Of a stretch of 64,000 nt of DNA, positions 1 through 64,000 are shown piece after piece; the first letter of the stretch is position 1; every line of letters begins with the position of its first letter. The stretch covers positions 1 to 64,000 of the forward strand of contig JAJPJX010000127.1 in NCBI GenBank assembly GCA_021324015.1, given 5' to 3'. A program made the position numbers and the translations under genes. A model generated the notes under the pieces. The model did no database searches. It was not told the origin of the DNA and saw only the letters and a program-made list of their open reading frames with translations. Source of the stretch: Solibacteraceae bacterium. Its GTDB lineage: Bacteria; Acidobacteriota; Terriglobia; Bryobacterales; Bryobacteraceae.

Positions 1-178
1 AACTCATCGGGCCGGCTCGGGTGAACGAACCAGCCTTTCCTGATTTCAGCGTACGGCACGGGGGAAGAGGGCGCGGGGCGTTTGGGACCGCGGGGGATTG
101 AAAACAGAAGAAATATTTTCCTGTTTGAGCGGTGACTGGCCGAAGCCGGATGCTTCCGGATATACTTCCGGAATCAGC
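1..178. other. Left edge, no complete gene
   Basis: No complete gene is seen. An open plus-strand frame enters from the left edge and stops at 99-101, so it could be the last 32 codons of an upstream gene, but its product is not recognisable. The frame of the first amidohydrolase is also open back to a TTG at 98; that extension has no family similarity that I can see. Confidence 0.3.
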
Positions 179-961
179 ATGATCTGGGACCTGCACTGCC
201 ACCTGGGCGGATTCGATGGCCGCACGCCCGAAGAAAAGATGGCAGAGATGATCCGCTACGCCGACCGCATGGGCGTGGATCGTCTCTGCGTGTTCATGGG
301 CTACCCCTTCGACGCCAATCCTTCGCCGGAAACATTGCGCGCGCAGAACGACCAGGTGCTCCAGGCCCTCACTCACTGGCATCACCGGGCGGTGGGCTTC
401 GTCTATCTGAATCCCAACCACGTGCAGTTCAGCCTGGATGAGTTCAACCGCTGCGTGCGGGACGGTCCCATGGTGGGGGTGAAGTTGTGGGTGGCGCGGC
501 GGGCCAGCGCCGCGGAACTGGATCCGCTCATCGAGCGGGCGGCGGCGCTGCAGGCGGTGATCTTCCAGCACACCTGGTTCAAAACCGGCGGCAACCTGCC
601 GGGGGAATCCACGCCCCTGGACGTGGCGGCGCTGGCGCGGCGGCATCCTTCGGCGCCCATGATCTGCGGTCATACGGGAGGGAACTGGGAACTCGGCGTC
701 CGGACCATCCGCGGCGTGAAGAACCTGTACGCGGACTTGGCCGGCTCGGATCCCACCGCCGGGTTCACGGAGATGGCCGTGCGCGAACTGGGCGCGGAGC
801 GCGTGATATACGGCAGCGACGTGGGCGGGCGCAGCTTCGCCTCACAACTGGCTAAGGTGGCGGGCGCGGAGATTCCCGAAGCGGCGCGCCGCCTCATTCT
901 GGGCGAGAACCTGCGCCGGCTGATGCAGCCGATTCTGCAGGCCAAGGGGGTACGGCTGTGA
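179..961 (+). CDS. Amidohydrolase family protein (metal-dependent TIM barrel)
   Basis: A 260-residue amidohydrolase_2-type hydrolase. The N-terminus carries the HxH metal motif (DLHCHLGG), the middle has an FQHTW histidine and an ICGHTGG histidine, and the C-terminal part has YGSDVGG, whose Asp is the usual last metal/catalytic ligand. I start at the ATG at 179 because the family normally begins right at the HxH strand; an in-frame TTG at 98 would add 27 unconserved residues. The stop overlaps the GTG of the next gene (GTGA), so the two are translationally coupled. The substrate is unknown; relatives are lactonases, decarboxylases and amidases of small carboxylic compounds. Confidence 0.85.
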   Translation: MIWDLHCHLGGFDGRTPEEKMAEMIRYADRMGVDRLCVFMGYPFDANPSPETLRAQNDQVLQALTHWHHRAVGFVYLNPNHVQFSLDEFNRCVRDGPMVGVKLWVARRASAAELDPLIERAAALQAVIFQHTWFKTGGNLPGESTPLDVAALARRHPSAPMICGHTGGNWELGVRTIRGVKNLYADLAGSDPTAGFTEMAVRELGAERVIYGSDVGGRSFASQLAKVAGAEIPEAARRLILGENLRRLMQPILQAKGVRL

Positions 962-1710
962 TCGATAGCAATGTTTCCCTGGAGCGCTGGCCCTTCCGGC
1001 ACGTGGCCGGAGACGATCCGGCCAGCCTGGTCGCACGGCTGCGGCAGAGAGGTGTCACGCAGGCCTGGGCCGGGAGCTTCGACGGGTTGCTGCACCGCGA
1101 CCTCAGCGCGGTGAATGCGCGCCTGGCGGCTGCCTGCCGCAGGTTCGGTCCGGGGTTTCTGGCGCCGTTCGGCTCCATCAACCCCATGCTGCCGGACTGG
1201 CAGGAAGACTTGCGGCGGTGCCGCGAACACCACCAGATGCGCGGCATCCGGCTGCATCCCAATTACCACGGGTACACGCTGGCGGATCCGGTGTTTGGGG
1301 AACTGCTGGCGGCGGCCACCCGACAGGGGCTGCTGGTCGAGATTGCGCTGGCGATGGAAGACGAGCGCACGCAGCACCCGCTGCTGCACGCGCCGCCGGT
1401 CAACCCAGCGCCGCTCGCGGACGCGCTCTCCCGCACGCCGGGCGCGCGCGTCGTACTGCTGAACGGCAACCGCGTCGCGAACGCCAGGCAGCTTGCGGCT
1501 CTGGGCGTGCATTTCGATATCGCCATGGTGGAAGGCGTGGGCGGGGTCGCGCGGCTGGCCGGAGAAGTTTCCCCCGAACGCGTGCTGTTCGGGTCGCATT
1601 CGCCATTTTTCTACTTCGAATCGGCCGCGCTGAAGATCCAAGAGGCGGGGCTTCCGGAGGCGCAGGCGCGGGCCATCCAGGAGGGCAACGCGCGAGCCTT
1701 GCTGGCATGA
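958..1710 (+). CDS. Second amidohydrolase family protein
   Basis: A 250-residue protein starting at GTG 958, overlapping the previous stop by 4 bp. It follows the same TIM-barrel plan: N-terminal strand with DSNVSLERWPF in place of a clear HxH, central RLHPNYHG, and C-terminal FGSHSPFF. The first motif has Asn where the paralogue has His, and the late motif is GSH rather than GSD, so the metal site is altered or lost. It may therefore be a divergent or non-catalytic partner of the first amidohydrolase, or use a different metal arrangement. Its stop overlaps the start of the kinase gene, so all three genes form one operon. Confidence 0.75.
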   Translation: MIDSNVSLERWPFRHVAGDDPASLVARLRQRGVTQAWAGSFDGLLHRDLSAVNARLAAACRRFGPGFLAPFGSINPMLPDWQEDLRRCREHHQMRGIRLHPNYHGYTLADPVFGELLAAATRQGLLVEIALAMEDERTQHPLLHAPPVNPAPLADALSRTPGARVVLLNGNRVANARQLAALGVHFDIAMVEGVGGVARLAGEVSPERVLFGSHSPFFYFESAALKIQEAGLPEAQARAIQEGNARALLA

Positions 1711-2216
1711 TGATCGTGATGGCCGGCCTGCCGGGGACCGGCAAAAGCGCCTTGTGCCGGGCACTGGTGAAACATTTGGGCGGCGCCGTGCTCGACAAAG
1801 ACCTGATCCGCAGCACGATTTTTCCCGAGGCTTACGTGGAGTACAGCGACGCGCAGGACGATTTCTGCCAGTCGCTGATGCTCCAGACCGCGGCGTACCT
1901 GTTCGAGCGCCATCCGGAGCTACGCATTTTCCTGGATGGGCGCACCTTTTCCCGCCGGTACCAGATCGAAAATGCCATCCGCGCCGCCGGGGAAATGCGC
2001 GTGTCCTGGCGGGTCATCGAGTGCGTCTGCCCGGAAGAGACGGCGCGGCAACGCCTGGAAAGCGAGACCGCGCACCCCGCGCGGAACCGGACCTATGATT
2101 TGTACCGGCGCCTGCGGGATCGCTTTGAGCCCATCACCGTACCCAAGCTGGTAGTGAACACGGACCGGCCGCTTGGGGAGTGCGTGGCCGAGGCGGTTGC
2201 GTATCTCATGCCGTGA
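1707..2216 (+). CDS. P-loop kinase, AAA_33 / zeta-like
   Basis: A 169-residue P-loop phosphotransferase. The Walker A motif GLPGTGKS lies at residues 7-14, close to the N-terminus, as in the AAA_33 family (adenylylsulfate kinase, gluconate kinase and zeta-toxin-like folds). A following LDKDLIRS segment and the DGRTFSRR region fit the substrate-binding and Walker B area. The ATG at 1707 overlaps the preceding stop (ATGA), which fixes the start. In operon context it probably phosphorylates a small metabolite handled by the two amidohydrolases, but the substrate cannot be read from the sequence. No antitoxin partner is visible, which argues against a toxin role. Confidence 0.75.
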   Translation: MMIVMAGLPGTGKSALCRALVKHLGGAVLDKDLIRSTIFPEAYVEYSDAQDDFCQSLMLQTAAYLFERHPELRIFLDGRTFSRRYQIENAIRAAGEMRVSWRVIECVCPEETARQRLESETAHPARNRTYDLYRRLRDRFEPITVPKLVVNTDRPLGECVAEAVAYLMP

Positions 2217-2231
2217 AGGGGCGCGGCGAAA

Positions 2232-2279
2232 GACCGCTCCGTGAGTGTCGCGGTTCGGTCACTGAACCGCGACCGTCAG
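2232..2279. repeat. Head-to-head pair of short interspersed repeats forming a hairpin
   Basis: The 59-bp gap between two convergent genes contains two copies of the window's short repeat in opposite orientation (minus copy 2232-2256, plus copy about 2263-2279). Together they make a perfect 10-bp stem, GTCGCGGTTC (2247-2256) with GAACCGCGAC (2264-2273), around a 7-nt loop. There is no T-tract, so it is not a textbook Rho-independent terminator, but its position suggests a two-sided 3'-end element. Confidence 0.55.
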
Positions 2280-3274
2280 ACGGCCTGGACAGCTTCCATC
2301 TTCCCCGATTCCACGGCCCGGTAAAACGCCGCGATGACTTCCAGCGCCTGAGCGCTCTCGCCGGCCGAGGGCCAGGGCTCCCGCCCCTCGCGGATGGCGC
2401 GGCAGAACTCCTCCACTTCGCCGGTCATCCCGATCAGGACCTTCTGCGCGTGCGATTCCGTGGAGTAGAAGACGCGCTCCGTGGAGCCGCCGGCGGTGTG
2501 AATTTCATAGCCCTTCCAGGTGTGCACCGTGAGGCTGCCGCGGGTGCCGATCAGTTGCAGATCGCAGACCAGCGGGTGCGGGTCGCGGAACAGCGCGAAG
2601 GAAACTTGGCCGGAGATGCCGGACCGGAAGCGCAGGAACATCTGCGCGGCGTCTTCGATGGAACCGCCGAAAAACGGGTTGCCCGCCATGCCGCCGACCT
2701 CGGTGATCTCGTCGCCCGTGAACCAGCGCAAACGATCCACCAGGTGGATGCCGGAGGTGAGCACGGCGCCACCCCCGGCGCGGCGCTTGTCCAGGTACCA
2801 GTCCGGCAATTGCAGGAAACCGAAATGCTCCAGGATGCTGTCGTTGCAGAGCACGATCCGGCCGATGTCGCCGTCCTCGACGCGCCGCCGGGCCTCGCGC
2901 ATTTCCGGATAGAAGCGGTGCGTCATGCCGACGTAGATGGTCCTGCCCGCTGCCCGCGCGGCCGCGAGCATGCGGCGCGCCTCTTGCGTGTTTGCGGCGA
3001 CGGGCTTTTCGAGCAGCACGTGCTTGCCGCTCTCCAGGGCGCGCAGCGCCGCCTCGCAATGCAGCCAGGTAGGCAGGCAGATGCTCACCGCGTCGAGACC
3101 GGACTCGAGCATCTCCGCGTAGTCGCGGAAATAGGGATACGGCAGGCCTTCCGCCCGTCCGGGGTCCGTATCCGCCACCGCCGCCACCCGCGCGCCCGCC
3201 ACCCGCCCGTAGGCGGCCAGGTGCAGCCGCCCGGTGTATCCCAAGCCGATCACACCGATTTTTAATTCCGTCAT
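2276..3274 (-). CDS. Gfo/Idh/MocA family oxidoreductase
   Basis: A 332-residue NAD(P)-dependent dehydrogenase. The N-terminal Rossmann domain begins with IGVIGLGYTGRLHL (GxGxxG), followed by the ADTDPGR acidic strand end and the family signature LLEKPVA around residues 91-97, whose Lys is catalytic. The C-terminal alpha/beta domain carries GGGAVLTSGIHLVDRLRW, containing the conserved HxxD-type region. The family oxidises or epimerises sugars, inositols and related polyols. It is transcribed away from the phosphotriesterase-like gene with an 83-bp gap and ends facing the kinase gene. The substrate is unassigned. Confidence 0.88.
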   Translation of the reverse strand: MTELKIGVIGLGYTGRLHLAAYGRVAGARVAAVADTDPGRAEGLPYPYFRDYAEMLESGLDAVSICLPTWLHCEAALRALESGKHVLLEKPVAANTQEARRMLAAARAAGRTIYVGMTHRFYPEMREARRRVEDGDIGRIVLCNDSILEHFGFLQLPDWYLDKRRAGGGAVLTSGIHLVDRLRWFTGDEITEVGGMAGNPFFGGSIEDAAQMFLRFRSGISGQVSFALFRDPHPLVCDLQLIGTRGSLTVHTWKGYEIHTAGGSTERVFYSTESHAQKVLIGMTGEVEEFCRAIREGREPWPSAGESAQALEVIAAFYRAVESGKMEAVQAV

Positions 3275-3357
3275 CCGGATTCGCGCCCCAAAGAAACTTG
3301 TATGATGATATTGCGATTTTGGGGCGCCGCGGAATAAGCTGTCAAGGAATGCCTATC

Positions 3358-4323
3358 ATGACGGTGCGCGGCCCGATTGCAGCGAGCGAGGCCGGCTATA
3401 CCCTCTCCCATGAGCACATCCTGTGCGATCTCTGGAAAATGCTGCGCAGCTACGACGTGATCCTGGACGATGAGCAGCTCGCGGTCCGGGAGTTGGCGCA
3501 TTACAAGGCCGCCGGGGGCAGAACCGTGATGGACGTCACCACCGGCGGGCTGCGGCGCAACCCGGCCGCCCTGCGCCGCATCGCGCAGGCCAGCGGGCTG
3601 CACATCGTCATGGGAGCAGGCTGGTACCGGGAGGTGGTGTATCCGGCCTACATTTTCGAGAAGGACACCAACGCGCTGGCCGACCAGGTGGTGGAAGAGC
3701 TGACCGCGGGCATGGACGGGACCGACGTGTGCGCCGGCGTGATCGGCGAGATCGGCACGGAGCGGCACCACATTTCGCCCGCCCAGGAGCGCGTGTTCCG
3801 GGCCTGCGCCCGGGCGCAGCGCCGCACCGGCGTGGCCTTCGTCACCCACACCACGCATTTCGGGGAACTGGCGCTGGAACAAATTGCGCTGCTGCGCGAG
3901 GAAGGTGTCCCCGCCGACCGCATCATGATCAGCCACCTGGGCGACCGCTTCGACGCCAGCCCGCTGCTGGCGATCGCCCGCGAGGGCGTGTATTTGAGCA
4001 TCGACAACATCGGCTATACGGGCCAGGGCTACCCCGGCGACGAAGTGCGGGCGGAAAACGTGTGCCGCCTCATCGCCGAAGGCTATCTGCCGCGCATCGT
4101 GCTAGGCGGCGACGTCTGCATCAAGACGCACCTGGTGGCGTATGGCGGCAAGGGCTACGCCCACGTGCCGCTCAAGTTCCTGCCGCTGCTGCGCGGCCGG
4201 GGGATTTCCGAGGAGGCCATTCACCAGATGACCGTGGTGAACCCGGCGCGGCTGCTGGAAGTTCCGGCAACGTCGCCGGCGGGCCGGTTGTGGGAGGAGA
4301 AGCTTGTCCGCCAGCGAGTCTGA
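3358..4323 (+). CDS. Phosphotriesterase-family metal-dependent hydrolase
   Basis: A 321-residue TIM-barrel hydrolase of the phosphotriesterase/lactonase group. Visible landmarks are SHEHILCD (HxH metal pair) near the N-terminus, VMDVTTGGLRRNP, GAGWYRE, the GEIGTE strand where family members carry the bridging Lys or Glu, THTTHF and ISHLGDR (the two later His ligands), and LGGDVC (the catalytic Asp). I choose ATG 3358 because AAGGA lies about 9 nt upstream; TTG 3298 and ATG 3349 are alternatives. A TATGAT hexamer at 3301-3306 could be the -10. The next gene starts inside its end, so they are coupled. Bacterial relatives are mostly lactonases or amidases. Confidence 0.85.
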   Translation: MTVRGPIAASEAGYTLSHEHILCDLWKMLRSYDVILDDEQLAVRELAHYKAAGGRTVMDVTTGGLRRNPAALRRIAQASGLHIVMGAGWYREVVYPAYIFEKDTNALADQVVEELTAGMDGTDVCAGVIGEIGTERHHISPAQERVFRACARAQRRTGVAFVTHTTHFGELALEQIALLREEGVPADRIMISHLGDRFDASPLLAIAREGVYLSIDNIGYTGQGYPGDEVRAENVCRLIAEGYLPRIVLGGDVCIKTHLVAYGGKGYAHVPLKFLPLLRGRGISEEAIHQMTVVNPARLLEVPATSPAGRLWEEKLVRQRV

Positions 4324-5506
4324 AAAACACATTTACGAGCGGCTGGGCGTGCGGCCGGTCATCCACGCGCGCAGCTTCAGCACCAAGGTGGGCGGCGCCC
4401 CGCTGCCGCCCGAGGTGGTGGAGGCCATGCGCGCGGCCAGCGACTGCTGCATCCGCATGGAGGATCTGCAGGAGGCTGCCGGCCGCATCATCGCCGAGGT
4501 GACGGGCGCGGAATCCGGGATTGTGACCAGCGGGGCGTCGGCGGCGCTCACCCTGGGCGCGGCGGCCTGCCTGACGGGCCTGGACGTGGCGCGCATGAAC
4601 CGCCTGCCGGATACCTCCGGCATGCCCAACGAGTTCCTCGTGCACCGCACGCACCGGAACGATTACGATCACGCGATCCGCGCCGCCGGCGCGCGCTTCG
4701 TGGAGGTGGGTTTCTACTACTACACGTTCCCGTACGAAATCGAGGCGGCCGTGAGCGAGCGAACCTGCGCCTTCTTTTACCAGGCCGGCGTGGCCGAGGG
4801 GGCGCTGCCGCTCGAACAGTTCGCGGCCATAGCGCACCGGCACAACCTGCCGGTGATCGTGGATGCGGCCGCGGAACTGCCGCCCCCGGAGCATCTGCGC
4901 CAGTTCGTGGCGCAGGGCGCCGACCTGGTGGCTTTCAGCGGCGGCAAGCACATCCGCGGGCCGCAGGCTAGCGGGATTCTGTGCGGCCGGGGCGACCTGA
5001 TCCTTTCGGCCGCGCTGCAGCATCAGGACATGGATGTTTTTCCGGAGACCTGGCCGCACCGCCGGCTGATTCAGGACGGCCTGCTGGCCGGGCCGCCGCA
5101 TCACGGCATCGGGCGCGGCTTCAAAGTTGGCAAGGAGGAGGTGGTGGGGCTGCTGACGGCCCTCCGGCGGTATGCCTCGCGCGACTTCGAGGCCGAACGC
5201 CAGGCGTGGCTGGCGGACATGCAGCGCATCGTGGCGGCAGTCGCGGATCTGCCAGGCGTGGCGGCCCACGTGCGCTATCCGCAGCCCGACGGCCGGCAGG
5301 TTCCGCACGCCGTGGTGACGCTGGACCCGGCGCGGACCGGCAAGACCGCGAATGCCGTGATCAACGCTTTGCAGGAGGGCGACCCGCCGGTCTGCGTGTT
5401 CGAGAAACTGGCGGCGGCGGGAACCATCGTCTGCATGCCGGAAGCGCTGCGGCCGGGCGACGCGGAGCGCATCGCGCAACGGCTGACCGAGATCCTGCGG
5501 GCGTAA
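4304..5506 (+). CDS. SelA-like PLP-dependent enzyme (DgaE / selenium-transferase-related)
   Basis: A 400-residue fold-type I PLP enzyme of the group related to SelA and to D-glucosaminate-6-phosphate ammonia-lyase. VTSGASAA (about 74-81) binds PLP phosphate, VDAAAE has the PLP Asp187, and FSGGKHIRGP contains the Schiff-base Lys215. The start is TTG 4304, supported by GGAGGAG just upstream and by a 20-bp overlap with the hydrolase gene. It lacks the N-terminal domain and full length of true SelA (about 460 residues) and sits with catabolic hydrolases, so an ammonia-lyase, aldolase or racemase-like step on an amino sugar or amino acid is more likely than Sec-tRNA synthesis. Confidence 0.8.
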   Translation: MSASESEKHIYERLGVRPVIHARSFSTKVGGAPLPPEVVEAMRAASDCCIRMEDLQEAAGRIIAEVTGAESGIVTSGASAALTLGAAACLTGLDVARMNRLPDTSGMPNEFLVHRTHRNDYDHAIRAAGARFVEVGFYYYTFPYEIEAAVSERTCAFFYQAGVAEGALPLEQFAAIAHRHNLPVIVDAAAELPPPEHLRQFVAQGADLVAFSGGKHIRGPQASGILCGRGDLILSAALQHQDMDVFPETWPHRRLIQDGLLAGPPHHGIGRGFKVGKEEVVGLLTALRRYASRDFEAERQAWLADMQRIVAAVADLPGVAAHVRYPQPDGRQVPHAVVTLDPARTGKTANAVINALQEGDPPVCVFEKLAAAGTIVCMPEALRPGDAERIAQRLTEILRA

Positions 5507-5800
5507 TGCGCGGCGCGGGCCGCGCTTCTGGAGATGCTGGGAAGACTTGGAACAGCCGCTCCGTCGACGACGCGCCGCAACGCATTGATTCCACAACACC
5601 GCCCGAGAGCGGGTCTTCATGACCTGTGGTGGGCCGTAGGCCCGTGGGGCACTCCCTTACCGTCGCGGCTCAGTCTGTGACTTGAACCACAAAATGGCAG
5701 AGACTGCCACTTTGTGCTGGGCGATCCTGATTCCGCCACCACAGCTCCCGAGTCCGTGAGGTCGAGCCGCGGCGCGGCAGGCGAAGAACTACGCGGCGTA
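5507..5800. other. Gene-poor stretch after the PLP gene
   Basis: There is no supported gene over about 290 bp. It contains one minus-strand copy of the short interspersed repeat (5652-5672). The flanks belong to convergent genes. Confidence 0.5.
5652..5672 (-). repeat. Short interspersed repeat, copy 2
   Basis: Read on the minus strand this is AGCCGCGACGGTAAGGGAGT, matching the AGCCGCGACC-N-GGGAGCGG family with a few changes. It lies between convergent genes. Confidence 0.5.
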
Positions 5801-6001
5801 TCACAGGCCGAGCCGGCGTCGCACTTCTTCCAGGGGGACATCGTCGCCCGGTTCCGCACGGGCTTGATCCAGCTTGGCGGCGGTCTCAGCATCGATGATT
5901 TCCTGCTCGCCGAGTTCGGCAAGAAAGGAAATGGCCACCCTGACGTCGCTGTCTGGAAGGGCATCCACCAGCGATTGAAGGCGGTCGCGGTCGGAGGACA
6001 T
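5801..6001 (-). CDS. Orphan small protein, antitoxin-like
   Basis: A 66-residue acidic protein without a recognisable family. The pattern (an LQSLVDALPD start, then a helix SFLAELGEQEI, and a C-terminal DDVPLEEVRRRLGL) resembles short antitoxin-type proteins that end in an amphipathic helix binding a toxin. No toxin gene lies beside it, so this is only a resemblance. A perfect TATAAT hexamer (6013-6008, minus) is 6 nt before the ATG, which would give a leaderless mRNA and supports the gene being expressed. The neighbourhood is otherwise decayed. Confidence 0.5.
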   Translation of the reverse strand: MSSDRDRLQSLVDALPDSDVRVAISFLAELGEQEIIDAETAAKLDQARAEPGDDVPLEEVRRRLGL

Positions 6002-6007
6002 GTCTCA

Positions 6008-6013
6008 ATTATA
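6008..6013 (-). promoter_or_regulatory. -10 hexamer TATAAT of the 66-residue gene
   Basis: A perfect consensus -10 on the minus strand, 6 nt from the ATG at 6001; transcription would begin at or beside the start codon. No convincing -35 is seen. Confidence 0.35.
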
Positions 6014-6230
6014 GGTTCACGCGCGATCAGGTCATTGAACGCGGAATGCGTCAAATGGATCCACACTACGCCATAACGCCGACCAGACCACAGCAACTCC
6101 GACCGCGAGACGCTCGATCAGGATTACCCGCCAGATGGCGACCAGCGGCGGGCGCTTGCATGCCGACCCGGATTGATTCCGGATGGGCGATCCGGGAGCG
6201 ACTCAGAACGTGGCAGCTTCAAGATGGCAT

Positions 6231-6720
6231 TCAGTGCTCGGCGAGGAGCGTTTTGATGTTAGCTTCAATGTTGGCGCGGTCCATGATACCCACACACGTC
6301 GCGGCGATACGGCCACGGCGGTCGATGAGTTACGTGCCCGGGAGTGCGTTGACTGAATAGCGCTTCGTGATCCCGTCGTCGCCCATCAGTATCGGGCAAT
6401 CAACTTTGTGGGCTTCTACGAAGGGATGACTAAACTCCAGGCCTCAGCAGACCCTTTCAAGTCTTCGTAGAGAATGTCCATTGAAATTCCAACAACGGCA
6501 AGGCCTCTGTTGCGATAGGCGTGGTGAATTTCGATGAACGATGGAATTTCTTTGATGCAGCCTCCGCACTTGGTGGCCCAAAGGTCTAGCAGAACAGGCT
6601 TACCTTGAAACTTGACAGCGAGACCGATTTGCCGTCCGCGTCAAGCAACACAAAGTCCGGAGCCGTCAATCTTTGCTCGCACTGCCACGCTTTGCTCCCG
6701 TTTTGCACCTGCTGCCACTT
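6231..6720 (-). pseudogene. TlpA/ResA-like thioredoxin pseudogene
   Basis: Reading the minus strand in shifting frames gives a full TlpA-type domain. APDFVLLDADG and SVSLSSFK come first, then after a one-base loss near 6600 come KPVLLDLWA and the redox motif CGGC, followed by EIPSFIEI, AVVGISMD, and after a second frameshift near 6425 FVEAHKVDCPILMGDDG. An in-frame TAA then interrupts ALPGT/LIDRRGR (about 6325), and the domain ends in a TGA at 6231-6233. Two frameshifts plus one nonsense codon mean the gene is dead unless the sequence has errors. The N-terminal limit is unclear. Confidence 0.8.
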
Positions 6721-6809
6721 TATGATTCCGCACGATGCCTCCGGCCCAAGGATCCAACGGAGCCGCGTGCGCAATGAAGCACCTTTCTTGGCACTTCTGC
6801 CGCGGGCTG

Positions 6810-7562
6810 CTACCCCGGCAGAGCTTTCGGAAGGCGCGCGGCACGCGGGCCGCTGCCGTCCTGGCTTTCGCACAGCGCCACGCGCGTTACGCGGTCGGCG
6901 TTTTCCAGGTGCTCCTGCATGGCCAGACGCGCCTTGCGCGGGTCGCGCTCTTTGACCGCGCGGAAGATCCTGAGATGGTCCCGCAAGGTGTTCGGGTACA
7001 CGTCCGGCACGGTCGAGTTCCTCTCCAGCACTTCGGCCAGGCGCGCGGAGATCATGCGCCACACCGACTGGCCCAGGGGGTTCTTGGAGGCGGCCGCCAG
7101 CGCGGCGTGGAAGGCCAGGTCCGTGCGGCAATCCACGGCGTTGGCGGTCTGCATTTCCTTCCGGTATCGTTCCAGCGCGCTCTCCATCGCGGCCAGGTCC
7201 CGCGTATCGGCCCGCTCGGCGGCCAGAGACGCCAGCCCCACCTCCACGATCATACGGAATTCCAGCAGTCTATCGGTGCGCTCCTGCTGGATGTCCTGGG
7301 AGAACTCTTCCGCGCTCAGGATGCTGGCCGGGGTAGGTTCCTGCACGATGGCTCCCACCCGCGGACGGATCCGCACCAGCCCGAGAGATTCCAGGGACTT
7401 CATGGCTTCCCGCACGCAGGTGCGGCTTACCTGGAGCGTCGCGGTCAGTTGCTTTTCGGTCGGCAGCCGTTCTCCGGCCTTGACCTGGCCGCTCTTGATC
7501 TGCTCCAGAATATGGTCGATCACCTGGGAGGTGAGGGTTCGCCGTCGGATCAAGGGTTCCAT
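6810..7562 (-). CDS. FadR-subfamily GntR transcriptional regulator
   Basis: A 250-residue regulator. The N-terminal winged helix-turn-helix spans about residues 8-75, with RLPTEKQL, VSRTCVREAMKSLESLGL and the wing VRIRPRVGAIV. An all-helical FCD effector domain follows (about 95-230), with RTDLAFHAALAAAS and NTLRDHLRIFRAV supplying the metal-binding Asp/His positions typical of FCD proteins that sense small organic acids. It overlaps the preceding dehydrogenase gene by 13 bp and is last in the operon, so it most likely senses the sugar acid or organic acid handled by that operon. GGAG lies at a good distance before the ATG. Confidence 0.9.
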   Translation of the reverse strand: MEPLIRRRTLTSQVIDHILEQIKSGQVKAGERLPTEKQLTATLQVSRTCVREAMKSLESLGLVRIRPRVGAIVQEPTPASILSAEEFSQDIQQERTDRLLEFRMIVEVGLASLAAERADTRDLAAMESALERYRKEMQTANAVDCRTDLAFHAALAAASKNPLGQSVWRMISARLAEVLERNSTVPDVYPNTLRDHLRIFRAVKERDPRKARLAMQEHLENADRVTRVALCESQDGSGPRAARLPKALPG

Positions 7563-8563
7563 CTTAGCTCCGGCTTGTCCGACGGCTCTACTCGTTCACC
7601 CTTTTTTTCCCCAGCGATCACGCGTGGCCATTTCTGCAGGAACTCCAGCACGAAGCGGTCGCGCAGGGCGCGCACGGCGGCGGCGTCTTTTTGGGACCAG
7701 TCGTAGAAACCTTTGCCGGTTTTCACTCCCAGTTCACCGCGCGCCACCATCCGGTGGTAGAACTCCGGAGCCTTGGGCTCGTTGTTGAGGTCGCGCGCCA
7801 CGTAGTCGATGATAGCCAGGCACATGTCCAGGCCCACCATATCCTGGTGTTCGAAGATGCCGTAGACCGGCAGGCGCAGGCCGAAGCCGTTCTTGGCGGC
7901 CAGGTCCACGTCCTCCACGCTGGCGATGCCCTCGGCCACGATGTTCACGGCTTCGCGCACCAGGGCCATCTGCAACCGGTTGCCGAGTTGCCCGGGCCGG
8001 TCCTTCTTCACCACCACGGGCGTTTTGCCGCAGGCCGAAAGCAGGTCGCGCACGGCGCCGCCGGTTTCGGGCGAGGTCCTCTCGCCCAGCACGATTTCCA
8101 CCAGGGGCATCAGGTGCGGAGGATTCCAGAAATGCGTGGTCAGCACACGCTCGGGATGCCGGCAGGCGGAGGCGATGGCGGTGATGCTCAACCCGGAGGT
8201 GTTCGAAGCCAGCACGGCGTCCGGCCCGGACAACCCGTCCATGCGGGCGAACAATTCCTGCTTGAACGCCATGTCCTCGGGGGCCGATTCGATCACCAGG
8301 TCCGCCCGCGCCACGGTCTCGTCGAAAGCCGTGGAGGCTCCCAGAAGGTCCCGCGCACGGGCGGCGCGGTCCGCCGACGCGAGGCCGTTTTCCTCGAGCA
8401 GGCGGGTCTGTGCCCAGGCCTTCTCCAACCCCTGGAGAGCGTTCTCCCGGTTGCGGCTGAGAATGGTGGCGCGCACGCCTCCCAAGGCCAAAGTCAGGGC
8501 GATTCCCGGGCCCATCATCCCGGTGCCGATCACGGCGGCGTTGGCAAATCGGTCTGGTTGCAT
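7550..8563 (-). CDS. 3-hydroxyacyl-CoA dehydrogenase family protein
   Basis: A 337-residue NAD-dependent dehydrogenase. The Rossmann motif GTGMMG is at 13-18, the Glu strand VIESAPED at about 90-97, SNTSGLSI at 120-127, and the catalytic dyad appears as His144 (THFWNPPH) and Glu156 (LVEIV). The C-terminal helical domain with GNRLQMAL and a GKGFYDWS end is complete. The family includes 3-hydroxybutyryl-CoA dehydrogenase but also L-gulonate and carnitine 3-dehydrogenases. With an ACS-type carrier and a FadR regulator in the same operon, a hydroxy-acid substrate is more likely here than a fatty acyl-CoA; this is inference. Confidence 0.85.
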   Translation of the reverse strand: MQPDRFANAAVIGTGMMGPGIALTLALGGVRATILSRNRENALQGLEKAWAQTRLLEENGLASADRAARARDLLGASTAFDETVARADLVIESAPEDMAFKQELFARMDGLSGPDAVLASNTSGLSITAIASACRHPERVLTTHFWNPPHLMPLVEIVLGERTSPETGGAVRDLLSACGKTPVVVKKDRPGQLGNRLQMALVREAVNIVAEGIASVEDVDLAAKNGFGLRLPVYGIFEHQDMVGLDMCLAIIDYVARDLNNEPKAPEFYHRMVARGELGVKTGKGFYDWSQKDAAAVRALRDRFVLEFLQKWPRVIAGEKKGERVEPSDKPELRWNP

Positions 8564-8575
8564 GGAGGCTGACGG

Positions 8576-8935
8576 CTACTTGAGTTCAATCACCAGCGTG
8601 CGGTAAGGCTTCGCGCCGGCATTCACCAGCAGCGGCGCGTCTTCGCCTCTGCTGTGCCAGATGACGTCTCCGGACTTGCGCGCACGAATGGTTTTCTCGC
8701 CGGTCTGCGGATCGGTGCGCTGGTAGCGGCAGTCGTCCAGGAAGACGATCACCTGGTCGTGGGCCCGCACGCCGCGCTCGCGCGCCGCGCCGGGCGCGGA
8801 AGTCACTTCCGTGACCCGCACCCTGGCATTTTCCAGCTTGACCTGGGTGGGCAGCGCGGCCCATCCCATGGCCCACACCGCCCACAGCGTCACCAGCGAC
8901 GATCCCAGCGCCGCCGCAGCTATCGCCCGCTTCAT
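8576..8935 (-). CDS. Exported cupin-like small protein
   Basis: A 119-residue protein with an N-terminal hydrophobic signal segment (residues 3-28) followed by a single small beta-barrel that reads like a cupin: ENARVRVTEV, a VIVFLDDC strand, KSGDVIWHS and YRTLVIELK. The usual metal-binding His cluster is poor, so it may bind a ligand rather than act as a metalloenzyme. It lies between the carrier and dehydrogenase genes with gaps of 21 and 12 bp, which makes it a member of this operon. The specific function is unknown. Confidence 0.65.
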   Translation of the reverse strand: MKRAIAAAALGSSLVTLWAVWAMGWAALPTQVKLENARVRVTEVTSAPGAARERGVRAHDQVIVFLDDCRYQRTDPQTGEKTIRARKSGDVIWHSRGEDAPLLVNAGAKPYRTLVIELK

Positions 8936-8956
8936 CTTCCCCTCCGTGCGCTCGAT

Positions 8957-10219
8957 TCAGGAAGCCCGCGGTGCGTATTTCTCGCGCACCAGAAAAACGT
9001 ACGCCGCGATGCCCAGCAGCAGGAAAAACCAGATGGCCTGCATGGGCGCCTCATAGCTGCCGGTACGCTGTTTGAGCCAGCCCGTCAGGATGGGCGCGGC
9101 GATGCCCGGCAGGTTGGCGGCGCAGTTCTGGATGCCCACGATGCGCCCAATGGCTCCGCCCGGAATCAGCGTCTGCGTCAGCGCCCAGTAGTTGGCCGTC
9201 GCCAGCCCCAGGCCGGTGAGCGAGAACACGGCGAAGAACAGCGCCACCGGCACGGAACTGGAAACCGCCCCGATCACCTCCGTGGACGCTATCACAAAAC
9301 CGGCGATGGTGAACGCCTTGCGCACCTTGACCGGATTGCCCCCGCGGGCGATCATCCAATCCGCCGCCCACCCCGCGATGGCCGCCACGGCCGCCATGCC
9401 GGCGAAGCTGACGAACGTGTACAGCCCCATGGACTTCAGATTCAAGTGCCGCTGCTCGACGAAGTACTTCGGCATCCACTGCATGCAGAAATACACGAAA
9501 TACATGTAGCAGAAGGTCCCGATGATGGTGCCCCAGATCACCGGGCTGGCCATGATGTGGCCGAAGGAGACCGCCGGCCGGGCCGCCGTCTTGCCGGGTT
9601 GCGCCGCGGCGCGGTCGTCGTCGCGGATCAGGCTCATCCACGGAACCAGCCACAGCAGGCTGCCCAACCCCAGGGCTATGAACATGGTGCGCCAATTGTA
9701 GGCCGCGATCAGCCAGGCCGCCAGCAGCGTGCCGATGGCCGGGCCCAGCTTGGTGCCGGTCATGTACACGCCCACCGCCAGCCCGCGCTGCTTTTCCGCG
9801 AAGTGAAAGCGGATCCAGCGCATGGCTGCCGGGGTGAGCACCGATTCGGCCACGCCCAGCAGGAACAGCAGCCCGAAGACCTGCCAGAAGGAGACCGCCA
9901 GCGCGATGGCCGACGAGATGACGCTCCAGAACAGGAAGCCGACGGCGAAGGGATACTTCACGCCCCAGCGGTCCACCAGCCAGCCAGCCGGGATTTGCAG
10001 AAACGCGTAGGACCAGAAGAAGGCCGAGTTTAAGGTGCCCGCTCCTTGATCGGTGATGTGGAAGAACGCCTTGAAGTGTACATCCGCCAGGGCCACCGCC
10101 AGGTTCGAGCGGTACACATAAGCAATAATGGCGCCCAGGTTCAGCAGGCCGATGATGATCCAGGAGCGGAGCGCGGCGTGCTGCCCCGCGGGACTGGATA
10201 CGTGCGTAGAACTGGCCAT
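8957..10219 (-). CDS. MFS transporter, anion:cation symporter type
   Basis: A 420-residue inner-membrane carrier with 12 predicted transmembrane segments. The loop 2-3 motif appears as GWLVDRWGVKY, and the layout fits the ACS branch (hexuronate, glucarate and phthalate carriers). It is the first gene of a four-gene minus-strand operon (carrier, cupin, dehydrogenase, FadR regulator). A weak extended -10 (TGTTATGTT) lies 9 nt before the ATG. Import of a sugar acid or similar anion is the likely role; the exact substrate cannot be told. Confidence 0.85.
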   Translation of the reverse strand: MASSTHVSSPAGQHAALRSWIIIGLLNLGAIIAYVYRSNLAVALADVHFKAFFHITDQGAGTLNSAFFWSYAFLQIPAGWLVDRWGVKYPFAVGFLFWSVISSAIALAVSFWQVFGLLFLLGVAESVLTPAAMRWIRFHFAEKQRGLAVGVYMTGTKLGPAIGTLLAAWLIAAYNWRTMFIALGLGSLLWLVPWMSLIRDDDRAAAQPGKTAARPAVSFGHIMASPVIWGTIIGTFCYMYFVYFCMQWMPKYFVEQRHLNLKSMGLYTFVSFAGMAAVAAIAGWAADWMIARGGNPVKVRKAFTIAGFVIASTEVIGAVSSSVPVALFFAVFSLTGLGLATANYWALTQTLIPGGAIGRIVGIQNCAANLPGIAAPILTGWLKQRTGSYEAPMQAIWFFLLLGIAAYVFLVREKYAPRAS

Positions 10220-10312
10220 CGGTTCCTAAACATAACACAGTTCTCCACCCGCGGCCTCCCGATCCCCGGAACGCCGCCCGCGCATCCTGTTTTTCCCTGC
10301 CGCAATCTTCTC

Positions 10313-10341
10313 TTGCGTCCCCGCCGGTGTGCTGGAACAAT
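10313..10341 (+). promoter_or_regulatory. Possible glgC promoter
   Basis: TTGCGT (10313-10318) and AACAAT (10336-10341) are separated by 17 nt and lie 17 nt before the glgC ATG. The match is partial (3/6 and 4/6). Confidence 0.3.
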
Positions 10342-10358
10342 AGGGTGGGAAAGGGCCT

Positions 10359-11612
10359 ATGCGACTACGCGTGCTCGGTATCGTGCTGGCCGGCGGGAAA
10401 GGAACGCGCCTCTATCCATTGACCAAGGAGCGGGCCAAGCCGGCGGTTCCGTTCGGCGGTAAGTATCGCATCATCGATTTTGTCTTAAGCAATTTCATCA
10501 ATTCCGGGATTTACTCGATCTACGTGCTCACGCAGTTCAAAAGCCAGTCCCTGTTGCAGCACCTGGCGGAAGGGTGGCAGTTCGGCGCCTTGATGAGGAA
10601 TCAGTTCATCATCCCGGTGCCCGCGCAGATGCGCTCGGCGGGGGAAACCTGGTATCAGGGCACGGCCGACGCGATCTATCAGAATATCAATCTGGTGGAG
10701 CAGGCCAATCCTCACCTGGTGGCTATTTTCGGCGGCGACCACATCTACCGCATGAATGTCAACAGCATGGTGGAGTTTCACGCGCAGACAAGCGCGGATG
10801 TCACCGTGGCCGCCATCCCCGTGGACCGGAAATATGCCGCGGAATTCGGCGTCGTCGAAACCGCCGCCGACGGCCAGATCCTGGCTTTCCACGAAAAGCG
10901 CGCCGACGCGCCCACCATTCCCGGCGACCCCGGCCGCGTCTACGCCTCCATGGGCAATTACGTGTTCACCACCCGCATCCTCCTGGATGTGCTGGGAGCG
11001 GATGCCGCCGACGAACACAGCTCCCACGACTTCGGCCGCGACATTCTGCCGAGGATGGTGGGCCGCTCTCGCATGTACGCCTACGATTTTCAGAGCAACC
11101 GCATCCCCGGAGAAGCCGCCGCCGGCGCTGCCTACTGGCGGGATGTGGGAACCATCGACGCGTACTACGAGGCCAACATGGATCTGCGCTCGGTTTCCCC
11201 GGCCCTCAACCTCTACAACCGGGAGTGGCCGCTGCGCACCGCCAGCTACCCCGAGCCACCCGCCAAGTTCACCTTCGACGACGAGAACCGGCGCGGCCAG
11301 GCCATCGATTCCATCGTTTCCGGGGGCTGCATCCTCTCCGGCGGGGTGGTGCGCAATTCGGTGCTGGCGCGCGGCGTGCGCGTGCATGCCGGCGCCCTGG
11401 TTGAGGATTCCATCATCCTGGACAACTGCGATATCGGGCGACGGGCCAAAATCCGCCGCGCCATTCTGGACAAGAACGTGTGCGTCGCGGAAGATGCCTG
11501 CATCGGCTACGACGGCGAGCGTGACGCGCAGTTCTACCACGTCACCGAAAGCGGCATCGTGGTGGTGGAGGGCGAGCGGTCGGCGGTCGATATTTCCTCT
11601 CTGGTCATCTGA
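10359..11612 (+). CDS. glgC: Glucose-1-phosphate adenylyltransferase
   Basis: A 417-residue ADP-glucose pyrophosphorylase that makes ADP-glucose from ATP and glucose-1-phosphate for glycogen synthesis. The N-terminal nucleotidyltransferase signature LAGGKGTRLYPLT is at 10-22, followed by PFGGKYRIIDFVLSN, the catalytic GGDHIYRM, EKRA and the C-terminal left-handed beta-helix (about 300-400) with DNCDIGRRAKIR repeats. The length matches the bacterial GlgC family. The ATG at 10359 is preceded by AAAGGG. It is divergent from the MFS operon, and no other glycogen gene lies beside it. Confidence 0.95.
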   Translation: MRLRVLGIVLAGGKGTRLYPLTKERAKPAVPFGGKYRIIDFVLSNFINSGIYSIYVLTQFKSQSLLQHLAEGWQFGALMRNQFIIPVPAQMRSAGETWYQGTADAIYQNINLVEQANPHLVAIFGGDHIYRMNVNSMVEFHAQTSADVTVAAIPVDRKYAAEFGVVETAADGQILAFHEKRADAPTIPGDPGRVYASMGNYVFTTRILLDVLGADAADEHSSHDFGRDILPRMVGRSRMYAYDFQSNRIPGEAAAGAAYWRDVGTIDAYYEANMDLRSVSPALNLYNREWPLRTASYPEPPAKFTFDDENRRGQAIDSIVSGGCILSGGVVRNSVLARGVRVHAGALVEDSIILDNCDIGRRAKIRRAILDKNVCVAEDACIGYDGERDAQFYHVTESGIVVVEGERSAVDISSLVI

Positions 11613-11647
11613 TGCAGCCGCTCCGCTGAGCCCGCGCCGGATCTGGG

Positions 11648-12244
11648 ATGGAACAGCGCGTCTTTCTGTGGATCAGCCAGAACGGCTACCCGGCAATCTT
11701 CTCCCTGCTGGTACTGGGGATCGTCGGCCTGCCGGTGCCCGATGAAACTCTGCTGACCTTCACCGGCTATCTGATTTACCGCGGCCATCTGCACCCCGGA
11801 TGGGCCTTCCTGGCGGCTTTCGGCGGCAGCGCGTGCGGCATCACCGTCAGCTATACGCTGGGCCGCACCTTCGGCATCGCCCTGATTCATCGCTACGGCC
11901 GCTACCTGCACCTGGACGAGGCGCGCATCCAGCAGGCGCACAACTGGTTCGAACGTGCCGGCCGATGGGCCCTGACCTTCGGCTATTTCATTCCCGGCGT
12001 GCGCCACTTCACCGCGTATGCCGCGGGCATGTCGGACCTGGAGCCGCATTGGTTCGCCCTGTTCGCCTACAGCGGAGCTCTTGTGTGGGCCACTACCTTC
12101 CTGAGCCTGGGCTACTTCCTGGGGGAGCAATGGGAGACCGTGGTGCGACAACTGCACCGGCACGTCCTGCGCGCCACCGCGGCGGCCGCGGTGCTTATCC
12201 TGCTGTACTGGGTGTGGCGGCGCTGGAGGGGCAGGCGTAGCTGA
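11648..12244 (+). CDS. DedA family membrane protein
   Basis: A 198-residue integral membrane protein of the DedA/SNARE-associated family, implicated in lipid flipping and envelope homeostasis. The signature appears as LPVPDETLLTFTGYL near the N-terminus and GRWALTFGYFIPGVRHFTAYAAG in the middle, with the conserved Arg and Gly residues. Five to six hydrophobic segments are visible, ending in a basic tail WRRWRGRRS. It lies 35 bp after glgC on the same strand. Its last 50 bp overlap the 3' end of the convergent symporter gene. Confidence 0.9.
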   Translation: MEQRVFLWISQNGYPAIFSLLVLGIVGLPVPDETLLTFTGYLIYRGHLHPGWAFLAAFGGSACGITVSYTLGRTFGIALIHRYGRYLHLDEARIQQAHNWFERAGRWALTFGYFIPGVRHFTAYAAGMSDLEPHWFALFAYSGALVWATTFLSLGYFLGEQWETVVRQLHRHVLRATAAAAVLILLYWVWRRWRGRRS

Positions 12245-13904
12245 TGGCCAAGCCCGCGGCCACCACCACCACGCAGCCGATCACGTTGTACCAGAGGAAC
12301 GAGATGCCGGTGAAGCAGAACGCCGCGAAGATGGCCGCCTCGCCCGCCAGCATGCCCCAGAAGGCCCCGTGGCCGTTCACCTGGCGGAAGAAGAAGGCCA
12401 GCACGAACACGCCCAGCAGAGAGCCGTAAAACAGCGAGCCCAGCAGGTTCACCGCCTCGATGAGCGATCCCAGGTTCTTCCCGTAGCCGGCAAAGACCAC
12501 CGCGTACGCGCCCCAGAATGCCGTCGCCAGCCGCGAAGCCCACAGGTAATGCCGGTCGCTTCCGGACCTCTTGACGTGCCGCCGGTAAATATCCACCACC
12601 GTGACCGTGGCGAGCGAGTTGATCTCGCCCGAACTCGAAGACATCGCCGCCGCGAAGATCACCGCAATCACCAGGCCCACGATTCCGGGCGGCAGATAGT
12701 GCGTCACGAAGGAGAGGAAGATGTAGTTGGTGTCTTTAAAGCCGTTTTGACCCGTCACCCGATCCACCAGGCGGGAGCCCTGCTCGCGGGCCGCATCCAG
12801 TTCGCGCTGGGACTGCCGGAAGGCCGCCACGCTCTGCCGTTCCAGGTCCGGGTCGTGCCGGTGGCGCGCCTCCACCAGCGCGAACGCGGCCTGGCGGCGC
12901 TGCTGGTATGCCTGCCGGTAGCGCCCCAGGATGGGCTGATATTGGCCCTGGAGCGCGGGCTGCTGCAGGCGGCTGAGCTCGGCCTGCTGGAAGAGCATGG
13001 GCGGCATCTCGAACAGGTAGAACACGAAGACCATGGCGCCGATGAAGAGGATGAAGAACTGCATCGGGATTTTGGCCATGGCCGTGAACAGCAGGCTCAG
13101 CCGGCTCTGCGCGATGGACCGGCCGGTCAGGTAGCGCTGCACCTGCGACTGGTCGCAGCCGAAATAAGAGAGCGCCAGGAACATGCCGCCGATCAGGCCG
13201 CTCCAGAGGTTGTACCGGTTGTCCCAATCGAAGCTCAAATCCACCGCGTTCAGCCGCCCGGCGAAACCCGCCAGGTGCATCGCGTCCAGCGGCGAAACCT
13301 GGTCGGGCAGCAGCACGAAGATCGTGCACAGCGCCACCAGCAGCCCGAAGAAGATGATCAGCATCTGTTGCACATCGGTCCAGGTCACCGCGCGGATACC
13401 GCCCATCACCGTATACAGCACTACCGTGCAGCCCACGATGACGGTGGTAGCCGTATCATGCCAGCCCAGAATCACGGAGAGCACGATAGCCGGCGCGTAT
13501 AGCGTCAACCCCACCGCCAGGCCGCGCTGGATCAGGAAGATGGCGCTGGCCAGCGCGCGGGTCTTGGCGTCGAAGCGATTCTCCAGATATTCGTAAGCGG
13601 TGTAAACCTTGGCACGGTGAAAGATGGGCACCGCCGTGGCGCACAGCACCACCATGGCCAGCGGCAGTCCGAAATAGAACTGCACGAAGCGCATGCCATC
13701 CACGTAGGACTGGCCGGTAGTGGAGATGAACGTGACGGCGCTCGCCTGCGTGGCCATGATGGAGAGCGCCATGGCGTACCAGGGCATGCTTCGCCCCGCC
13801 AGCAGGTATTGGCTTACGGTGTTGCTGCCGCGGCTGCGATACAGGCCGTAAACAATGATGGACGTCAGAGAGCCGACCAGTACGACCCAGTCCAGCGGCC
13901 TCAT
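12195..13904 (-). CDS. Sodium/solute symporter family protein
   Basis: A 569-residue SSS-family carrier. ATG 13904 is chosen because it gives the usual N-terminus and overlaps the stop of the upstream small gene (ATGA). The core helices are clear: SQYLLAGRSMPW, ATQASAVTFISTTGQSY, TVMGGIRAVTWTDV (family signature) and AAMSSSSGEINSLATVTVVD, whose Ser residues correspond to the Na2 site region. An unusual Gln/Arg-rich, probably helical insertion occupies about 304-385 between two membrane segments. The solute is unknown; relatives carry sugars, carboxylates, vitamins or sialic acid. Confidence 0.9.
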   Translation of the reverse strand: MRPLDWVVLVGSLTSIIVYGLYRSRGSNTVSQYLLAGRSMPWYAMALSIMATQASAVTFISTTGQSYVDGMRFVQFYFGLPLAMVVLCATAVPIFHRAKVYTAYEYLENRFDAKTRALASAIFLIQRGLAVGLTLYAPAIVLSVILGWHDTATTVIVGCTVVLYTVMGGIRAVTWTDVQQMLIIFFGLLVALCTIFVLLPDQVSPLDAMHLAGFAGRLNAVDLSFDWDNRYNLWSGLIGGMFLALSYFGCDQSQVQRYLTGRSIAQSRLSLLFTAMAKIPMQFFILFIGAMVFVFYLFEMPPMLFQQAELSRLQQPALQGQYQPILGRYRQAYQQRRQAAFALVEARHRHDPDLERQSVAAFRQSQRELDAAREQGSRLVDRVTGQNGFKDTNYIFLSFVTHYLPPGIVGLVIAVIFAAAMSSSSGEINSLATVTVVDIYRRHVKRSGSDRHYLWASRLATAFWGAYAVVFAGYGKNLGSLIEAVNLLGSLFYGSLLGVFVLAFFFRQVNGHGAFWGMLAGEAAIFAAFCFTGISFLWYNVIGCVVVVAAGLAISYACPSSAATPSTAG

Positions 13905-14038
13905 GAAAAGACCCGCATGAACACGTAGAAGGCGAGAATCAGCAAGACCAGGTAGACCGCCACGGCGATGTAGACGCGCCGCCAAGCGCCCAGGAAAGGA
14001 GGCGGCTCGTCCGGAACCTCTCCTCGTTCGGCGCGCAT
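13901..14038 (-). CDS. 45-residue single-span membrane protein coupled to the symporter
   Basis: A very small protein: a soluble N-terminal part with DEPPPFLGAWRRVY, then one transmembrane helix (about 22-43, AVAVYLVLLILAFYVFMRVF). The stop overlaps the symporter ATG, so the two are translationally coupled. The arrangement recalls DUF485 partners of ActP-type acetate symporters, but the sequence is not DUF485. I start at ATG 14038; the frame stays open to 14140 without family-like residues. It is probably an accessory subunit or assembly factor of the symporter. Confidence 0.6.
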   Translation of the reverse strand: MRAERGEVPDEPPPFLGAWRRVYIAVAVYLVLLILAFYVFMRVFS

Positions 14039-14088
14039 ATCGTGGAGTGTATCACGCGGCCCTTCGGGGGCCGGCCTGTCCGGGCTCC

Positions 14089-14886
14089 TCACGCCGCCAG
14101 TTCCCCGCGCAACACCGTCACCGCCTGGCCGCCCAGGCACACGCGGCCGCCCGCCAGGCGCACCCGTACCACACCACCGCGGGCCGAGGCCTGGTAGGCC
14201 GTGAACTCGCTCTTGCCCAGACGCCGGCTCCAGAAAGGCGCCAGGCAGCAGTGCGCCGACCCGGTGACCGGGTCTTCATCGATGCCCGAGCCGGGGGCGA
14301 AGAAGCGCGAGAGGAAATCGTATTCCGGAACGTCCGATGGGCTGGTGACGATCACGCCGCGCACCGTCAGGCGGCGCAGCAGCGCGAAATCCGGCTCGAG
14401 CGCACGCAGTTCTTCCGGCGAGCCCAGTTCCACCAGGTAGTCGTACTCATTGCGTCCCACGTAGCGAGGCTCGGCGCCCAGCGCCCTGGCCAGATCGGCG
14501 GGCGCTTCGGCCGGCTCCTCGAGCTTGGCTGGAAAGTCCATCTCGATCCACGCCCCCCGGCGGTCGGCCCGCAGCAGCCCGCTGAGCGTATAAAACCGCG
14601 CCTGGGCCCCCGGCTTCAGATAGCCCTCCTCCCACAGCACGTGGGCGCTGGCCAGTGTGGCGTGCCCGCACAGCGCCACTTCCACGGACGGAGTCAACCA
14701 GCGCAGGTGATATCCGTCTTCCCGGGGCGCCAGAAATGCGGTCTCCGAGAGATTCATCTCCCGTGCCACGTCCCGCATCCACCCTTCGTCCGCCGCCTGG
14801 TCCAGCACGCACACCGCCGCCGGATTGCCGCGGAACGGACGGTCCGTGAAGGCATCCACCTGGACAATCGGAATCGCGCGCTTCAT
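14089..14886 (-). CDS. PhzF family protein
   Basis: A 265-residue protein of the PhzF/YddE isomerase family with two diaminopimelate-epimerase-like halves. QVDAFTDRPFRGNPAAV is the family N-terminus, NLSETAFL holds the catalytic Glu48, and LCGHATLASAHVLW and DEDPVTGSAHC line the active site. In PhzF itself this fold isomerises trans-2,3-dihydro-3-hydroxyanthranilate; no phenazine genes are present here, so the substrate is open. It is a single gene on the minus strand upstream of the symporter pair. Confidence 0.9.
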   Translation of the reverse strand: MKRAIPIVQVDAFTDRPFRGNPAAVCVLDQAADEGWMRDVAREMNLSETAFLAPREDGYHLRWLTPSVEVALCGHATLASAHVLWEEGYLKPGAQARFYTLSGLLRADRRGAWIEMDFPAKLEEPAEAPADLARALGAEPRYVGRNEYDYLVELGSPEELRALEPDFALLRRLTVRGVIVTSPSDVPEYDFLSRFFAPGSGIDEDPVTGSAHCCLAPFWSRRLGKSEFTAYQASARGGVVRVRLAGGRVCLGGQAVTVLRGELAA

Positions 14887-14919
14887 TTTTCTATGTTACC
14901 CGACGCGCGCGGATGGGCC

Positions 14920-16491
14920 TCACGCCTGGCGAAAGGCGAACGAATACAGTTCCGCGGCCCGCAGATGGAAGCGCAGGCACACGGGCTTGCCCGTCAGGCT
15001 GCCGGGCCCGCGCCCACCCGGCCAGGCGATGGTCTGCCGCAGCGCATCGCCACGGAACGGCTCGGACTGCTCGAAGCGCTCGATGGGGCGGCCGGCGGCG
15101 TCCGTGAGCGTAACCGCGATACTGCCGCCCGGGTGGGTGCGCGCGTTCAACTCCAGCCGGTCGCCGGAAAACACCACCGGCACCGTGGTCAGAGTGCCGC
15201 CCTCCGCGCCGGCGTCCACCGACACGAAGCGGTCCAGCTTCCACTTGGCCAGCCCGATGCTCCCGGTGTAGCGCGTGCCGCGGCCGGTGCCTTCCCGGCG
15301 ATAGAGGCACGGGGTCCCGTGCGTGTAGTTGGCGCCGCCGTAGTACAGCCAGATCTCGTCGCCCACCCGCAGCGCGCGCGATTGCGTCACGAAAATCCCG
15401 CAGTCCCACTCGCCGATCGTGCCCCGCGGCACGCACGGGGTGCGGAACGGCCGCTGCCAATTCATGAGGTCCCGGCTCACCGCCAGTTGCAGCTCGAAGG
15501 GTCCTTCCTGGTTGCCGTAGCGGGCGTTGTTGTTGATGGTGAATACCCAGGCGAAGCCCAGGGTGCAACTCTCCGACGGGTAGAAACCCATCCCGTAGAA
15601 CTCGGTGCGCATCAGCGCCGCGTCGTCCGGCCGGTCCAGAATGGGCCGCACTTCCTCGATGCGCGCCAGTGACCCGGCGTCATCTTCGAGATCCGGATAC
15701 AGCGACAGCACCGGCTGGGTCCAATTCTCGAAGTCCGTGCTGGTGATGGTGTGGAAGACGCGCCGCCGGTGCCCGCGGATCTCCATACCGATCTTAGCCA
15801 GGGCCACGTACTGCCGCCGCTGTTCGTCGAAATACCCGGTAATCACGTCCGCCCCCGGGCAGATCGGCAGCCGGCTGTACGGCGCCCAATGAATACCGTC
15901 CGCGGAAATCATGGTGTGGTATCCGCGCGCCGCCGCAGGCAGATGCCGGTAGCAGATCATTTTGTAGCGCTTGCCGGGGTCGGGGTCCTGCTCGTCGGGG
16001 ATCACGCTGGCCAGGTGGGTAGCCGCCAGAATCGCGTTGTGCCTGCCGCCGTGCAGAGCCGGGATGGTTCCCACCAGCGGCTTCTCCCAGTGGATCCCAT
16101 CGCTGCTGGTCGCGTAGAGCGTGGGGTTGTCCGAGGAAGGGCCCTCGGCGCTCGGCAGGTAGTAGTTGGGCGCCTCGCCCAGATACCACATCTTGAATCG
16201 CCGCTCGCGGCGGTCGTAGATCACGTTACCGTAGATCTCCAGGCGCCAGCCCTCCCAGGGGCGGTCGGCCTTGACCAGCGGGTTGAGCGGATGTTTTCCC
16301 GCGGGATGCAGCGTGAAAGAAATCCCGGCCGTCTCGCGCACCAGCACCCGGTCGGCGAACAACTGCGCCCGTGTGCCCACGTCGAACGGGCTGGGCGAGC
16401 GATAGGCCGTGGCGCCCGCTTCCGGCGCCGGCATGGCCGCGGGCGCGGCCCCGGCCGCCCCCAGCAGCTTCGTAAACGTGCGCCGCTTCAT
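14920..16491 (-). CDS. Twin-arginine exported GH32-like beta-propeller protein
   Basis: A 523-residue secreted protein. A Tat-type signal (MKRRTFTKLLG, then an Ala-rich stretch) ends near residue 30. The body has repeated propeller-blade strands such as RRFKMWYLGEA, YATSSDGIHWEKP, ISADGIHWAPY and SLTGKPVCLRF, as in the five-bladed GH32/GH43/DUF4185-like group common in Planctomycetes and Acidobacteria. A C-terminal beta-sandwich (about 430-523) follows. The catalytic acid residues cannot be assigned with confidence. Its ATG overlaps the stop of the cysteine hydrolase gene by 4 bp, so the two are one operon. Confidence 0.7.
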   Translation of the reverse strand: MKRRTFTKLLGAAGAAPAAMPAPEAGATAYRSPSPFDVGTRAQLFADRVLVRETAGISFTLHPAGKHPLNPLVKADRPWEGWRLEIYGNVIYDRRERRFKMWYLGEAPNYYLPSAEGPSSDNPTLYATSSDGIHWEKPLVGTIPALHGGRHNAILAATHLASVIPDEQDPDPGKRYKMICYRHLPAAARGYHTMISADGIHWAPYSRLPICPGADVITGYFDEQRRQYVALAKIGMEIRGHRRRVFHTITSTDFENWTQPVLSLYPDLEDDAGSLARIEEVRPILDRPDDAALMRTEFYGMGFYPSESCTLGFAWVFTINNNARYGNQEGPFELQLAVSRDLMNWQRPFRTPCVPRGTIGEWDCGIFVTQSRALRVGDEIWLYYGGANYTHGTPCLYRREGTGRGTRYTGSIGLAKWKLDRFVSVDAGAEGGTLTTVPVVFSGDRLELNARTHPGGSIAVTLTDAAGRPIERFEQSEPFRGDALRQTIAWPGGRGPGSLTGKPVCLRFHLRAAELYSFAFRQA

Positions 16492-17216
16492 CGGGACGCC
16501 TGCTTCCGCCGGAAACGGCCCAGGTATCGCTCCACCTCAACGAGCGGCACCACGTCGGCCAGGTCGATGTCGATATCCAGCAGGTTTACCTCGTGCATGA
16601 TTTCGCAGCGCTCCCCCACCGCCTCCCGCGGCACGATCACCCGAAAACTGTCGGTGGCATCGCGGCAGGTGGCGTACACGCAATGGCTGGTGCTGACCCC
16701 AGTTACGATCAGCGTGTCCACGCCCAGGCCCGCCAGCGTGTCGTGCAGATTGGTGCCCTTGAAGGCCGAGGCGTAGCGCTTGGTCAGGATACGCTCACCG
16801 GGCCGCCGCTTCAGGCGCGGATCCAGTTCGAACCAGCGCTCCTCGCCCGGCTTCACCTCGAATTTCAGCTTCCGGTCGTGGGGCGAGGGCGGCATCGCCG
16901 GGTCCCAGTCCCAGGTGGTGAAGATGATGGGGATCCGGGCTGCCCGCGCCGCTTTGAGCAGCCGGCAGGCAGCTTCCACCACGGAGTCCACGTCGCTGCC
17001 CTGGCTCTGGCTGCGCGGGTCGGTCCACCACAGCGCCAGGTCGATCACGATCATCGCCGGACGCTTGCCGAAGCCCACGCGTCCGCCCCAGTTTCGCTTC
17101 CGGTACCCCTCCCGCAAGGCCTCCAGGTGGGCCTTGAGCGGCGCCCGCAATTCATCCGGCAGCCGCAGGTCGGCTGAGCCGAACCGCGGCGCCTCCGTCT
17201 TCCGTTTGTTCGCCAT
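16488..17216 (-). CDS. Isochorismatase-like cysteine hydrolase
   Basis: A 242-residue hydrolase with the classic catalytic triad of the family: Asp59 (VIDLALWW), Lys146 (LTKRYASAF) and Cys179 (STSHCVYATCRDA). The cis-peptide region TGVSTS precedes the Cys. Similarity is highest to the N-carbamoylsarcosine amidase/nicotinamidase branch, which releases ammonia or carbamate from amides, rather than to isochorismatase. An N-terminal extension of about 45 residues precedes the core. It starts the two-gene operon with the propeller protein, 57 bp after rapZ; CAGGAG lies 14 nt before the ATG. Confidence 0.88.
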   Translation of the reverse strand: MANKRKTEAPRFGSADLRLPDELRAPLKAHLEALREGYRKRNWGGRVGFGKRPAMIVIDLALWWTDPRSQSQGSDVDSVVEAACRLLKAARAARIPIIFTTWDWDPAMPPSPHDRKLKFEVKPGEERWFELDPRLKRRPGERILTKRYASAFKGTNLHDTLAGLGVDTLIVTGVSTSHCVYATCRDATDSFRVIVPREAVGERCEIMHEVNLLDIDIDLADVVPLVEVERYLGRFRRKQASR

Positions 17217-17273
17217 GGGTGTAGTGCGCTCCTGTTGATTGTAAGCGCAGGCGCGCCGCGCGGCGGCGCAGAC

Positions 17274-18179
17274 CTATACGCCTTTGGCGATGTCCCGGTG
17301 GTTTACCTTGGCTTTGAAGCCGGCTTGCGTCAGACGTTTGCGGATCTCATCGGCGATCATCACCGAGCGATGGTGTCCCCCCGTGCACCCAAAGGCGATG
17401 GTCAGGTAGCTCTTCCCCTCGCGAATGTAGTGCGGCAGCAGGTAGATCAGCAGGTCCGAGATCCTTCCGATGAACTCTACTGTCTGCGGAAACGAACGGA
17501 TGTACTTGGCGACCGAGGGGTGCCGCCCGGTGAGCTGCTTGAAGCGCGGAATGTAGTTCGGGTTCGGCAGAAAGCGCACGTCGAAAACCAGGTCGCTGTC
17601 CGCCGGCACCCCGTGGCGGTATCCGAAGCTGGTCACGTACACCAGGATCTTGGACTCCTCGGGCTGCTCCTGGAACTGCGCGCGGATGTGGTCCCGCAGT
17701 TCGTGAACCGTGAACTTGGAAGTGTTGATGATCAGGTCCGCCATGGCCCGGATGGGGGCCAGTTGCCGGCGTTCCTGCTGGATGCTCTTGATGATGGAGC
17801 GGTCCGCGCCCAGCGGGTGCGGACGCCGGGTTTCGCTGAAGCGCCGCACGATGGTCTCGTCGTCCGCCTCCAGGAAGACCAGGCGGGTCTGGAGCCCGTG
17901 GCGGATGTGCCCGTAGACTTCCGGCAGGCGCTGCAGGCTCTTGCCCTCGCGCACATCCACCACCAGCGCGGCGCGGCGCACGGAAGCCGAGTCCCGCGTG
18001 AGTTCGGCGAACTTCGGAATCAGGTCTACCGGCAGATTATCGACGGAGTAATACCCCAGGTCCTCCAGGTTTTTGAGCACCGTGCCTTTGCCGGAGCCGC
18101 TCAACCCGGTAATCATCACCAGTTCGGCGGGACGCTCCGCACTGCCGCGTCCAGGCTGCGCCGCGCTTTTCTGGGGCAT
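17274..18179 (-). CDS. rapZ: RNase adapter protein / nucleotide-binding protein RapZ
   Basis: A 301-residue P-loop protein. The Walker A GLSGSGKG is at 25-32, followed by the family signature NLEDLGYYSVDNLP, RLVFLEADDE, RRPHPL and the C-terminal GCTGGHHRSV. In E. coli RapZ guides RNase E to the GlmZ small RNA and controls amino-sugar synthesis; in other phyla it binds nucleotides and its partner is unknown. It follows hpf by 12 bp, the standard rpoN-hpf-rapZ order. An internal ATG at codon 22 would give the shorter usual N-terminus. Confidence 0.93.
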   Translation of the reverse strand: MPQKSAAQPGRGSAERPAELVMITGLSGSGKGTVLKNLEDLGYYSVDNLPVDLIPKFAELTRDSASVRRAALVVDVREGKSLQRLPEVYGHIRHGLQTRLVFLEADDETIVRRFSETRRPHPLGADRSIIKSIQQERRQLAPIRAMADLIINTSKFTVHELRDHIRAQFQEQPEESKILVYVTSFGYRHGVPADSDLVFDVRFLPNPNYIPRFKQLTGRHPSVAKYIRSFPQTVEFIGRISDLLIYLLPHYIREGKSYLTIAFGCTGGHHRSVMIADEIRKRLTQAGFKAKVNHRDIAKGV

Positions 18180-18191
18180 TCTCTGCGGAAA

Positions 18192-18734
18192 TCAGGCCTC
18201 GACCAGGTCGAAGTGGCCGTCCCGGCGCCGTACCAGCACGGAGACGCGGTCGGTTTCCGAGTCGCGGTAGACCAAGTAGTCCCGGTCCTTCTCCATCTCC
18301 ATCAGGGCCTCATCGAGCGTCATGGGCTTGCGCTTCTGGTGATGGTTGACGCGGAAGATCCGCCGTTCCAGCTCCGTCTCGATTTCCTTCTCGGCGGCGG
18401 CCGGCGCGTCCGGAACCTCGCTGGTTTTGCGGGACACGCGCTTGGTATCCCGCCACTTGGTGCGGACTTTGAGCGCCTGTTTCTCCAGCTTATCCACGGC
18501 GGCATGGAGCGCCGTGTACAGATCCGGGCTGGAGCCAATCCCAACCAGGGGGTGGTTGCGATAATTCACCGTGATTTCCGCGCAGTGCAGATGCCGCTCC
18601 TGCGACACAATCACGTGAGCTTCCCGCTCCTCCTTTCCATCAAGCAACTTGCCGACCTTGGCAACCTGTACCTCGATCTTCTTGAGCTGGGCCGGTGCCA
18701 GCACCACTTGCCTGCCTGTGTAGATGAGTCTCAT
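18192..18734 (-). CDS. hpf: Long-form ribosome hibernation promoting factor
   Basis: A 180-residue HPF/RaiA protein. The N-terminal S30AE domain (1-100) begins MRLIYTGRQV and binds the 30S decoding region. A charged linker with EKEIETELERR leads to the C-terminal dimerisation domain (about 125-180, IFRVNHHQKRKPMTLDEAL and RDGHFDLVEA), so this is the long form that makes 100S dimers alone. ATG 18734 is supported by GGAGGGACGG directly upstream; a start 7 codons earlier is unlikely. It lies 46 bp downstream of rpoN. Confidence 0.95.
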   Translation of the reverse strand: MRLIYTGRQVVLAPAQLKKIEVQVAKVGKLLDGKEEREAHVIVSQERHLHCAEITVNYRNHPLVGIGSSPDLYTALHAAVDKLEKQALKVRTKWRDTKRVSRKTSEVPDAPAAAEKEIETELERRIFRVNHHQKRKPMTLDEALMEMEKDRDYLVYRDSETDRVSVLVRRRDGHFDLVEA

Positions 18735-18780
18735 CCGTCCCTCCGTCTTTCTCAAGACTTTCCAGATGCGAACAGGCGCG

Positions 18781-20376
18781 TCAGTTGCGCACGCGCCTCT
18801 GGTGTGTGGATGGAATCTTCATGTCTTCCCGATACTTCGCTACCGTGCGGCGGGTGACGTCGATCCCCTCCGCCTGCAATCGCTGGGTGATCTGCTCATC
18901 GGTCAGGGGGTGGGCACTGTCCTCCTCCTCAATCATCTTTTTCACTCTGCGCTTCAGCAAGAGCAGCGGCGTCCCGCTGCCGGACGGACCTTGCACCGCT
19001 TCCGAGAAGAAGAATCGCAATTCGAAGACGCCTTGCGGGGTGTGGACGTACTTGTTGGCCACCGCGCGGCTCACCGTCGAGGGATGCACGCCGATCTCTT
19101 CCGCGACTTCCTTGATCATCATGGGCTTCAGATGCTCGATGCCGTGGGTCAGGAAGGAGTGCTGGCGGCGTACGATGGTCTGGCAGACTTTCAGGATGGT
19201 CTGCTTGCGCTGCTCGATGTTCTTCATCAACTGGATGGCCGAGGTGTAGCGTTCCCGCACGTAGTCCCGGACTTCCTTGGTGGCCCCGTTGTCCCGGTCC
19301 AGCATGCGCCGGTATTGCGCGTTCAGCCGCAGTTGCGGAATATCGTCGTCGTTGGTCTGAATGATGAAATCGTCGCCGTCCTTGAGGAAAAATACATCCG
19401 GTTCCACCACCCGGGCGCCCGCTCCCGAGTAGCGCAGACCTGGCCGGGGGTTCAGGTGCCGGATCACCCGGACGGCGATCTCCACGTGCTCCATGGGCCG
19501 GCCCAGCGCTTTGGCCAGTTCCTTGTACTGCCGGTTTTCCAGCAGGCGCAGGTGATCGCTGACGATCTGCCAGGCCACCCCGCCCTTTCCGTTCATGCTC
19601 TCCAGTTGCAGCAGCAGGCACTCGCGCGGGTTTCGGGCGCCCACGCCCGCGGGATCGAGCGACTGGACCGCTTTCAGGGCCTCCTCGATCTCCTCCACGG
19701 TGTGCTCGCCGGCCGTGGCGATCTCCTCGATGGAGGCCGAAACATACCCATCCTCATCCAGGTTGCCGATGATGCACTCGGCTGCGTCGCGCAGATTGTC
19801 GGAAAGCAGCGTAACGCTCAACTGCGAGCGCAGGTGGTCCGCCAGCGTGACGGGCGCCGACAGGAACGTCTCGAAGGACGGCTTTTCCACGGATTCCGCG
19901 GCCGGGCTCTTGTAGCCCGGGTCCAGGTAATCGTCGAAAAAGCTGCCGAAGTCGATCTCATCGAACGGGTCGGTGGCCGGCGCCGGCTCGATCGTCTCCG
20001 CCGTTCCGGGCGCGTCCGCCACGCCCTCCGGGGCGGCGGGCGTTTCGGGGATTTCGGGCACCGGTTCCGGGCCGAGCGTCACTTCCGCGGTGCCGTTGAG
20101 GGTGGTATCTCCCAGGCCGGCTTCCAGGATCTGGTGGTCCGCCGGCAGGGGCTCCCGCTCCGCCTCCAGCAGGGGGCGCAATTCCTCCGGGCTGACCTCC
20201 TCGCCGGCTTCGTCAGTGGCTTCCTCCAGGACCGGATTCTTCACGATCTCCTGGTTGATCATCTCCTTCAGCTCCAGCCTGTTGAGCTGAAGAACGGTGA
20301 CCATCTGGACCAGGCCCGGAGTTAGGATCTGCTTTTGCGCGACCCGTAACTGTAGCCTTGGCGAAAGCAGACTCAT
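18781..20376 (-). CDS. rpoN: RNA polymerase sigma-54 factor
   Basis: A 531-residue sigma-54. Region I (1-50) is Gln- and Leu-rich (PRLQLRVAQKQILTPGLVQM); region II (about 50-150) is long, acidic and proline/threonine-rich, which explains the larger than usual size. The core-binding domain, a helix-turn-helix (VHPSTVSRAVANKYV) and the RpoN box (RRTVAKYRE) near the C-terminus complete the factor. It needs AAA+ enhancer-binding activators, none of which is in this window. An extended -10 (TGATATGAT) lies 9 nt before the ATG. Confidence 0.96.
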   Translation of the reverse strand: MSLLSPRLQLRVAQKQILTPGLVQMVTVLQLNRLELKEMINQEIVKNPVLEEATDEAGEEVSPEELRPLLEAEREPLPADHQILEAGLGDTTLNGTAEVTLGPEPVPEIPETPAAPEGVADAPGTAETIEPAPATDPFDEIDFGSFFDDYLDPGYKSPAAESVEKPSFETFLSAPVTLADHLRSQLSVTLLSDNLRDAAECIIGNLDEDGYVSASIEEIATAGEHTVEEIEEALKAVQSLDPAGVGARNPRECLLLQLESMNGKGGVAWQIVSDHLRLLENRQYKELAKALGRPMEHVEIAVRVIRHLNPRPGLRYSGAGARVVEPDVFFLKDGDDFIIQTNDDDIPQLRLNAQYRRMLDRDNGATKEVRDYVRERYTSAIQLMKNIEQRKQTILKVCQTIVRRQHSFLTHGIEHLKPMMIKEVAEEIGVHPSTVSRAVANKYVHTPQGVFELRFFFSEAVQGPSGSGTPLLLLKRRVKKMIEEEDSAHPLTDEQITQRLQAEGIDVTRRTVAKYREDMKIPSTHQRRVRN

Positions 20377-20385
20377 CTCTTCCCT

Positions 20386-20394
20386 ATCATATCA
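20386..20394 (-). promoter_or_regulatory. Extended -10 upstream of rpoN
   Basis: TGATATGAT on the minus strand (TGn plus TATGAT), ending 9 nt before the rpoN ATG. No good -35 is seen. The implied leader would be only 2-3 nt, although the 9-nt gap AGGGAAGAG also looks like a ribosome-binding site. Confidence 0.35.
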
Positions 20395-20492
20395 CCGGGG
20401 GTGCGCCGGCCCCCGCAGGAGAGTACCGTACGGCGCGGCACAGTCGCAGCGGACCGGCGCCCGCCAATGCCCCATCGGATGGGGTTCCCCCG

Positions 20493-21896
20493 CTATGGCG
20501 CGCGGAAGGTGGTCCAGGGACGCGCGGGCATATCCCGCAGCACTTCCTTCTGCCAGGCGAACTCGGGGTGCTTCCGCAGGTGCTCGGCGGCGTGGAAGCT
20601 GATGCCGCAGGCATGGCCCAGCGCCGCGGTCAGGCTCATGCGCTCCGCCATCGCGGCGTCGGCCACCTTGGATTGCACGGCGCCCGCCACCCCGTAGGGC
20701 GGCTGCCAGGACGGCGAACCGCGCGGCGAGAGATCGATGTGCCCGCACAACGTCCGCTCGTCAGGCTCGTTTTGCCGGTCGAAGGTGTCGTAGTGGTCCG
20801 CCAGGAAGTGCTGCCCCGCCGGCACGTCGATTTTGCCTTTGTTCTCTTCCATCAACTGCTGCCAGCGCACCCGCCGCGCGTTGGGGCTCTGGCCCATGTC
20901 CGCCAGGTCGAAGTCGGTCTCCTCCTTGGCCAGTTTCGGATTGATGGGAAAGTTCGATCCCACGAAATAGCCGTCCCTGGTGCGATCGAGAGTGACGTTC
21001 TTCAACCCCAGTTCCAGGCTGGCGATCTCGTTAGTTTTTCGGTCCGCCACCAGCCAATCGTTGGCGTAGCCCCCGTTGTTACCCTCCTTCATGAGGCGCG
21101 CGAAATCGTCGATGGACTGCGCGTACTGCATGGCCTTCCGCGCCCGCACGAACTCCGGAATCCCGTTCGAGTCCCAGCCGCTGAACCGGCTGATGGTGGT
21201 TTCCGTAATCAGGATGCCGGCGTCGTTCATGCCGAAGTCGTCCCCGCTGTGGATGAGCCCCGGCATGCCGTCCATCAGGATGCGGTGCCCCCTGGCCGGC
21301 GTCATGTCGAAGATGATGTTCCAGCGCTCGCCCGAGGAATAGCTGGTCCAGGCGTTGTGGCCGATCACCACCCGCCCGTCCCTGGTGTAGCGGCCCGTGG
21401 CCACGAACGCGCTGCAATGTTCCGCTACCGTAGCCGTGGAGGGCGCCGCCTCCCGGTGCTGCTTGTCGTACCACTTGTCGTAGTAAGGCAGCTCCAGCCA
21501 GGCATTGAGCGCCACCACGTCCCACAGGTCCACCTTTGCTCCGCGGGCCGCCGCTCCGTCGCGGATGCCTTGCAGTTCCTCCCGGTACTCCGCCTCGATG
21601 TGCGGCCACAGCACATTCTCGGCCGTATCCCGGAAGAACTGCCAGTCCTTGTGTTCGTCGTGCGTCATCTCGAGCGACAGCGCCTTCAGGTTGTCCTGGA
21701 TTTCCGGCGCCAGGAGGTACCCGTGCTGGTAACCCAGTTCCGCGGGCGTGCCTTCCAGGTGCACGAAAATCCAGCCGTTTTCAGCCGGATGCCGGAACGC
21801 ATGCCGCAGCCGGGAGTCCGTTTGCGGCTCGCGGGAGACCAGCGCAAAGGCCGCACCCAGAAGTAGCAGGGCGGCGACGACGGTGGAGCGGTGCAT
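20493..21896 (-). CDS. Exported phospholipase B-like / C45 Ntn-type hydrolase
   Basis: A 467-residue protein with an N-terminal signal peptide (1-20). The mature part follows the phospholipase-B-like/C45 acyltransferase plan: GYQHGYLLAPEI, the EHCSAFVATG segment with candidate nucleophile Cys161 after a probable autocleavage site, RDGRVVIGHNAWTSY, and DDFGMNDAGILITETTI. These Ntn hydrolases cut amide bonds of acylated amino compounds or lipids. The ATG at 21896 is reached after the hydrophobic start; the frame is open far upstream, but that part is antisense to selD. It diverges from selD across 30 bp, with a TATAAT 6 nt before the ATG. Confidence 0.75.
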   Translation of the reverse strand: MHRSTVVAALLLLGAAFALVSREPQTDSRLRHAFRHPAENGWIFVHLEGTPAELGYQHGYLLAPEIQDNLKALSLEMTHDEHKDWQFFRDTAENVLWPHIEAEYREELQGIRDGAAARGAKVDLWDVVALNAWLELPYYDKWYDKQHREAAPSTATVAEHCSAFVATGRYTRDGRVVIGHNAWTSYSSGERWNIIFDMTPARGHRILMDGMPGLIHSGDDFGMNDAGILITETTISRFSGWDSNGIPEFVRARKAMQYAQSIDDFARLMKEGNNGGYANDWLVADRKTNEIASLELGLKNVTLDRTRDGYFVGSNFPINPKLAKEETDFDLADMGQSPNARRVRWQQLMEENKGKIDVPAGQHFLADHYDTFDRQNEPDERTLCGHIDLSPRGSPSWQPPYGVAGAVQSKVADAAMAERMSLTAALGHACGISFHAAEHLRKHPEFAWQKEVLRDMPARPWTTFRAP

Positions 21897-21901
21897 CCCG
21901 C

Positions 21902-21908
21902 TATTATA
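21902..21908. promoter_or_regulatory. Overlapping -10 hexamers between the hydrolase and selD
   Basis: The near-symmetric CTATTATAG gives TATAAT on the minus strand (6 nt from the hydrolase ATG) and TATTAT on the plus strand (19 nt from the selD ATG). Both genes would be fired from the same few bases. No -35 match is seen. Confidence 0.35.
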
Positions 21909-21926
21909 GTAATTGCCGATACTTAC

Positions 21927-22961
21927 ATGGCGGATACCACGCAGTTGCGCAAGCTGACTGCCCACGTCAAAGCCGCGGGTTGAGCGTCCAAGCTGAGTCC
22001 AAAGGTTTTGGACCAGGTTTTGGCGGCCATGCCGCGCGTGGCGAATGCGAACATTCTGGTAGGGTTTGAGACCTCCGACGATGCCGGGGTTTACAAGCTC
22101 ACGCCGGAGTGTGCCCTGGTGCAGACGGTGGACTTTTTCACCCCTATCGTGGACGATCCGTACACCTTCGGCGCCATTGCCGCCGCCAACGCGCTGAGCG
22201 ACGTGTATGCCATGGGCGGCCGCCCCCTGACGGCGCTCTCCATCCTGGCCTGGCCCGCCAGCGGTGATGCGGGCGACCTGCAGCAGATCCTGCGGGGCGG
22301 CGCGGACAAACTGCACGAGGCCGCCTGCGCCCTGGTGGGCGGGCACAGCGTGAGCGATCCCGAGATCAAGTTTGGCTACGCCATCACCGGCCTGGTCCAC
22401 CCGGAGCGCGTCAAGCCCAACGCCGGCGCCCGGCCCGGAGACGCGCTGGTGCTCACCAAGCCCCTGGGCACCGGCGTGATTGCCACCGCGCTCAAGCGCG
22501 GCATCGCCGCAGACACCCACGTGGAGGCCTCGGTCGCCTCCATGCTCACCCTGAACCGCGAAGCCTGCGAGCGGATGCTCGAGCGGGACACCCATGGGTG
22601 CACCGATGTCACCGGCTTCGGCTTGATCGGCCATGCCCGCGAGATGGCCCTGGCCAGCGGCATCACCCTGGAAATCGAAGTCCGCTGTGTGCGCTTCCTG
22701 CCCGGCGCGGTCGAATACGCGCGCCAGGGGGCACTGCCCGGTGGCCTGCGCAACAACCGCGAGTTCGCTTCCTGCGCTGTCGAGACGCGCGCCGGAATGC
22801 CGCCGGAAATCGAATCCCTGCTCTACGATCCGCAAACCTCGGGAGGGCTGCTCATTTCGCTGCCCGAAGCGGACGCGGCTTCGCTGGAGCGCGTGCTGCC
22901 CGGAGCCTGCCGCCTGGGCCGGGTCCTCGATCGGCAGGAAAAACCCATATGCCTGATCTAA
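21927..22961 (+). CDS. selD: Selenide, water dikinase with selenocysteine (in-frame UGA)
   Basis: SelD makes selenophosphate from selenide and ATP for Sec-tRNA and selenouridine synthesis. Starting at ATG 21927 the frame runs through TGA 21981-21983 as codon 19 and continues without a stop to 22961 (344 residues). The segment AAG-U-ASKLSPKVL aligns with E. coli AGCGCKISPKVL, placing the UGA exactly at catalytic Cys17, with the essential Lys preserved. Later motifs are ETSDDAGVY, TVDFFTPIVDDPY, AMGGRPL, GGHSVSDPE, TDVTGFGLIGH and DPQTSGGLL. Sec at this site is known in other bacterial SelDs. A truncated start at TTG 22008 would lose the active site. It is coupled to pyrF. Confidence 0.93.
21993..22016 (+). 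promoter_or_regulatory. Bacterial SECIS-like hairpin in selD
   Basis: Downstream of the UGA the mRNA folds into CTG, a bulged A, then GTCCAAA paired with TTTGGAC and CAG: ten base pairs with a GGU apical loop at 22004-22006. The loop begins 20 nt after the UGA, inside the 16-37 nt range described for bacterial SECIS elements, and has the expected G in the first two loop positions. Confidence 0.75.
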
Positions 22962-23650
22962 GCCATAACCCCATCATCGTTGCTCTGGATGTCGAATCGG
23001 CCGCGGAAGCCCGCGCGCTCGTGGCCCGCCTCGGCAGCCAAGTCAATTTTTACAAGGTCGGCATGGAACTCTATGCCGCCGCCGGTATGGAATTTGTCCG
23101 CGAACTGCTGGGGCAGGGAAAAGACGTCTTCCTCGATATGAAGTTTTACGATATCGGCGAGACCGTCAAGCGCGCCGTGGCCCAGGTGGCGCGCAGCGGC
23201 GTGCGCTTCCTCACCGTGCACGGCAGCGGCGCGGTAATGCGCGCCGCCGTCGAAGGCCGCGGCGGCTCCTCCCTCCGGCTGCTGGCCGTCACCGTGCTCA
23301 CCAGCTTCGATCAGCAGGATCTGGCGGATCTGGGCTATCCCTGCGCGGTCTCCGACCTGGTTGCCCTGCGCGTCCGCAAGGCCATGGATGCCGGCATCGA
23401 CGGGATCGTGGCCTCTCCGCTGGAAGCCGCTGCCATCCGCCAGCTCGCCGGGCCCCACGCCATCCTGGTGACGCCGGGAGTGCGCTCGGCGGGCTCCGCG
23501 AAAGGCGACCAGAAGCGCGTCGCCACCCCCGCCGAAGCCATGCGCGATGGCGCGGACTACCTGGTGATCGGCCGCCAGATCACCCGCGCCGCCGACCCCG
23601 CCGCGGAAGCCGCCCGGGTGCTCGAAGAAATCGCCGCCGCCGTCGCATGA
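22949..23650 (+). CDS. pyrF: Orotidine 5'-phosphate decarboxylase
   Basis: A 233-residue enzyme for the last step of UMP synthesis. The catalytic array DMKFYD (Asp63, Lys65, Asp68) lies on strand 3, with VALDVES at the N-terminus, TVHGSG, VTPGVRSAG (phosphate-binding) and VIGRQIT at the C-terminus. The length matches type I PyrF. The ATG at 22949 overlaps the selD stop by 13 bp, and the pyrF stop overlaps the next ATG by 4 bp, so selD, pyrF and the enolase-superfamily gene are co-transcribed. Confidence 0.95.
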   Translation: MPDLSHNPIIVALDVESAAEARALVARLGSQVNFYKVGMELYAAAGMEFVRELLGQGKDVFLDMKFYDIGETVKRAVAQVARSGVRFLTVHGSGAVMRAAVEGRGGSSLRLLAVTVLTSFDQQDLADLGYPCAVSDLVALRVRKAMDAGIDGIVASPLEAAAIRQLAGPHAILVTPGVRSAGSAKGDQKRVATPAEAMRDGADYLVIGRQITRAADPAAEAARVLEEIAAAVA

Positions 23651-24768
23651 AGATCACCGCCGTAAGAGTCCACACCCTGCGGGCCGCGCTCGAGCGCCCC
23701 TTCGCCTTCTCCCAGTGGCGCTTCACGCGCCGCGAGACCACCCTGGTCGAGGTCTCGACCGATGCCGGTTTCGAAGGATGGGGCGAGGCCTACGGCCCCT
23801 CGGCTCCCATTGCCGCGGCCGTCGGCGAGTTCTTCAGCCCTTTAGTGGTGGGGCGCGATCCCCGCGACACCGAGGCCCTCTGGGACTTCCTCTACGCCCG
23901 CAGCATCGACTATGGCCAGAAAGGCACCCTGCTGGCCGCCATCAGCGCCCTGGACATCGCCTTCTGGGACATCAAGGCGCGCGCCGCCGGCGTGCCGCTG
24001 TACCGCCTGCTGGGCGGCGCGCCAACCGAAAAAATCCCCTGCTACGCCACCGGCTTTTATTACTCCGAGGATTACGAGCGCGCCTTCCGCCAGGAGGCCG
24101 CCCGCTACCTGGAACTGGGTTTCGACGCGGTGAAGATGAAGGTGGGATATGGCCTGGAACGCGATGTAGGCCTCGTGCGCCTGGTGCGCGAAGCCGTCGG
24201 CCCGCGCGTCCGCCTGATGATGGACGCCAACCACGCTTATGACCCGGTGACCGCCATCGCGCTGGGCCGCCGCGTGGAGCCGTTGGAAATCGGATGGTTT
24301 GAAGAACCCGTCTCACCGCTCGATGTGGAAGGCTACCTGGAAGTGAAGCGGAACCTCGCGATCCCGCTCGCCGGCGGCGAGTGTGAGTACACCCGCTTCG
24401 GGTTCGAGCCCCTGCTGCGCCGCCGCGCGCTCGACTACGCCCAGCCGGATCTGTGCTCCTGCGGAGGGATCAGCGAGGGAATGAAGATCGCCGTGCTGGC
24501 CTCGGTCTATAACATCCACGTCACCCCGCACGCCTGGGGCTCCGCCGTGGGGCAGACCGCGGCGCTGCACTTCTACGCCGCCCGCCCGCGCCAGCCTTTC
24601 ACGACCACGCCGGAACTGCGCCTCATCGAGTGCGATCAGACCGAGAACCCCTTCCGCACCCGCATCGTAACCAATCCTATCCGCTTCCAGAACGGCTGCT
24701 GGCACCTGCCCGAAGGGCCCGGCCTGGGCATTCAGATCGACCGGCAAGCCCTGGCCGGCTTTGAGTGA
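23647..24768 (+). CDS. Mandelate racemase/muconate lactonizing enzyme family protein
   Basis: A 373-residue enolase-superfamily enzyme. The capping domain (1-125) precedes a barrel with the KMK motif (Lys163, Lys165), metal ligands Asp193 (DANHAY), Glu219 (WFEEP) and Glu245 (GGECEY), Asp268 and a late His295 (TPHAWGS). Lys165 plus a His-Asp dyad is the MR-subgroup pattern, consistent with acid-sugar dehydratase or racemase activity. It overlaps pyrF by ATGA. The substrate is not predictable by eye, and pyrF/selD context gives no clue. Confidence 0.88.
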   Translation: MKITAVRVHTLRAALERPFAFSQWRFTRRETTLVEVSTDAGFEGWGEAYGPSAPIAAAVGEFFSPLVVGRDPRDTEALWDFLYARSIDYGQKGTLLAAISALDIAFWDIKARAAGVPLYRLLGGAPTEKIPCYATGFYYSEDYERAFRQEAARYLELGFDAVKMKVGYGLERDVGLVRLVREAVGPRVRLMMDANHAYDPVTAIALGRRVEPLEIGWFEEPVSPLDVEGYLEVKRNLAIPLAGGECEYTRFGFEPLLRRRALDYAQPDLCSCGGISEGMKIAVLASVYNIHVTPHAWGSAVGQTAALHFYAARPRQPFTTTPELRLIECDQTENPFRTRIVTNPIRFQNGCWHLPEGPGLGIQIDRQALAGFE

Positions 24769-24772
24769 AACC

Positions 24773-24794
24773 GAGCCGCGACCACAGGGAGCGG
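24773..24794 (+). repeat. Short interspersed repeat, copy 3
   Basis: GAGCCGCGACCACAGGGAGCGG directly follows the stop of the enolase-superfamily gene, in a convergent gap. It is one of the cleanest copies. Confidence 0.6.
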
Positions 24795-24805
24795 CGCTTT
24801 TCGGC

Positions 24806-25198
24806 TCACCCCGCGGCAGCCCGAATGAACTCTACGACGGACTCCAGAGAGGCGCCCGGCTGGAACACCGCCGCCACACCCCGGCGTTTCAGCTCCGCGG
24901 CATCCTCGTCGGGGATGATGCCTCCGACCACCAGCTTCACGTCCTCCATCTGGTTCTGGCGCAACAGGTCCAGCACGCGGGGAACGATGGTGTTGTGCGC
25001 TCCGGAAAGGATGGAGAGCCCGATCACCTGCACGTCTTCCTGCAGCGCCGCGTTGACGATCATCTCCGGCGTCTGGCGCAGCCCGGTATAGATTACCTCC
25101 ATGCCCGCGTCACGCAAGGCTCGGGCGATCACCTTGGCGCCGCGGTCGTGGCCGTCCAGCCCCGGCTTGGCCACCAGTACTCGGATGCGTCGGTCCAT
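24806..25198 (-). CDS. Acyl-CoA mutase small subunit, B12-binding
   Basis: A 130-residue cobalamin-binding Rossmann-like domain. It contains the base-off motif DGHDRG (Asp15, His17, Gly20; His17 would replace dimethylbenzimidazole as the lower cobalt ligand), then GLSILSGAH and [10 protein letters not shown] that contact the nucleotide tail. It lies 3 bp after the large subunit gene; together they form one mutase. A free small subunit is typical of isobutyryl-CoA mutase (IcmB), 2-hydroxyisobutyryl-CoA mutase and archaeal methylmalonyl-CoA mutase. Confidence 0.9.
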
Positions 25199-25201
25199 GG
25201 T

Positions 25202-26803
<1,602 letters not shown>

Positions 26804-26810
26804 CTCTCTG

Positions 26811-26828
26811 ATTCTAGCGCGATATACT
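26811..26828. promoter_or_regulatory. Divergent -10 pair between mutase and phosphomannomutase genes
   Basis: TAGAAT on the minus strand (26816-26811) is 7 nt from the mutase ATG; TATACT on the plus strand (26823-26828) is 9 nt from the phosphomannomutase ATG. Both would give leaderless or nearly leaderless transcripts from a 34-bp gap. Confidence 0.35.
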
Positions 26829-26837
26829 TTTTTCTAT

Positions 26838-28217
26838 ATGCTCAGCCCCTTGATTTTCCGCGAGTATGACATACGGGGAATCGCGGACCAGCAACTCCTG
26901 GACGCCGGTGTGGAAGAACTTGGCAAAGGGGTCGGAACGTACTTGCGCCGCCAGGGGCAGCAGAAGATCAACCTGGGCCGCGACTGCCGCCTCAGCTCCG
27001 GGCGCCTGCGCGACGCGCTGCTGCGCGGCCTGCTGGCCGCCGGGTGCGACGTGACGGACCTGGGTGTCGTGCCGACACCGCTGCTCTATTACTCCGTGTT
27101 TCATCTCCAGGCCGGCGGCGCGGTGATGATCACCGGCAGCCACAATCCTCCGGAGTACAACGGATTCAAGGTGGTTTCCGGCGCCTCCACCATCTACGGC
27201 GAGCAGATTCAGGAGGTCCGCCGGATCATTGAGGGCGGGGAGTTCGCGCAGGGCCGGGGCGCCGCCCGCTGCTACGATATCGTCACCCCGTACGTGGAAG
27301 AGGTTGCCTCCCAGTTTGCTTTCCCGCGGCGCATCCGTGTGGTGGCTGACGCCGGCAACGGCACAGCCGGCCCCGTGATGCATCGCCTGTTCGAGAAGCT
27401 GAACTGCGAGCCCCTGGAGCTGTTCTTCGAGATGGATGGCCGTTTCCCCAACCACCATCCCGACCCCACTCTTCCCGAAAACCTGGAGCCGCTCGTCGCC
27501 GCCGTGGCGCGGCATGGCGCAGACCTGGGCCTGGCTTTCGACGGCGACGCCGACCGCATCGGCGCCATCGATGACCACGGCAACATCGTCTACGGCGACC
27601 AGTTGATGATCATCTATTCCCGCGAGATTCTCGGCCGCAAGCCCGGCGCCACCTTCATCGGAGAAGTGAAATGCTCGCAGGTGATGTACGATGACATCCG
27701 CGGCCGCGGCGGCAATCCCATCATGTGGCGCACCGGCCACTCGCTCATTAAGGCCAAAATGAAAGAGACCGGCGCCGAACTGGCCGGCGAAATGAGCGGC
27801 CACATGTTCTTCGCCGACCGCTACTACGGCTTCGACGACGCCCTCTACGCCGCCTGCCGCCTGATGGAAATCGTCTCCCGCTCCGGACGCCCGCTGTCCG
27901 CGCAACTGGCCGGCCTGCCTCACACCGTGGCCACCCCCGAGATCCGCGTCGATTGTCCCGACGAGATCAAGTTTGAAGTGGTCCGGCGCGTGACCGAACA
28001 GTTCCGCCAAACCCACGAAACCGTCACCGTGGATGGCGTCCGCGTGCTGTTTCCCGACGGCTGGGGACTGGTTCGCGCCTCCAACACGCAGCCCATCCTG
28101 GTGCTGCGCTTCGAGGCGGCCACGCCTGCCCGGCTGGACCAGTACCGCCGGCTAGTCGAAGAAGTGGTCAGCCAGGCCTGCGCTGTGGCCTCCGTTAAAA
28201 TACCAGCTTCAAGCTGA
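26838..28217 (+). CDS. Phosphomannomutase/phosphoglucomutase
   Basis: A 459-residue alpha-D-phosphohexomutase (ManB/AlgC type). FREYDIRG opens domain 1, the phosphoserine loop is ITGSHNPPEYNG (the Ser is phosphorylated during catalysis), the metal loop is AFDGDADRIG, the sugar-binding loop is GEMSGHMFF, and the C-terminal phosphate-binding loop is RASNTQPIL. It interconverts mannose or glucose 6- and 1-phosphates for polysaccharide precursors. The start at 26838 fits the family N-terminus; an extension to 26766 would lie over the divergent gene. Its last 23 bp overlap the end of the convergent TonB receptor gene. Confidence 0.93.
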   Translation: MLSPLIFREYDIRGIADQQLLDAGVEELGKGVGTYLRRQGQQKINLGRDCRLSSGRLRDALLRGLLAAGCDVTDLGVVPTPLLYYSVFHLQAGGAVMITGSHNPPEYNGFKVVSGASTIYGEQIQEVRRIIEGGEFAQGRGAARCYDIVTPYVEEVASQFAFPRRIRVVADAGNGTAGPVMHRLFEKLNCEPLELFFEMDGRFPNHHPDPTLPENLEPLVAAVARHGADLGLAFDGDADRIGAIDDHGNIVYGDQLMIIYSREILGRKPGATFIGEVKCSQVMYDDIRGRGGNPIMWRTGHSLIKAKMKETGAELAGEMSGHMFFADRYYGFDDALYAACRLMEIVSRSGRPLSAQLAGLPHTVATPEIRVDCPDEIKFEVVRRVTEQFRQTHETVTVDGVRVLFPDGWGLVRASNTQPILVLRFEAATPARLDQYRRLVEEVVSQACAVASVKIPASS

Positions 28218-31200
28218 ACTGCAACTGCCGCATGGCCGTCCGCGTGTAACCGATCACGCCGAAGGTGCCCGTGCCGGGGATTGGCCGCCCCGAGGCGTCC
28301 AGCCGGTTGCTCCCCAGCGTGGTGTTCGGATCGCCCCAGTTGGGGTGGTTCGGAAAATTGAAGGCCTCGAACCGGAATTGCAGAAACCGGCTCTCGGTGA
28401 AGTTGAAGTTCTTCAGCGTGGAGAAGTCCCAGCCGATGAAGCCGGGACCGATCACGGTGTTGCGGCCTACGTTGCCGAACGTCCCCAGCGGCTCCAGTTG
28501 GAAGCCTCCGATATTGAACCACTCGCCCGGGCCGCGCTGCCCGCGGTCCAGGTTCACCGTCTGGCCGGTGGCGTTGGGCCGGTCTTCGCCCGCGCCGGTG
28601 TTGGCGCGGTCCGAGCCCGCGTACACGTTCAGGGGGAAGCCGCTCGACACGGTGAAGATGGAACTCAGCTCCCAGCCGCCGATCAGCGTGCTGGCGATGC
28701 CGTGATTCAGGAACTGCCGCCCCTTGCCGAACGGCACGTCGTAGAGCACCGACGTCACGAAGCGGTGCCGTGTGTCGAAAATCGAAAGCCCGCGCTCGCA
28801 GGTGGCCACGCAGTAGCTGTTCTGCGGAAACAGCGTATCCGTCCCGAGGGTGCGGATGCCGCTGCCGTTGTCGATCGACTTGGAAAAGGTATAGCCGGTG
28901 AGAAACGTCAGCCCGCTGCTCATGCGCCGCGTTACCTTGGCCGAGAGCGAGTGGTAGTTCGCGTCCGCCGCGTTGGCCACCTCCTGAATGCGCCCCAACT
29001 CCGGATAGGGCGAGCGGTCGGTCACTGAACCCGTCGGGGCCGGCAGCGCTTCGTTGAAGGCGTACATCCGTTCCAGCCGGTGGCTCTGCGAGCCGAGGTA
29101 ACCCACCTCCAGCACCGTCGAGTTGCTGAGCTGCCGCTGGATGTTCAACTCGTACTGAATCATGTACGGCGTGCGGCGGTCGTATTTGTTGGCCAGCACG
29201 TAGGGCGTGGAAATGCACACCAGCGGCGGCGCCACACCGCACGGATTCGCCCCGCCCGAAAACGGATGGTCGAAGGTCAGGTCGTGGGTCTGCGTGTTGG
29301 CCTCCGAACGAATGCGGCCCGAGAGGTTCCGGCCCATGTCGAAGCGCGGGTTTCCCGTGTCCTGCAGGTAGAAGATGCCGGCCCCGGTGCGGATGGTCCA
29401 CTTACCGCTCGGGCTCCAGGCGATCCCCAGCCGCGGCGCCCAGTTGGTCTTATCGTCCGCGATCAGCCGGTCGCCCATGCGTCCATCCCGCGCCACCTGA
29501 ATCGCCGGGTTGAAGCGGATGCGCGTGTTCGCGTAAATGTCGCCCTGGCCGATGCGCACCAGCGTCGGATGGTGGCTCATGTCCGTGACGTTCGCCGTAT
29601 GGTCGATGTACGGCACGTAGGCGTTCATGAGGCTGTCGCCTTTGTCGGCCCATGGCGGCGTGTATTCGTACCGCAGCCCTACGTCCACAGTCAGCGTGGG
29701 CCGCACCTTCCAGGTGTCGGCGACGAAATACGCCATGCTGGTGGCCCGGAACTGCGTGATGGCCAGCGCCGCGGCGTCTTCATCGCGCCACGTGTAACCC
29801 AACATATAGTCCGCGAAGCCATAGCCGGTGGCCTGGTTCTCGATGATGAACGAACCGCGCGCGAACTGGTTGCCGAGCTGGTTGTACCGGTCGCGCCGGA
29901 TGTCGCCGCCGAATTTCATCGAGTGCTTGCCGTGCGTCCAGGAGAGACTGTCGCTCCATTCGAAGGTGTGGTTCCGGTTCTCGTAGGGACCTTCGGAATC
30001 GTCCCCGAAGCCTGAAAATCCCAGAATCGAGACCGCGGGAATCCCCCACGCCGCCGGTGGCGGATCGCTCAGGCCCGGGAGGTTCAGCTCCTTCACCACG
30101 TCCCGCTGAAAAGCGAGTTCGCGGCCGAAGCTGTTGAAGAAGTTGTTGTACCCGAAGCGGAACTCGTTCACCATGGCCGGGCTGAGCACCCGCGTGTTGT
30201 CGATCATCCACTGGCTCACCCGCGTCAGCAGGTTGGTGCCGTTCAGCTTCAGGGCCGGGGAAACGGCCTGCTCGCTGTCCCAGCTATAGCGGCCGAACCA
30301 GCTTGATTTGGCGCTTTCGACAAAGTCGATGCGTTGCGTGAACTGGTCCTTGTCCGTGGAGTTGTTGTCCAGCGCCAGGTAGTTCTGGCTCAGGCCCGCG
30401 CCGGAGATGTTTGGTGCCGGATAGAACTCCAGCAGCTTCTGCGCCGTGCCACTCAACCGCGCCTTGGGAATCAGGTTGCCGGCGAAGGGCGCGTTCGCCA
30501 GCGGATCGTTGATCGTCGTCTTGGGCAGCAGTTCCGAAAAATTCCCGTCCCGCATGGGCGCCGAAGGCAGGCTGTAAATACCCTGCGACTGGTTGCGCAG
30601 CCGGAACCCTTCGAAATTCGACATGAAGAACAGCCGGTCTTTGCCGTGGAACAGCTTGGGAATCTCCACCGGCCCGCCCAGCGTAAACCCGTACTGGTTC
30701 CACCTGAAAGGAGCCTTGGCGGGCACCTTGCTGGTAAAGCCGTAGGGCCGCGCGTCCAGCGCGCTGTTGCGCAGAAATTCGAACAGCGCCCCGTGATACT
30801 GGTTGGTGCCGCTCTTGGTCGAAACGTTGACCTGGCTCGCCTCGCGCCCGAATTCGGCCGAATACATGCCCGTCTGCACCTTGAACTCCTGCAGCGCGTC
30901 GATGGAGGGCAGGAAAATGTAGGTGTTGAAGTTGACGTCCGTGTTGTCGATCCCATCCAGCGTGAAATAGTTGAACTCGCGGCGCTGGCCGGAAACCGAT
31001 ATCTGTTGCTGTGAGCGATCTCCGCCCTGCCGCGAGCCCGCCTGTCCTCCGTTGGCGAAGGCCGTGGTCACGTTGGGACTGAGCGCCACCAGTTGCAGGA
31101 AGTTGCGGCCGTTCAGCGGCAGATCTACGATGCGCCGGTTTTCGATCACCGTGCCCACCGTGGCGTTCTCGGTCGTCAGCAGAGCGGCGCTGGCGGAAAC

Positions 31201-31542
31201 TTCCACAGTCTCATTCACTTGGCCGACTTCCAGCGCAAAGTCGAGGCGCGCCGTCTGCTGCACCTGCAACTCGATGTTGCTTTGCGTGACGGTCTTGAAG
31301 CCGGGCTTCTCCACTCGCATCGTGTACGTGCCGGGCTGCATGGCGGGAAAGTCGTAGACCCCCGCTTCGTTGCTTACGGCCGTGCGGGTGGCGTTGGTCG
31401 CCTGATTTGTGGCCGTCACCGAGGCGCCGGAAACCACGGCGCCGGTCGCGTCCTTCACTTCTCCGGTGATCTCCCCGGAGGTCTGCGCAAACACGGGTAT
31501 CCCCAGCAGGACGAGGAGTCCCGTTACCCAAATTCCTCGCAT
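28195..31542 (-). CDS. TonB-dependent receptor, Oar-like (1)
   Basis: A 1115-residue outer-membrane receptor. The signal peptide (1-20, ending FAQ) is followed by a carboxypeptidase-regulatory-like domain (about 22-105, GEVKDATGAVVSGASV), a plug (about 110-280, with VDLPLNGRNF and NVSTKSGTNQYHG) and a 22-strand-type barrel that ends in Phe (QFSLKLVF), as required for Bam insertion. The class is expanded in Acidobacteria and is thought to import large glycans or other polymers. No tonB, exbB or susD-type lipoprotein lies beside it. GGGGGGTAGG precedes the ATG. Confidence 0.92.
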   Translation of the reverse strand: MRGIWVTGLLVLLGIPVFAQTSGEITGEVKDATGAVVSGASVTATNQATNATRTAVSNEAGVYDFPAMQPGTYTMRVEKPGFKTVTQSNIELQVQQTARLDFALEVGQVNETVEVSASAALLTTENATVGTVIENRRIVDLPLNGRNFLQLVALSPNVTTAFANGGQAGSRQGGDRSQQQISVSGQRREFNYFTLDGIDNTDVNFNTYIFLPSIDALQEFKVQTGMYSAEFGREASQVNVSTKSGTNQYHGALFEFLRNSALDARPYGFTSKVPAKAPFRWNQYGFTLGGPVEIPKLFHGKDRLFFMSNFEGFRLRNQSQGIYSLPSAPMRDGNFSELLPKTTINDPLANAPFAGNLIPKARLSGTAQKLLEFYPAPNISGAGLSQNYLALDNNSTDKDQFTQRIDFVESAKSSWFGRYSWDSEQAVSPALKLNGTNLLTRVSQWMIDNTRVLSPAMVNEFRFGYNNFFNSFGRELAFQRDVVKELNLPGLSDPPPAAWGIPAVSILGFSGFGDDSEGPYENRNHTFEWSDSLSWTHGKHSMKFGGDIRRDRYNQLGNQFARGSFIIENQATGYGFADYMLGYTWRDEDAAALAITQFRATSMAYFVADTWKVRPTLTVDVGLRYEYTPPWADKGDSLMNAYVPYIDHTANVTDMSHHPTLVRIGQGDIYANTRIRFNPAIQVARDGRMGDRLIADDKTNWAPRLGIAWSPSGKWTIRTGAGIFYLQDTGNPRFDMGRNLSGRIRSEANTQTHDLTFDHPFSGGANPCGVAPPLVCISTPYVLANKYDRRTPYMIQYELNIQRQLSNSTVLEVGYLGSQSHRLERMYAFNEALPAPTGSVTDRSPYPELGRIQEVANAADANYHSLSAKVTRRMSSGLTFLTGYTFSKSIDNGSGIRTLGTDTLFPQNSYCVATCERGLSIFDTRHRFVTSVLYDVPFGKGRQFLNHGIASTLIGGWELSSIFTVSSGFPLNVYAGSDRANTGAGEDRPNATGQTVNLDRGQRGPGEWFNIGGFQLEPLGTFGNVGRNTVIGPGFIGWDFSTLKNFNFTESRFLQFRFEAFNFPNHPNWGDPNTTLGSNRLDASGRPIPGTGTFGVIGYTRTAMRQLQFSLKLVF

Positions 31543-31572
31543 CCTACCCCCCTATCAAAATTTGGTGGGGAG

Positions 31573-31601
31573 AGGATATCAGGAAGCGGACGGACATGCA
31601 A
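31573..31601 (-). promoter_or_regulatory. Promoter of TonB receptor 1
   Basis: TTGCAT (31601-31596) and TATCCT (31578-31573) with 17 nt between, plus a TGn extension of the -10, about 30 nt before the ATG at 31542. Confidence 0.4.
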
Positions 31602-31655
31602 TCCCTGAATTGCCGTATTGTCGCAGCGGCCCAAATCGTGCTAGCGCCCCGCCGT

Positions 31656-32336
31656 CTAGCGCACCGCCCGGTACCAGCGCGCCAGGCGCTGCGGCGGCAC
31701 CCCCAGGAAATACAGCCCCTGGATCACTGCCCAGCTTGCCAGCGTGCGCGCCAGTCCCCCGTTCCGCCAGCGCCGCGCCGAAACGTAGATCGGCTCGCGG
31801 AGCAGCGCCACGCGCCCAAATCTCCACAGCCGCCGCGCGAAGTCGTAATCTTCCAGGATGGGCCAGGGGCGAAAGCCGCCCAGCGCCTCGAACGCCGCGC
31901 GCCGGCAGAAGATGCCCGAGTCGCCGTAAAACACGCCCCACCTCCGCCGCCAGCGATTCACCAGCGTGAAGCAGGCCGCCGCGACGTCGCCGCCTTCGTA
32001 GCGAATGTCCAGATTGCCGCCCTGCACGGCCGGGTCGCGCAGGCTGTCGCGAATCGCCGCCAGCGCCGCGCCGCCCAGCCGCACGTCGGCGTGCAGAAAC
32101 AGCAGCACGTCTCCGCGGCTCGCGCGCGCTCCCGCATTCATCTGCGCCGCCCGGCCACGCTCCGCCACCAGTACCAGCGCTCCCGCCCGCCGGGCCTCCC
32201 CGGCGGTGCCGTCCTCCGAGTGCCCGTCCACGACGATTACTTCCCCGGCCTTCAGCGCGCGCAGGTGCGCCACCAGCCCCGCGATCGTGCAGACTTCCTG
32301 GTAGGCCGGAATGATGACGGAAATGCCGGCGGCCAC
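31656..32336 (-). CDS. TIGR04283-type glycosyltransferase family 2 protein
   Basis: A 226-residue GT-A transferase. SVIIPAYQE opens the fold, VVDGHSEDGT and LLFLHADVRL are the nucleotide/metal motifs, and GVFYGDSGIFCRR with GFRPWPILEDYDF is the acceptor region. This combination matches TIGR04283, catalogued as the 'rSAM/selenodomain-associated transferase 2', a membrane-lipid-type glycosyltransferase often found in selenium-using genomes. It starts with GTG at 32336, one base after the stop of the upstream unknown gene, so they are coupled. The sugar and acceptor are unknown. Confidence 0.82.
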   Translation of the reverse strand: MAAGISVIIPAYQEVCTIAGLVAHLRALKAGEVIVVDGHSEDGTAGEARRAGALVLVAERGRAAQMNAGARASRGDVLLFLHADVRLGGAALAAIRDSLRDPAVQGGNLDIRYEGGDVAAACFTLVNRWRRRWGVFYGDSGIFCRRAAFEALGGFRPWPILEDYDFARRLWRFGRVALLREPIYVSARRWRNGGLARTLASWAVIQGLYFLGVPPQRLARWYRAVR

Positions 32337-32337
32337 G

Positions 32338-32841
32338 TCAGTTGCGCGGCCCGATGCCTTCCGACCGCCCGGCCAGCGCCTTCACCACCGGGCCGCCGCA
32401 CACCGCCACGCCGGTCTTCGCCAGCGCGTTCAGAAAATTGAACAGCAGCGCGTAAAAGACCTGCTCGGTGAGGGGCTGCTTGCCGGGCAGCCGGAACGTG
32501 GCCGGCAATTCTTTGGCGATGCTCATGCGCATGGCGTTCGGCTGCGGGCGCCCCGCGCGGTCCCGCTTGTTGGCTACGCTGATGGGCGTCTGCATCACGC
32601 TCCCCGTGCGCCCGTCCACGTAAAACTGGCACCGCGAAAACCAGCCCAGATTGGCGGGATCCGAGGCATCGAACAACAGCAGGGGGGACTGCCGGCCGGG
32701 AGCGCTCAGGTCGAGCGTCAGCGTGCGCTGGGAGTCTTTCAGCTTAGCCTCGAAACCCGCCTGTTTGGCGATATTCGAAACCAGTTCCGGCTCCAGCTCC
32801 AGAAAAATGAATTTATGTTGTCCCGCCTGCAACACTTGCAT
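32338..32841 (-). CDS. Conserved-looking protein of unknown function
   Basis: A 167-residue protein I do not recognise. It has no signal peptide or membrane helix; the first half (VLQAGQHKFIFLELEPELV, LTLDLSAPG) looks beta-rich, the C-terminal part is helical (FYALLFNFLNALAKTG). I choose ATG 32841 because a TACAAT hexamer lies 11 nt upstream and would exclude the ATG at 32886. It is coupled to the glycosyltransferase gene by a 1-nt gap and diverges from TonB receptor 2, so it may work with the glycosyltransferase. Confidence 0.55.
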   Translation of the reverse strand: MQVLQAGQHKFIFLELEPELVSNIAKQAGFEAKLKDSQRTLTLDLSAPGRQSPLLLFDASDPANLGWFSRCQFYVDGRTGSVMQTPISVANKRDRAGRPQPNAMRMSIAKELPATFRLPGKQPLTEQVFYALLFNFLNALAKTGVAVCGGPVVKALAGRSEGIGPRN

Positions 32842-32852
32842 CTGACATTGAT

Positions 32853-32858
32853 ATTGTA
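32853..32858 (-). promoter_or_regulatory. Possible -10 of the unknown gene
   Basis: TACAAT on the minus strand, 11 nt before the ATG at 32841. No -35 was identified. Confidence 0.25.
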
Positions 32859-32907
32859 TCCGTTTATCCGCGCTCCGGCCCGCCATCCGCTACCCCGGGT
32901 CTTGCAG

Positions 32908-32913
32908 TATAAT
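32908..32913 (+). promoter_or_regulatory. -10 hexamer of TonB receptor 2
   Basis: A perfect TATAAT, 50 nt before the ATG at 32964. No matching -35 lies at 16-18 nt, so either an activator is needed or the match is fortuitous. Confidence 0.4.
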
Positions 32914-32963
32914 TTAGCGCAGCCGGGAACCAGGAAGAGAATTCCCGCTCAGGGGGAGAAAAT

Positions 32964-35900
32964 ATGCTTCGTTTTTCTGTCCGTTCGCTTTTTGCGGCGC
33001 TGGTATTCGTTGTGCTGCCCGCCGCCTTCTCGCAGACACCCACCGGAACCTTGCAGGGCACGGTCACGGACCAGTCGGGAGGCTCCGTCCCCGGCGCGGC
33101 CGTCACCGTCACGAACGAGACCACCAACGAACACCGGCAACTCCATACGGATTCGGCCGGCCGTTACGTGGTTCCTTTCCTGACGCCCGGCACCTACACG
33201 GTCACCGTAGAGGCCAAGGGCTTTCGGGTCGCCAAGGTGGAAGGCATCAAGGTGGACGTGGCGCAGAACCGTTCCGTGGGTTTTGCCCTCCAGGTGGGGC
33301 AGGTCACAGAGGCCGTGGAGGTGCAGGCTTCCGTCACGCCCCTCGATACCAACACGTCCACGCTCGGCCAGGTCATCGACCGGGCAAAAGTCGTTGACCT
33401 GCCGCTCAACGGCCGCAACCCCTTCAGCCTGGCGCAGCTCGTGCCCGGTGTGAACAACGTCGGCAACGCCTCCACGCCGCACATCGGCGGCTCCCGCAAC
33501 GCCATCAATGAAGAGCAATTGGACGGCGTCAGCAATATCATGCCGGAAAACAACGTGGGCAACACGCTGGCGGCCTACACGCCCATCGTCGATTCCGTGC
33601 AGGAGTTCAGCGTCCAGACCAACACGCTTTCCGCGGAGTACGGCCGGTTTGGCGGCGGCGTCATCAACCTGGTCACCAAATCCGGATCCAACGAATGGCA
33701 CGGCGGCGTGTTTGATTTCGAACGCAACGCCGTCTTGAACGCCAATGATTTCTTCGCCAACCGCGCCGGCAGGGCCAAGCCGGATTCGAGCGTCCATCAA
33801 TACGGCGGCACCCTCGGCGGCCCCATCGATATCCCCGGCGTTTACGACGGCCACAACCGCTCCTTCTTCTTCTTCGGCTTCCAGGGGACCAATTCCAACG
33901 CCGCGGCGATTCAGACCGATACCGTTCCCCTGCCGGCCTTCCACAACGGCGATTTCTCGGGCCTGGGAACCACGATCTACGACCCGCTCACAGCCCATCA
34001 GGATCCCGCCACCGGCAATTACGTCCGCACGGCCTTTCCCGGCAACATGATTCCCGCCTCGCGCTTTGACCCGGTCGCGGTCAAGGCCATGGCGTATTTC
34101 CCGCAGCCCAACACCGGCGCACCCGGCGCGCAAACCAACAACTTCGTTGCCGTGGGCAGTACCGCCAGCAACAGCTATCAATGGGACAGCCGCATCGACC
34201 ACAATCTCACCCAGAACTGGCACATGTTTTTCCGGCTCTCCCACAGTTGGAGTGACAACACGCCGTTGAACGACTACGGCAGCGTGGCCGCCACCAGCGG
34301 GGGAGGCCCGGGCCACGGGGGCGCGTGGAGCGCCTCCATGGACCACACCATCACCTTCAGCCCCACCCTGGTCGCCGACTTCCGCTACGGCTTCAGCCGA
34401 TCCTACTCCTACCGCTCCTCGTTTGGCGCCGGTTTTCAGCCCACCTCGCTGGGGCTTCCGCAGGCGCTCCAGGACGTGGCCTCCCAGCGCGCGCTCCTGT
34501 TTCCGACCTTCGCGTTTTCGAACGGCGCCGTTCTCGGCAGCAGCGTTGGATACGTGGATCTGATCGAGAACCCCATGGCCCATAGCGCCACCGCCAGCCT
34601 CACCAAGATCACCAGTCATCACACCATCAAGTTCGGCGGCGAGTACCGCAAGCTGTTCCTCAACTTCCTCCAGTACGGCTTCCCGGACGGCCAGTTCAAT
34701 TTCGATCAGACCTGGACCCAGCAGATCCTCAGCAATGCCAACGGCACGGGTTCCCCGTATGCCTCGTTTCTGTTGGGACTCGCCAATGCGGGCCAGATGA
34801 CCCACGAACCCACTGCCGCCGACGCCAGCGCCTACATGGCGGCCTACATTCAGGACGACTGGCGAGTGACCCGCACCTTCACCTTGAACCTCGGTCTGCG
34901 CTGGGACGTGGACATCCCCCGCACCGAGCGCTACAACAAGCTGTCCTATTGGGATTCCAACCTCCCCTCGCCGTTGCAGGGCAAAGTGCCCGCTAATGCC
35001 TGCGCCTTCTGCGGCAATCTCGTCGGCCAGATGCTCTTCGTCGGCGGCACGGGGCAGTACGGCCGCCACCAGGGGCCGACTCAGTGGAAAGATTTCGGCC
35101 CGCGCATCGGCTTTGCCTGGAACGCCACGAACAAAACGGTGATCCGCTCCGGCTTCGGGATCTCCTACGCGCCTTCCGCGCTGCAAGCCGCCGGCACCTC
35201 CGGCTCCCCCGGCGAGCAGGGGTTCTCCACCAGCACCACCCTGCTGTCTACGGTAGACAACCAGCAGACCGTCCTGGCCTACCTGCACAATCCGTTTCCC
35301 TCCGGCTTCAACCTGCCGCAAGGCGCCGCCGGAGGCCCCGGAACGTATCTGGGCCTGGGCATCGGCGAATCCTTTTTCGATTCCTACCGCAACCCGTACT
35401 CCATGGAATGGAACTTCAACATCCAGCGCGAACTTCCCGGCGACATGACCTTGGAAGTCGGCTATCTGGGCAACCGGGGCCTCTTCCTGGTCAATGGCGA
35501 TCCCGGCACGCCGTACTCGCAGTTGAACCCCGCCGACCTGGCGCTCGGCAATCAACTTCTCCAGAAAGTCCCCAATCCGTTCTACGGCCTGATCAGCGCG
35601 CCCGGTTCACCTCTCAGCCAGCCCACTATCACGTATAACTATCTGCTCCGCCCTTTCCCGCAGTACAACGGCGTGACCAGCTTCCGGAAACCGGGGGCCA
35701 CTTCGGACTACAACGGCATGACCATTCGCCTGGATAAGCGTTTCTCCAAAGGCCTGACCTTCCTGGTGGCTTTCACCGGCAGCAAGACCATGGATAACTC
35801 GGCCGCGGCCGTCAGTTACCTGGGCCCGACCAGCCAGACGCGCGCCGACCAATACAACGGCCGCCTGGAATGGTCCCTTTCCCCGCAGGACGTGAACAAG

Positions 35901-36446
35901 CGCCTGGTGACCAGCTTCGTCTACGATTTGCCCTTCGGCAAAGGAAAGCGCTTCGCCAACTCCCTGCCGCGCGGCGCCAACCTGCTGGTCTCTGGCTGGC
36001 AGGCCAACGGCATTCTGACCTTCCAGGGGGGCACCCCGATCGTGCTCAGCGCGGCGCTCAACCAGACCAACATCTTCACTTCCAACCAGCGGCCGGATAA
36101 CAACGGCCACAGCGCCGCTCTCGCCAACCCCACCATCGACCGCTGGTTCGACACCTCGGTGTTCTATCAGCCCCCGCCCTTCACCATCGGCAACACGTCG
36201 CGGTCGCTGCCGGACGTGCGCAATCCCGGCATCGCCGATGCCGACCTGTCGTTCTTCAAGAACAACTATTTCGGCAAGGAGAATCGCTACAACATGCAGT
36301 TCCGCGTGGAAATGTTCAACGCGCTCAACAATCCCCAGTGGGGCGGGCCGAACGTGAGTATCCAGGGAGGCAAGGCCTTCGGCACCATTACCTCGCTGGG
36401 AGTCGCCTCAAGGCAGATCCAACTGGCCGCCAAATTCAACTGGTGA
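32964..36446 (+). CDS. TonB-dependent receptor, Oar-like (2)
   Basis: A 1160-residue receptor with a signal peptide (1-24, ending AFSQ), a carboxypeptidase-regulatory-like domain (about 28-110, QGTVTDQSGGSVPGAAV), a plug with VVDLPLNGRNPFSL (about 143-156) and NLVTKSGSNEWHG, and a long barrel ending QLAAKFNW. The final Trp instead of Phe is a tolerated Bam signal. AGGGGGAG lies about 7 nt before the ATG. It is isolated on its strand between the divergent unknown gene and the convergent alcohol dehydrogenase. Confidence 0.92.
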   Translation: MLRFSVRSLFAALVFVVLPAAFSQTPTGTLQGTVTDQSGGSVPGAAVTVTNETTNEHRQLHTDSAGRYVVPFLTPGTYTVTVEAKGFRVAKVEGIKVDVAQNRSVGFALQVGQVTEAVEVQASVTPLDTNTSTLGQVIDRAKVVDLPLNGRNPFSLAQLVPGVNNVGNASTPHIGGSRNAINEEQLDGVSNIMPENNVGNTLAAYTPIVDSVQEFSVQTNTLSAEYGRFGGGVINLVTKSGSNEWHGGVFDFERNAVLNANDFFANRAGRAKPDSSVHQYGGTLGGPIDIPGVYDGHNRSFFFFGFQGTNSNAAAIQTDTVPLPAFHNGDFSGLGTTIYDPLTAHQDPATGNYVRTAFPGNMIPASRFDPVAVKAMAYFPQPNTGAPGAQTNNFVAVGSTASNSYQWDSRIDHNLTQNWHMFFRLSHSWSDNTPLNDYGSVAATSGGGPGHGGAWSASMDHTITFSPTLVADFRYGFSRSYSYRSSFGAGFQPTSLGLPQALQDVASQRALLFPTFAFSNGAVLGSSVGYVDLIENPMAHSATASLTKITSHHTIKFGGEYRKLFLNFLQYGFPDGQFNFDQTWTQQILSNANGTGSPYASFLLGLANAGQMTHEPTAADASAYMAAYIQDDWRVTRTFTLNLGLRWDVDIPRTERYNKLSYWDSNLPSPLQGKVPANACAFCGNLVGQMLFVGGTGQYGRHQGPTQWKDFGPRIGFAWNATNKTVIRSGFGISYAPSALQAAGTSGSPGEQGFSTSTTLLSTVDNQQTVLAYLHNPFPSGFNLPQGAAGGPGTYLGLGIGESFFDSYRNPYSMEWNFNIQRELPGDMTLEVGYLGNRGLFLVNGDPGTPYSQLNPADLALGNQLLQKVPNPFYGLISAPGSPLSQPTITYNYLLRPFPQYNGVTSFRKPGATSDYNGMTIRLDKRFSKGLTFLVAFTGSKTMDNSAAAVSYLGPTSQTRADQYNGRLEWSLSPQDVNKRLVTSFVYDLPFGKGKRFANSLPRGANLLVSGWQANGILTFQGGTPIVLSAALNQTNIFTSNQRPDNNGHSAALANPTIDRWFDTSVFYQPPPFTIGNTSRSLPDVRNPGIADADLSFFKNNYFGKENRYNMQFRVEMFNALNNPQWGGPNVSIQGGKAFGTITSLGVASRQIQLAAKFNW

Positions 36447-36464
36447 GCCGGCGCCGAACGCTCC

Positions 36465-37583
36465 TCAATACGCCGCCCGGTACATCTCCAACAGATCCTC
36501 CCGCGAGCAAGCCCGCGGATTGAGCTGATGGCAGCCGTCCTGGACGGCCTTGTCCGCTAATGCGGGCAGTTGCTCCTCCCGCACGCCGAAGTCCCGCAGG
36601 CGCGGCGCGATGCCCACGATGCGATTCAACTCCCGCACGCGCTCCACCGCTTCGCCCCCGCCGAACTGCTCCACCAGGTCCGCCAGCCGGTCCGCCACCG
36701 CCGGCCGGTTGAATTCCAGGACGTGGGGCAGCAGCACGGCGTTGGCCGTGCCGTGGTGCATCCCGCAGTCCGAGGAGAGCGGATGCGCCAGCGAGTGCGT
36801 CGCCCCCAGGCCTTTCTGGAACGCGATGGCGCCCATGATGGACGCCATCATCATGCTCGTCCGCGCTTCCAGATCGTCCGGCCGGGCCATCACCCGCGGC
36901 AGGTTCTCCCAGGCCAGGCGCGCCCCCCGGATCCCCACCGCGTCGCAGATCGGATGATACCCCCGCGAAAGATAGGCCTCCACGTTGTGCGTGAAGGCGT
37001 CCATCCCGGTGCCCGCGGTGATGTGCGGCGGCAGCGCCAGCGTCAGTTCCGGGTCGGCGATGGCCAGGCTGGGAATCAGGTGCGGGCTGAAGATCACTGT
37101 CTTCCGGTTGGTGGCGGCCAGCGTGATCACCGTCGAGCGCGAGACCTCGCTGCCCGTCCCCGAAGTCGTCGCGATGGCCAGGTAGGGTGGCACGTTCGCC
37201 GTAATGCGCTCCGCGCCGTCCAGCAGATCGTCGTATTCGGCCAGCGGCAGCGCGTGCGTCACCTTGAGCCGGATGGCCTTGGCCGCATCCAGCGGTGAGC
37301 CGCCGCCCAGCCCCACAATCCCGTCGCAGCCGTTCTCGCCGTAGGCCGCCACGCCTTCCAGCACGTTCTGTTCGGTGGGGTTCGGCTCCACCCGGGAATA
37401 CACCACCGCTCCGGGAGCCAGCGCCGCCACCTTCGCGAACACCGGGGTGCGTGCCAGGCCGGCATCGGTTACCAGCAGCGGCCTGCGGATGCCGCGCTTC
37501 TCGAGTTCGTCCGGCAGGCTCTCCACCGCGCCCGCGCCAAAAAGAATGCTGGTGGGAAAAGCAAACCTCGTGAGATTCCTCAT
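36465..37583 (-). CDS. Iron-containing alcohol dehydrogenase
   Basis: A 372-residue group III alcohol dehydrogenase. The NAD(P) domain has GLGGGSPLDAAKA (90-102) and TTSGTGSEVS. Iron ligands Asp195, His199, His263 and His277 occupy almost the same numbers as in E. coli FucO (GMDAFTHNVEAY, GATHSLAHPLS, GMHHG). It oxidises or reduces short alcohols and aldehydes. It is last in the operon, 3 bp after the glutamine-synthetase-like gene; in that setting it could oxidise the free hydroxyl of a gamma-glutamylated amino-alcohol. This role is inferred from context. Confidence 0.92.
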   Translation of the reverse strand: MRNLTRFAFPTSILFGAGAVESLPDELEKRGIRRPLLVTDAGLARTPVFAKVAALAPGAVVYSRVEPNPTEQNVLEGVAAYGENGCDGIVGLGGGSPLDAAKAIRLKVTHALPLAEYDDLLDGAERITANVPPYLAIATTSGTGSEVSRSTVITLAATNRKTVIFSPHLIPSLAIADPELTLALPPHITAGTGMDAFTHNVEAYLSRGYHPICDAVGIRGARLAWENLPRVMARPDDLEARTSMMMASIMGAIAFQKGLGATHSLAHPLSSDCGMHHGTANAVLLPHVLEFNRPAVADRLADLVEQFGGGEAVERVRELNRIVGIAPRLRDFGVREEQLPALADKAVQDGCHQLNPRACSREDLLEMYRAAY

Positions 37584-37586
37584 AGC

Positions 37587-38933
37587 TCAGATCGATTCCA
37601 GGTACCGCTCCAGCTCCCAGTCCGTGACGGCCTTCTGGAACTGCCGCGTCTCCCATTCCCGCGTTCCCGCATAATGCTCCACGAACTCGTCGCCCAGCCA
37701 CCGCCGCGCGAGCGCGCTCTTGCGAAACTGCCGCGTGGCCTCCTCCAAGGTGCGCGGCAGCGCCGGCGCGTTGCCGGCGTACGCGTTGACCGCGGGCTCG
37801 GGAAGCTCCAGTTCCCGCTCGATCCCGTCCAGCCCCGCCGCCAGCGATGCCGCCATGGCCAGGTAGGGGTTGATGTCCGCGCCCGTCACCCGCAGTTCCA
37901 CGCGCGTGGATTTCCGGCTGCCCGGAATGGCCCGCACCGCCGTGGTGCGGTTATCCAGTCCCCAGGTGGCGTTCACCGGAGCCCACGCACCCGGCACCGT
38001 ACGCTTGTAGGAGTTCACGGTGGGCAGAAACACCGCCGCCAGCTCCGCCATGTTGGCCACCAGCCCGGCGATGTAGTGCCGCATCAGGTTTGACATCCCC
38101 CCGCCCTCGGCGGCGAACAGGTTGTGCTCGCCCGCCGTGTCCCACAGGCTCTGGTGCAGGTGCCCGCTCGATCCGGGCAGTTCCGGGTTCCACTTGGCCA
38201 TAAACGTGGGCATCAGCCCGTGCCGCGCCGAAATTTCCTTCACAGCGGTCTTGAACAGCGCCGCCCGGTCCGCCCCCTCCACCCCCGCCTCCACGGCGAT
38301 GGCCGCCTCGTACACGCCAGGCCCGGTCTCCGTGTGCAGGCCCTCCAGCGGCACGTGAAAGGCTGCCAGGTCGTCCAGCAGGTGCAGCACCAGGGCGGCA
38401 TGCTCCGAGGCCCGCAGCACGCTGTAGCCGAACATCCCCGGGCTCAGCGGCGTCAGGTTGCGGAAGTGTTTCTCCCGCGCGCTGTGCGGCGTCTCCTCAA
38501 AGAAAAAGAACTCATACTCCGCCGAAAAGCAGGCCGTGTAGCCCGCCTCGGCGGCCTTCCCCAGCACCCGCCGGAACACCTGCCGCGGGGCGATCTCCAG
38601 CGGTCTTCCGTCTCCGGTCACGAAGTCCATCAGGAAAAAGGCCGTGCCCGGCTCCCAGGGAATCAGCCGCAGGCTGTCCAGGTCGATCCGGCAGTGCCCG
38701 TCCGGGTATCCCGTGTGCCAGCCCGTGAACCGCGCGTTGTCGTAGAGCACGTCCCCGATGTCCCAGCCGAAGATCACGTCGCAGAATCCCAGCCCCGATT
38801 CCGCCGCCGCCCAGAACTTCTCCAGGCTGATGTACTTGCCGCGCAGCGTGGCGTCCACATCGAACGCCCCCACCTTCACGCGGCGGATGTTCCCTTTATG
38901 GAACTGTTCTCGAATTTCGCCGATTGTCGTCAC
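37587..38933 (-). CDS. Glutamine-synthetase-family gamma-glutamyl ligase
   Basis: A 448-residue GSI-fold ligase. GTG 38933 is preferred because it overlaps the permease stop (GTGA). Motifs include ADEYEFFFFEE-like SAEYEFFFFEET (metal Glu residues), HTETGPGVYEAAI, the ATP-site NPELPGSSGHLHQSLW, and SRKSTRVELRVTGADINPYLAMAAS. The length and the lack of the adenylylated Tyr loop of GlnA place it with PuuA/GlnA3/GlnA4-type enzymes that gamma-glutamylate amines. Flanking genes encode an amine/amino acid permease and an alcohol dehydrogenase, suggesting an amine catabolic role, not nitrogen assimilation. Confidence 0.87.
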   Translation of the reverse strand: MTTIGEIREQFHKGNIRRVKVGAFDVDATLRGKYISLEKFWAAAESGLGFCDVIFGWDIGDVLYDNARFTGWHTGYPDGHCRIDLDSLRLIPWEPGTAFFLMDFVTGDGRPLEIAPRQVFRRVLGKAAEAGYTACFSAEYEFFFFEETPHSAREKHFRNLTPLSPGMFGYSVLRASEHAALVLHLLDDLAAFHVPLEGLHTETGPGVYEAAIAVEAGVEGADRAALFKTAVKEISARHGLMPTFMAKWNPELPGSSGHLHQSLWDTAGEHNLFAAEGGGMSNLMRHYIAGLVANMAELAAVFLPTVNSYKRTVPGAWAPVNATWGLDNRTTAVRAIPGSRKSTRVELRVTGADINPYLAMAASLAAGLDGIERELELPEPAVNAYAGNAPALPRTLEEATRQFRKSALARRWLGDEFVEHYAGTREWETRQFQKAVTDWELERYLESI

Positions 38934-40411
38934 AGAACCGAATCCCACCGCTCGCCGGCCGCGCAGGCGGAATCCTGGCGGCGGAGGCTCCATGCAGGCC
39001 CTTGAAACTTCTTACGCACCTCCACGAAATACAGCAACCCTAGCGCCGCCAGCAGCCCGGCCAGCGTTTTACCAGCCAGTTCGTTCGGCGGCATGATCAG
39101 CACCACGCAGATAAACGCCGCGTAGCCGATGGCCGCCAGGTTGACCGCCGGACCATAGCGCCCCAGGCTCCACACCGCCTGCCCCGGCCACGGTGAGCCC
39201 GCCCGCCGCGCCCGCCACCCCAGGACTACCGGAATCGTGTAAGCCAGGTACAGCGCCACCACGCTCAGCGAGGTCACAATCGGAATTGCCCCGGCCCATA
39301 TCATGGCTCCGAACGAAGCCGCCACGATCAGCCAGATCGCGCTTGCCGGCGTGCCATGCCGCGGGCTCACCCAGCGCACCGCCGGCGCCAGCGGCGTCCC
39401 GTTATCCCGCGCCAGCGAATACAGCGCCCGTGAAGCCGAAGCAATGCACGCCAGCCCGCAAAACCACATGGCCATGGAGGCCAGCGCTGCCATGGCGTTG
39501 CCCATCCTCGCCCCCAGTGCTCCGTCCAGTATGGCGATCACCGCCGGAATTGCCTCGCCTTGCGCGTCCTTGGCCGCCAGCGCCGCCGGGATGCTGCGGA
39601 TGGCCAGCGTCACCGCCAGGATCAGGAAATACCCCACCACCCCGGAGATCCCCACCGCCAGCACAATCCCCCACGGCGCCCGCCGCCGCGGATCCTGTGT
39701 CTCTTCCGCCAGGTGCGCCGAGGCGTCAAACCCCGTGTAGGTCCATTGGGCTTGCAGCAGTCCCAGCAGGAAGGCCCACCAGTAGGGTGCGCGCCCGTTG
39801 CTGTTTACTCCTGCCAGCAGAAAGGCCGCCGGCTGCTTGGGCGCGAACCACACGAGCGCCACGACCACCAGCAGCACGCCCACGATGTGCACGGTGACGC
39901 TGACATCGTTGAGAATCGCCACCAGGCGCACCCCGTAATGGTTCAGCGCCCCCTGCGTCAGCAGGATGAAGCCGAACATCCACAGCAGGTGAGCCTGGCT
40001 CGAGGAAATGTTGAGGAATGGAAGCACGAACTGCGCGCAACTGTAGTTGATGCCCGCCTGCGTCGCGATCAGTCCCAGGATGTTCAGCCAGGCCACCAGC
40101 CAGCCCCATCCCGTGCCCCCCAGATCGGCAGCCCAGTGGTACATGGCGCCGGCGGTTGGGTACGCCGAGCACAACTCCGCCATGCTGGCCGCCACCGCCA
40201 GAGTAAACACTGTGGCCAGCGGCCAACCCAGCGTCATCTCCAGCGGCCCGCCCATCTCCAGGCCATACCCGAACAGGGTCGACGCCCCGGTCAGAATGGA
40301 AATGATCGAGAAGGAAACGGCGAAGTTCGAAAACCCGCCCATGTTACGGAACAGTTCCTGGGCGTAGCCGAATCGCCCCAGGTCCGCACGGTCCTGGTCG
40401 GGTTGGGACAT
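38930..40411 (-). CDS. APC superfamily amino acid/amine permease
   Basis: A 493-residue carrier with about 12 transmembrane segments. FSVSFSIISILTG-like FAVSFSIISILTG in helix 1, PTAGAMYHWAADLGG and TGFDASAHLAEETQDPRR are signatures of the amino acid-choline (ACT) branch, which includes GABA, choline and ethanolamine permeases. The C-terminal tail is cytosolic. It overlaps the ligase gene by 4 bp and lies 19 bp after the Nramp-like gene, so all five genes from 42926 to 36465 may be one transcript. Confidence 0.9.
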   Translation of the reverse strand: MSQPDQDRADLGRFGYAQELFRNMGGFSNFAVSFSIISILTGASTLFGYGLEMGGPLEMTLGWPLATVFTLAVAASMAELCSAYPTAGAMYHWAADLGGTGWGWLVAWLNILGLIATQAGINYSCAQFVLPFLNISSSQAHLLWMFGFILLTQGALNHYGVRLVAILNDVSVTVHIVGVLLVVVALVWFAPKQPAAFLLAGVNSNGRAPYWWAFLLGLLQAQWTYTGFDASAHLAEETQDPRRRAPWGIVLAVGISGVVGYFLILAVTLAIRSIPAALAAKDAQGEAIPAVIAILDGALGARMGNAMAALASMAMWFCGLACIASASRALYSLARDNGTPLAPAVRWVSPRHGTPASAIWLIVAASFGAMIWAGAIPIVTSLSVVALYLAYTIPVVLGWRARRAGSPWPGQAVWSLGRYGPAVNLAAIGYAAFICVVLIMPPNELAGKTLAGLLAALGLLYFVEVRKKFQGPAWSLRRQDSACAAGERWDSVL

Positions 40412-40430
40412 CGGGGCTAGTATCCCTGAA

Positions 40431-41678
40431 TCAATGCGCGCCGCGCAAACTGATGCCCACCAGCGCCAGCGTCAGCCCGATCATCACCACCACCGTGATC
40501 CACGAAGCCAGGTTGTAGCCCCGCGAATTGGTCCACTCCTGCATCAGGTCGCGCTTGTTGATCAGCAGGATCATGAAGATCAGCACGAAGGGCAGCAGCA
40601 CCCCGTTGAGCACCTGCGAAAGCAGGATCATGCGCACCAGCGGAAACTGCGGAATCAGCACCACCCCGGCCCCCACCACGATCAGCAGCGTGTACAGCCA
40701 GTAGAAGATGGGCGCCTCGCGGAAGCGCTTGTTGACCCCCGCCTCAAAGCCCAGCCCTTCGCACACCGAGTAGGCGGTCGAAAGCGGCAGGATGCACGCC
40801 GCGAACAGCGAGGCGTTGAACAGCCCGGCGCTGAACAGCAGAAAGGCATACTGGCCGAACGGCTTCAGGCCCAGCGCCGCTTCCGCCGCATCCTTGATGT
40901 CCCGCGGCGAGATGCTGTAGATCGCCCCCGCGCACGCCACGATGATGAAGAATGCGATCACGGAAGTCATGAGGCACCCCACCACCACCTCGATGCGAGA
41001 CTCGGCATACTCCTTCGCCGTGATGCCCTTTTCCACCACCGCCGCCTGCAAGTAAAACTGCATCCACGGCGCGATCGTGGTGCCTACCATGCCGATCAGC
41101 ATCTCGATGTAGGCTCCATCCAGCAGCAGCACCGGCTTGACGCTGTAGATCGCCGCCTCCTTCCAGTCCGGCTTCACCAGGAAACCCGAAATCACGTACG
41201 TCACGTAGAATACGCACGCGAACAGGAAGATCTTCTCCACGTTCTGGTAGTTGCCCTTGAGCACCAGCAGCCACACCGCAAGCGCCGCCAGCGGTACCGA
41301 AATGTAGCGGCTGATGTGAAACAGTTCCAGCGAACTCGCCACCCCGGCAAACTCCGCCATCACGTTCGTCAGGTTGGCCAGCACCAGCAGCAACATCATG
41401 AGGAAGGTGATTCGCAGCCCGAATTCCTCCCGGATCAGGTCCGAGAGGCCCTTGCCGGTCACCGCCCCCATGCGCGAACACATCTCCTGGGTGATGATCA
41501 GGACTACCGTGATGGGCAGTAGCGTCCACAGCGGCAGGTAACCGAAGCGCGCCCCCGCCGCCGAATAGGTGAAGATGCCGCCGGAATCGTTATCGACGAC
41601 TGCGGTGATGAACCCGGGCCCGATAACGGCGAAGAAGACCGCAAGATGGTAACGGAAGCGGCTCAGGATCCGTCGCAT
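40431..41678 (-). CDS. Nramp-related divalent cation transporter with altered metal site
   Basis: A 415-residue LeuT-fold carrier with 11 membrane segments. The helix 1 metal motif DPGN of classical Nramp is replaced by DNDSGG (29-34), and the helix 6 motif with Met-Pro-His is Ala203-Pro204-Trp205 (GTTIAPW). Loss of the Met thioether is recorded for Nramp-related magnesium transporters, so a hard cation such as Mg2+ is plausible; Mn2+ or an inactive site cannot be excluded. Its gene begins 3 bp after the MgtE-sensor-like gene, a strong hint that the two proteins work together. Confidence 0.87.
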   Translation of the reverse strand: MRRILSRFRYHLAVFFAVIGPGFITAVVDNDSGGIFTYSAAGARFGYLPLWTLLPITVVLIITQEMCSRMGAVTGKGLSDLIREEFGLRITFLMMLLLVLANLTNVMAEFAGVASSLELFHISRYISVPLAALAVWLLVLKGNYQNVEKIFLFACVFYVTYVISGFLVKPDWKEAAIYSVKPVLLLDGAYIEMLIGMVGTTIAPWMQFYLQAAVVEKGITAKEYAESRIEVVVGCLMTSVIAFFIIVACAGAIYSISPRDIKDAAEAALGLKPFGQYAFLLFSAGLFNASLFAACILPLSTAYSVCEGLGFEAGVNKRFREAPIFYWLYTLLIVVGAGVVLIPQFPLVRMILLSQVLNGVLLPFVLIFMILLINKRDLMQEWTNSRGYNLASWITVVVMIGLTLALVGISLRGAH

Positions 41679-41681
41679 CCG

Positions 41682-42926
41682 TCACTTTTGCCTCAGTACG
41701 GAAATAATATCGTCGGCGGTGATGACGCCGCTCAGTTTGCCTTCTTCGTCCACCACTGGCAGCGTCAGCAGATTGTATTTGTCGAACAGTTCGGTGACCC
41801 GGTCTTGCTTTTCATCCACGGTCACCTGAATCAGCGGCTCCTGCGCCAAGTCGCGCAGCCGCTGGCTTCCGGAGGCGATGAACAGGCGTGCCACCGGCAC
41901 CGCGCCGGCCAGGCGCCCTTCGCCATCCACCAGAAACAGCGTGGTCAGGTTCTCCAGCAGGTCTTCGTTGCCCTTGAGCGCCGCCAGGCTGTCGGTGACG
42001 GTGGCGTTGTCGTGCAGGACCACGTATTCGGTGTTCATCATCCCCCCGGCCGTATCTTCGTCGTACTCCAGCAGTTCCTGCACCTCGGTCTTCTCGGCGG
42101 AGTCCATCTCCTCCAGGATTTCCTCGGAAGTCTCTTCCTCCAACTCCGAGAGCACGTCCGCCGCCTCGTCCGGCGACATCTCCTCCACGATGTCCGCGGC
42201 CTTCTCCGGCTCCAGCGATTCCAGGATGCTGGCCTGCATCTTCGGATCCACCTCGGAAAGGGCCTCGGCCGCCACCTCGCTGTCGATGGTCTCGAAAATG
42301 GCCTCCCGCTCCGCCGGGCCTAGTTCCTCCACAATGTCCGCCAGGTCCGCCGGGTGGATCTGTTCCAGCGCCTGGTTGCTGATATTCAGCCGGAGCCGCC
42401 GTTGCGGGTCCGGCTCCACCATGTTGCAGAACTCCCAGCGGATCGAATTGGGCGGTATGGGCTGCTGCAACCGCCGGATCCACAGCGGCGGCAGCACCCC
42501 TTGCAGCAGCCGGCGGAAGATGCTGCGGATGCCGATATCCACTTCCAGCAGGTGCAGGGTGCCGTGTTCCGGCCCGTTACGCAGTTCCAGGGTCAGGTCG
42601 TTGACCCGCACCACCTTCCGCCCGTTCACGTCGATGATCTGCTGGTCCAGCAGGTCGCGGCTCAGCCGCAGCATGTATTCGTCTTCGTGGTAGGGAACCA
42701 GTTGCTCGTCGCTCAGCCGGATGCCCCCGGCCAGCGAAATCGAGGCCACCTGGTCGTGGCGGATGCTCAGCCAGGCATACCCCGCCCCCATCAGGAAGCG
42801 GTCAATGCGGGAGGGATGGATCACCGGAACCACCGCGGCGTCCTTCACACGGCCGATCCGCCGGCCCTTCAGGTCGTGGACCGGCATGGCCAGCAACTCG
42901 GTGAAAAACAACAGGGTTTCCGGCAT
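41682..42926 (-). CDS. PRC-barrel, MgtE_N and CBS domain protein without channel
   Basis: A 414-residue soluble protein. Two PRC-barrel-like units come first (about 8-85 with MPVHDLKGRRIGRVKD, and 90-150 with DVNGRKVVRVNDL), then the MgtE N-terminal superhelix (about 190-290, repeated LEQIHPADLADIVEEL-type turns rich in Asp and Glu), then a CBS pair (about 295-414). The MgtE membrane domain is missing. In MgtE the N/CBS module senses cytosolic Mg2+ and gates the channel, so this protein may be the Mg2+ sensor of the adjacent Nramp-like carrier. A start at codon 14 is possible. Confidence 0.85.
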   Translation of the reverse strand: MPETLLFFTELLAMPVHDLKGRRIGRVKDAAVVPVIHPSRIDRFLMGAGYAWLSIRHDQVASISLAGGIRLSDEQLVPYHEDEYMLRLSRDLLDQQIIDVNGRKVVRVNDLTLELRNGPEHGTLHLLEVDIGIRSIFRRLLQGVLPPLWIRRLQQPIPPNSIRWEFCNMVEPDPQRRLRLNISNQALEQIHPADLADIVEELGPAEREAIFETIDSEVAAEALSEVDPKMQASILESLEPEKAADIVEEMSPDEAADVLSELEEETSEEILEEMDSAEKTEVQELLEYDEDTAGGMMNTEYVVLHDNATVTDSLAALKGNEDLLENLTTLFLVDGEGRLAGAVPVARLFIASGSQRLRDLAQEPLIQVTVDEKQDRVTELFDKYNLLTLPVVDEEGKLSGVITADDIISVLRQK

Positions 42927-43096
42927 CGCAATAGCACCGGCCGCAACTGGAAAACCCGAGCGCGCGGCGGGTGCGTTGCGAAGTTCAACCGAATGGAGTG
43001 CGCTCTACATGGCTTTCCGGCGGCCCAATTCCAATATGCCTTAAGCGGGAACAAACCCGCAAGGAAAAATTGCCGCGCACCGTCGCCGGGCGGCCC

Positions 43097-44824
43097 TTAC
43101 TCGATCGTAATCACGAACGGCATCACCCGCAGCATCCCGCCCCGCAGCGCCAGGCGCGCCTGCCAGGTTTTCAGCAGCCGCCCCACCCTGGATTCCAGGG
43201 CGTCGTCCATCGCTCCCGGCATCAGCCAGTCGAGGATGCTTCGCCGCGCCGGGTAGACCACCAGGCTCACCTTTTCGCCCGCCGGAATCTTGGCTTTCTG
43301 CTTCACCAGTTCGATCGCCCGGTCGATGCCGCCTGTCTCGTCCACCAGGCCGCGCGCCTGCGCCTGCGACCCCAGCCACACCCGGCCTTCGGCCACCGGC
43401 GCGATTTGCTCGTATTTGCGATGCCGCGCCTCGGCCACTTTGCCCACGAAGTCCTTGTAGCTGGCTTCGATGCCCTGGTCCAGTTTCGCCAGTTCCGTCT
43501 GGTCCAGCGGCCGGTAGTCCGAGTCGATATCCGCAAACCGGCCCCGCTTCAGCGTGTCTTTCGTGATCCCCAGCTTGTCGTACAGCCCGTGCAGGTCCGG
43601 CTTGCCGAACACCACCCCGATCGAGCCTGTCAGCGTCCCCGGGTACGAGACGATCGGATCTCCCGTCATGGCGATGTAATAGCCGCCCGAGGCGGCCGTG
43701 TCCGACATCGAGATGACTAGCGGCTTCTTCCGCCCCAGCAGGTTCATCTCCCGCCAGATGGCGTCGGAAGCCACCACCTCGCCTCCCGGTGAATCGATTC
43801 GCACCACCACGCCGTCGATGGAGGAGTCCCCCCGCACCTTGCGCAACAGCTTGGTGAAGCCTTCCGCGGTGATGTCCGTCTCGGACTGCCCGTCGTCGCC
43901 CGGGTCTCCCTGCGTGATCGAGCCTTCCCCCACCAGGAAGGCGATCCGGCGTTTGCCGGTGAGCCCCAGCGAGGAAGGCGGCACGCGCAAATATTGGCCC
44001 GTGGTGACTTTTTTCAATTCCCCGGAGCGCAGCGCCGCCTCCAGTTCGCCGAACATCTGGTCCTCGAACCGCAGTTGGTCCACCAGGCCGCTGGCCTGCG
44101 CTTGCGACGCCAGGAACGGCCCCTGGTCGATAATCGCCCGTACCTCCGCCGGACTCTTCCGCCGCCCCTCCGCGATGGTCTCCACCAGCCTCCCGTACAA
44201 ATCGTCCAGGACGCTGTTCAGCACCTCCTTGGTCTCCGGGCTCATGTCGCTGCGCGTGAACATGTCGCCGAAGTCTTTGTATTTGCCAGCGTGCGCGATC
44301 TGCACATTCACGCCCAGCTTGTCCAGGGTCTTCTTGAAGTACATTACCTGCGCCCGCAGGCCCTTCAGGTAAAGCTGGTCCTCGGGCGCCATGTAGATCT
44401 TCGTGGCCGCCGTCGCCAGGTAGTATTCCCGCGTTCCTCCGGTCTTCAGGAAGGCATACAGCGGCTTGCCCGACTTGCGGAAACGCTCCAGGTCTGCATG
44501 AATCTCCTCGAGCTTCGCCCACCCGATCTCCAGGGATTGCGGCTCCAGCACCACCGCCTTGATGCGCGTGTCCGCCGCCGCCTTGCGCAGAAGCATCCAC
44601 ACGTTCTCCACCGTGGGCCGCGAGCGCTGCCCGAAGATCCCCAGCGGTACTTCGATCGGCGGCCGCTCCGGAATCTCCCCGTTCAGTTGCAGCACCAGCA
44701 CCGAGTTGCCCGTGATCGACGGCGCCTTCGCCCGGAACGGAATCGTCAGCGCGAACAGCAGAATGACCAGCGTGAGCCCCGTCAGGATCACTCCCGTGGC
44801 CACACCGATCAGGAATTTGCGCAT
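43097..44824 (-). CDS. sppA: Signal peptide peptidase SppA, long form
   Basis: A 575-residue membrane-anchored serine protease. A transmembrane anchor spans about 5-28; two tandem S49 domains follow, as in the E. coli 67-kDa form. The catalytic Lys183 (GKYKDF) comes from the first half and Ser379 (DTAASGGYY) from the second, matching Lys209/Ser409 of E. coli. RIDSPGGEVVASD and GSIGVVFGKPDL are family signatures. It degrades signal peptides left in the membrane. It starts 7 bp after the epimerase gene. Confidence 0.94.
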   Translation of the reverse strand: MRKFLIGVATGVILTGLTLVILLFALTIPFRAKAPSITGNSVLVLQLNGEIPERPPIEVPLGIFGQRSRPTVENVWMLLRKAAADTRIKAVVLEPQSLEIGWAKLEEIHADLERFRKSGKPLYAFLKTGGTREYYLATAATKIYMAPEDQLYLKGLRAQVMYFKKTLDKLGVNVQIAHAGKYKDFGDMFTRSDMSPETKEVLNSVLDDLYGRLVETIAEGRRKSPAEVRAIIDQGPFLASQAQASGLVDQLRFEDQMFGELEAALRSGELKKVTTGQYLRVPPSSLGLTGKRRIAFLVGEGSITQGDPGDDGQSETDITAEGFTKLLRKVRGDSSIDGVVVRIDSPGGEVVASDAIWREMNLLGRKKPLVISMSDTAASGGYYIAMTGDPIVSYPGTLTGSIGVVFGKPDLHGLYDKLGITKDTLKRGRFADIDSDYRPLDQTELAKLDQGIEASYKDFVGKVAEARHRKYEQIAPVAEGRVWLGSQAQARGLVDETGGIDRAIELVKQKAKIPAGEKVSLVVYPARRSILDWLMPGAMDDALESRVGRLLKTWQARLALRGGMLRVMPFVITIE

Positions 44825-44831
44825 GCCTGGC

Positions 44832-45677
44832 TTATGCCCCCGTGAGGATTAAATCCACCCGCCGATTGACTTCTTTCAAGTACGCGGCGTCTCCCCCCGG
44901 CAGTTCCACCGTCGCCGAGCCCTGGTACCCGATCTCGCCCAGCGCCTTGTGGACTTCCTTCCAGTCGATTTCGCCCTCCCGCAGCGGCACGAACTCGGCC
45001 ACCCGCCTGGCGAACTTGAAATCCTTCAGGTGCAGCTTGACGATGCGGTGGTTCAGCGTGCGGATCCAGTCCTGCGGGTATCCGTTGATCACCACGTTGC
45101 CCACGTCGAAATAGGCCTTCAGCCAGGGGCTCTGGAACTGGTCCACATAGGTGGCGAACTCCAGCGGGCTTTGCAGGAACTTGTTCCACACCTCTTCCAC
45201 CGCGATGATCACCTTCAGTTGCTCCGCGAGCGGCAGCAGCTTGCGGATCTGCTTCTGCGACCGCCCCCAGGCCTGCTTGTAGCTGGTTTCGGGGGTCACC
45301 ACCGCCGGCACCAGCAGCACCGTCTGGGCGCCCCAAAGGTGCGCGTTGCGCAGGCTGGTCTCCATCCCCTGCATGCTCTCCGCCACCACTGCCGGATCGG
45401 GCGAAGAAAGCGGATACTTCCAGTGCGCCATGTTCATCACCGAGTGGATGGGCAGCTTAGCCGCCTCCGAGGCTTTCTTGATCTCCTCGGCCTCCCGCTC
45501 ATCGGTGATGGTCTGGCACTCCACCTGTTCAAAGCCGGCATCGACGGCCATCCGGAACCGGTCCGCATAGCTCAACTCCTTCGGCAGCATGCTGACCAGA
45601 ACCGCCTTCCGGATGGGCAGCTTTCCGCCTGCCGCCACCCCCATCGCCGGCATTGCCAGAAACTCTCTTCTTCTCAT
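44832..45677 (-). CDS. Sugar phosphate isomerase/epimerase family protein (1)
   Basis: A 281-residue xylose-isomerase-like TIM barrel. A short Tat-like start (MRRREFLAM) precedes the barrel, which shows IAVEEVWN, AYFDVGNVV, VKLHLKDF and GSATVELPGGD, the usual Glu/Asp/His/Glu metal positions of hydroxypyruvate isomerase and ketose 3-epimerase relatives. I take ATG 45677, as the frame upstream overlaps the neighbour. It is followed by sppA at 7 bp and preceded by a second family member at 26 bp. Confidence 0.85.
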   Translation of the reverse strand: MRRREFLAMPAMGVAAGGKLPIRKAVLVSMLPKELSYADRFRMAVDAGFEQVECQTITDEREAEEIKKASEAAKLPIHSVMNMAHWKYPLSSPDPAVVAESMQGMETSLRNAHLWGAQTVLLVPAVVTPETSYKQAWGRSQKQIRKLLPLAEQLKVIIAVEEVWNKFLQSPLEFATYVDQFQSPWLKAYFDVGNVVINGYPQDWIRTLNHRIVKLHLKDFKFARRVAEFVPLREGEIDWKEVHKALGEIGYQGSATVELPGGDAAYLKEVNRRVDLILTGA

Positions 45678-45703
45678 AAATGCGCGTCCATCTCCCGTGT
45701 TTC

Positions 45704-46630
45704 CTACGCGAAACTCACCCCACACTCTCCCGCCACCCGCTGAATATACTTCTTGCCCTCCGCATATTCTTCCGCCGTCTTCAAGTGCTCCAGCATCAGT
45801 GGAGCATCCACCGGCAGCTTGGCCAGTTCCCGCAGATACGTCTTGTAATCCACTTCCCCGCGCCCCGGGACCGTCTCCAGAAAATGCACGTTCAGCTCCA
45901 CCACCCAGGTCAGGTCCTTGGCGTGGCACGAAGTGATCCACCGCCCCAGTTTCTGGAAGCACTCCGTAATGAACTCCCCGCTGCGGTAAAACTTGCTCGG
46001 GCAGTTGATTCCGTTGCACACGTCCATGTGCACCCCGAAGGCCTTGCGGTCCACTGCCCGGATCAGCTTGAGGTAGGAGTCCGGGCTGTCCGGGATGTTC
46101 CAGCCCATCATCTCGATGGTGAACTTCGTGCGTTTTGGTTTGATCTCATCGATAATTCTCCGGCAATTTTCCACCGTGGCGTCAAAGAATTCCCGCGATA
46201 AATTCCGCGGATCCGGGCCGTACCACACTTTGGGGTTGTACGAGCCCGCGATGTCCACGCAGCAGCGCGCGCCCACCGCCTCTGCCAGCGCCATTCTCTG
46301 GATCACGTAATTCAGGTTCGCCCGCCGCGTCTCCGGGTCCGGGTCCAGCATGTTCTTCCATGCCCCCACCTCGGCGATCACTACGTTTTCCGCGGCAAAG
46401 GCTTTTTCGATCTCCCGCACGCGCGCCGCGTCTTCCACTTTGGCGTTGGGGCAATACGCCGCGCTGTATCCCAGGCGGCGGTGCTCCCCCGCCAGTTCCC
46501 GCGGATCGTCGCTCTTCAGAAAGATGGGCCCGCCCAGCCGGATGCGCTGCGCGCCTGCCGCTCCGGCCCGCGCGGCGGTGGCCGAAACGCCCGCCGCCGC
46601 GAGAAAAGTCCGGCGAGTGGATGCTGTCAT
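45704..46630 (-). CDS. Sugar phosphate isomerase/epimerase family protein (2)
   Basis: A 308-residue TIM barrel with a Tat signal (RRTFLAAAG, cleavage near residue 27). Metal-ligand positions appear as FTIEMMGWN, GVHMDVCNGIN, SCHAKDL and PLMLEHL. The export signal suggests action on a periplasmic sugar or cyclitol. It overlaps lhr by 4 bp and is related to, but clearly different from, the next gene in the operon. The substrate is unknown. Confidence 0.85.
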   Translation of the reverse strand: MTASTRRTFLAAAGVSATAARAGAAGAQRIRLGGPIFLKSDDPRELAGEHRRLGYSAAYCPNAKVEDAARVREIEKAFAAENVVIAEVGAWKNMLDPDPETRRANLNYVIQRMALAEAVGARCCVDIAGSYNPKVWYGPDPRNLSREFFDATVENCRRIIDEIKPKRTKFTIEMMGWNIPDSPDSYLKLIRAVDRKAFGVHMDVCNGINCPSKFYRSGEFITECFQKLGRWITSCHAKDLTWVVELNVHFLETVPGRGEVDYKTYLRELAKLPVDAPLMLEHLKTAEEYAEGKKYIQRVAGECGVSFA

Positions 46631-49600
46631 GTAGAGATTCTATCGCCGGGCACACCGGCAAGCCAGCGAACCGTGCCGGCGGCGAGCGCGCTCACCCGCG
46701 GTCCCGGCAGCAGGATTCCGGCCAGGTTCAGCGGGTCTGCGTGCGCCACTTCGAAGGCTGTCTCCGGCTCCGGCATGCGCCGCACAGCGCGCAGCGCCTC
46801 CAGGGCCTCGGGCAGGGCATACTGCTCGCCGGCGAAGGCTGCCGCAAAGCGCCCGCCGCGGATCTCGCCCCGCGCCTCCATCCTCCGCAGCGCCACCAGC
46901 AGGTCGCGCCACGGCGGCGCCAGCGTCTCGCGCGCCATCAGGTCGCGGAACACCACGCCCCAGCGCCGCAGCAGTTGCCGCGCGAAGCGCTCCGCGTCCG
47001 GTTCTCCTCCCGCGTGCCCCAGCAGCGCCCACCGTCCGGCGGCGTGCCGCGGACGCGCCGTCCGCCCCCGCCCCTCGCCGCGCCGGCGCTTCGGATCCAC
47101 CAGCGCCCGGAGGTTTTCGAAGCCGTCCGCCGTCACCAGTCCGGCGGCCGCCAGTTCCCATAGCCCGTCTTCCACTTCGCTCGCCAGCCGGCCCGTGGCC
47201 TTCACCAGTTCGCCGAAAAACGAGGCGCCTCTCCTCTCCAACGCCTCCCACACTGCCCGCCCCGCGTGCGAGAGCGGAACCTCCTCCGCCGGCGTCCGCT
47301 GCGCGTGCGCGCTCAGCCACTCCGCGTCCTCGCGCAGGAAAATCGCGAGCGGCGCCGCCCGCGTGGGCCGCACTCGCCGACCCTTGGCCTCTTCTTCGCC
47401 GGCAAAGGCCGGATGCGGCGAGAGCCGCCCCCACATCACCTCGCCCGCCAGGCACAGCCGGTCCAGCCACTCCGGCTGATAACGCGCCACCCGCCGCGTC
47501 AGGATCTCCGTCTCCCACGCCGCCGCCGAAATCTCGTAGCCCTGCAACTGCCGGATCACTTCCAGCGTCCCGTCCGGGCCGTGCAGTTGCGTCCCCGGCG
47601 CCACGTGCTGCCAGCGCGCCAGGAAGCGCAGAAACTGTGCCGTGGTGGCCGGCTCGATTTCCCGCCGCAGCCTCCCCAGGGTCAGCCGGTGGATGCGCGC
47701 CAGCAGCCGCCGGTGGCACCATTCCTCCTCCTCTGTCCCCGGCGAAAACCGCCCCCGCAGGATCTGCCCCTCGGCCTCCAGTTGCGCCAGGGCCATGTCC
47801 ACCAGCCCGCGCTCCAGCGCCAGCCGGTTCGCCAGTTCCGCGGCGCGCACCGGCCCGCTGGATTCGAACCACCCCCGCAGGATCTCCGCCGCGCACCCCT
47901 CCGCCGTCTCCGGAACCCCCCGTGCCGGCCGCACGCCCGCGATTGACGGCCGGAGCACACCCTGCGGATGCACCGCCCGCGCCAGGTCCACGCGCTCGGC
48001 CGCCACCCAGAACTCCCGTCGGCCCGCGTCCAGCACCGCCGCGCGTCGCTCCCCCGCCAGCTCTGCGAACCAAGGCTCCCATTCCGGCTCCGGCGGCAGC
48101 GTCACCAGCGTGAGCAGGGCCTCGTGCAACTCTGCGGCGTCCCGCACCAGTGGCCGCGCCTCTTCGCCCACCTGGGCGATGGCCTCTGCGTCCAGGGCTC
48201 CCGCCCCGTCCGCGAAATCCGCCCGCAGCGTCCGCCGCAATTGCACCGCGCGCGTGCGCCGCTCCTCCAGCGGGGCATCGTCCAGGTAGGCGTACGGATT
48301 GGCGTTCAGGATCTCGTGCGAAAACGGCGAGGCCTCCGCCGTGTCAATCGCCGCGACGCCGATCTCACCCCGCTCGATCCCCGCCAGCACCGCCCGCAGC
48401 CCCTCCAGGTCCATGGCCTCCGTCAGGCAGTTGCCGATGGTCTCCTTCACCAGCGGATGATCCGGAATGCGGATATCCCCCTCCAGGTTCTCCCCGCAAG
48501 CCGCCTGGTCCGGGAACACCGCCGCCAGCAGGTCGTCGGAGCGCATCCGCTGGATCGGCGGCGGCACCTTCCGCCCCCCGCGGAAGCGCAGCACGGCCAG
48601 CGCTCGCGAGACGTTCCAGCGCCACCGCGCCGTGAACATGGGGGCTGCCAGCAGCGCCTGCGTCAGCAGGTACTCCACCGTCTCCGGCTTCACGAATCCG
48701 AACACGATCTCCAGGGGAAACGAATGCTGCTCGCCCAGCGAGATCACGATACCGTTGTCCGTGGCCGCCGCCTGCAGCTCGAAGTTGAACGACCGGCAAA
48801 AGCGCTTGCGCAGCGCCAGTCCCCAGGCCCGGTTGATGCGCGCGCCGAACGGGGCGTGTACCACCAGTTGCATCCCCCCGCCTTCGTCGAAAAACCGCTC
48901 CACTACCACGTTCTCGATGCTCGGCAGGCTCCCCAGCGCCGCCTTTCCCAGGCGCGCGTACTCCTCCGCCTCTTCCCAACCGCGCCGGTCCAGGCCGCAC
49001 TCCACGCGTAGTTCGTCGCCTTGCGCCTCCGCCAGTTCCTTCCGCAGCCGCGAAACCTCCTGCGAGAGCTCCAGCGTCCGTCCCGGGGCCTCCCCCCGCC
49101 AGAACGGCACCGAGGGGCTGGCGCCGTGCGCGTCCTCCACCCGCACCCGCCCCGGCTCCACCCGCCGGATGCGCCACGAGGTCGTCCCCAGCAGGAACAC
49201 GTCCCCCGCCATGCTCTCCACCGCGAAGTCCTCGTCCACCGTGCCCACCGGGGTGCCTTCGGGCTCCGCCACCACCTGGTAATTCGCGTTGTCCGGAATC
49301 GCCCCGCCCGACGTGATGGCTGCCAGCCGTGCACCCCGCCGCCCGCGCACCCGCCGGTGTACCAGGTCGCGGTGCAGGTACGCACCGCTGCGTCCCCGCG
49401 AGCTGACGATCCCTTCCGAAAGCATCGTCACCACCGCGTCGAAGTCGCTCCGCTCCAGCTCCCTGTAGGGATACGCCTCCCGCACTCGCGCGAACAGCTC
49501 GTCCTCGCTCCATTCCCCGCCGGCGCAAAAGGCCACCAGTTGCTGCGCCAGGATGTCCAGCGGCGCCCGCGGAATCTCGATGCGGTCCAGTTCCCCGCGC

Positions 49601-50760
49601 CGGATGGCCCGCACCAGCGCCGCGCATTCGATCAGTTCATCGCGCGTGGTGGCGAACAGACGCCCCTTGGGTAGCGCTCCCACCCAGTGGCCCGCCCGCC
49701 CGATGCGTTGCAGCGCCACCGCGATCGAACGTGGCGACCCGATCTGGCACACCAGGTCGACGGTCCCTATATCGATCCCCAGCTCCAGCGAAGCTGTGGC
49801 CACCACCGCCCGCAGCTCTCCGTTCTTCAGCCGCGTCTCGGCCTCCAGGCGCAGCTTCCGCGACAGGCTCCCATGATGCGGCAGTACCGCCCGCTCCCCC
49901 AACCGCTCGGCAAGCTGGTGCGCCACCCGCTCGGACAGCCGCCGCGTGTTCACGAACACCAGCGTGGTGCGGTTCTCCCGCACCAGCTCCGCCACGCGGT
50001 CATAGATCTCCGCCCACATTTCGTTGCTGGCCACCGGCCCCAGTTCGTCCCGGGGCACTTCCACCGCCAGCTCCATCTCCCGCCGGTGCCCCACCTGCAC
50101 GGTGGCGCAATCCGGGCTCAGGAAGCGCGCCACTTCCTCCAGCGGCTTGACCGTGGCCGAAAGCCCGATCCGCTGCGCCCGCGCGCCGGTGAGCGCGTCC
50201 AGCCGCGCCAGCGTCAGCGCCAGGTGCGACCCGCGCTTGTCGTCCGCCACCGCATGGATCTCGTCCACGATCACCGTGCGCGCCGTGCGCAGCATGTCCC
50301 GCGGCTTTTCCGCCGTCAGCAGGATGAACAGCGATTCCGGCGTGGTCACCAGGATGTGCGGGCGCTCCCGCGTCATCTGCTGCCGCTCCCACGCCGGCGT
50401 ATCCCCGGTGCGCACCGCCGTGCGGATGGGCGCCAGTCCGATGCCGCGCTCCGCCGCCAGCGCGGCGATCTCCTTCAGCGGCACCTCCAGGTTTTTGTGG
50501 ATATCGTTGCTGAGGGCTTTGAGCGGCGAAACGTAGACCACCTCGGTTTGGTCCGGAAGCGGTCCTGTGCGCGACGCCCGCACCAGCCGGTCCAGGCATA
50601 ACAGAAACGCCGCCAGCGTCTTGCCGGATCCGGTGGGCGCGGAAATCAGCACGTTCCGCCCGGAGCGGATCTCCGGCCACCCCAGAATCTGTGGCTCGGT
50701 GGGCTGCCCGAATCGCCGGGCGAACCATTCCTCGATCAGTGGATCGAATCCGGCGGGCAT
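46627..50760 (-). CDS. lhr: Lhr-type superfamily 2 DNA helicase
   Basis: A 1377-residue helicase. RecA1 has the Q-like TEPQILGW, Walker A APTGSGKT (41-48), VYVSPLKALSND, TTPESLFILL and the DEIH box (166-169); RecA2 has VFVNTRR, ATASLELGIDIG and QRIGRAGH. Winged-helix and Lhr-core beta-barrel domains follow (about 400-840), then a long C-terminal region like that of full Lhr proteins, so it is the extended form, not Lhr-core. Lhr is a 3'-5' helicase implicated in DNA repair. It leads the operon with two epimerases and sppA, an unexpected grouping. Confidence 0.93.
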   Translation of the reverse strand: MPAGFDPLIEEWFARRFGQPTEPQILGWPEIRSGRNVLISAPTGSGKTLAAFLLCLDRLVRASRTGPLPDQTEVVYVSPLKALSNDIHKNLEVPLKEIAALAAERGIGLAPIRTAVRTGDTPAWERQQMTRERPHILVTTPESLFILLTAEKPRDMLRTARTVIVDEIHAVADDKRGSHLALTLARLDALTGARAQRIGLSATVKPLEEVARFLSPDCATVQVGHRREMELAVEVPRDELGPVASNEMWAEIYDRVAELVRENRTTLVFVNTRRLSERVAHQLAERLGERAVLPHHGSLSRKLRLEAETRLKNGELRAVVATASLELGIDIGTVDLVCQIGSPRSIAVALQRIGRAGHWVGALPKGRLFATTRDELIECAALVRAIRRGELDRIEIPRAPLDILAQQLVAFCAGGEWSEDELFARVREAYPYRELERSDFDAVVTMLSEGIVSSRGRSGAYLHRDLVHRRVRGRRGARLAAITSGGAIPDNANYQVVAEPEGTPVGTVDEDFAVESMAGDVFLLGTTSWRIRRVEPGRVRVEDAHGASPSVPFWRGEAPGRTLELSQEVSRLRKELAEAQGDELRVECGLDRRGWEEAEEYARLGKAALGSLPSIENVVVERFFDEGGGMQLVVHAPFGARINRAWGLALRKRFCRSFNFELQAAATDNGIVISLGEQHSFPLEIVFGFVKPETVEYLLTQALLAAPMFTARWRWNVSRALAVLRFRGGRKVPPPIQRMRSDDLLAAVFPDQAACGENLEGDIRIPDHPLVKETIGNCLTEAMDLEGLRAVLAGIERGEIGVAAIDTAEASPFSHEILNANPYAYLDDAPLEERRTRAVQLRRTLRADFADGAGALDAEAIAQVGEEARPLVRDAAELHEALLTLVTLPPEPEWEPWFAELAGERRAAVLDAGRREFWVAAERVDLARAVHPQGVLRPSIAGVRPARGVPETAEGCAAEILRGWFESSGPVRAAELANRLALERGLVDMALAQLEAEGQILRGRFSPGTEEEEWCHRRLLARIHRLTLGRLRREIEPATTAQFLRFLARWQHVAPGTQLHGPDGTLEVIRQLQGYEISAAAWETEILTRRVARYQPEWLDRLCLAGEVMWGRLSPHPAFAGEEEAKGRRVRPTRAAPLAIFLREDAEWLSAHAQRTPAEEVPLSHAGRAVWEALERRGASFFGELVKATGRLASEVEDGLWELAAAGLVTADGFENLRALVDPKRRRGEGRGRTARPRHAAGRWALLGHAGGEPDAERFARQLLRRWGVVFRDLMARETLAPPWRDLLVALRRMEARGEIRGGRFAAAFAGEQYALPEALEALRAVRRMPEPETAFEVAHADPLNLAGILLPGPRVSALAAGTVRWLAGVPGDRIST

Positions 50761-50811
50761 CCTTACTATTCTACCGGCTCAGGCCGGCTCCGACTTGTGC
50801 GAATGTGACTA

Positions 50812-50832
50812 AGCCGTGACCGCAGGGAGCGG
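50812..50832 (+). repeat. Short interspersed repeat, copy 4
   Basis: AGCCGTGACCGCAGGGAGCGG, between the start of lhr and the end of the next minus-strand gene. Confidence 0.55.
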
Positions 50833-50835
50833 TGC

Positions 50836-52314
50836 TTACCCCTTCTGCAACTGCCGGATCGCTTCACCCGCGCCGCTCAGGTTCGCCAGCTTCATCTCCG
50901 AGTACTTCCGCGAAAGAATCACGCCGTGCGCGCCGCCCCGGAAGGCCGCCAGCACCGCATCGCGGACCCCCTGCGGGGTGCACTTGCTGTGATTGGCCGC
51001 CGTGGGGATGTCGATATCGATGCCCGGCCAGATCCGCGTCTTGGCGCCTGCCGCTCCCGTGATCGCACGCCTGGTCTCCCGGTACACGTAGTCGCTCGAA
51101 AGCCCCGTGAAAGGGATCTCGTCGTAGCTGCGCTCCTGGTAGTTCATCACCGCATAGTGGAATTCCAGGCTCTTCTGCTTGGTAAGATCCCCGTAGAGCG
51201 TCTGTCCCACGCTGTCGATGTATCCCGCCATGCGTTCCCCCGCGCAGTTGTTGTAAATCACGATCTTCAGAAAATCCGAATACTTGGATAGCTCCTGAAG
51301 ATCCTGCTCGGCCCGGTAAATAGGGTTGAAGGAATTGTTGTGCCAGATGTGCCACCCCACCGGCAGGTTCGGCTTAGCCGCCTTCACGGCCCCATAGATG
51401 GCCGCGTAGGTCTCTCGCAGGCTGTTGGTCCACAGCATCTCCCAGGCGGCTAGCTCCGGATATTTCAGCAACAGCCGCCAGAACTCCACATAGTAGCCGT
51501 CCACCGGACGCCCGCCGGCGCGCCCCGCACGCACGAACTTCTCCAGTTCCAGAAAGCCTTGCCGCGCCCGCTCGAAGGAAATCCCCGCCTCCCGCGCCTT
51601 GCGCTGGCAGAATTCGCAGAAACAGGTAACTCGCCCGGGATCGCTGTGCAGCCCGCCGTGGCTGGCCCCCAGCGCGTTGGCCAGCGCCCCCTGCCGCTCC
51701 GAGCCCCACATCACCCCGTCGATCTCGTACGACCGCGCGTAGTCTTCCACCAGCCCGGTGAGAAAGTTGCGGTAATTCGGGTTGTTGAAGCACAGCGTAT
51801 GCGCGTTCCGCCCGTGCGGGTCCTTTTCCTGCACCTTCCCGATATCCGGAATATCGCTCCGGAAGACGTCCTCCAGCCAGCAGATCGTCTTCATCCCGCG
51901 CTTCCGTGCCGCCGGGAGCACATCCGCCAGCACGTCGTAGCTCCCGTAATCGGGGGCCCGCAGGCCTTTGAGCACCGTGTCGCGGTAATACTGCGCGTGG
52001 GGCGTGGCGAAATTGCCGCCGTGGAAGTCCAGATCGTATTCCTGCTTGCCGTGGTCCGGCAGCGGCTGCCCCGGCACTTGCCGGCCAGCGATGCCCCTTC
52101 CGTACGTGAACACTGCCAGGAATAGCGTGTCGATGGAGGCCCGCTCCCGGAAGATATCGAGTACTTGGTTTGTCCCCTCGTCCAGAAAGGAAACAGCGCC
52201 CACCTGAATGCCGATCATCTTGCCGCCCGCTCCGGCCTGAAATCCGAGTAAGGCGGGCGCGGACCACCCCGCTCCGATCAGAAAGTCCCGTCGATTTACA
52301 CTTGTTTCAGGCAT
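50836..52314 (-). CDS. Twin-arginine exported glycoside-hydrolase-like TIM-barrel protein
   Basis: A 492-residue protein with a Tat signal (NRRDFLIGAG). The body follows the pattern of uncharacterised GH-like barrels: ICWLEDVF, CFNNPNYRNFL, EIDGVMWGSERQG and GWHIWHNNSF, with a cysteine knuckle C231-x-C233-x2-C236 in the middle. Acidic residues in LED and GSER could be catalytic, but I cannot assign a GH family. It diverges from TonB receptor 3; on the other side of that receptor lies a second barrel protein with the same CxCxxC knuckle, which suggests a shared carbohydrate target. Confidence 0.65.
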   Translation of the reverse strand: MPETSVNRRDFLIGAGWSAPALLGFQAGAGGKMIGIQVGAVSFLDEGTNQVLDIFRERASIDTLFLAVFTYGRGIAGRQVPGQPLPDHGKQEYDLDFHGGNFATPHAQYYRDTVLKGLRAPDYGSYDVLADVLPAARKRGMKTICWLEDVFRSDIPDIGKVQEKDPHGRNAHTLCFNNPNYRNFLTGLVEDYARSYEIDGVMWGSERQGALANALGASHGGLHSDPGRVTCFCEFCQRKAREAGISFERARQGFLELEKFVRAGRAGGRPVDGYYVEFWRLLLKYPELAAWEMLWTNSLRETYAAIYGAVKAAKPNLPVGWHIWHNNSFNPIYRAEQDLQELSKYSDFLKIVIYNNCAGERMAGYIDSVGQTLYGDLTKQKSLEFHYAVMNYQERSYDEIPFTGLSSDYVYRETRRAITGAAGAKTRIWPGIDIDIPTAANHSKCTPQGVRDAVLAAFRGGAHGVILSRKYSEMKLANLSGAGEAIRQLQKG

Positions 52315-52369
52315 ACGCAGCTCCCTCTCTAAAATAAACCCTCAGCAACTTACTGCTGCCGCGAAATGT

Positions 52370-52383
52370 GTGTAATTATACAC
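52370..52383. promoter_or_regulatory. Inverted repeat in the divergent promoter region
   Basis: GTGTA-ATTA-TACAC, a 5-bp inverted repeat in the AT-rich gap between the barrel protein and TonB receptor 3. Read on the minus strand it contains TATAAT (52380-52375), so it could be an operator, a -10, or both. Confidence 0.3.
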
Positions 52384-52400
52384 TCTCTAAGTCCGAAAAG

Positions 52401-52428
52401 TTGCGCGCCCGATATCGCCCGATATGAT
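52401..52428 (+). promoter_or_regulatory. Promoter of TonB receptor 3 with a tandem 10-bp repeat
   Basis: TTGCGC (52401-52406) and TATGAT (52423-52428) with 16 nt between. A perfect tandem repeat CGCCCGATAT x2 (52406-52425) fills the spacer and runs into the -10, so a regulator could bind there. Confidence 0.35.
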
Positions 52429-52474
52429 GTACCAAGCATGATTCGGAGAGGGCCTTCTGGGGGGTAGGCCAAGT

Positions 52475-55400
52475 ATGCGAACGTGGAAAAGCATTCTATG
52501 TGGAGTGTGCCTGGCCGGTTTCCCGGCAGCCTGGGGACAGGTGGATATCGGGAGTATTTCAGGCACGGTGACCGACAGTACGAACGCAGTCATCCCGGGC
52601 GTGAAGATCACCGTCCGCAACGAAACCAATAAAACTACCCAGGCGGCTGTCACCAACAGCTCTGGTTATTACACGCTGACCAATCTGATGGTCGGAGAAT
52701 ACAGCGTGACGGCTGAGGCCAAGGGCTTTCAGAAGTATGTGCAGTCGGGCATCCATCTCGACGCCGCCCAGCACCTCAGCGTTCCCGTCCGCATGACCGT
52801 CGGCGAGATCACGCAAACGGTGGAAGTCACCGGTTCCGCCGCCCAGGCGTTAAGCCTGGAGCCCTCCACCGGAGGCACCGTCACCGCCTCCCAGTTCCAG
52901 CAGTTGGAAGTCAACGGGCGGAATCCGGTGTATCTGGCGCTGCTGGAACCCGGGGTGGTGGGCCCCAACATCGGCACTTTTGATCCCGATAGCGTCAGCA
53001 ACGGCGCCTTCAACATCAACGGCGGCCGGACTGACGCCTACACCGTCTACGTGGATGGCGCCATGGCCACCCGTACCCGGGAATCCGGCTCCATGCTCGG
53101 CGCCCAGGACATGAACACCACGCAGGAGGTGCAGGTCCTCACCGGCAACTTCGATGCCGAGTACGGCCGCTCCAATGCGGGCCAGATCCGCTTTGTGACT
53201 AAAAGCGGCGGCGCCGCCTTCCATGGCGAGCTTTACGAAGTGCTGCGTAACGCCGCCTTCGACGCCAATACCTGGGGCCGCAATAACAGCCCCCGGTCCG
53301 ATCTCAACTCCAGCCCCGCCAAGCAGAACTACAACGATTTCGGATTCGATCTCGGCGGACCTGTCTTCATCCCCGGTAAGTTCAACCAGGACCGCAGCAA
53401 GCTGTTCTTCTTCTTTGCCGAAGAGTGGCTCAAGCGCCGCTACAATAACGAGCAGACCGGCACGGTGCCCACCGCCGCGATGCGGACGGGAGACCTCAGC
53501 AGCCTCCTCGACCCTAAGAACCCGTTCTTCGGCAAAGCCCGAATTGCCAGCGACCCCTCCACCGGCCAGCCGTTTCCTGGCAACCTCATCCCCTCCAGCC
53601 GCCTGAGCCAGCAGGGAGCCGCTCTGCTCAACGCTTATCCGCTGCCGACCCCCGGCTTCCAGCAGGGCGCGGCCAACTGGATCCAGACATTTCCCATCTA
53701 CTCCAACCTCAACAAGACCACCTTCAAGGTGGATTACTACCTCAACGAAAAAAATCACCTCTACGTGCGCGGTACTCTGATTCCCTGGACCTTCAACAGC
53801 CCCCTGGAAGGCACGTTCGGCTTGTTCGAGGCGCTTTGGTCCCGGCCCAACCGCACCGGCATCGTGGATCTGAGCACCAACTTTTCCCCCACCTGGCTGA
53901 ACGACTTCTCGTTCTCGGCGGCCTCGGACGGCAAGGGCGCCATCGACGATGATCCGTCCTGCGGCGCTTATTGTAACCGCGGCACCTACGGAATCACTTA
54001 CCCTTACCTGTTTCCGGGCACCAAGCTGTTCGGCCAGAAGATCCCCACCATCTCGGTTACCGGCCTCACCACCATCGATACCGGCCCGTATCCGGGCTAC
54101 TGGTCCGGTTTCGCCTACGACTGGAACGATAACGTCACCAAGATCCTGGGCAACCACGCCATCAAGTTCGGCGGCACGCTGGAACGCTCCGGGCAGAACG
54201 ATCTGATCCAGCTCACCACGGCCAGCCCGCCCCAAACCAACAATCAAAACGGGGCTTTCCGCTTTCTGGACACCGGCGCGGCCAATACCAGCGGCCTGGG
54301 CATCGCCAACGCGCTGTTGGGAAACTTCAATGACTATTCCGAATTTGGAGCCAAGCCCGAGACGCCCTGGGTGGCGACCTCACTGGACCTGTTCGTCCAG
54401 GATACCTGGCAGGTGACTCGCAAGCTCACGCTGCACTACGGCCTGCGCTATTCCATCTGGCCCGCCTGGTACACCAGAAACGGCACCATCGCCCAGTTCG
54501 AGCCGGGCTTCTATGATCCTTCGCAGGCGGCCACCATCGATCCCAAGACCGGCTTCGTCACCAGCGGATCGCCCTATAACGGCATTGTCCTGCCGGGCAG
54601 CGGGCCCTCCCAGGACGCCCTGCGGCGCTTCCCCTTTCTGAGCCAGCCGCAGTTCAAGAACCTCTATCACAATCTGCCCGGCGGCTTCGCGCCCACCCAG
54701 AAGAACCTCTGGCAGCCTCGCCTGGGCGTGGCGTTCCAGGTGACGCCGAATACCGTAATCCGCACCGGCGCCGGATCCTATGCCTATCACGCGGCCATCA
54801 ACCGCGATACGGCCCTCGGCGGCAACCCGCCCTTCATGCCGCAGACCACGCTGGTCAATGGCAATGTCGGCAACCTCGCGGGGGCGGCTGCGGCGGTTTC
54901 GCCGTTCACCATGACCATCAACGCCCCCAACAATGTCTGGCCCACCGCCTGGGACTACAACGCCACCCTCGAGCGCAAGTTCGGCGGCGGCGTCCTGGTC
55001 TCGGCCGGCTACGTCGGAAACCGCGGGCTGCACCTCCAGCGCAAGCGCAACATCAATCAGTTCTTCGATCCCGGGACCACCTACCTGCACCCCTCCGTCA
55101 ATCCCACTGCTCTGCGGCCATATTTGGGTGCCGGCATCATTGACATCTCCGAGAACTCCGGCCTTTCCCGCTACGATTCCTTCCAGGCCACCGTGCGCAA
55201 GGTCAGCGGGCCGTTGACCCTCAGCGCTTCTTATACTTACTCCCGGTCCCTGGACAACACGTCCATCCTCACCGACGTCTTGCCCAATGCCTACAACGAC
55301 CGGGACTATTGGGGACCCTCCGACTTCAACGTTCCGCAGGCCCTCACCTTCAGCTATATCTACACGCTGCCCGTCAAGGGGCGTAATGCCTTGGAGCGCG

Positions 55401-55873
55401 CTGCTATCGGTGGGTGGACTATCTCCGGCATCAATCAGTTCGAGTCCGGGACGTCATTTTCCGTGCGTCAGAATATCGACTACGCGGGCATCGGGCCGGG
55501 CAGTGGCAACCAGTTCTGGAACGTCACCGGTAATCCCAACGGGTGTTCCACGCCCTTCATCCCGAACATCGGAGCCACCGTGTATTGCAAAAACGCGTTT
55601 GCCGCGCCGGCCCAGGGTACCTTCGCCGCCGGCGACTCCCGCAACATGTTCTCCAACCCCGGGTTCTGGCAGTGGAACCTGGCCCTCCACAAAGCCTTCC
55701 CCATGCCCATCAACGAAGTCTCGCGTCTCGAATTCCGTGTCGAGACCTTCGATTTCCTGAACCATCCCAACTGGGGTTCCGTCAACTCCAATCCCGTGAG
55801 TTCCACCTTCATGATGGTCACCAGCAAGAATGGGAACCGTAACCTGCAATTTGAGCTGAAGTTGTCTTTCTGA
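52475..55873 (+). CDS. TonB-dependent receptor, Oar-like (3)
   Basis: A 1132-residue receptor: signal peptide (1-22), carboxypeptidase-regulatory-like domain (about 26-108, ISGTVTDSTNAVIPGV), plug with QLEVNGRNPVYL and RFVTKSGGAAFHG, and a barrel ending QFELKLSF. GGGGGGTAGG precedes the ATG, the same leader string as for receptor 1. It stands between two glycosidase-like genes, the downstream one 7 bp after its stop, so it is likely the outer-membrane importer of the glycan they attack. Confidence 0.92.
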   Translation: MRTWKSILCGVCLAGFPAAWGQVDIGSISGTVTDSTNAVIPGVKITVRNETNKTTQAAVTNSSGYYTLTNLMVGEYSVTAEAKGFQKYVQSGIHLDAAQHLSVPVRMTVGEITQTVEVTGSAAQALSLEPSTGGTVTASQFQQLEVNGRNPVYLALLEPGVVGPNIGTFDPDSVSNGAFNINGGRTDAYTVYVDGAMATRTRESGSMLGAQDMNTTQEVQVLTGNFDAEYGRSNAGQIRFVTKSGGAAFHGELYEVLRNAAFDANTWGRNNSPRSDLNSSPAKQNYNDFGFDLGGPVFIPGKFNQDRSKLFFFFAEEWLKRRYNNEQTGTVPTAAMRTGDLSSLLDPKNPFFGKARIASDPSTGQPFPGNLIPSSRLSQQGAALLNAYPLPTPGFQQGAANWIQTFPIYSNLNKTTFKVDYYLNEKNHLYVRGTLIPWTFNSPLEGTFGLFEALWSRPNRTGIVDLSTNFSPTWLNDFSFSAASDGKGAIDDDPSCGAYCNRGTYGITYPYLFPGTKLFGQKIPTISVTGLTTIDTGPYPGYWSGFAYDWNDNVTKILGNHAIKFGGTLERSGQNDLIQLTTASPPQTNNQNGAFRFLDTGAANTSGLGIANALLGNFNDYSEFGAKPETPWVATSLDLFVQDTWQVTRKLTLHYGLRYSIWPAWYTRNGTIAQFEPGFYDPSQAATIDPKTGFVTSGSPYNGIVLPGSGPSQDALRRFPFLSQPQFKNLYHNLPGGFAPTQKNLWQPRLGVAFQVTPNTVIRTGAGSYAYHAAINRDTALGGNPPFMPQTTLVNGNVGNLAGAAAAVSPFTMTINAPNNVWPTAWDYNATLERKFGGGVLVSAGYVGNRGLHLQRKRNINQFFDPGTTYLHPSVNPTALRPYLGAGIIDISENSGLSRYDSFQATVRKVSGPLTLSASYTYSRSLDNTSILTDVLPNAYNDRDYWGPSDFNVPQALTFSYIYTLPVKGRNALERAAIGGWTISGINQFESGTSFSVRQNIDYAGIGPGSGNQFWNVTGNPNGCSTPFIPNIGATVYCKNAFAAPAQGTFAAGDSRNMFSNPGFWQWNLALHKAFPMPINEVSRLEFRVETFDFLNHPNWGSVNSNPVSSTFMMVTSKNGNRNLQFELKLSF

Positions 55874-55880
55874 TCCGCCT

Positions 55881-58001
55881 ATGAGCCAACCCGACCCTCA
55901 GTGGACGCGGCGCGAAGCCCTCACCGTGATGTCCGCCGCCGCCCTCACGCCCGGTCTCGCGGCGGCGCCTGCCGGACGCGAGCCTTGGTACGCCACCATG
56001 CGCCGCTGCGGCCAGACCAACTTCAACGAGCGCGATCCCATCGAACTCGATATCAATTGGTGGGTCGATTACTGGTCGAGCCTGAAGCTGGACGCCCTTC
56101 TGCTGAACGCCGGCGGTATCATGGCCTTCTATCCCACCCGCATCCCCTACCATCACAAGAGTAAGTTCCTCGGCAACCGCGACCTGTTCGGCGATTTCAC
56201 CAAGGCCGCCAAGGCCAGGGGCATCCGCGTCGTGGCGCGCCTGGACTGCAACTATGTTTACGAGGAAGCCTACCGTGCGCGCCCGGAGTGGGTGGAGCGC
56301 GACGCCGCCGGGCAGCCCGTCAAGAACCCAGAATCCCCCTGGCTGTACAGAACCTGCATGTATTCCAGCTACTTCACCGAGCAGATGCCCGCCATCATTC
56401 GGGAAGTCAACTCCCTGTACGATGTGGACGGCTTCTTTACCAATGGCTGGCCCAGCACCAACCGGCCCCCAAGATGCCATTGTGAAGCCTGCCGCGCTCT
56501 GGCGGATGCTTCCACGCCGGAAGGCCATCAGCAACACCTGGAGCGCGTCCTCCAGATCTGGAAGCTATGGGACGATACCGCCCGCCAGAAAAAGTGGGAT
56601 AGCGTCTACGTCGGCAACCTGGGCGGCGGGATTCGCGCGGTCCTGGATCTGAACCGCGTCGCCTCGGTGGCCGGCTGGTTCAACGCCGACCACCAGGGAC
56701 GCGCCGGCGTTACGCCCATCTGGGATTGCGCGCAGCAGGGGCGCGTGGCGCGGGCCGTCATGAAGGGCCGCACCATCACCAACGTCACCGGCTCCTATGC
56801 CAACACCCGCCCGCTGTGGCGCCACACCTCCAAAACTCCGCTCGAAGCCACCCTGTGGATGGCCCAGACCACCGCCAGCGGCATGACCCCCTGGTATCAC
56901 TGGCTGGGAGGCAAACCCGAGGATCACCGCTGGGAGAAAACCGGCCGCGATTTCTTTCAATGGATCGCCGCCCACGAACGCCACTTCGTGAACCAGCACT
57001 CGCTCGCCAACCTGGCCGTCGTCTTTTCGCAGCGCACCAACGCCTTCTACCGCCCGCCCGGAGGCGGCGACGTCACCGAATTCCTGCAAGGCGCCTACAA
57101 CGCTCTGCTCGACGGCCGCTTCTGCTTCGATTTCGTGCACGAAGACGACCTCGGAGCGGCCACCCTGTCCCGCTACAAGGCCCTCATCCTCCCCAACGCC
57201 GCGCTGCTCGGCGATGCGCAGTGCCGCCAGTTGGAGGACTACGTGCGCCAGGGCGGGTCCCTGCTGGCCACCTTCGAGACCGCCTGCTACGACCAGAACG
57301 GCGCTCCCCGCGCGGAATCCGGCCTCGCCTCACTGTTCGGCATTGCGCGCGCCGGAGAGCGCGTGGGCCCCAACGGCAACGCTGCCTACGCCCGCATCGA
57401 ACGCGACCATCCCCTCCTTCAGGGCTTCCACGACACCAGACTCCTGCCCTTCGCCGAGTATTACCTCCCGCTCCGCGCCGTCTCCAACCCCATCCTCACC
57501 GTGCTGCCGCCCTTCCCGGCCTTCCCCCCGGAAATGGTCTACCCCTCCGTGGACCACACCGATCAGCCCGCCGTGGTGCTGGCCGAGCGCGGCGCCGGCC
57601 GTCTGGTTTACATCCCCGGCGATACGGACCGGGCCTACTGGCGTTCCCAGAATCCCGACCTCAGCCGTCTGATCACCAACGCCATCCGCTGGATGCTGCG
57701 CGAAGAATCCCCAGTCTCCGTCACTGGAGAGGGGATGGCCGAGATCTTCGCCTGGAAGACCGAGCCCGGCTTCGCCGTCCACATCTTGAATTACAGCAAC
57801 CCTGACATGCAGCGTGGCTGGTTCACGCGCGCCTACCCGCTGGGCCCGCAGCGGGTGCGCCTGAAGTTGCCCGCTGGAGCGCGGGTCTCCAACGTGGAAT
57901 TGCTGCGCGCCGGCGCCAAGGTTCCCTTCACCCACACCAACGGAGCCCTGGAATTTGCCATTCCGCGGGTCGTCGATTACGAAGTCGCCGCACTCACGTA
58001 G
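55881..58001 (+). CDS. Exported glycoside-hydrolase-like protein with glutamine-amidotransferase-like domain
   Basis: A 706-residue protein with a Tat-type start (TRREALTVMSAA). The N-terminal TIM barrel (about 35-370) has NYVYEEAY, DVDGFFTNGWP and the knuckle C199-x-C201-x2-C204. A Rossmann-like domain (about 385-620, KALILPNAALLG, LEDYVRQGGSLLATFET, GAGRLVYIPGD) resembles the beta-galactosidase trimerisation domain of GH42-like enzymes. A C-terminal beta-sandwich closes the chain. It is probably a glycosidase of an uncharacterised GH-like family (GHL6-type); substrate unknown. It follows TonB receptor 3 by 7 bp. Confidence 0.7.
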   Translation: MSQPDPQWTRREALTVMSAAALTPGLAAAPAGREPWYATMRRCGQTNFNERDPIELDINWWVDYWSSLKLDALLLNAGGIMAFYPTRIPYHHKSKFLGNRDLFGDFTKAAKARGIRVVARLDCNYVYEEAYRARPEWVERDAAGQPVKNPESPWLYRTCMYSSYFTEQMPAIIREVNSLYDVDGFFTNGWPSTNRPPRCHCEACRALADASTPEGHQQHLERVLQIWKLWDDTARQKKWDSVYVGNLGGGIRAVLDLNRVASVAGWFNADHQGRAGVTPIWDCAQQGRVARAVMKGRTITNVTGSYANTRPLWRHTSKTPLEATLWMAQTTASGMTPWYHWLGGKPEDHRWEKTGRDFFQWIAAHERHFVNQHSLANLAVVFSQRTNAFYRPPGGGDVTEFLQGAYNALLDGRFCFDFVHEDDLGAATLSRYKALILPNAALLGDAQCRQLEDYVRQGGSLLATFETACYDQNGAPRAESGLASLFGIARAGERVGPNGNAAYARIERDHPLLQGFHDTRLLPFAEYYLPLRAVSNPILTVLPPFPAFPPEMVYPSVDHTDQPAVVLAERGAGRLVYIPGDTDRAYWRSQNPDLSRLITNAIRWMLREESPVSVTGEGMAEIFAWKTEPGFAVHILNYSNPDMQRGWFTRAYPLGPQRVRLKLPAGARVSNVELLRAGAKVPFTHTNGALEFAIPRVVDYEVAALT

Positions 58002-58008
58002 TTGCCGC

Positions 58009-58028
58009 GCCGCGACCGTGGGGAGCGG
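58009..58028 (+). repeat. Short interspersed repeat, copy 5
   Basis: GCCGCGACCGTGGGGAGCGG-like copy (first bases diverged) in the 39-bp gap between convergent genes. Confidence 0.5.
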
Positions 58029-58040
58029 ACCCGGCAGCCC

Positions 58041-61000
58041 TCAAAACTGAAACCGCAACCCCATCCGGAACTGCCGCGCCCCGGGCACGTCGCCTGCCGA
58101 TGCGCTGGTCACGCCGTTCGCATCCGTGATCACGCCGAATCCCGTGGGGTCCGTCATGTCCGTGCCCGGGTTGCCCCAGTTGGGATGGTTGAAGATGTTG
58201 GTGGCCGTCAGTTCCCACCGCAGCCGCATCCCCTGATCGTTGAGGAAGAACTCCTTGGCCAGCCCCATGTGCCAGACGTTCACACCCGGCCCGATGATGG
58301 TGCCCTTGGCCGCGGAGCCGAACTGCCCCAGAGCCGGCGGCGCAAACGCCGTCGTGTCAAACCAACGGCTGACGGCTTTCCCGCTCGTCAGGTTGGGATT
58401 CTTCAGCAGGTTTGGCCGGATGGTCACGTCCGGCGCATCGCTGGCGGTATAGGCGATGCCCACCGGGTCCGGTCCGCTCCAGAACGGCGTCAGGAAGTAG
58501 CCGGTCTGCGTGGCGAAAATCCCCGAAAGCTCCCAGCCTCCTACCACCAGGTTGGTCGCCCGCGACGCGTTGGTCAGAAAATGCCGCCCCCGGCCGAACG
58601 GCAGCAGGTAGATGTAGTTCAAGCCGAACCGGTGCGTCGGTACATCCGGCGCCACCGCCACCTCGCGATGGCGGTCGAACGGGTTCTCCGAGGTGAACAT
58701 CCAGTTGTCGAAGTCCCAGTTGTAGTCCATGTCGTAGCGGTCCCGGGCCCAGGTCCAGGAAGCCTGGAAATACAGCCCGCTGGCCATCTGCCGGGTGGCC
58801 TCCACCGTCAGCCCGTTGTACTGGTGCCCGGCGCCGTTGGTCACGTAGGTGATGCCGGGATAGTTCGGATAGGGCCGTGGCTTGTCGATATACGGCACTG
58901 CGTTAGGCACCGGCGAGTTGTAGTCGTAGGCCCATTCGCCCTCCCGCAGCGCGGTCCCCACGTACGAGACGCGGAAGCCCGTGTTCCAGCGCTGGTGCTC
59001 GATGGTGAAGTTGTACTGCATGCTGTACGGCGTGCGCATGTGGGGATTTTGTGCCGTCGGAAGCCCCACCGTGTCCGGCCCGGCCGTGCCCCCGGCCGGA
59101 AACACCCGCGGCAGGATCACCGTCGGGTTGCTGCTCGGGTTGGTGTAGGCTGGCTCGTTCAGCACGAACGGCAGCCCCCCGAAATTGATGGCATACACGA
59201 ACGGCACCACGTTGTAGAAAATCCCGTACCCTGCCCGGAACACCGTCGAGTTCCCCCACGGCCGGTACGCCAACCCGATACGCGGCGCGATGTTGTGCAT
59301 GTTGGGATGCACCAGCGTCCGGGGCTCGAAGCCCGCCGCGCTGGCTTCCTCGATGCCCACGTAGTTCTTCGGGAAAATCGGGCTCACCTTCGAAGACATG
59401 CCGTCCGGCACCACGATCTTGCCGGTCGCGATGTCGAACAGCGCCAGTTGGTTGGAGTTCTCCCGCCAGGGCAGGTGCAGTTCGTACCGCAGGCCGATAT
59501 TCAGCGTCAGCCGCGGGCTGATTTTGAAGTCGTCCACCGCAAAGAAATCGTGCGCCCAGCGGTTCTGCTCCACCGGAATCGGCGGAAACGCCCGCGACGC
59601 CCGCGTCGGAATTCCCAGCAGGAAATCCGCGTAGGGGTTCCCCGCTCCCGAAACGCCGCCGCTCGTGAAGCGGTTCGAAAAGTTCAGGCTCCCGAACAGC
59701 GCGGTCGGAGCCGAATAGCTGTCGAATTCCGAGCGCAGCAGATCGTAGCCGAACTTCAGGTTGTGCCGGCCTCGGAACCAGGAAAAGTGGTCTTGCACTT
59801 CCTCGGTGTGCGTCCGGTAACCCGGACTGGTGTAGTTGGCCTGCGAAATGCCCCGGATGCCGCTCCCTGTATAGCTGATTTGCAGCAACCCGCTGATGTT
59901 GGGCAGGTCCGGCGCCAGGCCTACCAGCCCCAGGTCTTGCACCAGTTGTGGCCCGTTCACCGGCGGAATCACCGGATTGTTGTTGAACCCGAAGCCCCAC
60001 CGGATCTCGTTCAGCATCGTCGGCGTGAACATGTGCGTGTAGGAAACCGTCGCCGCCCGGTCGTTGCGCTCCTGGTAGCGCCGTCCGATGGTCGGCAGGC
60101 CGCCTTCGAACGTGTTGTTGTACAGCCGCTGCCAGGTGTACCGCCCGAACACCGAGTCCTTATCCGAAAACTTGTGGTCGATGCGCGTGGTCCAGTAGGT
60201 CGAAGGATCGTAGGGCCGCGTGGCCGCCTCCCGGTAGTTCTGGCTATGCAGCGTGCTTGGGTCGCCCGTGTTCGGCTGCGGATAGAATCGGTCCTGGATC
60301 TTCTGCGACACCGTGTTGATCCGGCTGGCCGGAAGCTGGTTGTTCGGGAAGGGCGTTCCGCCGAAGGGATCGTAGATGGCCGCCGAATTGACGAAATCCC
60401 CTTGCCGCCAGGGTGTCGGCGGAACCGTCGGTGTCAGCAGTTGCGTCAACTGGCTGCCCCGCGCCGTTTCGTACGAGAAAAAGAAAAAGGTCCGGTTCTT
60501 CCCGTTGTAAATCTTTGGGAACAGCGCCGGTCCCCCGATGGTAAACCCCGGTTGGTGCCGGATGCCCGTGGCCCGCGCCGGGCTGAAGGGGTCCCGCGCC
60601 CGGAAGAACGGCGTCACGTAATAGTCGAACCCCGCACCGTGGAACTCGTTGGTTCCGGATTTCGAAATGATCGTCACCTGGCCCATGGAGCTGAATTCCG
60701 CCGAATTATTCGCCAGGTCGATCTTCACTTCCTGGAACGATTCGATGTAATTCGCCAGCGGTCCGGTCTGCGTATTGTCCACACCGTCGGAGAACGTCGT
60801 GCCGTCAATCGACCAGTTCTCCTGGTTTACGCGGCTGCCCGCGAACCGCACTACGCTCGAGCCGGGCTGCTGCTGCACCCCCGGAGAGAGCGCCAGAAAC
60901 GCCCACAGGCCCCGCGTGTTCAGCGGCAGGCTCTTCAGTTGCAGCGCGTCCTTGATATCCGCGATGCGCGCCGTCTCGGTCTCGATCAGCGTGGCGCCCC

Positions 61001-61367
61001 CGGTCACTTCCACCCGCGTCTCCACGCTGCCCAGTTCCAGCTTCGCGTCCACGCGGCGCACGTCTCGCGCCGATAGAACGATGTTTTCCGCCACAAACTG
61101 CCGGAACCCCGAGGCCTGCACCTCCAGCGAATACGTGCCCTCCTTCAATTGGGCGATCGTATAGTTTCCGGCTTCGTTGGATTTCGTAGCGGTGCGAATG
61201 TTGGTTTCCCGGTTGACGGCCGTTACCGTGGCTTCCGGCACCGCACTGCCGGTCGCATCCGTCACCAGTCCGGTGATGCTCGCGAACGTCGTCTGGGAAA
61301 ACGCCGGCCGCCATCCCGCAACCAGAATGGCAGCGAAAAGTAAGGAAGCTCGCAATAGCCTGGGCAT
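58041..61367 (-). CDS. TonB-dependent receptor, Oar-like (4)
   Basis: A 1108-residue receptor: signal peptide (1-25, ending AFSQ), carboxypeptidase-regulatory-like domain (about 29-112, ITGLVTDATGSAVPEATV), plug with LKSLPLNTRGLW and IISKSGTNEFHG, and a barrel ending MGLRFQF. It has the best promoter in the window (61397-61425) and a GGGGG Shine-Dalgarno. It faces the glycosidase-like gene and has no partner gene downstream. Confidence 0.92.
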   Translation of the reverse strand: MPRLLRASLLFAAILVAGWRPAFSQTTFASITGLVTDATGSAVPEATVTAVNRETNIRTATKSNEAGNYTIAQLKEGTYSLEVQASGFRQFVAENIVLSARDVRRVDAKLELGSVETRVEVTGGATLIETETARIADIKDALQLKSLPLNTRGLWAFLALSPGVQQQPGSSVVRFAGSRVNQENWSIDGTTFSDGVDNTQTGPLANYIESFQEVKIDLANNSAEFSSMGQVTIISKSGTNEFHGAGFDYYVTPFFRARDPFSPARATGIRHQPGFTIGGPALFPKIYNGKNRTFFFFSYETARGSQLTQLLTPTVPPTPWRQGDFVNSAAIYDPFGGTPFPNNQLPASRINTVSQKIQDRFYPQPNTGDPSTLHSQNYREAATRPYDPSTYWTTRIDHKFSDKDSVFGRYTWQRLYNNTFEGGLPTIGRRYQERNDRAATVSYTHMFTPTMLNEIRWGFGFNNNPVIPPVNGPQLVQDLGLVGLAPDLPNISGLLQISYTGSGIRGISQANYTSPGYRTHTEEVQDHFSWFRGRHNLKFGYDLLRSEFDSYSAPTALFGSLNFSNRFTSGGVSGAGNPYADFLLGIPTRASRAFPPIPVEQNRWAHDFFAVDDFKISPRLTLNIGLRYELHLPWRENSNQLALFDIATGKIVVPDGMSSKVSPIFPKNYVGIEEASAAGFEPRTLVHPNMHNIAPRIGLAYRPWGNSTVFRAGYGIFYNVVPFVYAINFGGLPFVLNEPAYTNPSSNPTVILPRVFPAGGTAGPDTVGLPTAQNPHMRTPYSMQYNFTIEHQRWNTGFRVSYVGTALREGEWAYDYNSPVPNAVPYIDKPRPYPNYPGITYVTNGAGHQYNGLTVEATRQMASGLYFQASWTWARDRYDMDYNWDFDNWMFTSENPFDRHREVAVAPDVPTHRFGLNYIYLLPFGRGRHFLTNASRATNLVVGGWELSGIFATQTGYFLTPFWSGPDPVGIAYTASDAPDVTIRPNLLKNPNLTSGKAVSRWFDTTAFAPPALGQFGSAAKGTIIGPGVNVWHMGLAKEFFLNDQGMRLRWELTATNIFNHPNWGNPGTDMTDPTGFGVITDANGVTSASAGDVPGARQFRMGLRFQF

Positions 61368-61396
61368 AAATAACCCCCTTCTTGGAAATTGGGCTA

Positions 61397-61425
61397 TTTA
61401 TACCACTAACTCCCACTCGGATCAA
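61397..61425 (-). promoter_or_regulatory. Promoter of TonB receptor 4
   Basis: TTGATC (61425-61420), a 17-nt spacer, and TATAAA (61402-61397) with a TGn extension (TGGTATAAA), about 29 nt before the ATG at 61367. Confidence 0.6.
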
Positions 61426-61470
61426 GCCCCTGGTTTGCGGCGAAATCGCCCCCTTTCCGGGCGCGATTTG

Positions 61471-61494
61471 TAACCGCGGCCAAATGGAGCGGTC
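61471..61494 (+). repeat. Short interspersed repeat, diverged copy 6
   Basis: AACCGCGGCC then TGGAGCGGTC, a weaker match to the repeat, at the 3' end of receptor 5. Confidence 0.35.
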
Positions 61495-64000
61495 AAAATA
61501 GCAGCTTCAGCGACAATTGCACGCTCCGTGGCGCTCCCGCGCTCAGAATTTTGCCGGCGGTCGATGACTGTATGTTCGTCACCGGGTTGCCGAAATGCGG
61601 GGTATTCGTGAAGTCGAAGAACTCGCCGCGAAACTGCAGCCGCCCCGCCTCCCAGCGCCCCAGCCGGAAATTCTTAAACAACGCGAAATCCCAGTTCCGC
61701 ATGCCCGGACCCGTCAGGACGTTCCGCGCGCTGTTGCCGTAGGTGTAGTTCGCCGGCACCGCGAAAGCCGCCACGTTGAACCATTGATTGATCGTGGCGT
61801 TCGGCAGGGCGCCTTCCCCCACCTGGTTGGGCCGCTTGGTGGTTCCGTTATTCGCCGGGTCGGTGGAAATCGAGGGCGTAAACCGCCCCCCGGACTGGAA
61901 GTTGAAGATATTGGAAACCGACCAGCCGCCCAGCACCGCTCCCGCGAAACCTTTGCGATTCGCCAGCAGCGGGATCTGGTAGGTCGAGGCGGCCGTAAAC
62001 CGCGCGCCGATGTCAAAGTCCGATACCCCCCATTCCGCGCGGTAGTTCGTGGGGTCCTGCACCGGCGAGCCCTGGTAGTCGCCGCTCTGTAGGTCCATCG
62101 ACTTGCTCCAGGTGAACGCGCCCAACAGGTACAGGCCGTGCCATCCCCGGGTCTCGGCGGTCATCTGCAGCGCGTTGTAGCTGGAGGTGCCGGTGTTGTT
62201 AAGGTAGGTTCCGCCGGCGAAAAACGTGTTCTGCCGGCGCGCTTGAATCGCGCCCGGTCCGGGCGGCGGCACGTTCACCGGGGCGGCGAACGTCAGGTCC
62301 GTACCCTTGCTTCCTACATAGGCCGCTTGCAGCGCCAGCGCCCCGCCGATGCTCTTCTGAATCGAGAAATTCCACTCCTGCACGTAAGGCGCCGGTTGGG
62401 TCGCCTGAATCTGGAAGAACGAGGGCGGCACCAGGACCACGTTGCCCGGAGTGCTCGGCGGGAACATGTTGGCAATCGTCTTGGTCGGCACAGGCGTGGT
62501 GTTGAAGTTCTGCAGTTCGTCCACGATAAACGGCGGATTCACGATCCCCGTGCTGATGGCCTGGTTGCCTTGCGTGAGCGGATAGAAGATGCCGTACCCT
62601 CCGCGGATCACCAAGTCCCGGGCCACCTGGTACGCCGCCCCCAGCCGCGGGGCGAAGGAGCGCCAGTCCGTATACACCAGTGACGAGGGCAGCCCCACTT
62701 TAGACGAGGGCACGATCCGCGACTGGAACAGCGGCAGCACAATCGGCGTCACCTGTTGCGCGTTCGTGCTGATCTGGCCGTTTGAGTCGCTGGACACGAT
62801 GATCTGGTCCTTGATCGGATCCGTCGAGGCGTACGTGTTATGCAGGGCGTACTGCGGATGGTTGACGTCCCACCGGAACCCTAAGATCAGCGTCAGGCGC
62901 GTCGTCGCCTTCCAGGTGTCCTGGATGAACAGGTCCTGGTTGCGCTGATACACCCCGAATTCGTTGCGCGGGAAGGTCCGCTGGCCCTGAAAGGGCAATC
63001 CGTACAGATAGTCCGCCCAGGAGTCCCCCGTATACGCGCCGGTGAAGATGAACGCCCCCCGGCTGCGGGCGCCGTTGGTGTTGAAGCCGGCGTACCACCG
63101 CAGGTCTCCGCCGATCTGGATGGTATGCCGCCCTTTGGTCTTCGAGAGGATGTCGCCGGCGTTGTAGTGATTGTAGGTTTGGGGCAGCGGATAGAAGGCG
63201 TAGCCGTTGATGCTGCTGTAGCCGTTGATGCTGAGTTGCGGCGGCCCCGGATACGCAATGCTGGTCAGCTCAAATCCCTGGATGCCCGCCTGCACCGTGT
63301 AATTGGTGCCGATGCCCTGTCCGGTCTGGAAACCCGAATAGCGCGCGTAGGAGACGTGCGCCTGGTTTACCAGCGTCGGCCCGAACGTGTGCGTCCAGCC
63401 CAGGTTGGTGAATTCGCCCTGGCTCGGTCCGAACGTGGCTCCGTTGGCGGGGAACGGACCCGGATTGTACACATCTCCCTTCTGCATGCTGAGCGTGTAG
63501 GTCACCAGGTCCGAAGAGCTCACCTGGTAGTCCACCCGCGTGTCGAATTGGTGGCTGTCGTTCTGCGAGGTGGCCGACTGCACGTAGGTGCCCCCGGCCG
63601 TGTTGGCGAGCGGGAAGAAATTCAGGAAAAACAGCGTTTGCGGCGACATCTGCGAGGCCGGAATCTGGTTGTTCGGAATGGGCTGCCGCGTGTAGGGGTC
63701 CGTGAGCGGCTTCAAACCAGCGAAGTTGCCGTCCCGCTGCGCCGCCGTGGGCACCACCGAGTTCGACGTCACGCCGGACCGGATCCGTATGCCCTGATAA
63801 TCCAAAAAGAAAAACAGCTTGTCCTTCTTGATGGGCCCGCCCAGAACGCCGCCGAATTGGTTCCTGCGCAGTTCCGGCTTGCTCAAGGCGAAGAAATTGC
63901 GCGCATCCATCTTGTCGTTGCGCAGAAACTCGTACACGTCCCCGTGAAAACTGTTGGTTCCCGATTTCAGCGCCACGTTCAGAATGGCGCCCCCGCCGCC
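61493..64000 (-). CDS. TonB-dependent receptor, Oar-like (5), N-terminus beyond window
   Basis: At least 835 residues of a receptor whose frame is still open at the right edge, so the signal peptide, regulatory-like domain and part of the plug are outside the window. The visible part begins in the plug (ILNVALKSGTNSFHG), passes DKLFFFLDYQGIR and ends QLSLKLLF, a normal barrel terminus. The GTG near 63976 is internal and not the start. It ends about 125 bp before the start of receptor 4 on the same strand. Confidence 0.9.
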   Translation of the reverse strand, partial: GGGGAILNVALKSGTNSFHGDVYEFLRNDKMDARNFFALSKPELRRNQFGGVLGGPIKKDKLFFFLDYQGIRIRSGVTSNSVVPTAAQRDGNFAGLKPLTDPYTRQPIPNNQIPASQMSPQTLFFLNFFPLANTAGGTYVQSATSQNDSHQFDTRVDYQVSSSDLVTYTLSMQKGDVYNPGPFPANGATFGPSQGEFTNLGWTHTFGPTLVNQAHVSYARYSGFQTGQGIGTNYTVQAGIQGFELTSIAYPGPPQLSINGYSSINGYAFYPLPQTYNHYNAGDILSKTKGRHTIQIGGDLRWYAGFNTNGARSRGAFIFTGAYTGDSWADYLYGLPFQGQRTFPRNEFGVYQRNQDLFIQDTWKATTRLTLILGFRWDVNHPQYALHNTYASTDPIKDQIIVSSDSNGQISTNAQQVTPIVLPLFQSRIVPSSKVGLPSSLVYTDWRSFAPRLGAAYQVARDLVIRGGYGIFYPLTQGNQAISTGIVNPPFIVDELQNFNTTPVPTKTIANMFPPSTPGNVVLVPPSFFQIQATQPAPYVQEWNFSIQKSIGGALALQAAYVGSKGTDLTFAAPVNVPPPGPGAIQARRQNTFFAGGTYLNNTGTSSYNALQMTAETRGWHGLYLLGAFTWSKSMDLQSGDYQGSPVQDPTNYRAEWGVSDFDIGARFTAASTYQIPLLANRKGFAGAVLGGWSVSNIFNFQSGGRFTPSISTDPANNGTTKRPNQVGEGALPNATINQWFNVAAFAVPANYTYGNSARNVLTGPGMRNWDFALFKNFRLGRWEAGRLQFRGEFFDFTNTPHFGNPVTNIQSSTAGKILSAGAPRSVQLSLKLLF

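Follow-up and report, generated by a model that had tools for sequence, protein, structure and literature searches.

Two adjacent genes in the genome of a Solibacteraceae bacterium (Acidobacteriota) encode an Nramp-fold carrier and a soluble protein that resembles the cytosolic part of the Mg2+ channel MgtE. We consider it fairly probable (roughly 0.6) that this pair, found in a stretch of 64,000 nucleotides of contig JAJPJX010000127.1 (the window), is a Mg2+ importer of the NRMT class with a detached, MgtE-derived feedback sensor, of the known kind that combines NrmT with an MgtE-N-like protein. The identity of the two proteins, their strict co-occurrence in the sampled phylum, the scarcity of MgtE in genomes with the pair and the retention of Mg2+ ligands in the sensor are results of computation. 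The gene pairing and the idea of feedback have been known since 2014, when Shin et al. defined NrmT, reported that most members adjoin a homologue of the N-terminal cytoplasmic domain of MgtE, and suggested a role in feedback regulation or as a chaperone for this partner (PMC4072509; this and the other papers given by PMC number are cited from parts of their text). Added here are the co-occurrence across the phylum, the avoidance of MgtE, the transporters of the pair's own genome, the M-boxes of plasmid-borne pairs, the retention of Mg4, Mg6 and Mg7 ligands beside an incomplete plug helix, and the unusual metal site and lost Mg4 ligands of locus L224, the probable A. capsulatum pair.

The carrier and its metal site

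The carrier gene lies on the reverse strand at 40431..41678 and encodes 415 amino acids that match the Pfam Nramp family with an E-value of 1.7e-90. Its ATG at 41678 follows the stop codon of the sensor gene (41684-41682) after a spacer of three bases (41679..41681, reverse strand), as the preliminary description had stated. When the carrier was compared with solved structures, the best sequence match was EleNRMT of Eggerthella lenta (PDB 7qia; Ramanadane et al. 2022) with an E-value of 4.6e-108, compared to 3.7e-22 for the best MntH entry. EleNRMT was also the best fold match: the carrier part of a read-through model of both proteins aligned with it over 390 residues (Z 57, rmsd 1.6).

EleNRMT is a characterised Mg2+ transporter, the site of which has Gly, Ala and Thr where Mn2+ carriers have Asn, Met and Ala, and Trp in place of the first His of TM6; it also moves Mn2+, with a Km of 119 uM (PMC8806188). 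The same changes were found in our carrier. The TM1 Asp is kept and Asn is replaced by Gly in the TM1 motif D29-N30-D31-S32-G33-G34 (41577..41594), while the TM6 motif T200-T201-I202-A203-P204-W205 (41064..41081) has Ala for Met, Thr for Ala and Trp for the first His (both motifs on the reverse strand, placed by alignment). D31, G34, T200, A203, W205 and E109 are identical to EleNRMT, W205 and E109 being the two positions compared for the proton pathway. The Slc11/MntH motifs DPGN (TM1) and MPH (TM6) are absent from the carrier, which has DSGG and APW in these places. The motif changes reported in the preliminary description are therefore real, with the correction that the equivalent of DPGN is D31-S32-G33-G34 inside DNDSGG and not the whole of DNDSGG; MPH corresponds to A203-P204-W205.

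In profile searches the carrier did not reach the cut-off of either MntH model (NCBIfam NF001923 and TIGR01197), but it passed that of NF037982, the general model Nramp_1 (67.1 vs 50 bits). Judged from its sequence, the carrier is of the NRMT (Mg2+) type. The genome has another Nramp gene (L001), also of the PF01566 fold family, but this one is a normal MntH in which DPGN and Met-Pro are retained and a Usp domain is present at the C-terminus. The more general idea that every PF01566 gene without DPGN is a Mg2+ carrier with a sensor was rejected, because four extra copies (L049, L050, L053 and L125), which have DDDPSG or DNDAGA sites, have no adjacent sensor. In Leifsonia and Arthrobacter the DNDAGA site does co-occur with a sensor. 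As this site is seen both with and without the sensor, the presence of the partner cannot be predicted from the motif alone.

The MgtE-like sensor

The gene upstream of the carrier (41682..42926, reverse strand) encodes a protein of 414 amino acids in which Pfam recognised PRC (aa 5-29, E 1.1e-6), MgtE_N (aa 190-291, E 1.3e-29) and CBS (E 1.6e-13) domains. E-values this low exclude chance matches for the Pfam domains of both proteins. The MgtE membrane domain (PF01769) was not found in this open reading frame by the Pfam scan, which bears out the domain composition proposed earlier. The structure model of the sensor (mean pLDDT 85.5, pTM 0.60) contains a series of short helices and a CBS pair in addition to two small beta domains (aa ~1-75 and ~88-170), which precede MgtE_N and of which Pfam scores one as PRC. 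The first PRC-like barrel (aa 1-80; 42687..42926) is supported by this match and by the model strands; a putative second one (aa 86-166; 42429..42671), unscored by Pfam, was assigned from the model strands. They are followed by MgtE_N (aa 190-291; 42054..42359) and the CBS pair (aa 292-413; 41688..42053), all on the reverse strand. By fold, the model was closest to the cytosolic domain of MgtE with Mg2+ bound (2yvy; Foldseek E 1.3e-20), to which 240 residues aligned with a Z of 22.6 and an rmsd of 2.5. The predicted fold of the sensor is that of the MgtE cytosolic module. Among the sensors, mean conservation was highest in MgtE_N (2.53 bits), followed by the second barrel (2.19) and the first barrel (1.63), and the conserved columns fall in the second barrel, MgtE_N and CBS. 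PRC was scored above the cut-off in three of the five plasmid-borne sensors scanned.

We then compared the Mg2+ sites with those of Thermus thermophilus MgtE (TtMgtE), the assignments of which were taken from PMC5882242 and PMC5529423. E59, D91, D95 and D247 of TtMgtE are part of Mg7, Mg4 and Mg6 (PMC5882242, PMC5529423), and all four are retained in the window's sensor, the first three within MgtE_N as E221, D253 and D257 and the last at the end of the CBS pair as D406. The position of D247 is the retained start of the plug helix (TtMgtE 246-263). This helix is incomplete: the sensor stops two residues past the position of TtMgtE 253, before E258 and D259 (Mg2, Mg3) would be reached. D226 and D250 (Mg5) are replaced by N385 and S409. 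The ATP-contact residues Y170, R187, D188, N203 and F227 are replaced as well, and V207 is Ile. The sensor thus shares the N and CBS domains, several Mg2+ ligands and the fold with TtMgtE (2yvy, 2yvx), but differs from it in having no membrane domain, no ATP-contact residues, a shortened plug helix and additional PRC barrels. Among 155 sensors, which are related sequences and not independent events, both residues of the Mg4 pair (D91/D247 in MgtE) were kept in 100 and both were lost in 35; D91 alone was lost in 20 (one of them an alignment gap) and D247 alone in none.

Co-occurrence, linkage and other metal transporters

The sample comprised 297 Acidobacteriota genomes from families of unequal size, and the searches scored the best few candidates per genome. 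The carrier (E <= 1e-60) was present in 84 genomes, and a PRC-MgtE_N-CBS gene could be extracted from 83 of them. The converse search with a sensor profile yielded 83 genomes at 418-529 bits, followed by full MgtE proteins at 230 bits or less. All 83 sensor genomes are carrier genomes, and the profile gave no sensor match in the 213 genomes without the carrier. The only carrier genome without a sensor (G095) has a DDDPSG-type carrier only. Our neighbourhood and genome surveys therefore agree with the co-conservation of both genes on which the preliminary description had staked its reading, its absence having been named as a refutation.

In 42 of the 83 genomes the two genes are on the same strand within 350 bp, with the sensor first in 28 and the carrier first in 14. 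A further 20 pairs lie within 8 kb, and 21 are unlinked, 19 of these on different contigs (some possibly through assembly breaks) and two more than 100 kb apart. In a collection of named genomes, the sensor was located upstream on the same strand in 66 of the 80 best of 560 matches; five of the other 14 loci have less than 1.4 kb of upstream sequence. The reading frames, with starts chosen by a script, overlap in 11 of these 66 linked loci. No natural fusion of sensor and carrier was found in 131 loci read, where very long open frames were taken as run-through in high-GC DNA because the two proteins are in different frames. Distances in the sensor and carrier trees correlated with an r of 0.90 for 89 pairs, of which 83 are from genomes and 6 from plasmids, compared to 0.15 for the best of 500 permutations, in an analysis that is uncorrected for species descent. 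Both trees contain a clade of 14 acidobacterial genomes that are more distant, with the carrier first in 13, and in both the plasmid pair of Citrobacter joins this clade.

The read-through model of both proteins reached a pTM of 0.73 with a disordered junction (415-439), and does not establish contact between them. The linker (aa 171-190) had a pLDDT of 82-83 in this model and of 50-68 in that of the sensor alone, which is a hint only, as the alignments differ. Neighbouring genes in the window encode SppA, an amino acid permease, a glutamine synthetase-like protein and an Fe-ADH. A wider operon was considered and rejected: of the 80 loci, 47 relatives (L132-L178) were compared, some of which have short flanks, and SppA was nearby in one, the permease in one and the others in none. 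A scan of 40300-43300 revealed no promoter or terminator.

A carrier match was obtained in 84 plasmid records, seven of which were examined. Pairs were present on plasmids of Alicyclobacillus, Citrobacter, Leifsonia, Streptomyces clavuligerus, Rhodococcus and Arthrobacter; the Paraburkholderia carrier has no adjacent sensor. An M-box riboswitch precedes the pairs of Alicyclobacillus (145 bits), Leifsonia (124 bits) and Arthrobacter (119 bits), and none was found before those of Citrobacter, Streptomyces clavuligerus and Rhodococcus. In addition, an MgtC-like gene lies next to the Leifsonia pair and a CorA gene near the Arthrobacter pair. Upstream of the window's pair (42800-43400) no M-box was detected even at E-values up to 10, nor was one detected in 27 acidobacterial loci scanned. 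In this respect the window's pair differs from those NrmT systems that have an M-box, which are only some of the members. The Acidobacterium capsulatum member likewise has no M-box (PMC4072509), and the M-box is therefore not a defining requirement.

The MgtE membrane domain was found in 175 of the 297 genomes, 14 of the 83 with the pair and 161 of the 214 others (Fisher 2.8e-20, a test that ignores descent). A within-family test, for which the family was known for 275 of the 297 genomes, gave a CMH z of -2.9 and an odds ratio of 0.18 over seven informative families, two of which (f4 and f46) deviate from the expected direction. In six of the 14 MgtE-positive pair genomes the matches are weak only (E from 1e-16 to 1e-23). 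When these six and two further weak MgtE matches were left out, the counts were 8/83 vs 159/214. The rarity of MgtE in genomes with the pair supports Mg2+ as the substrate of the carrier. MntH above the cut-off was commoner with the pair (44/83 vs 23/214), the opposite of what is expected if the carrier were a substitute for Mn2+ uptake. MgtE is also scarce in genomes with MntH (about 200 bits or more), which was found in 27 of 175 genomes with MgtE vs 52 of 122 without, so the exclusion of MgtE is in part an effect of lineage. CorA was not excluded by the pair (52/83 vs 119/214, p 0.30). If weak matches (two to MgtE and six to CorA) are disregarded, 44 genomes had neither MgtE nor CorA. The pair is present in 28 of these; the 16 without all three indicate that other Mg2+ routes exist.

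In the window's own genome (98.83% complete) no MgtE membrane domain, CorA or MgtA-type ATPase was found above the cut-off. The MgtA search, performed on this genome only, returned ten weak P-type ATPase matches, the best at 54.4 bits vs a cut-off of 610.75. The pair is thus its only recognised candidate Mg2+ importer among the families tested. One of the weak P-type ATPase matches of this genome sits near the start of a contig.

Proposed mechanism and alternative readings

In the mechanism that we propose, partly hydrated Mg2+ would enter through the Nramp fold of the NRMT carrier, the site of which has lost the Met and Asn of MntH. The partner would be the Mg2+-sensing cytosolic module of MgtE, parted from its pore and supplied with two PRC-like barrels. 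At high cytosolic Mg2+ the sensor may take on its compact, Mg2+-bound form, by which the carrier would be slowed or shut (negative feedback in trans). With no pore and an incomplete plug helix, the sensor could not close a pore in the manner of MgtE and would have to dock on the carrier, perhaps via the PRC barrels. Docking by the second barrel is a guess, because MgtE_N and not this barrel is the most conserved part. Gating of the carrier by the sensor would be plausible. We infer Mg2+ as the substrate in the source organism, as well as physical contact and feedback. A broader version seems possible, although we would not yet favour it: a channel's sensor was set free as a subunit that docks by PRC barrels on a carrier with an unrelated fold and controls it in trans, the pair replaced MgtE as the main Mg2+ importer in much of the Acidobacteriota, and in Acidobacteriaceae the carrier and sensor sites drifted together to another set point or metal.

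The same two adjacent gene types are known as NrmT and an MgtE-N-like ORF from Clostridium acetobutylicum (Ca_c0685, Ca_c3329) and A. capsulatum (Acp2976-Acp2977). In A. capsulatum, Acp2977 with or without Acp2976 gave full Mn2+ rescue and Mg2+ rescue only at low millimolar Mg2+, and co-expression of Acp2976 brought no further Mg2+ rescue (PMC4072509). For the Mg2+ uptake claimed in the preliminary description, the NRMT site and the rarity of MgtE speak in its favour, whereas the A. capsulatum carrier favours Mn2+, which makes Mg2+ a disputed substrate in this phylum. In line with what Shin et al. put forward for A. capsulatum, the acidobacterial carrier might instead be mainly a Mn2+ importer, with a Mn2+ sensor or metal chaperone as its partner. 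EleNRMT too moves Mn2+, yet it is a Mg2+ carrier nonetheless (PMC8806188). In group f2, which probably represents the family Acidobacteriaceae, 24 of 30 sensors are without at least one Mg4 ligand, as would suit a Mn2+ system; however, the same group has MntH above the cut-off in 28/30 genomes and neither MgtE nor CorA in 16/30. Moreover, locus L224, which we tentatively take to belong to the A. capsulatum genome, has a DNDPNG carrier site, rare in that it was seen in one of 176 aligned rows plus L224 and L225, and S and H at the Mg4 positions of its sensor. The window, in contrast, has the usual carrier site DNDSGG and the Mg4 ligands D and D. With this site and the loss of Mg4 in L224, the acidobacterial test of 2014 may not speak for the window's lineage. 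We regard a Mn2+ importer as unlikely here, and the Mg2+ reading as more likely than the Mn2+ reading.

The partner could also be a free cytosolic sensor or store of Mg2+ that serves other targets and is co-inherited through a shared Mg2+ homeostasis. The Clostridium carriers are functional without the partner gene (PMC4072509), and both the unlinked pairs and the absence of fusions would fit such a protein. We nevertheless think this quite unlikely in view of the strict co-occurrence, the matching trees, which include plasmid pairs of other phyla, and the overlapping frames. A feedback inhibitor is not expected to aid growth at low Mg2+, so rescue of such growth would be no test of a shut-off device and the null result with Acp2976 is compatible with feedback. 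A third possibility is that the sensor is what is left of an MgtE in decay, the pore of which was replaced by the carrier, and that it no longer has a function. The incomplete plug helix and the missing D226/D250 and ATP-contact residues would agree with this. We hold it to be highly improbable, given that only one of the 84 carrier genomes is without the sensor, that three regions of the sensor have conserved columns and that the two Mg4 ligands are kept or lost in a coordinated manner.

The PRC barrels and the scarcity of MgtE are not mentioned in the cited parts of PMC4072509. In the cited parts of PMC8806188 EleNRMT is treated as a carrier alone, and the main text of this paper contains neither the word 'operon' nor 'CBS'. 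We found no later work on the MgtE-N-like partner in a search that covered papers outside subscription, and the available parts of PMC8806188, PMC9606685 and PMC13209247 do not mention it.

If the proposed Mg2+ importer with a detached sensor is true, an ion-sensing module would be transferable as a separate subunit between unrelated transporter folds. The NRMT class, for which control of expression and not of activity has so far been described in the parts of the literature cited, would gain a testable off-switch, and members with intact Mg2+ ligands would be better test cases than A. capsulatum. It would also explain how Mg2+ is taken up in some Acidobacteriota that have neither MgtE nor CorA.

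Genes downstream of the carrier

In the window, the carrier gene is followed after 19 bases by a tight, same-strand run of genes (36465-40411, minus strand), which encode an amino acid permease, a protein resembling glutamine synthetase and an iron alcohol dehydrogenase. This run could be an amine-use operon. Among the relatives that were checked, the three genes are seldom found near the sensor-carrier pair.

Variant layouts and plasmid-borne pairs

At two Acidobacteriaceae-type loci (L192 and L203), the sensor and carrier genes are separated by a gene of approximately 1.1 kb, which by eye is glycosyltransferase-like. NRMT-type reading frames, usually of 415 aa, reach 512-579 aa at L215, L216, L217, L218 and L219, which are plasmid loci from Actinomycetota and Paraburkholderia. 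The pair was also found on large enterobacterial plasmids, namely pPSV of Citrobacter freundii (L214) and CP068396 of Serratia marcescens (matches H2 and H45). Next to the Citrobacter pair lie a gene for a metal P-type ATPase and one for a regulator of the ArsR type. In both the sensor and the carrier tree, the Citrobacter pair clusters with the distant acidobacterial clade.

MntH-type genes in the genome and beside the pair

The own genome also encodes an MntH-type Nramp of 642 aa (L001; contig C113, 817-2745, minus strand), which carries a universal stress protein (Usp) domain at its C-terminus (E 2.3e-25). Many MntH matches in the phylum have open frames of more than 600 aa, and these lengths suggest similar MntH-Usp fusions elsewhere in the phylum. 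In two genomes belonging to different families (G185, locus L065; G119, locus L131), an MntH-type gene adjoins the sensor-carrier pair. Judged from this gene order, one locus can hold both putative Mg2+-type and Mn2+-type carriers.
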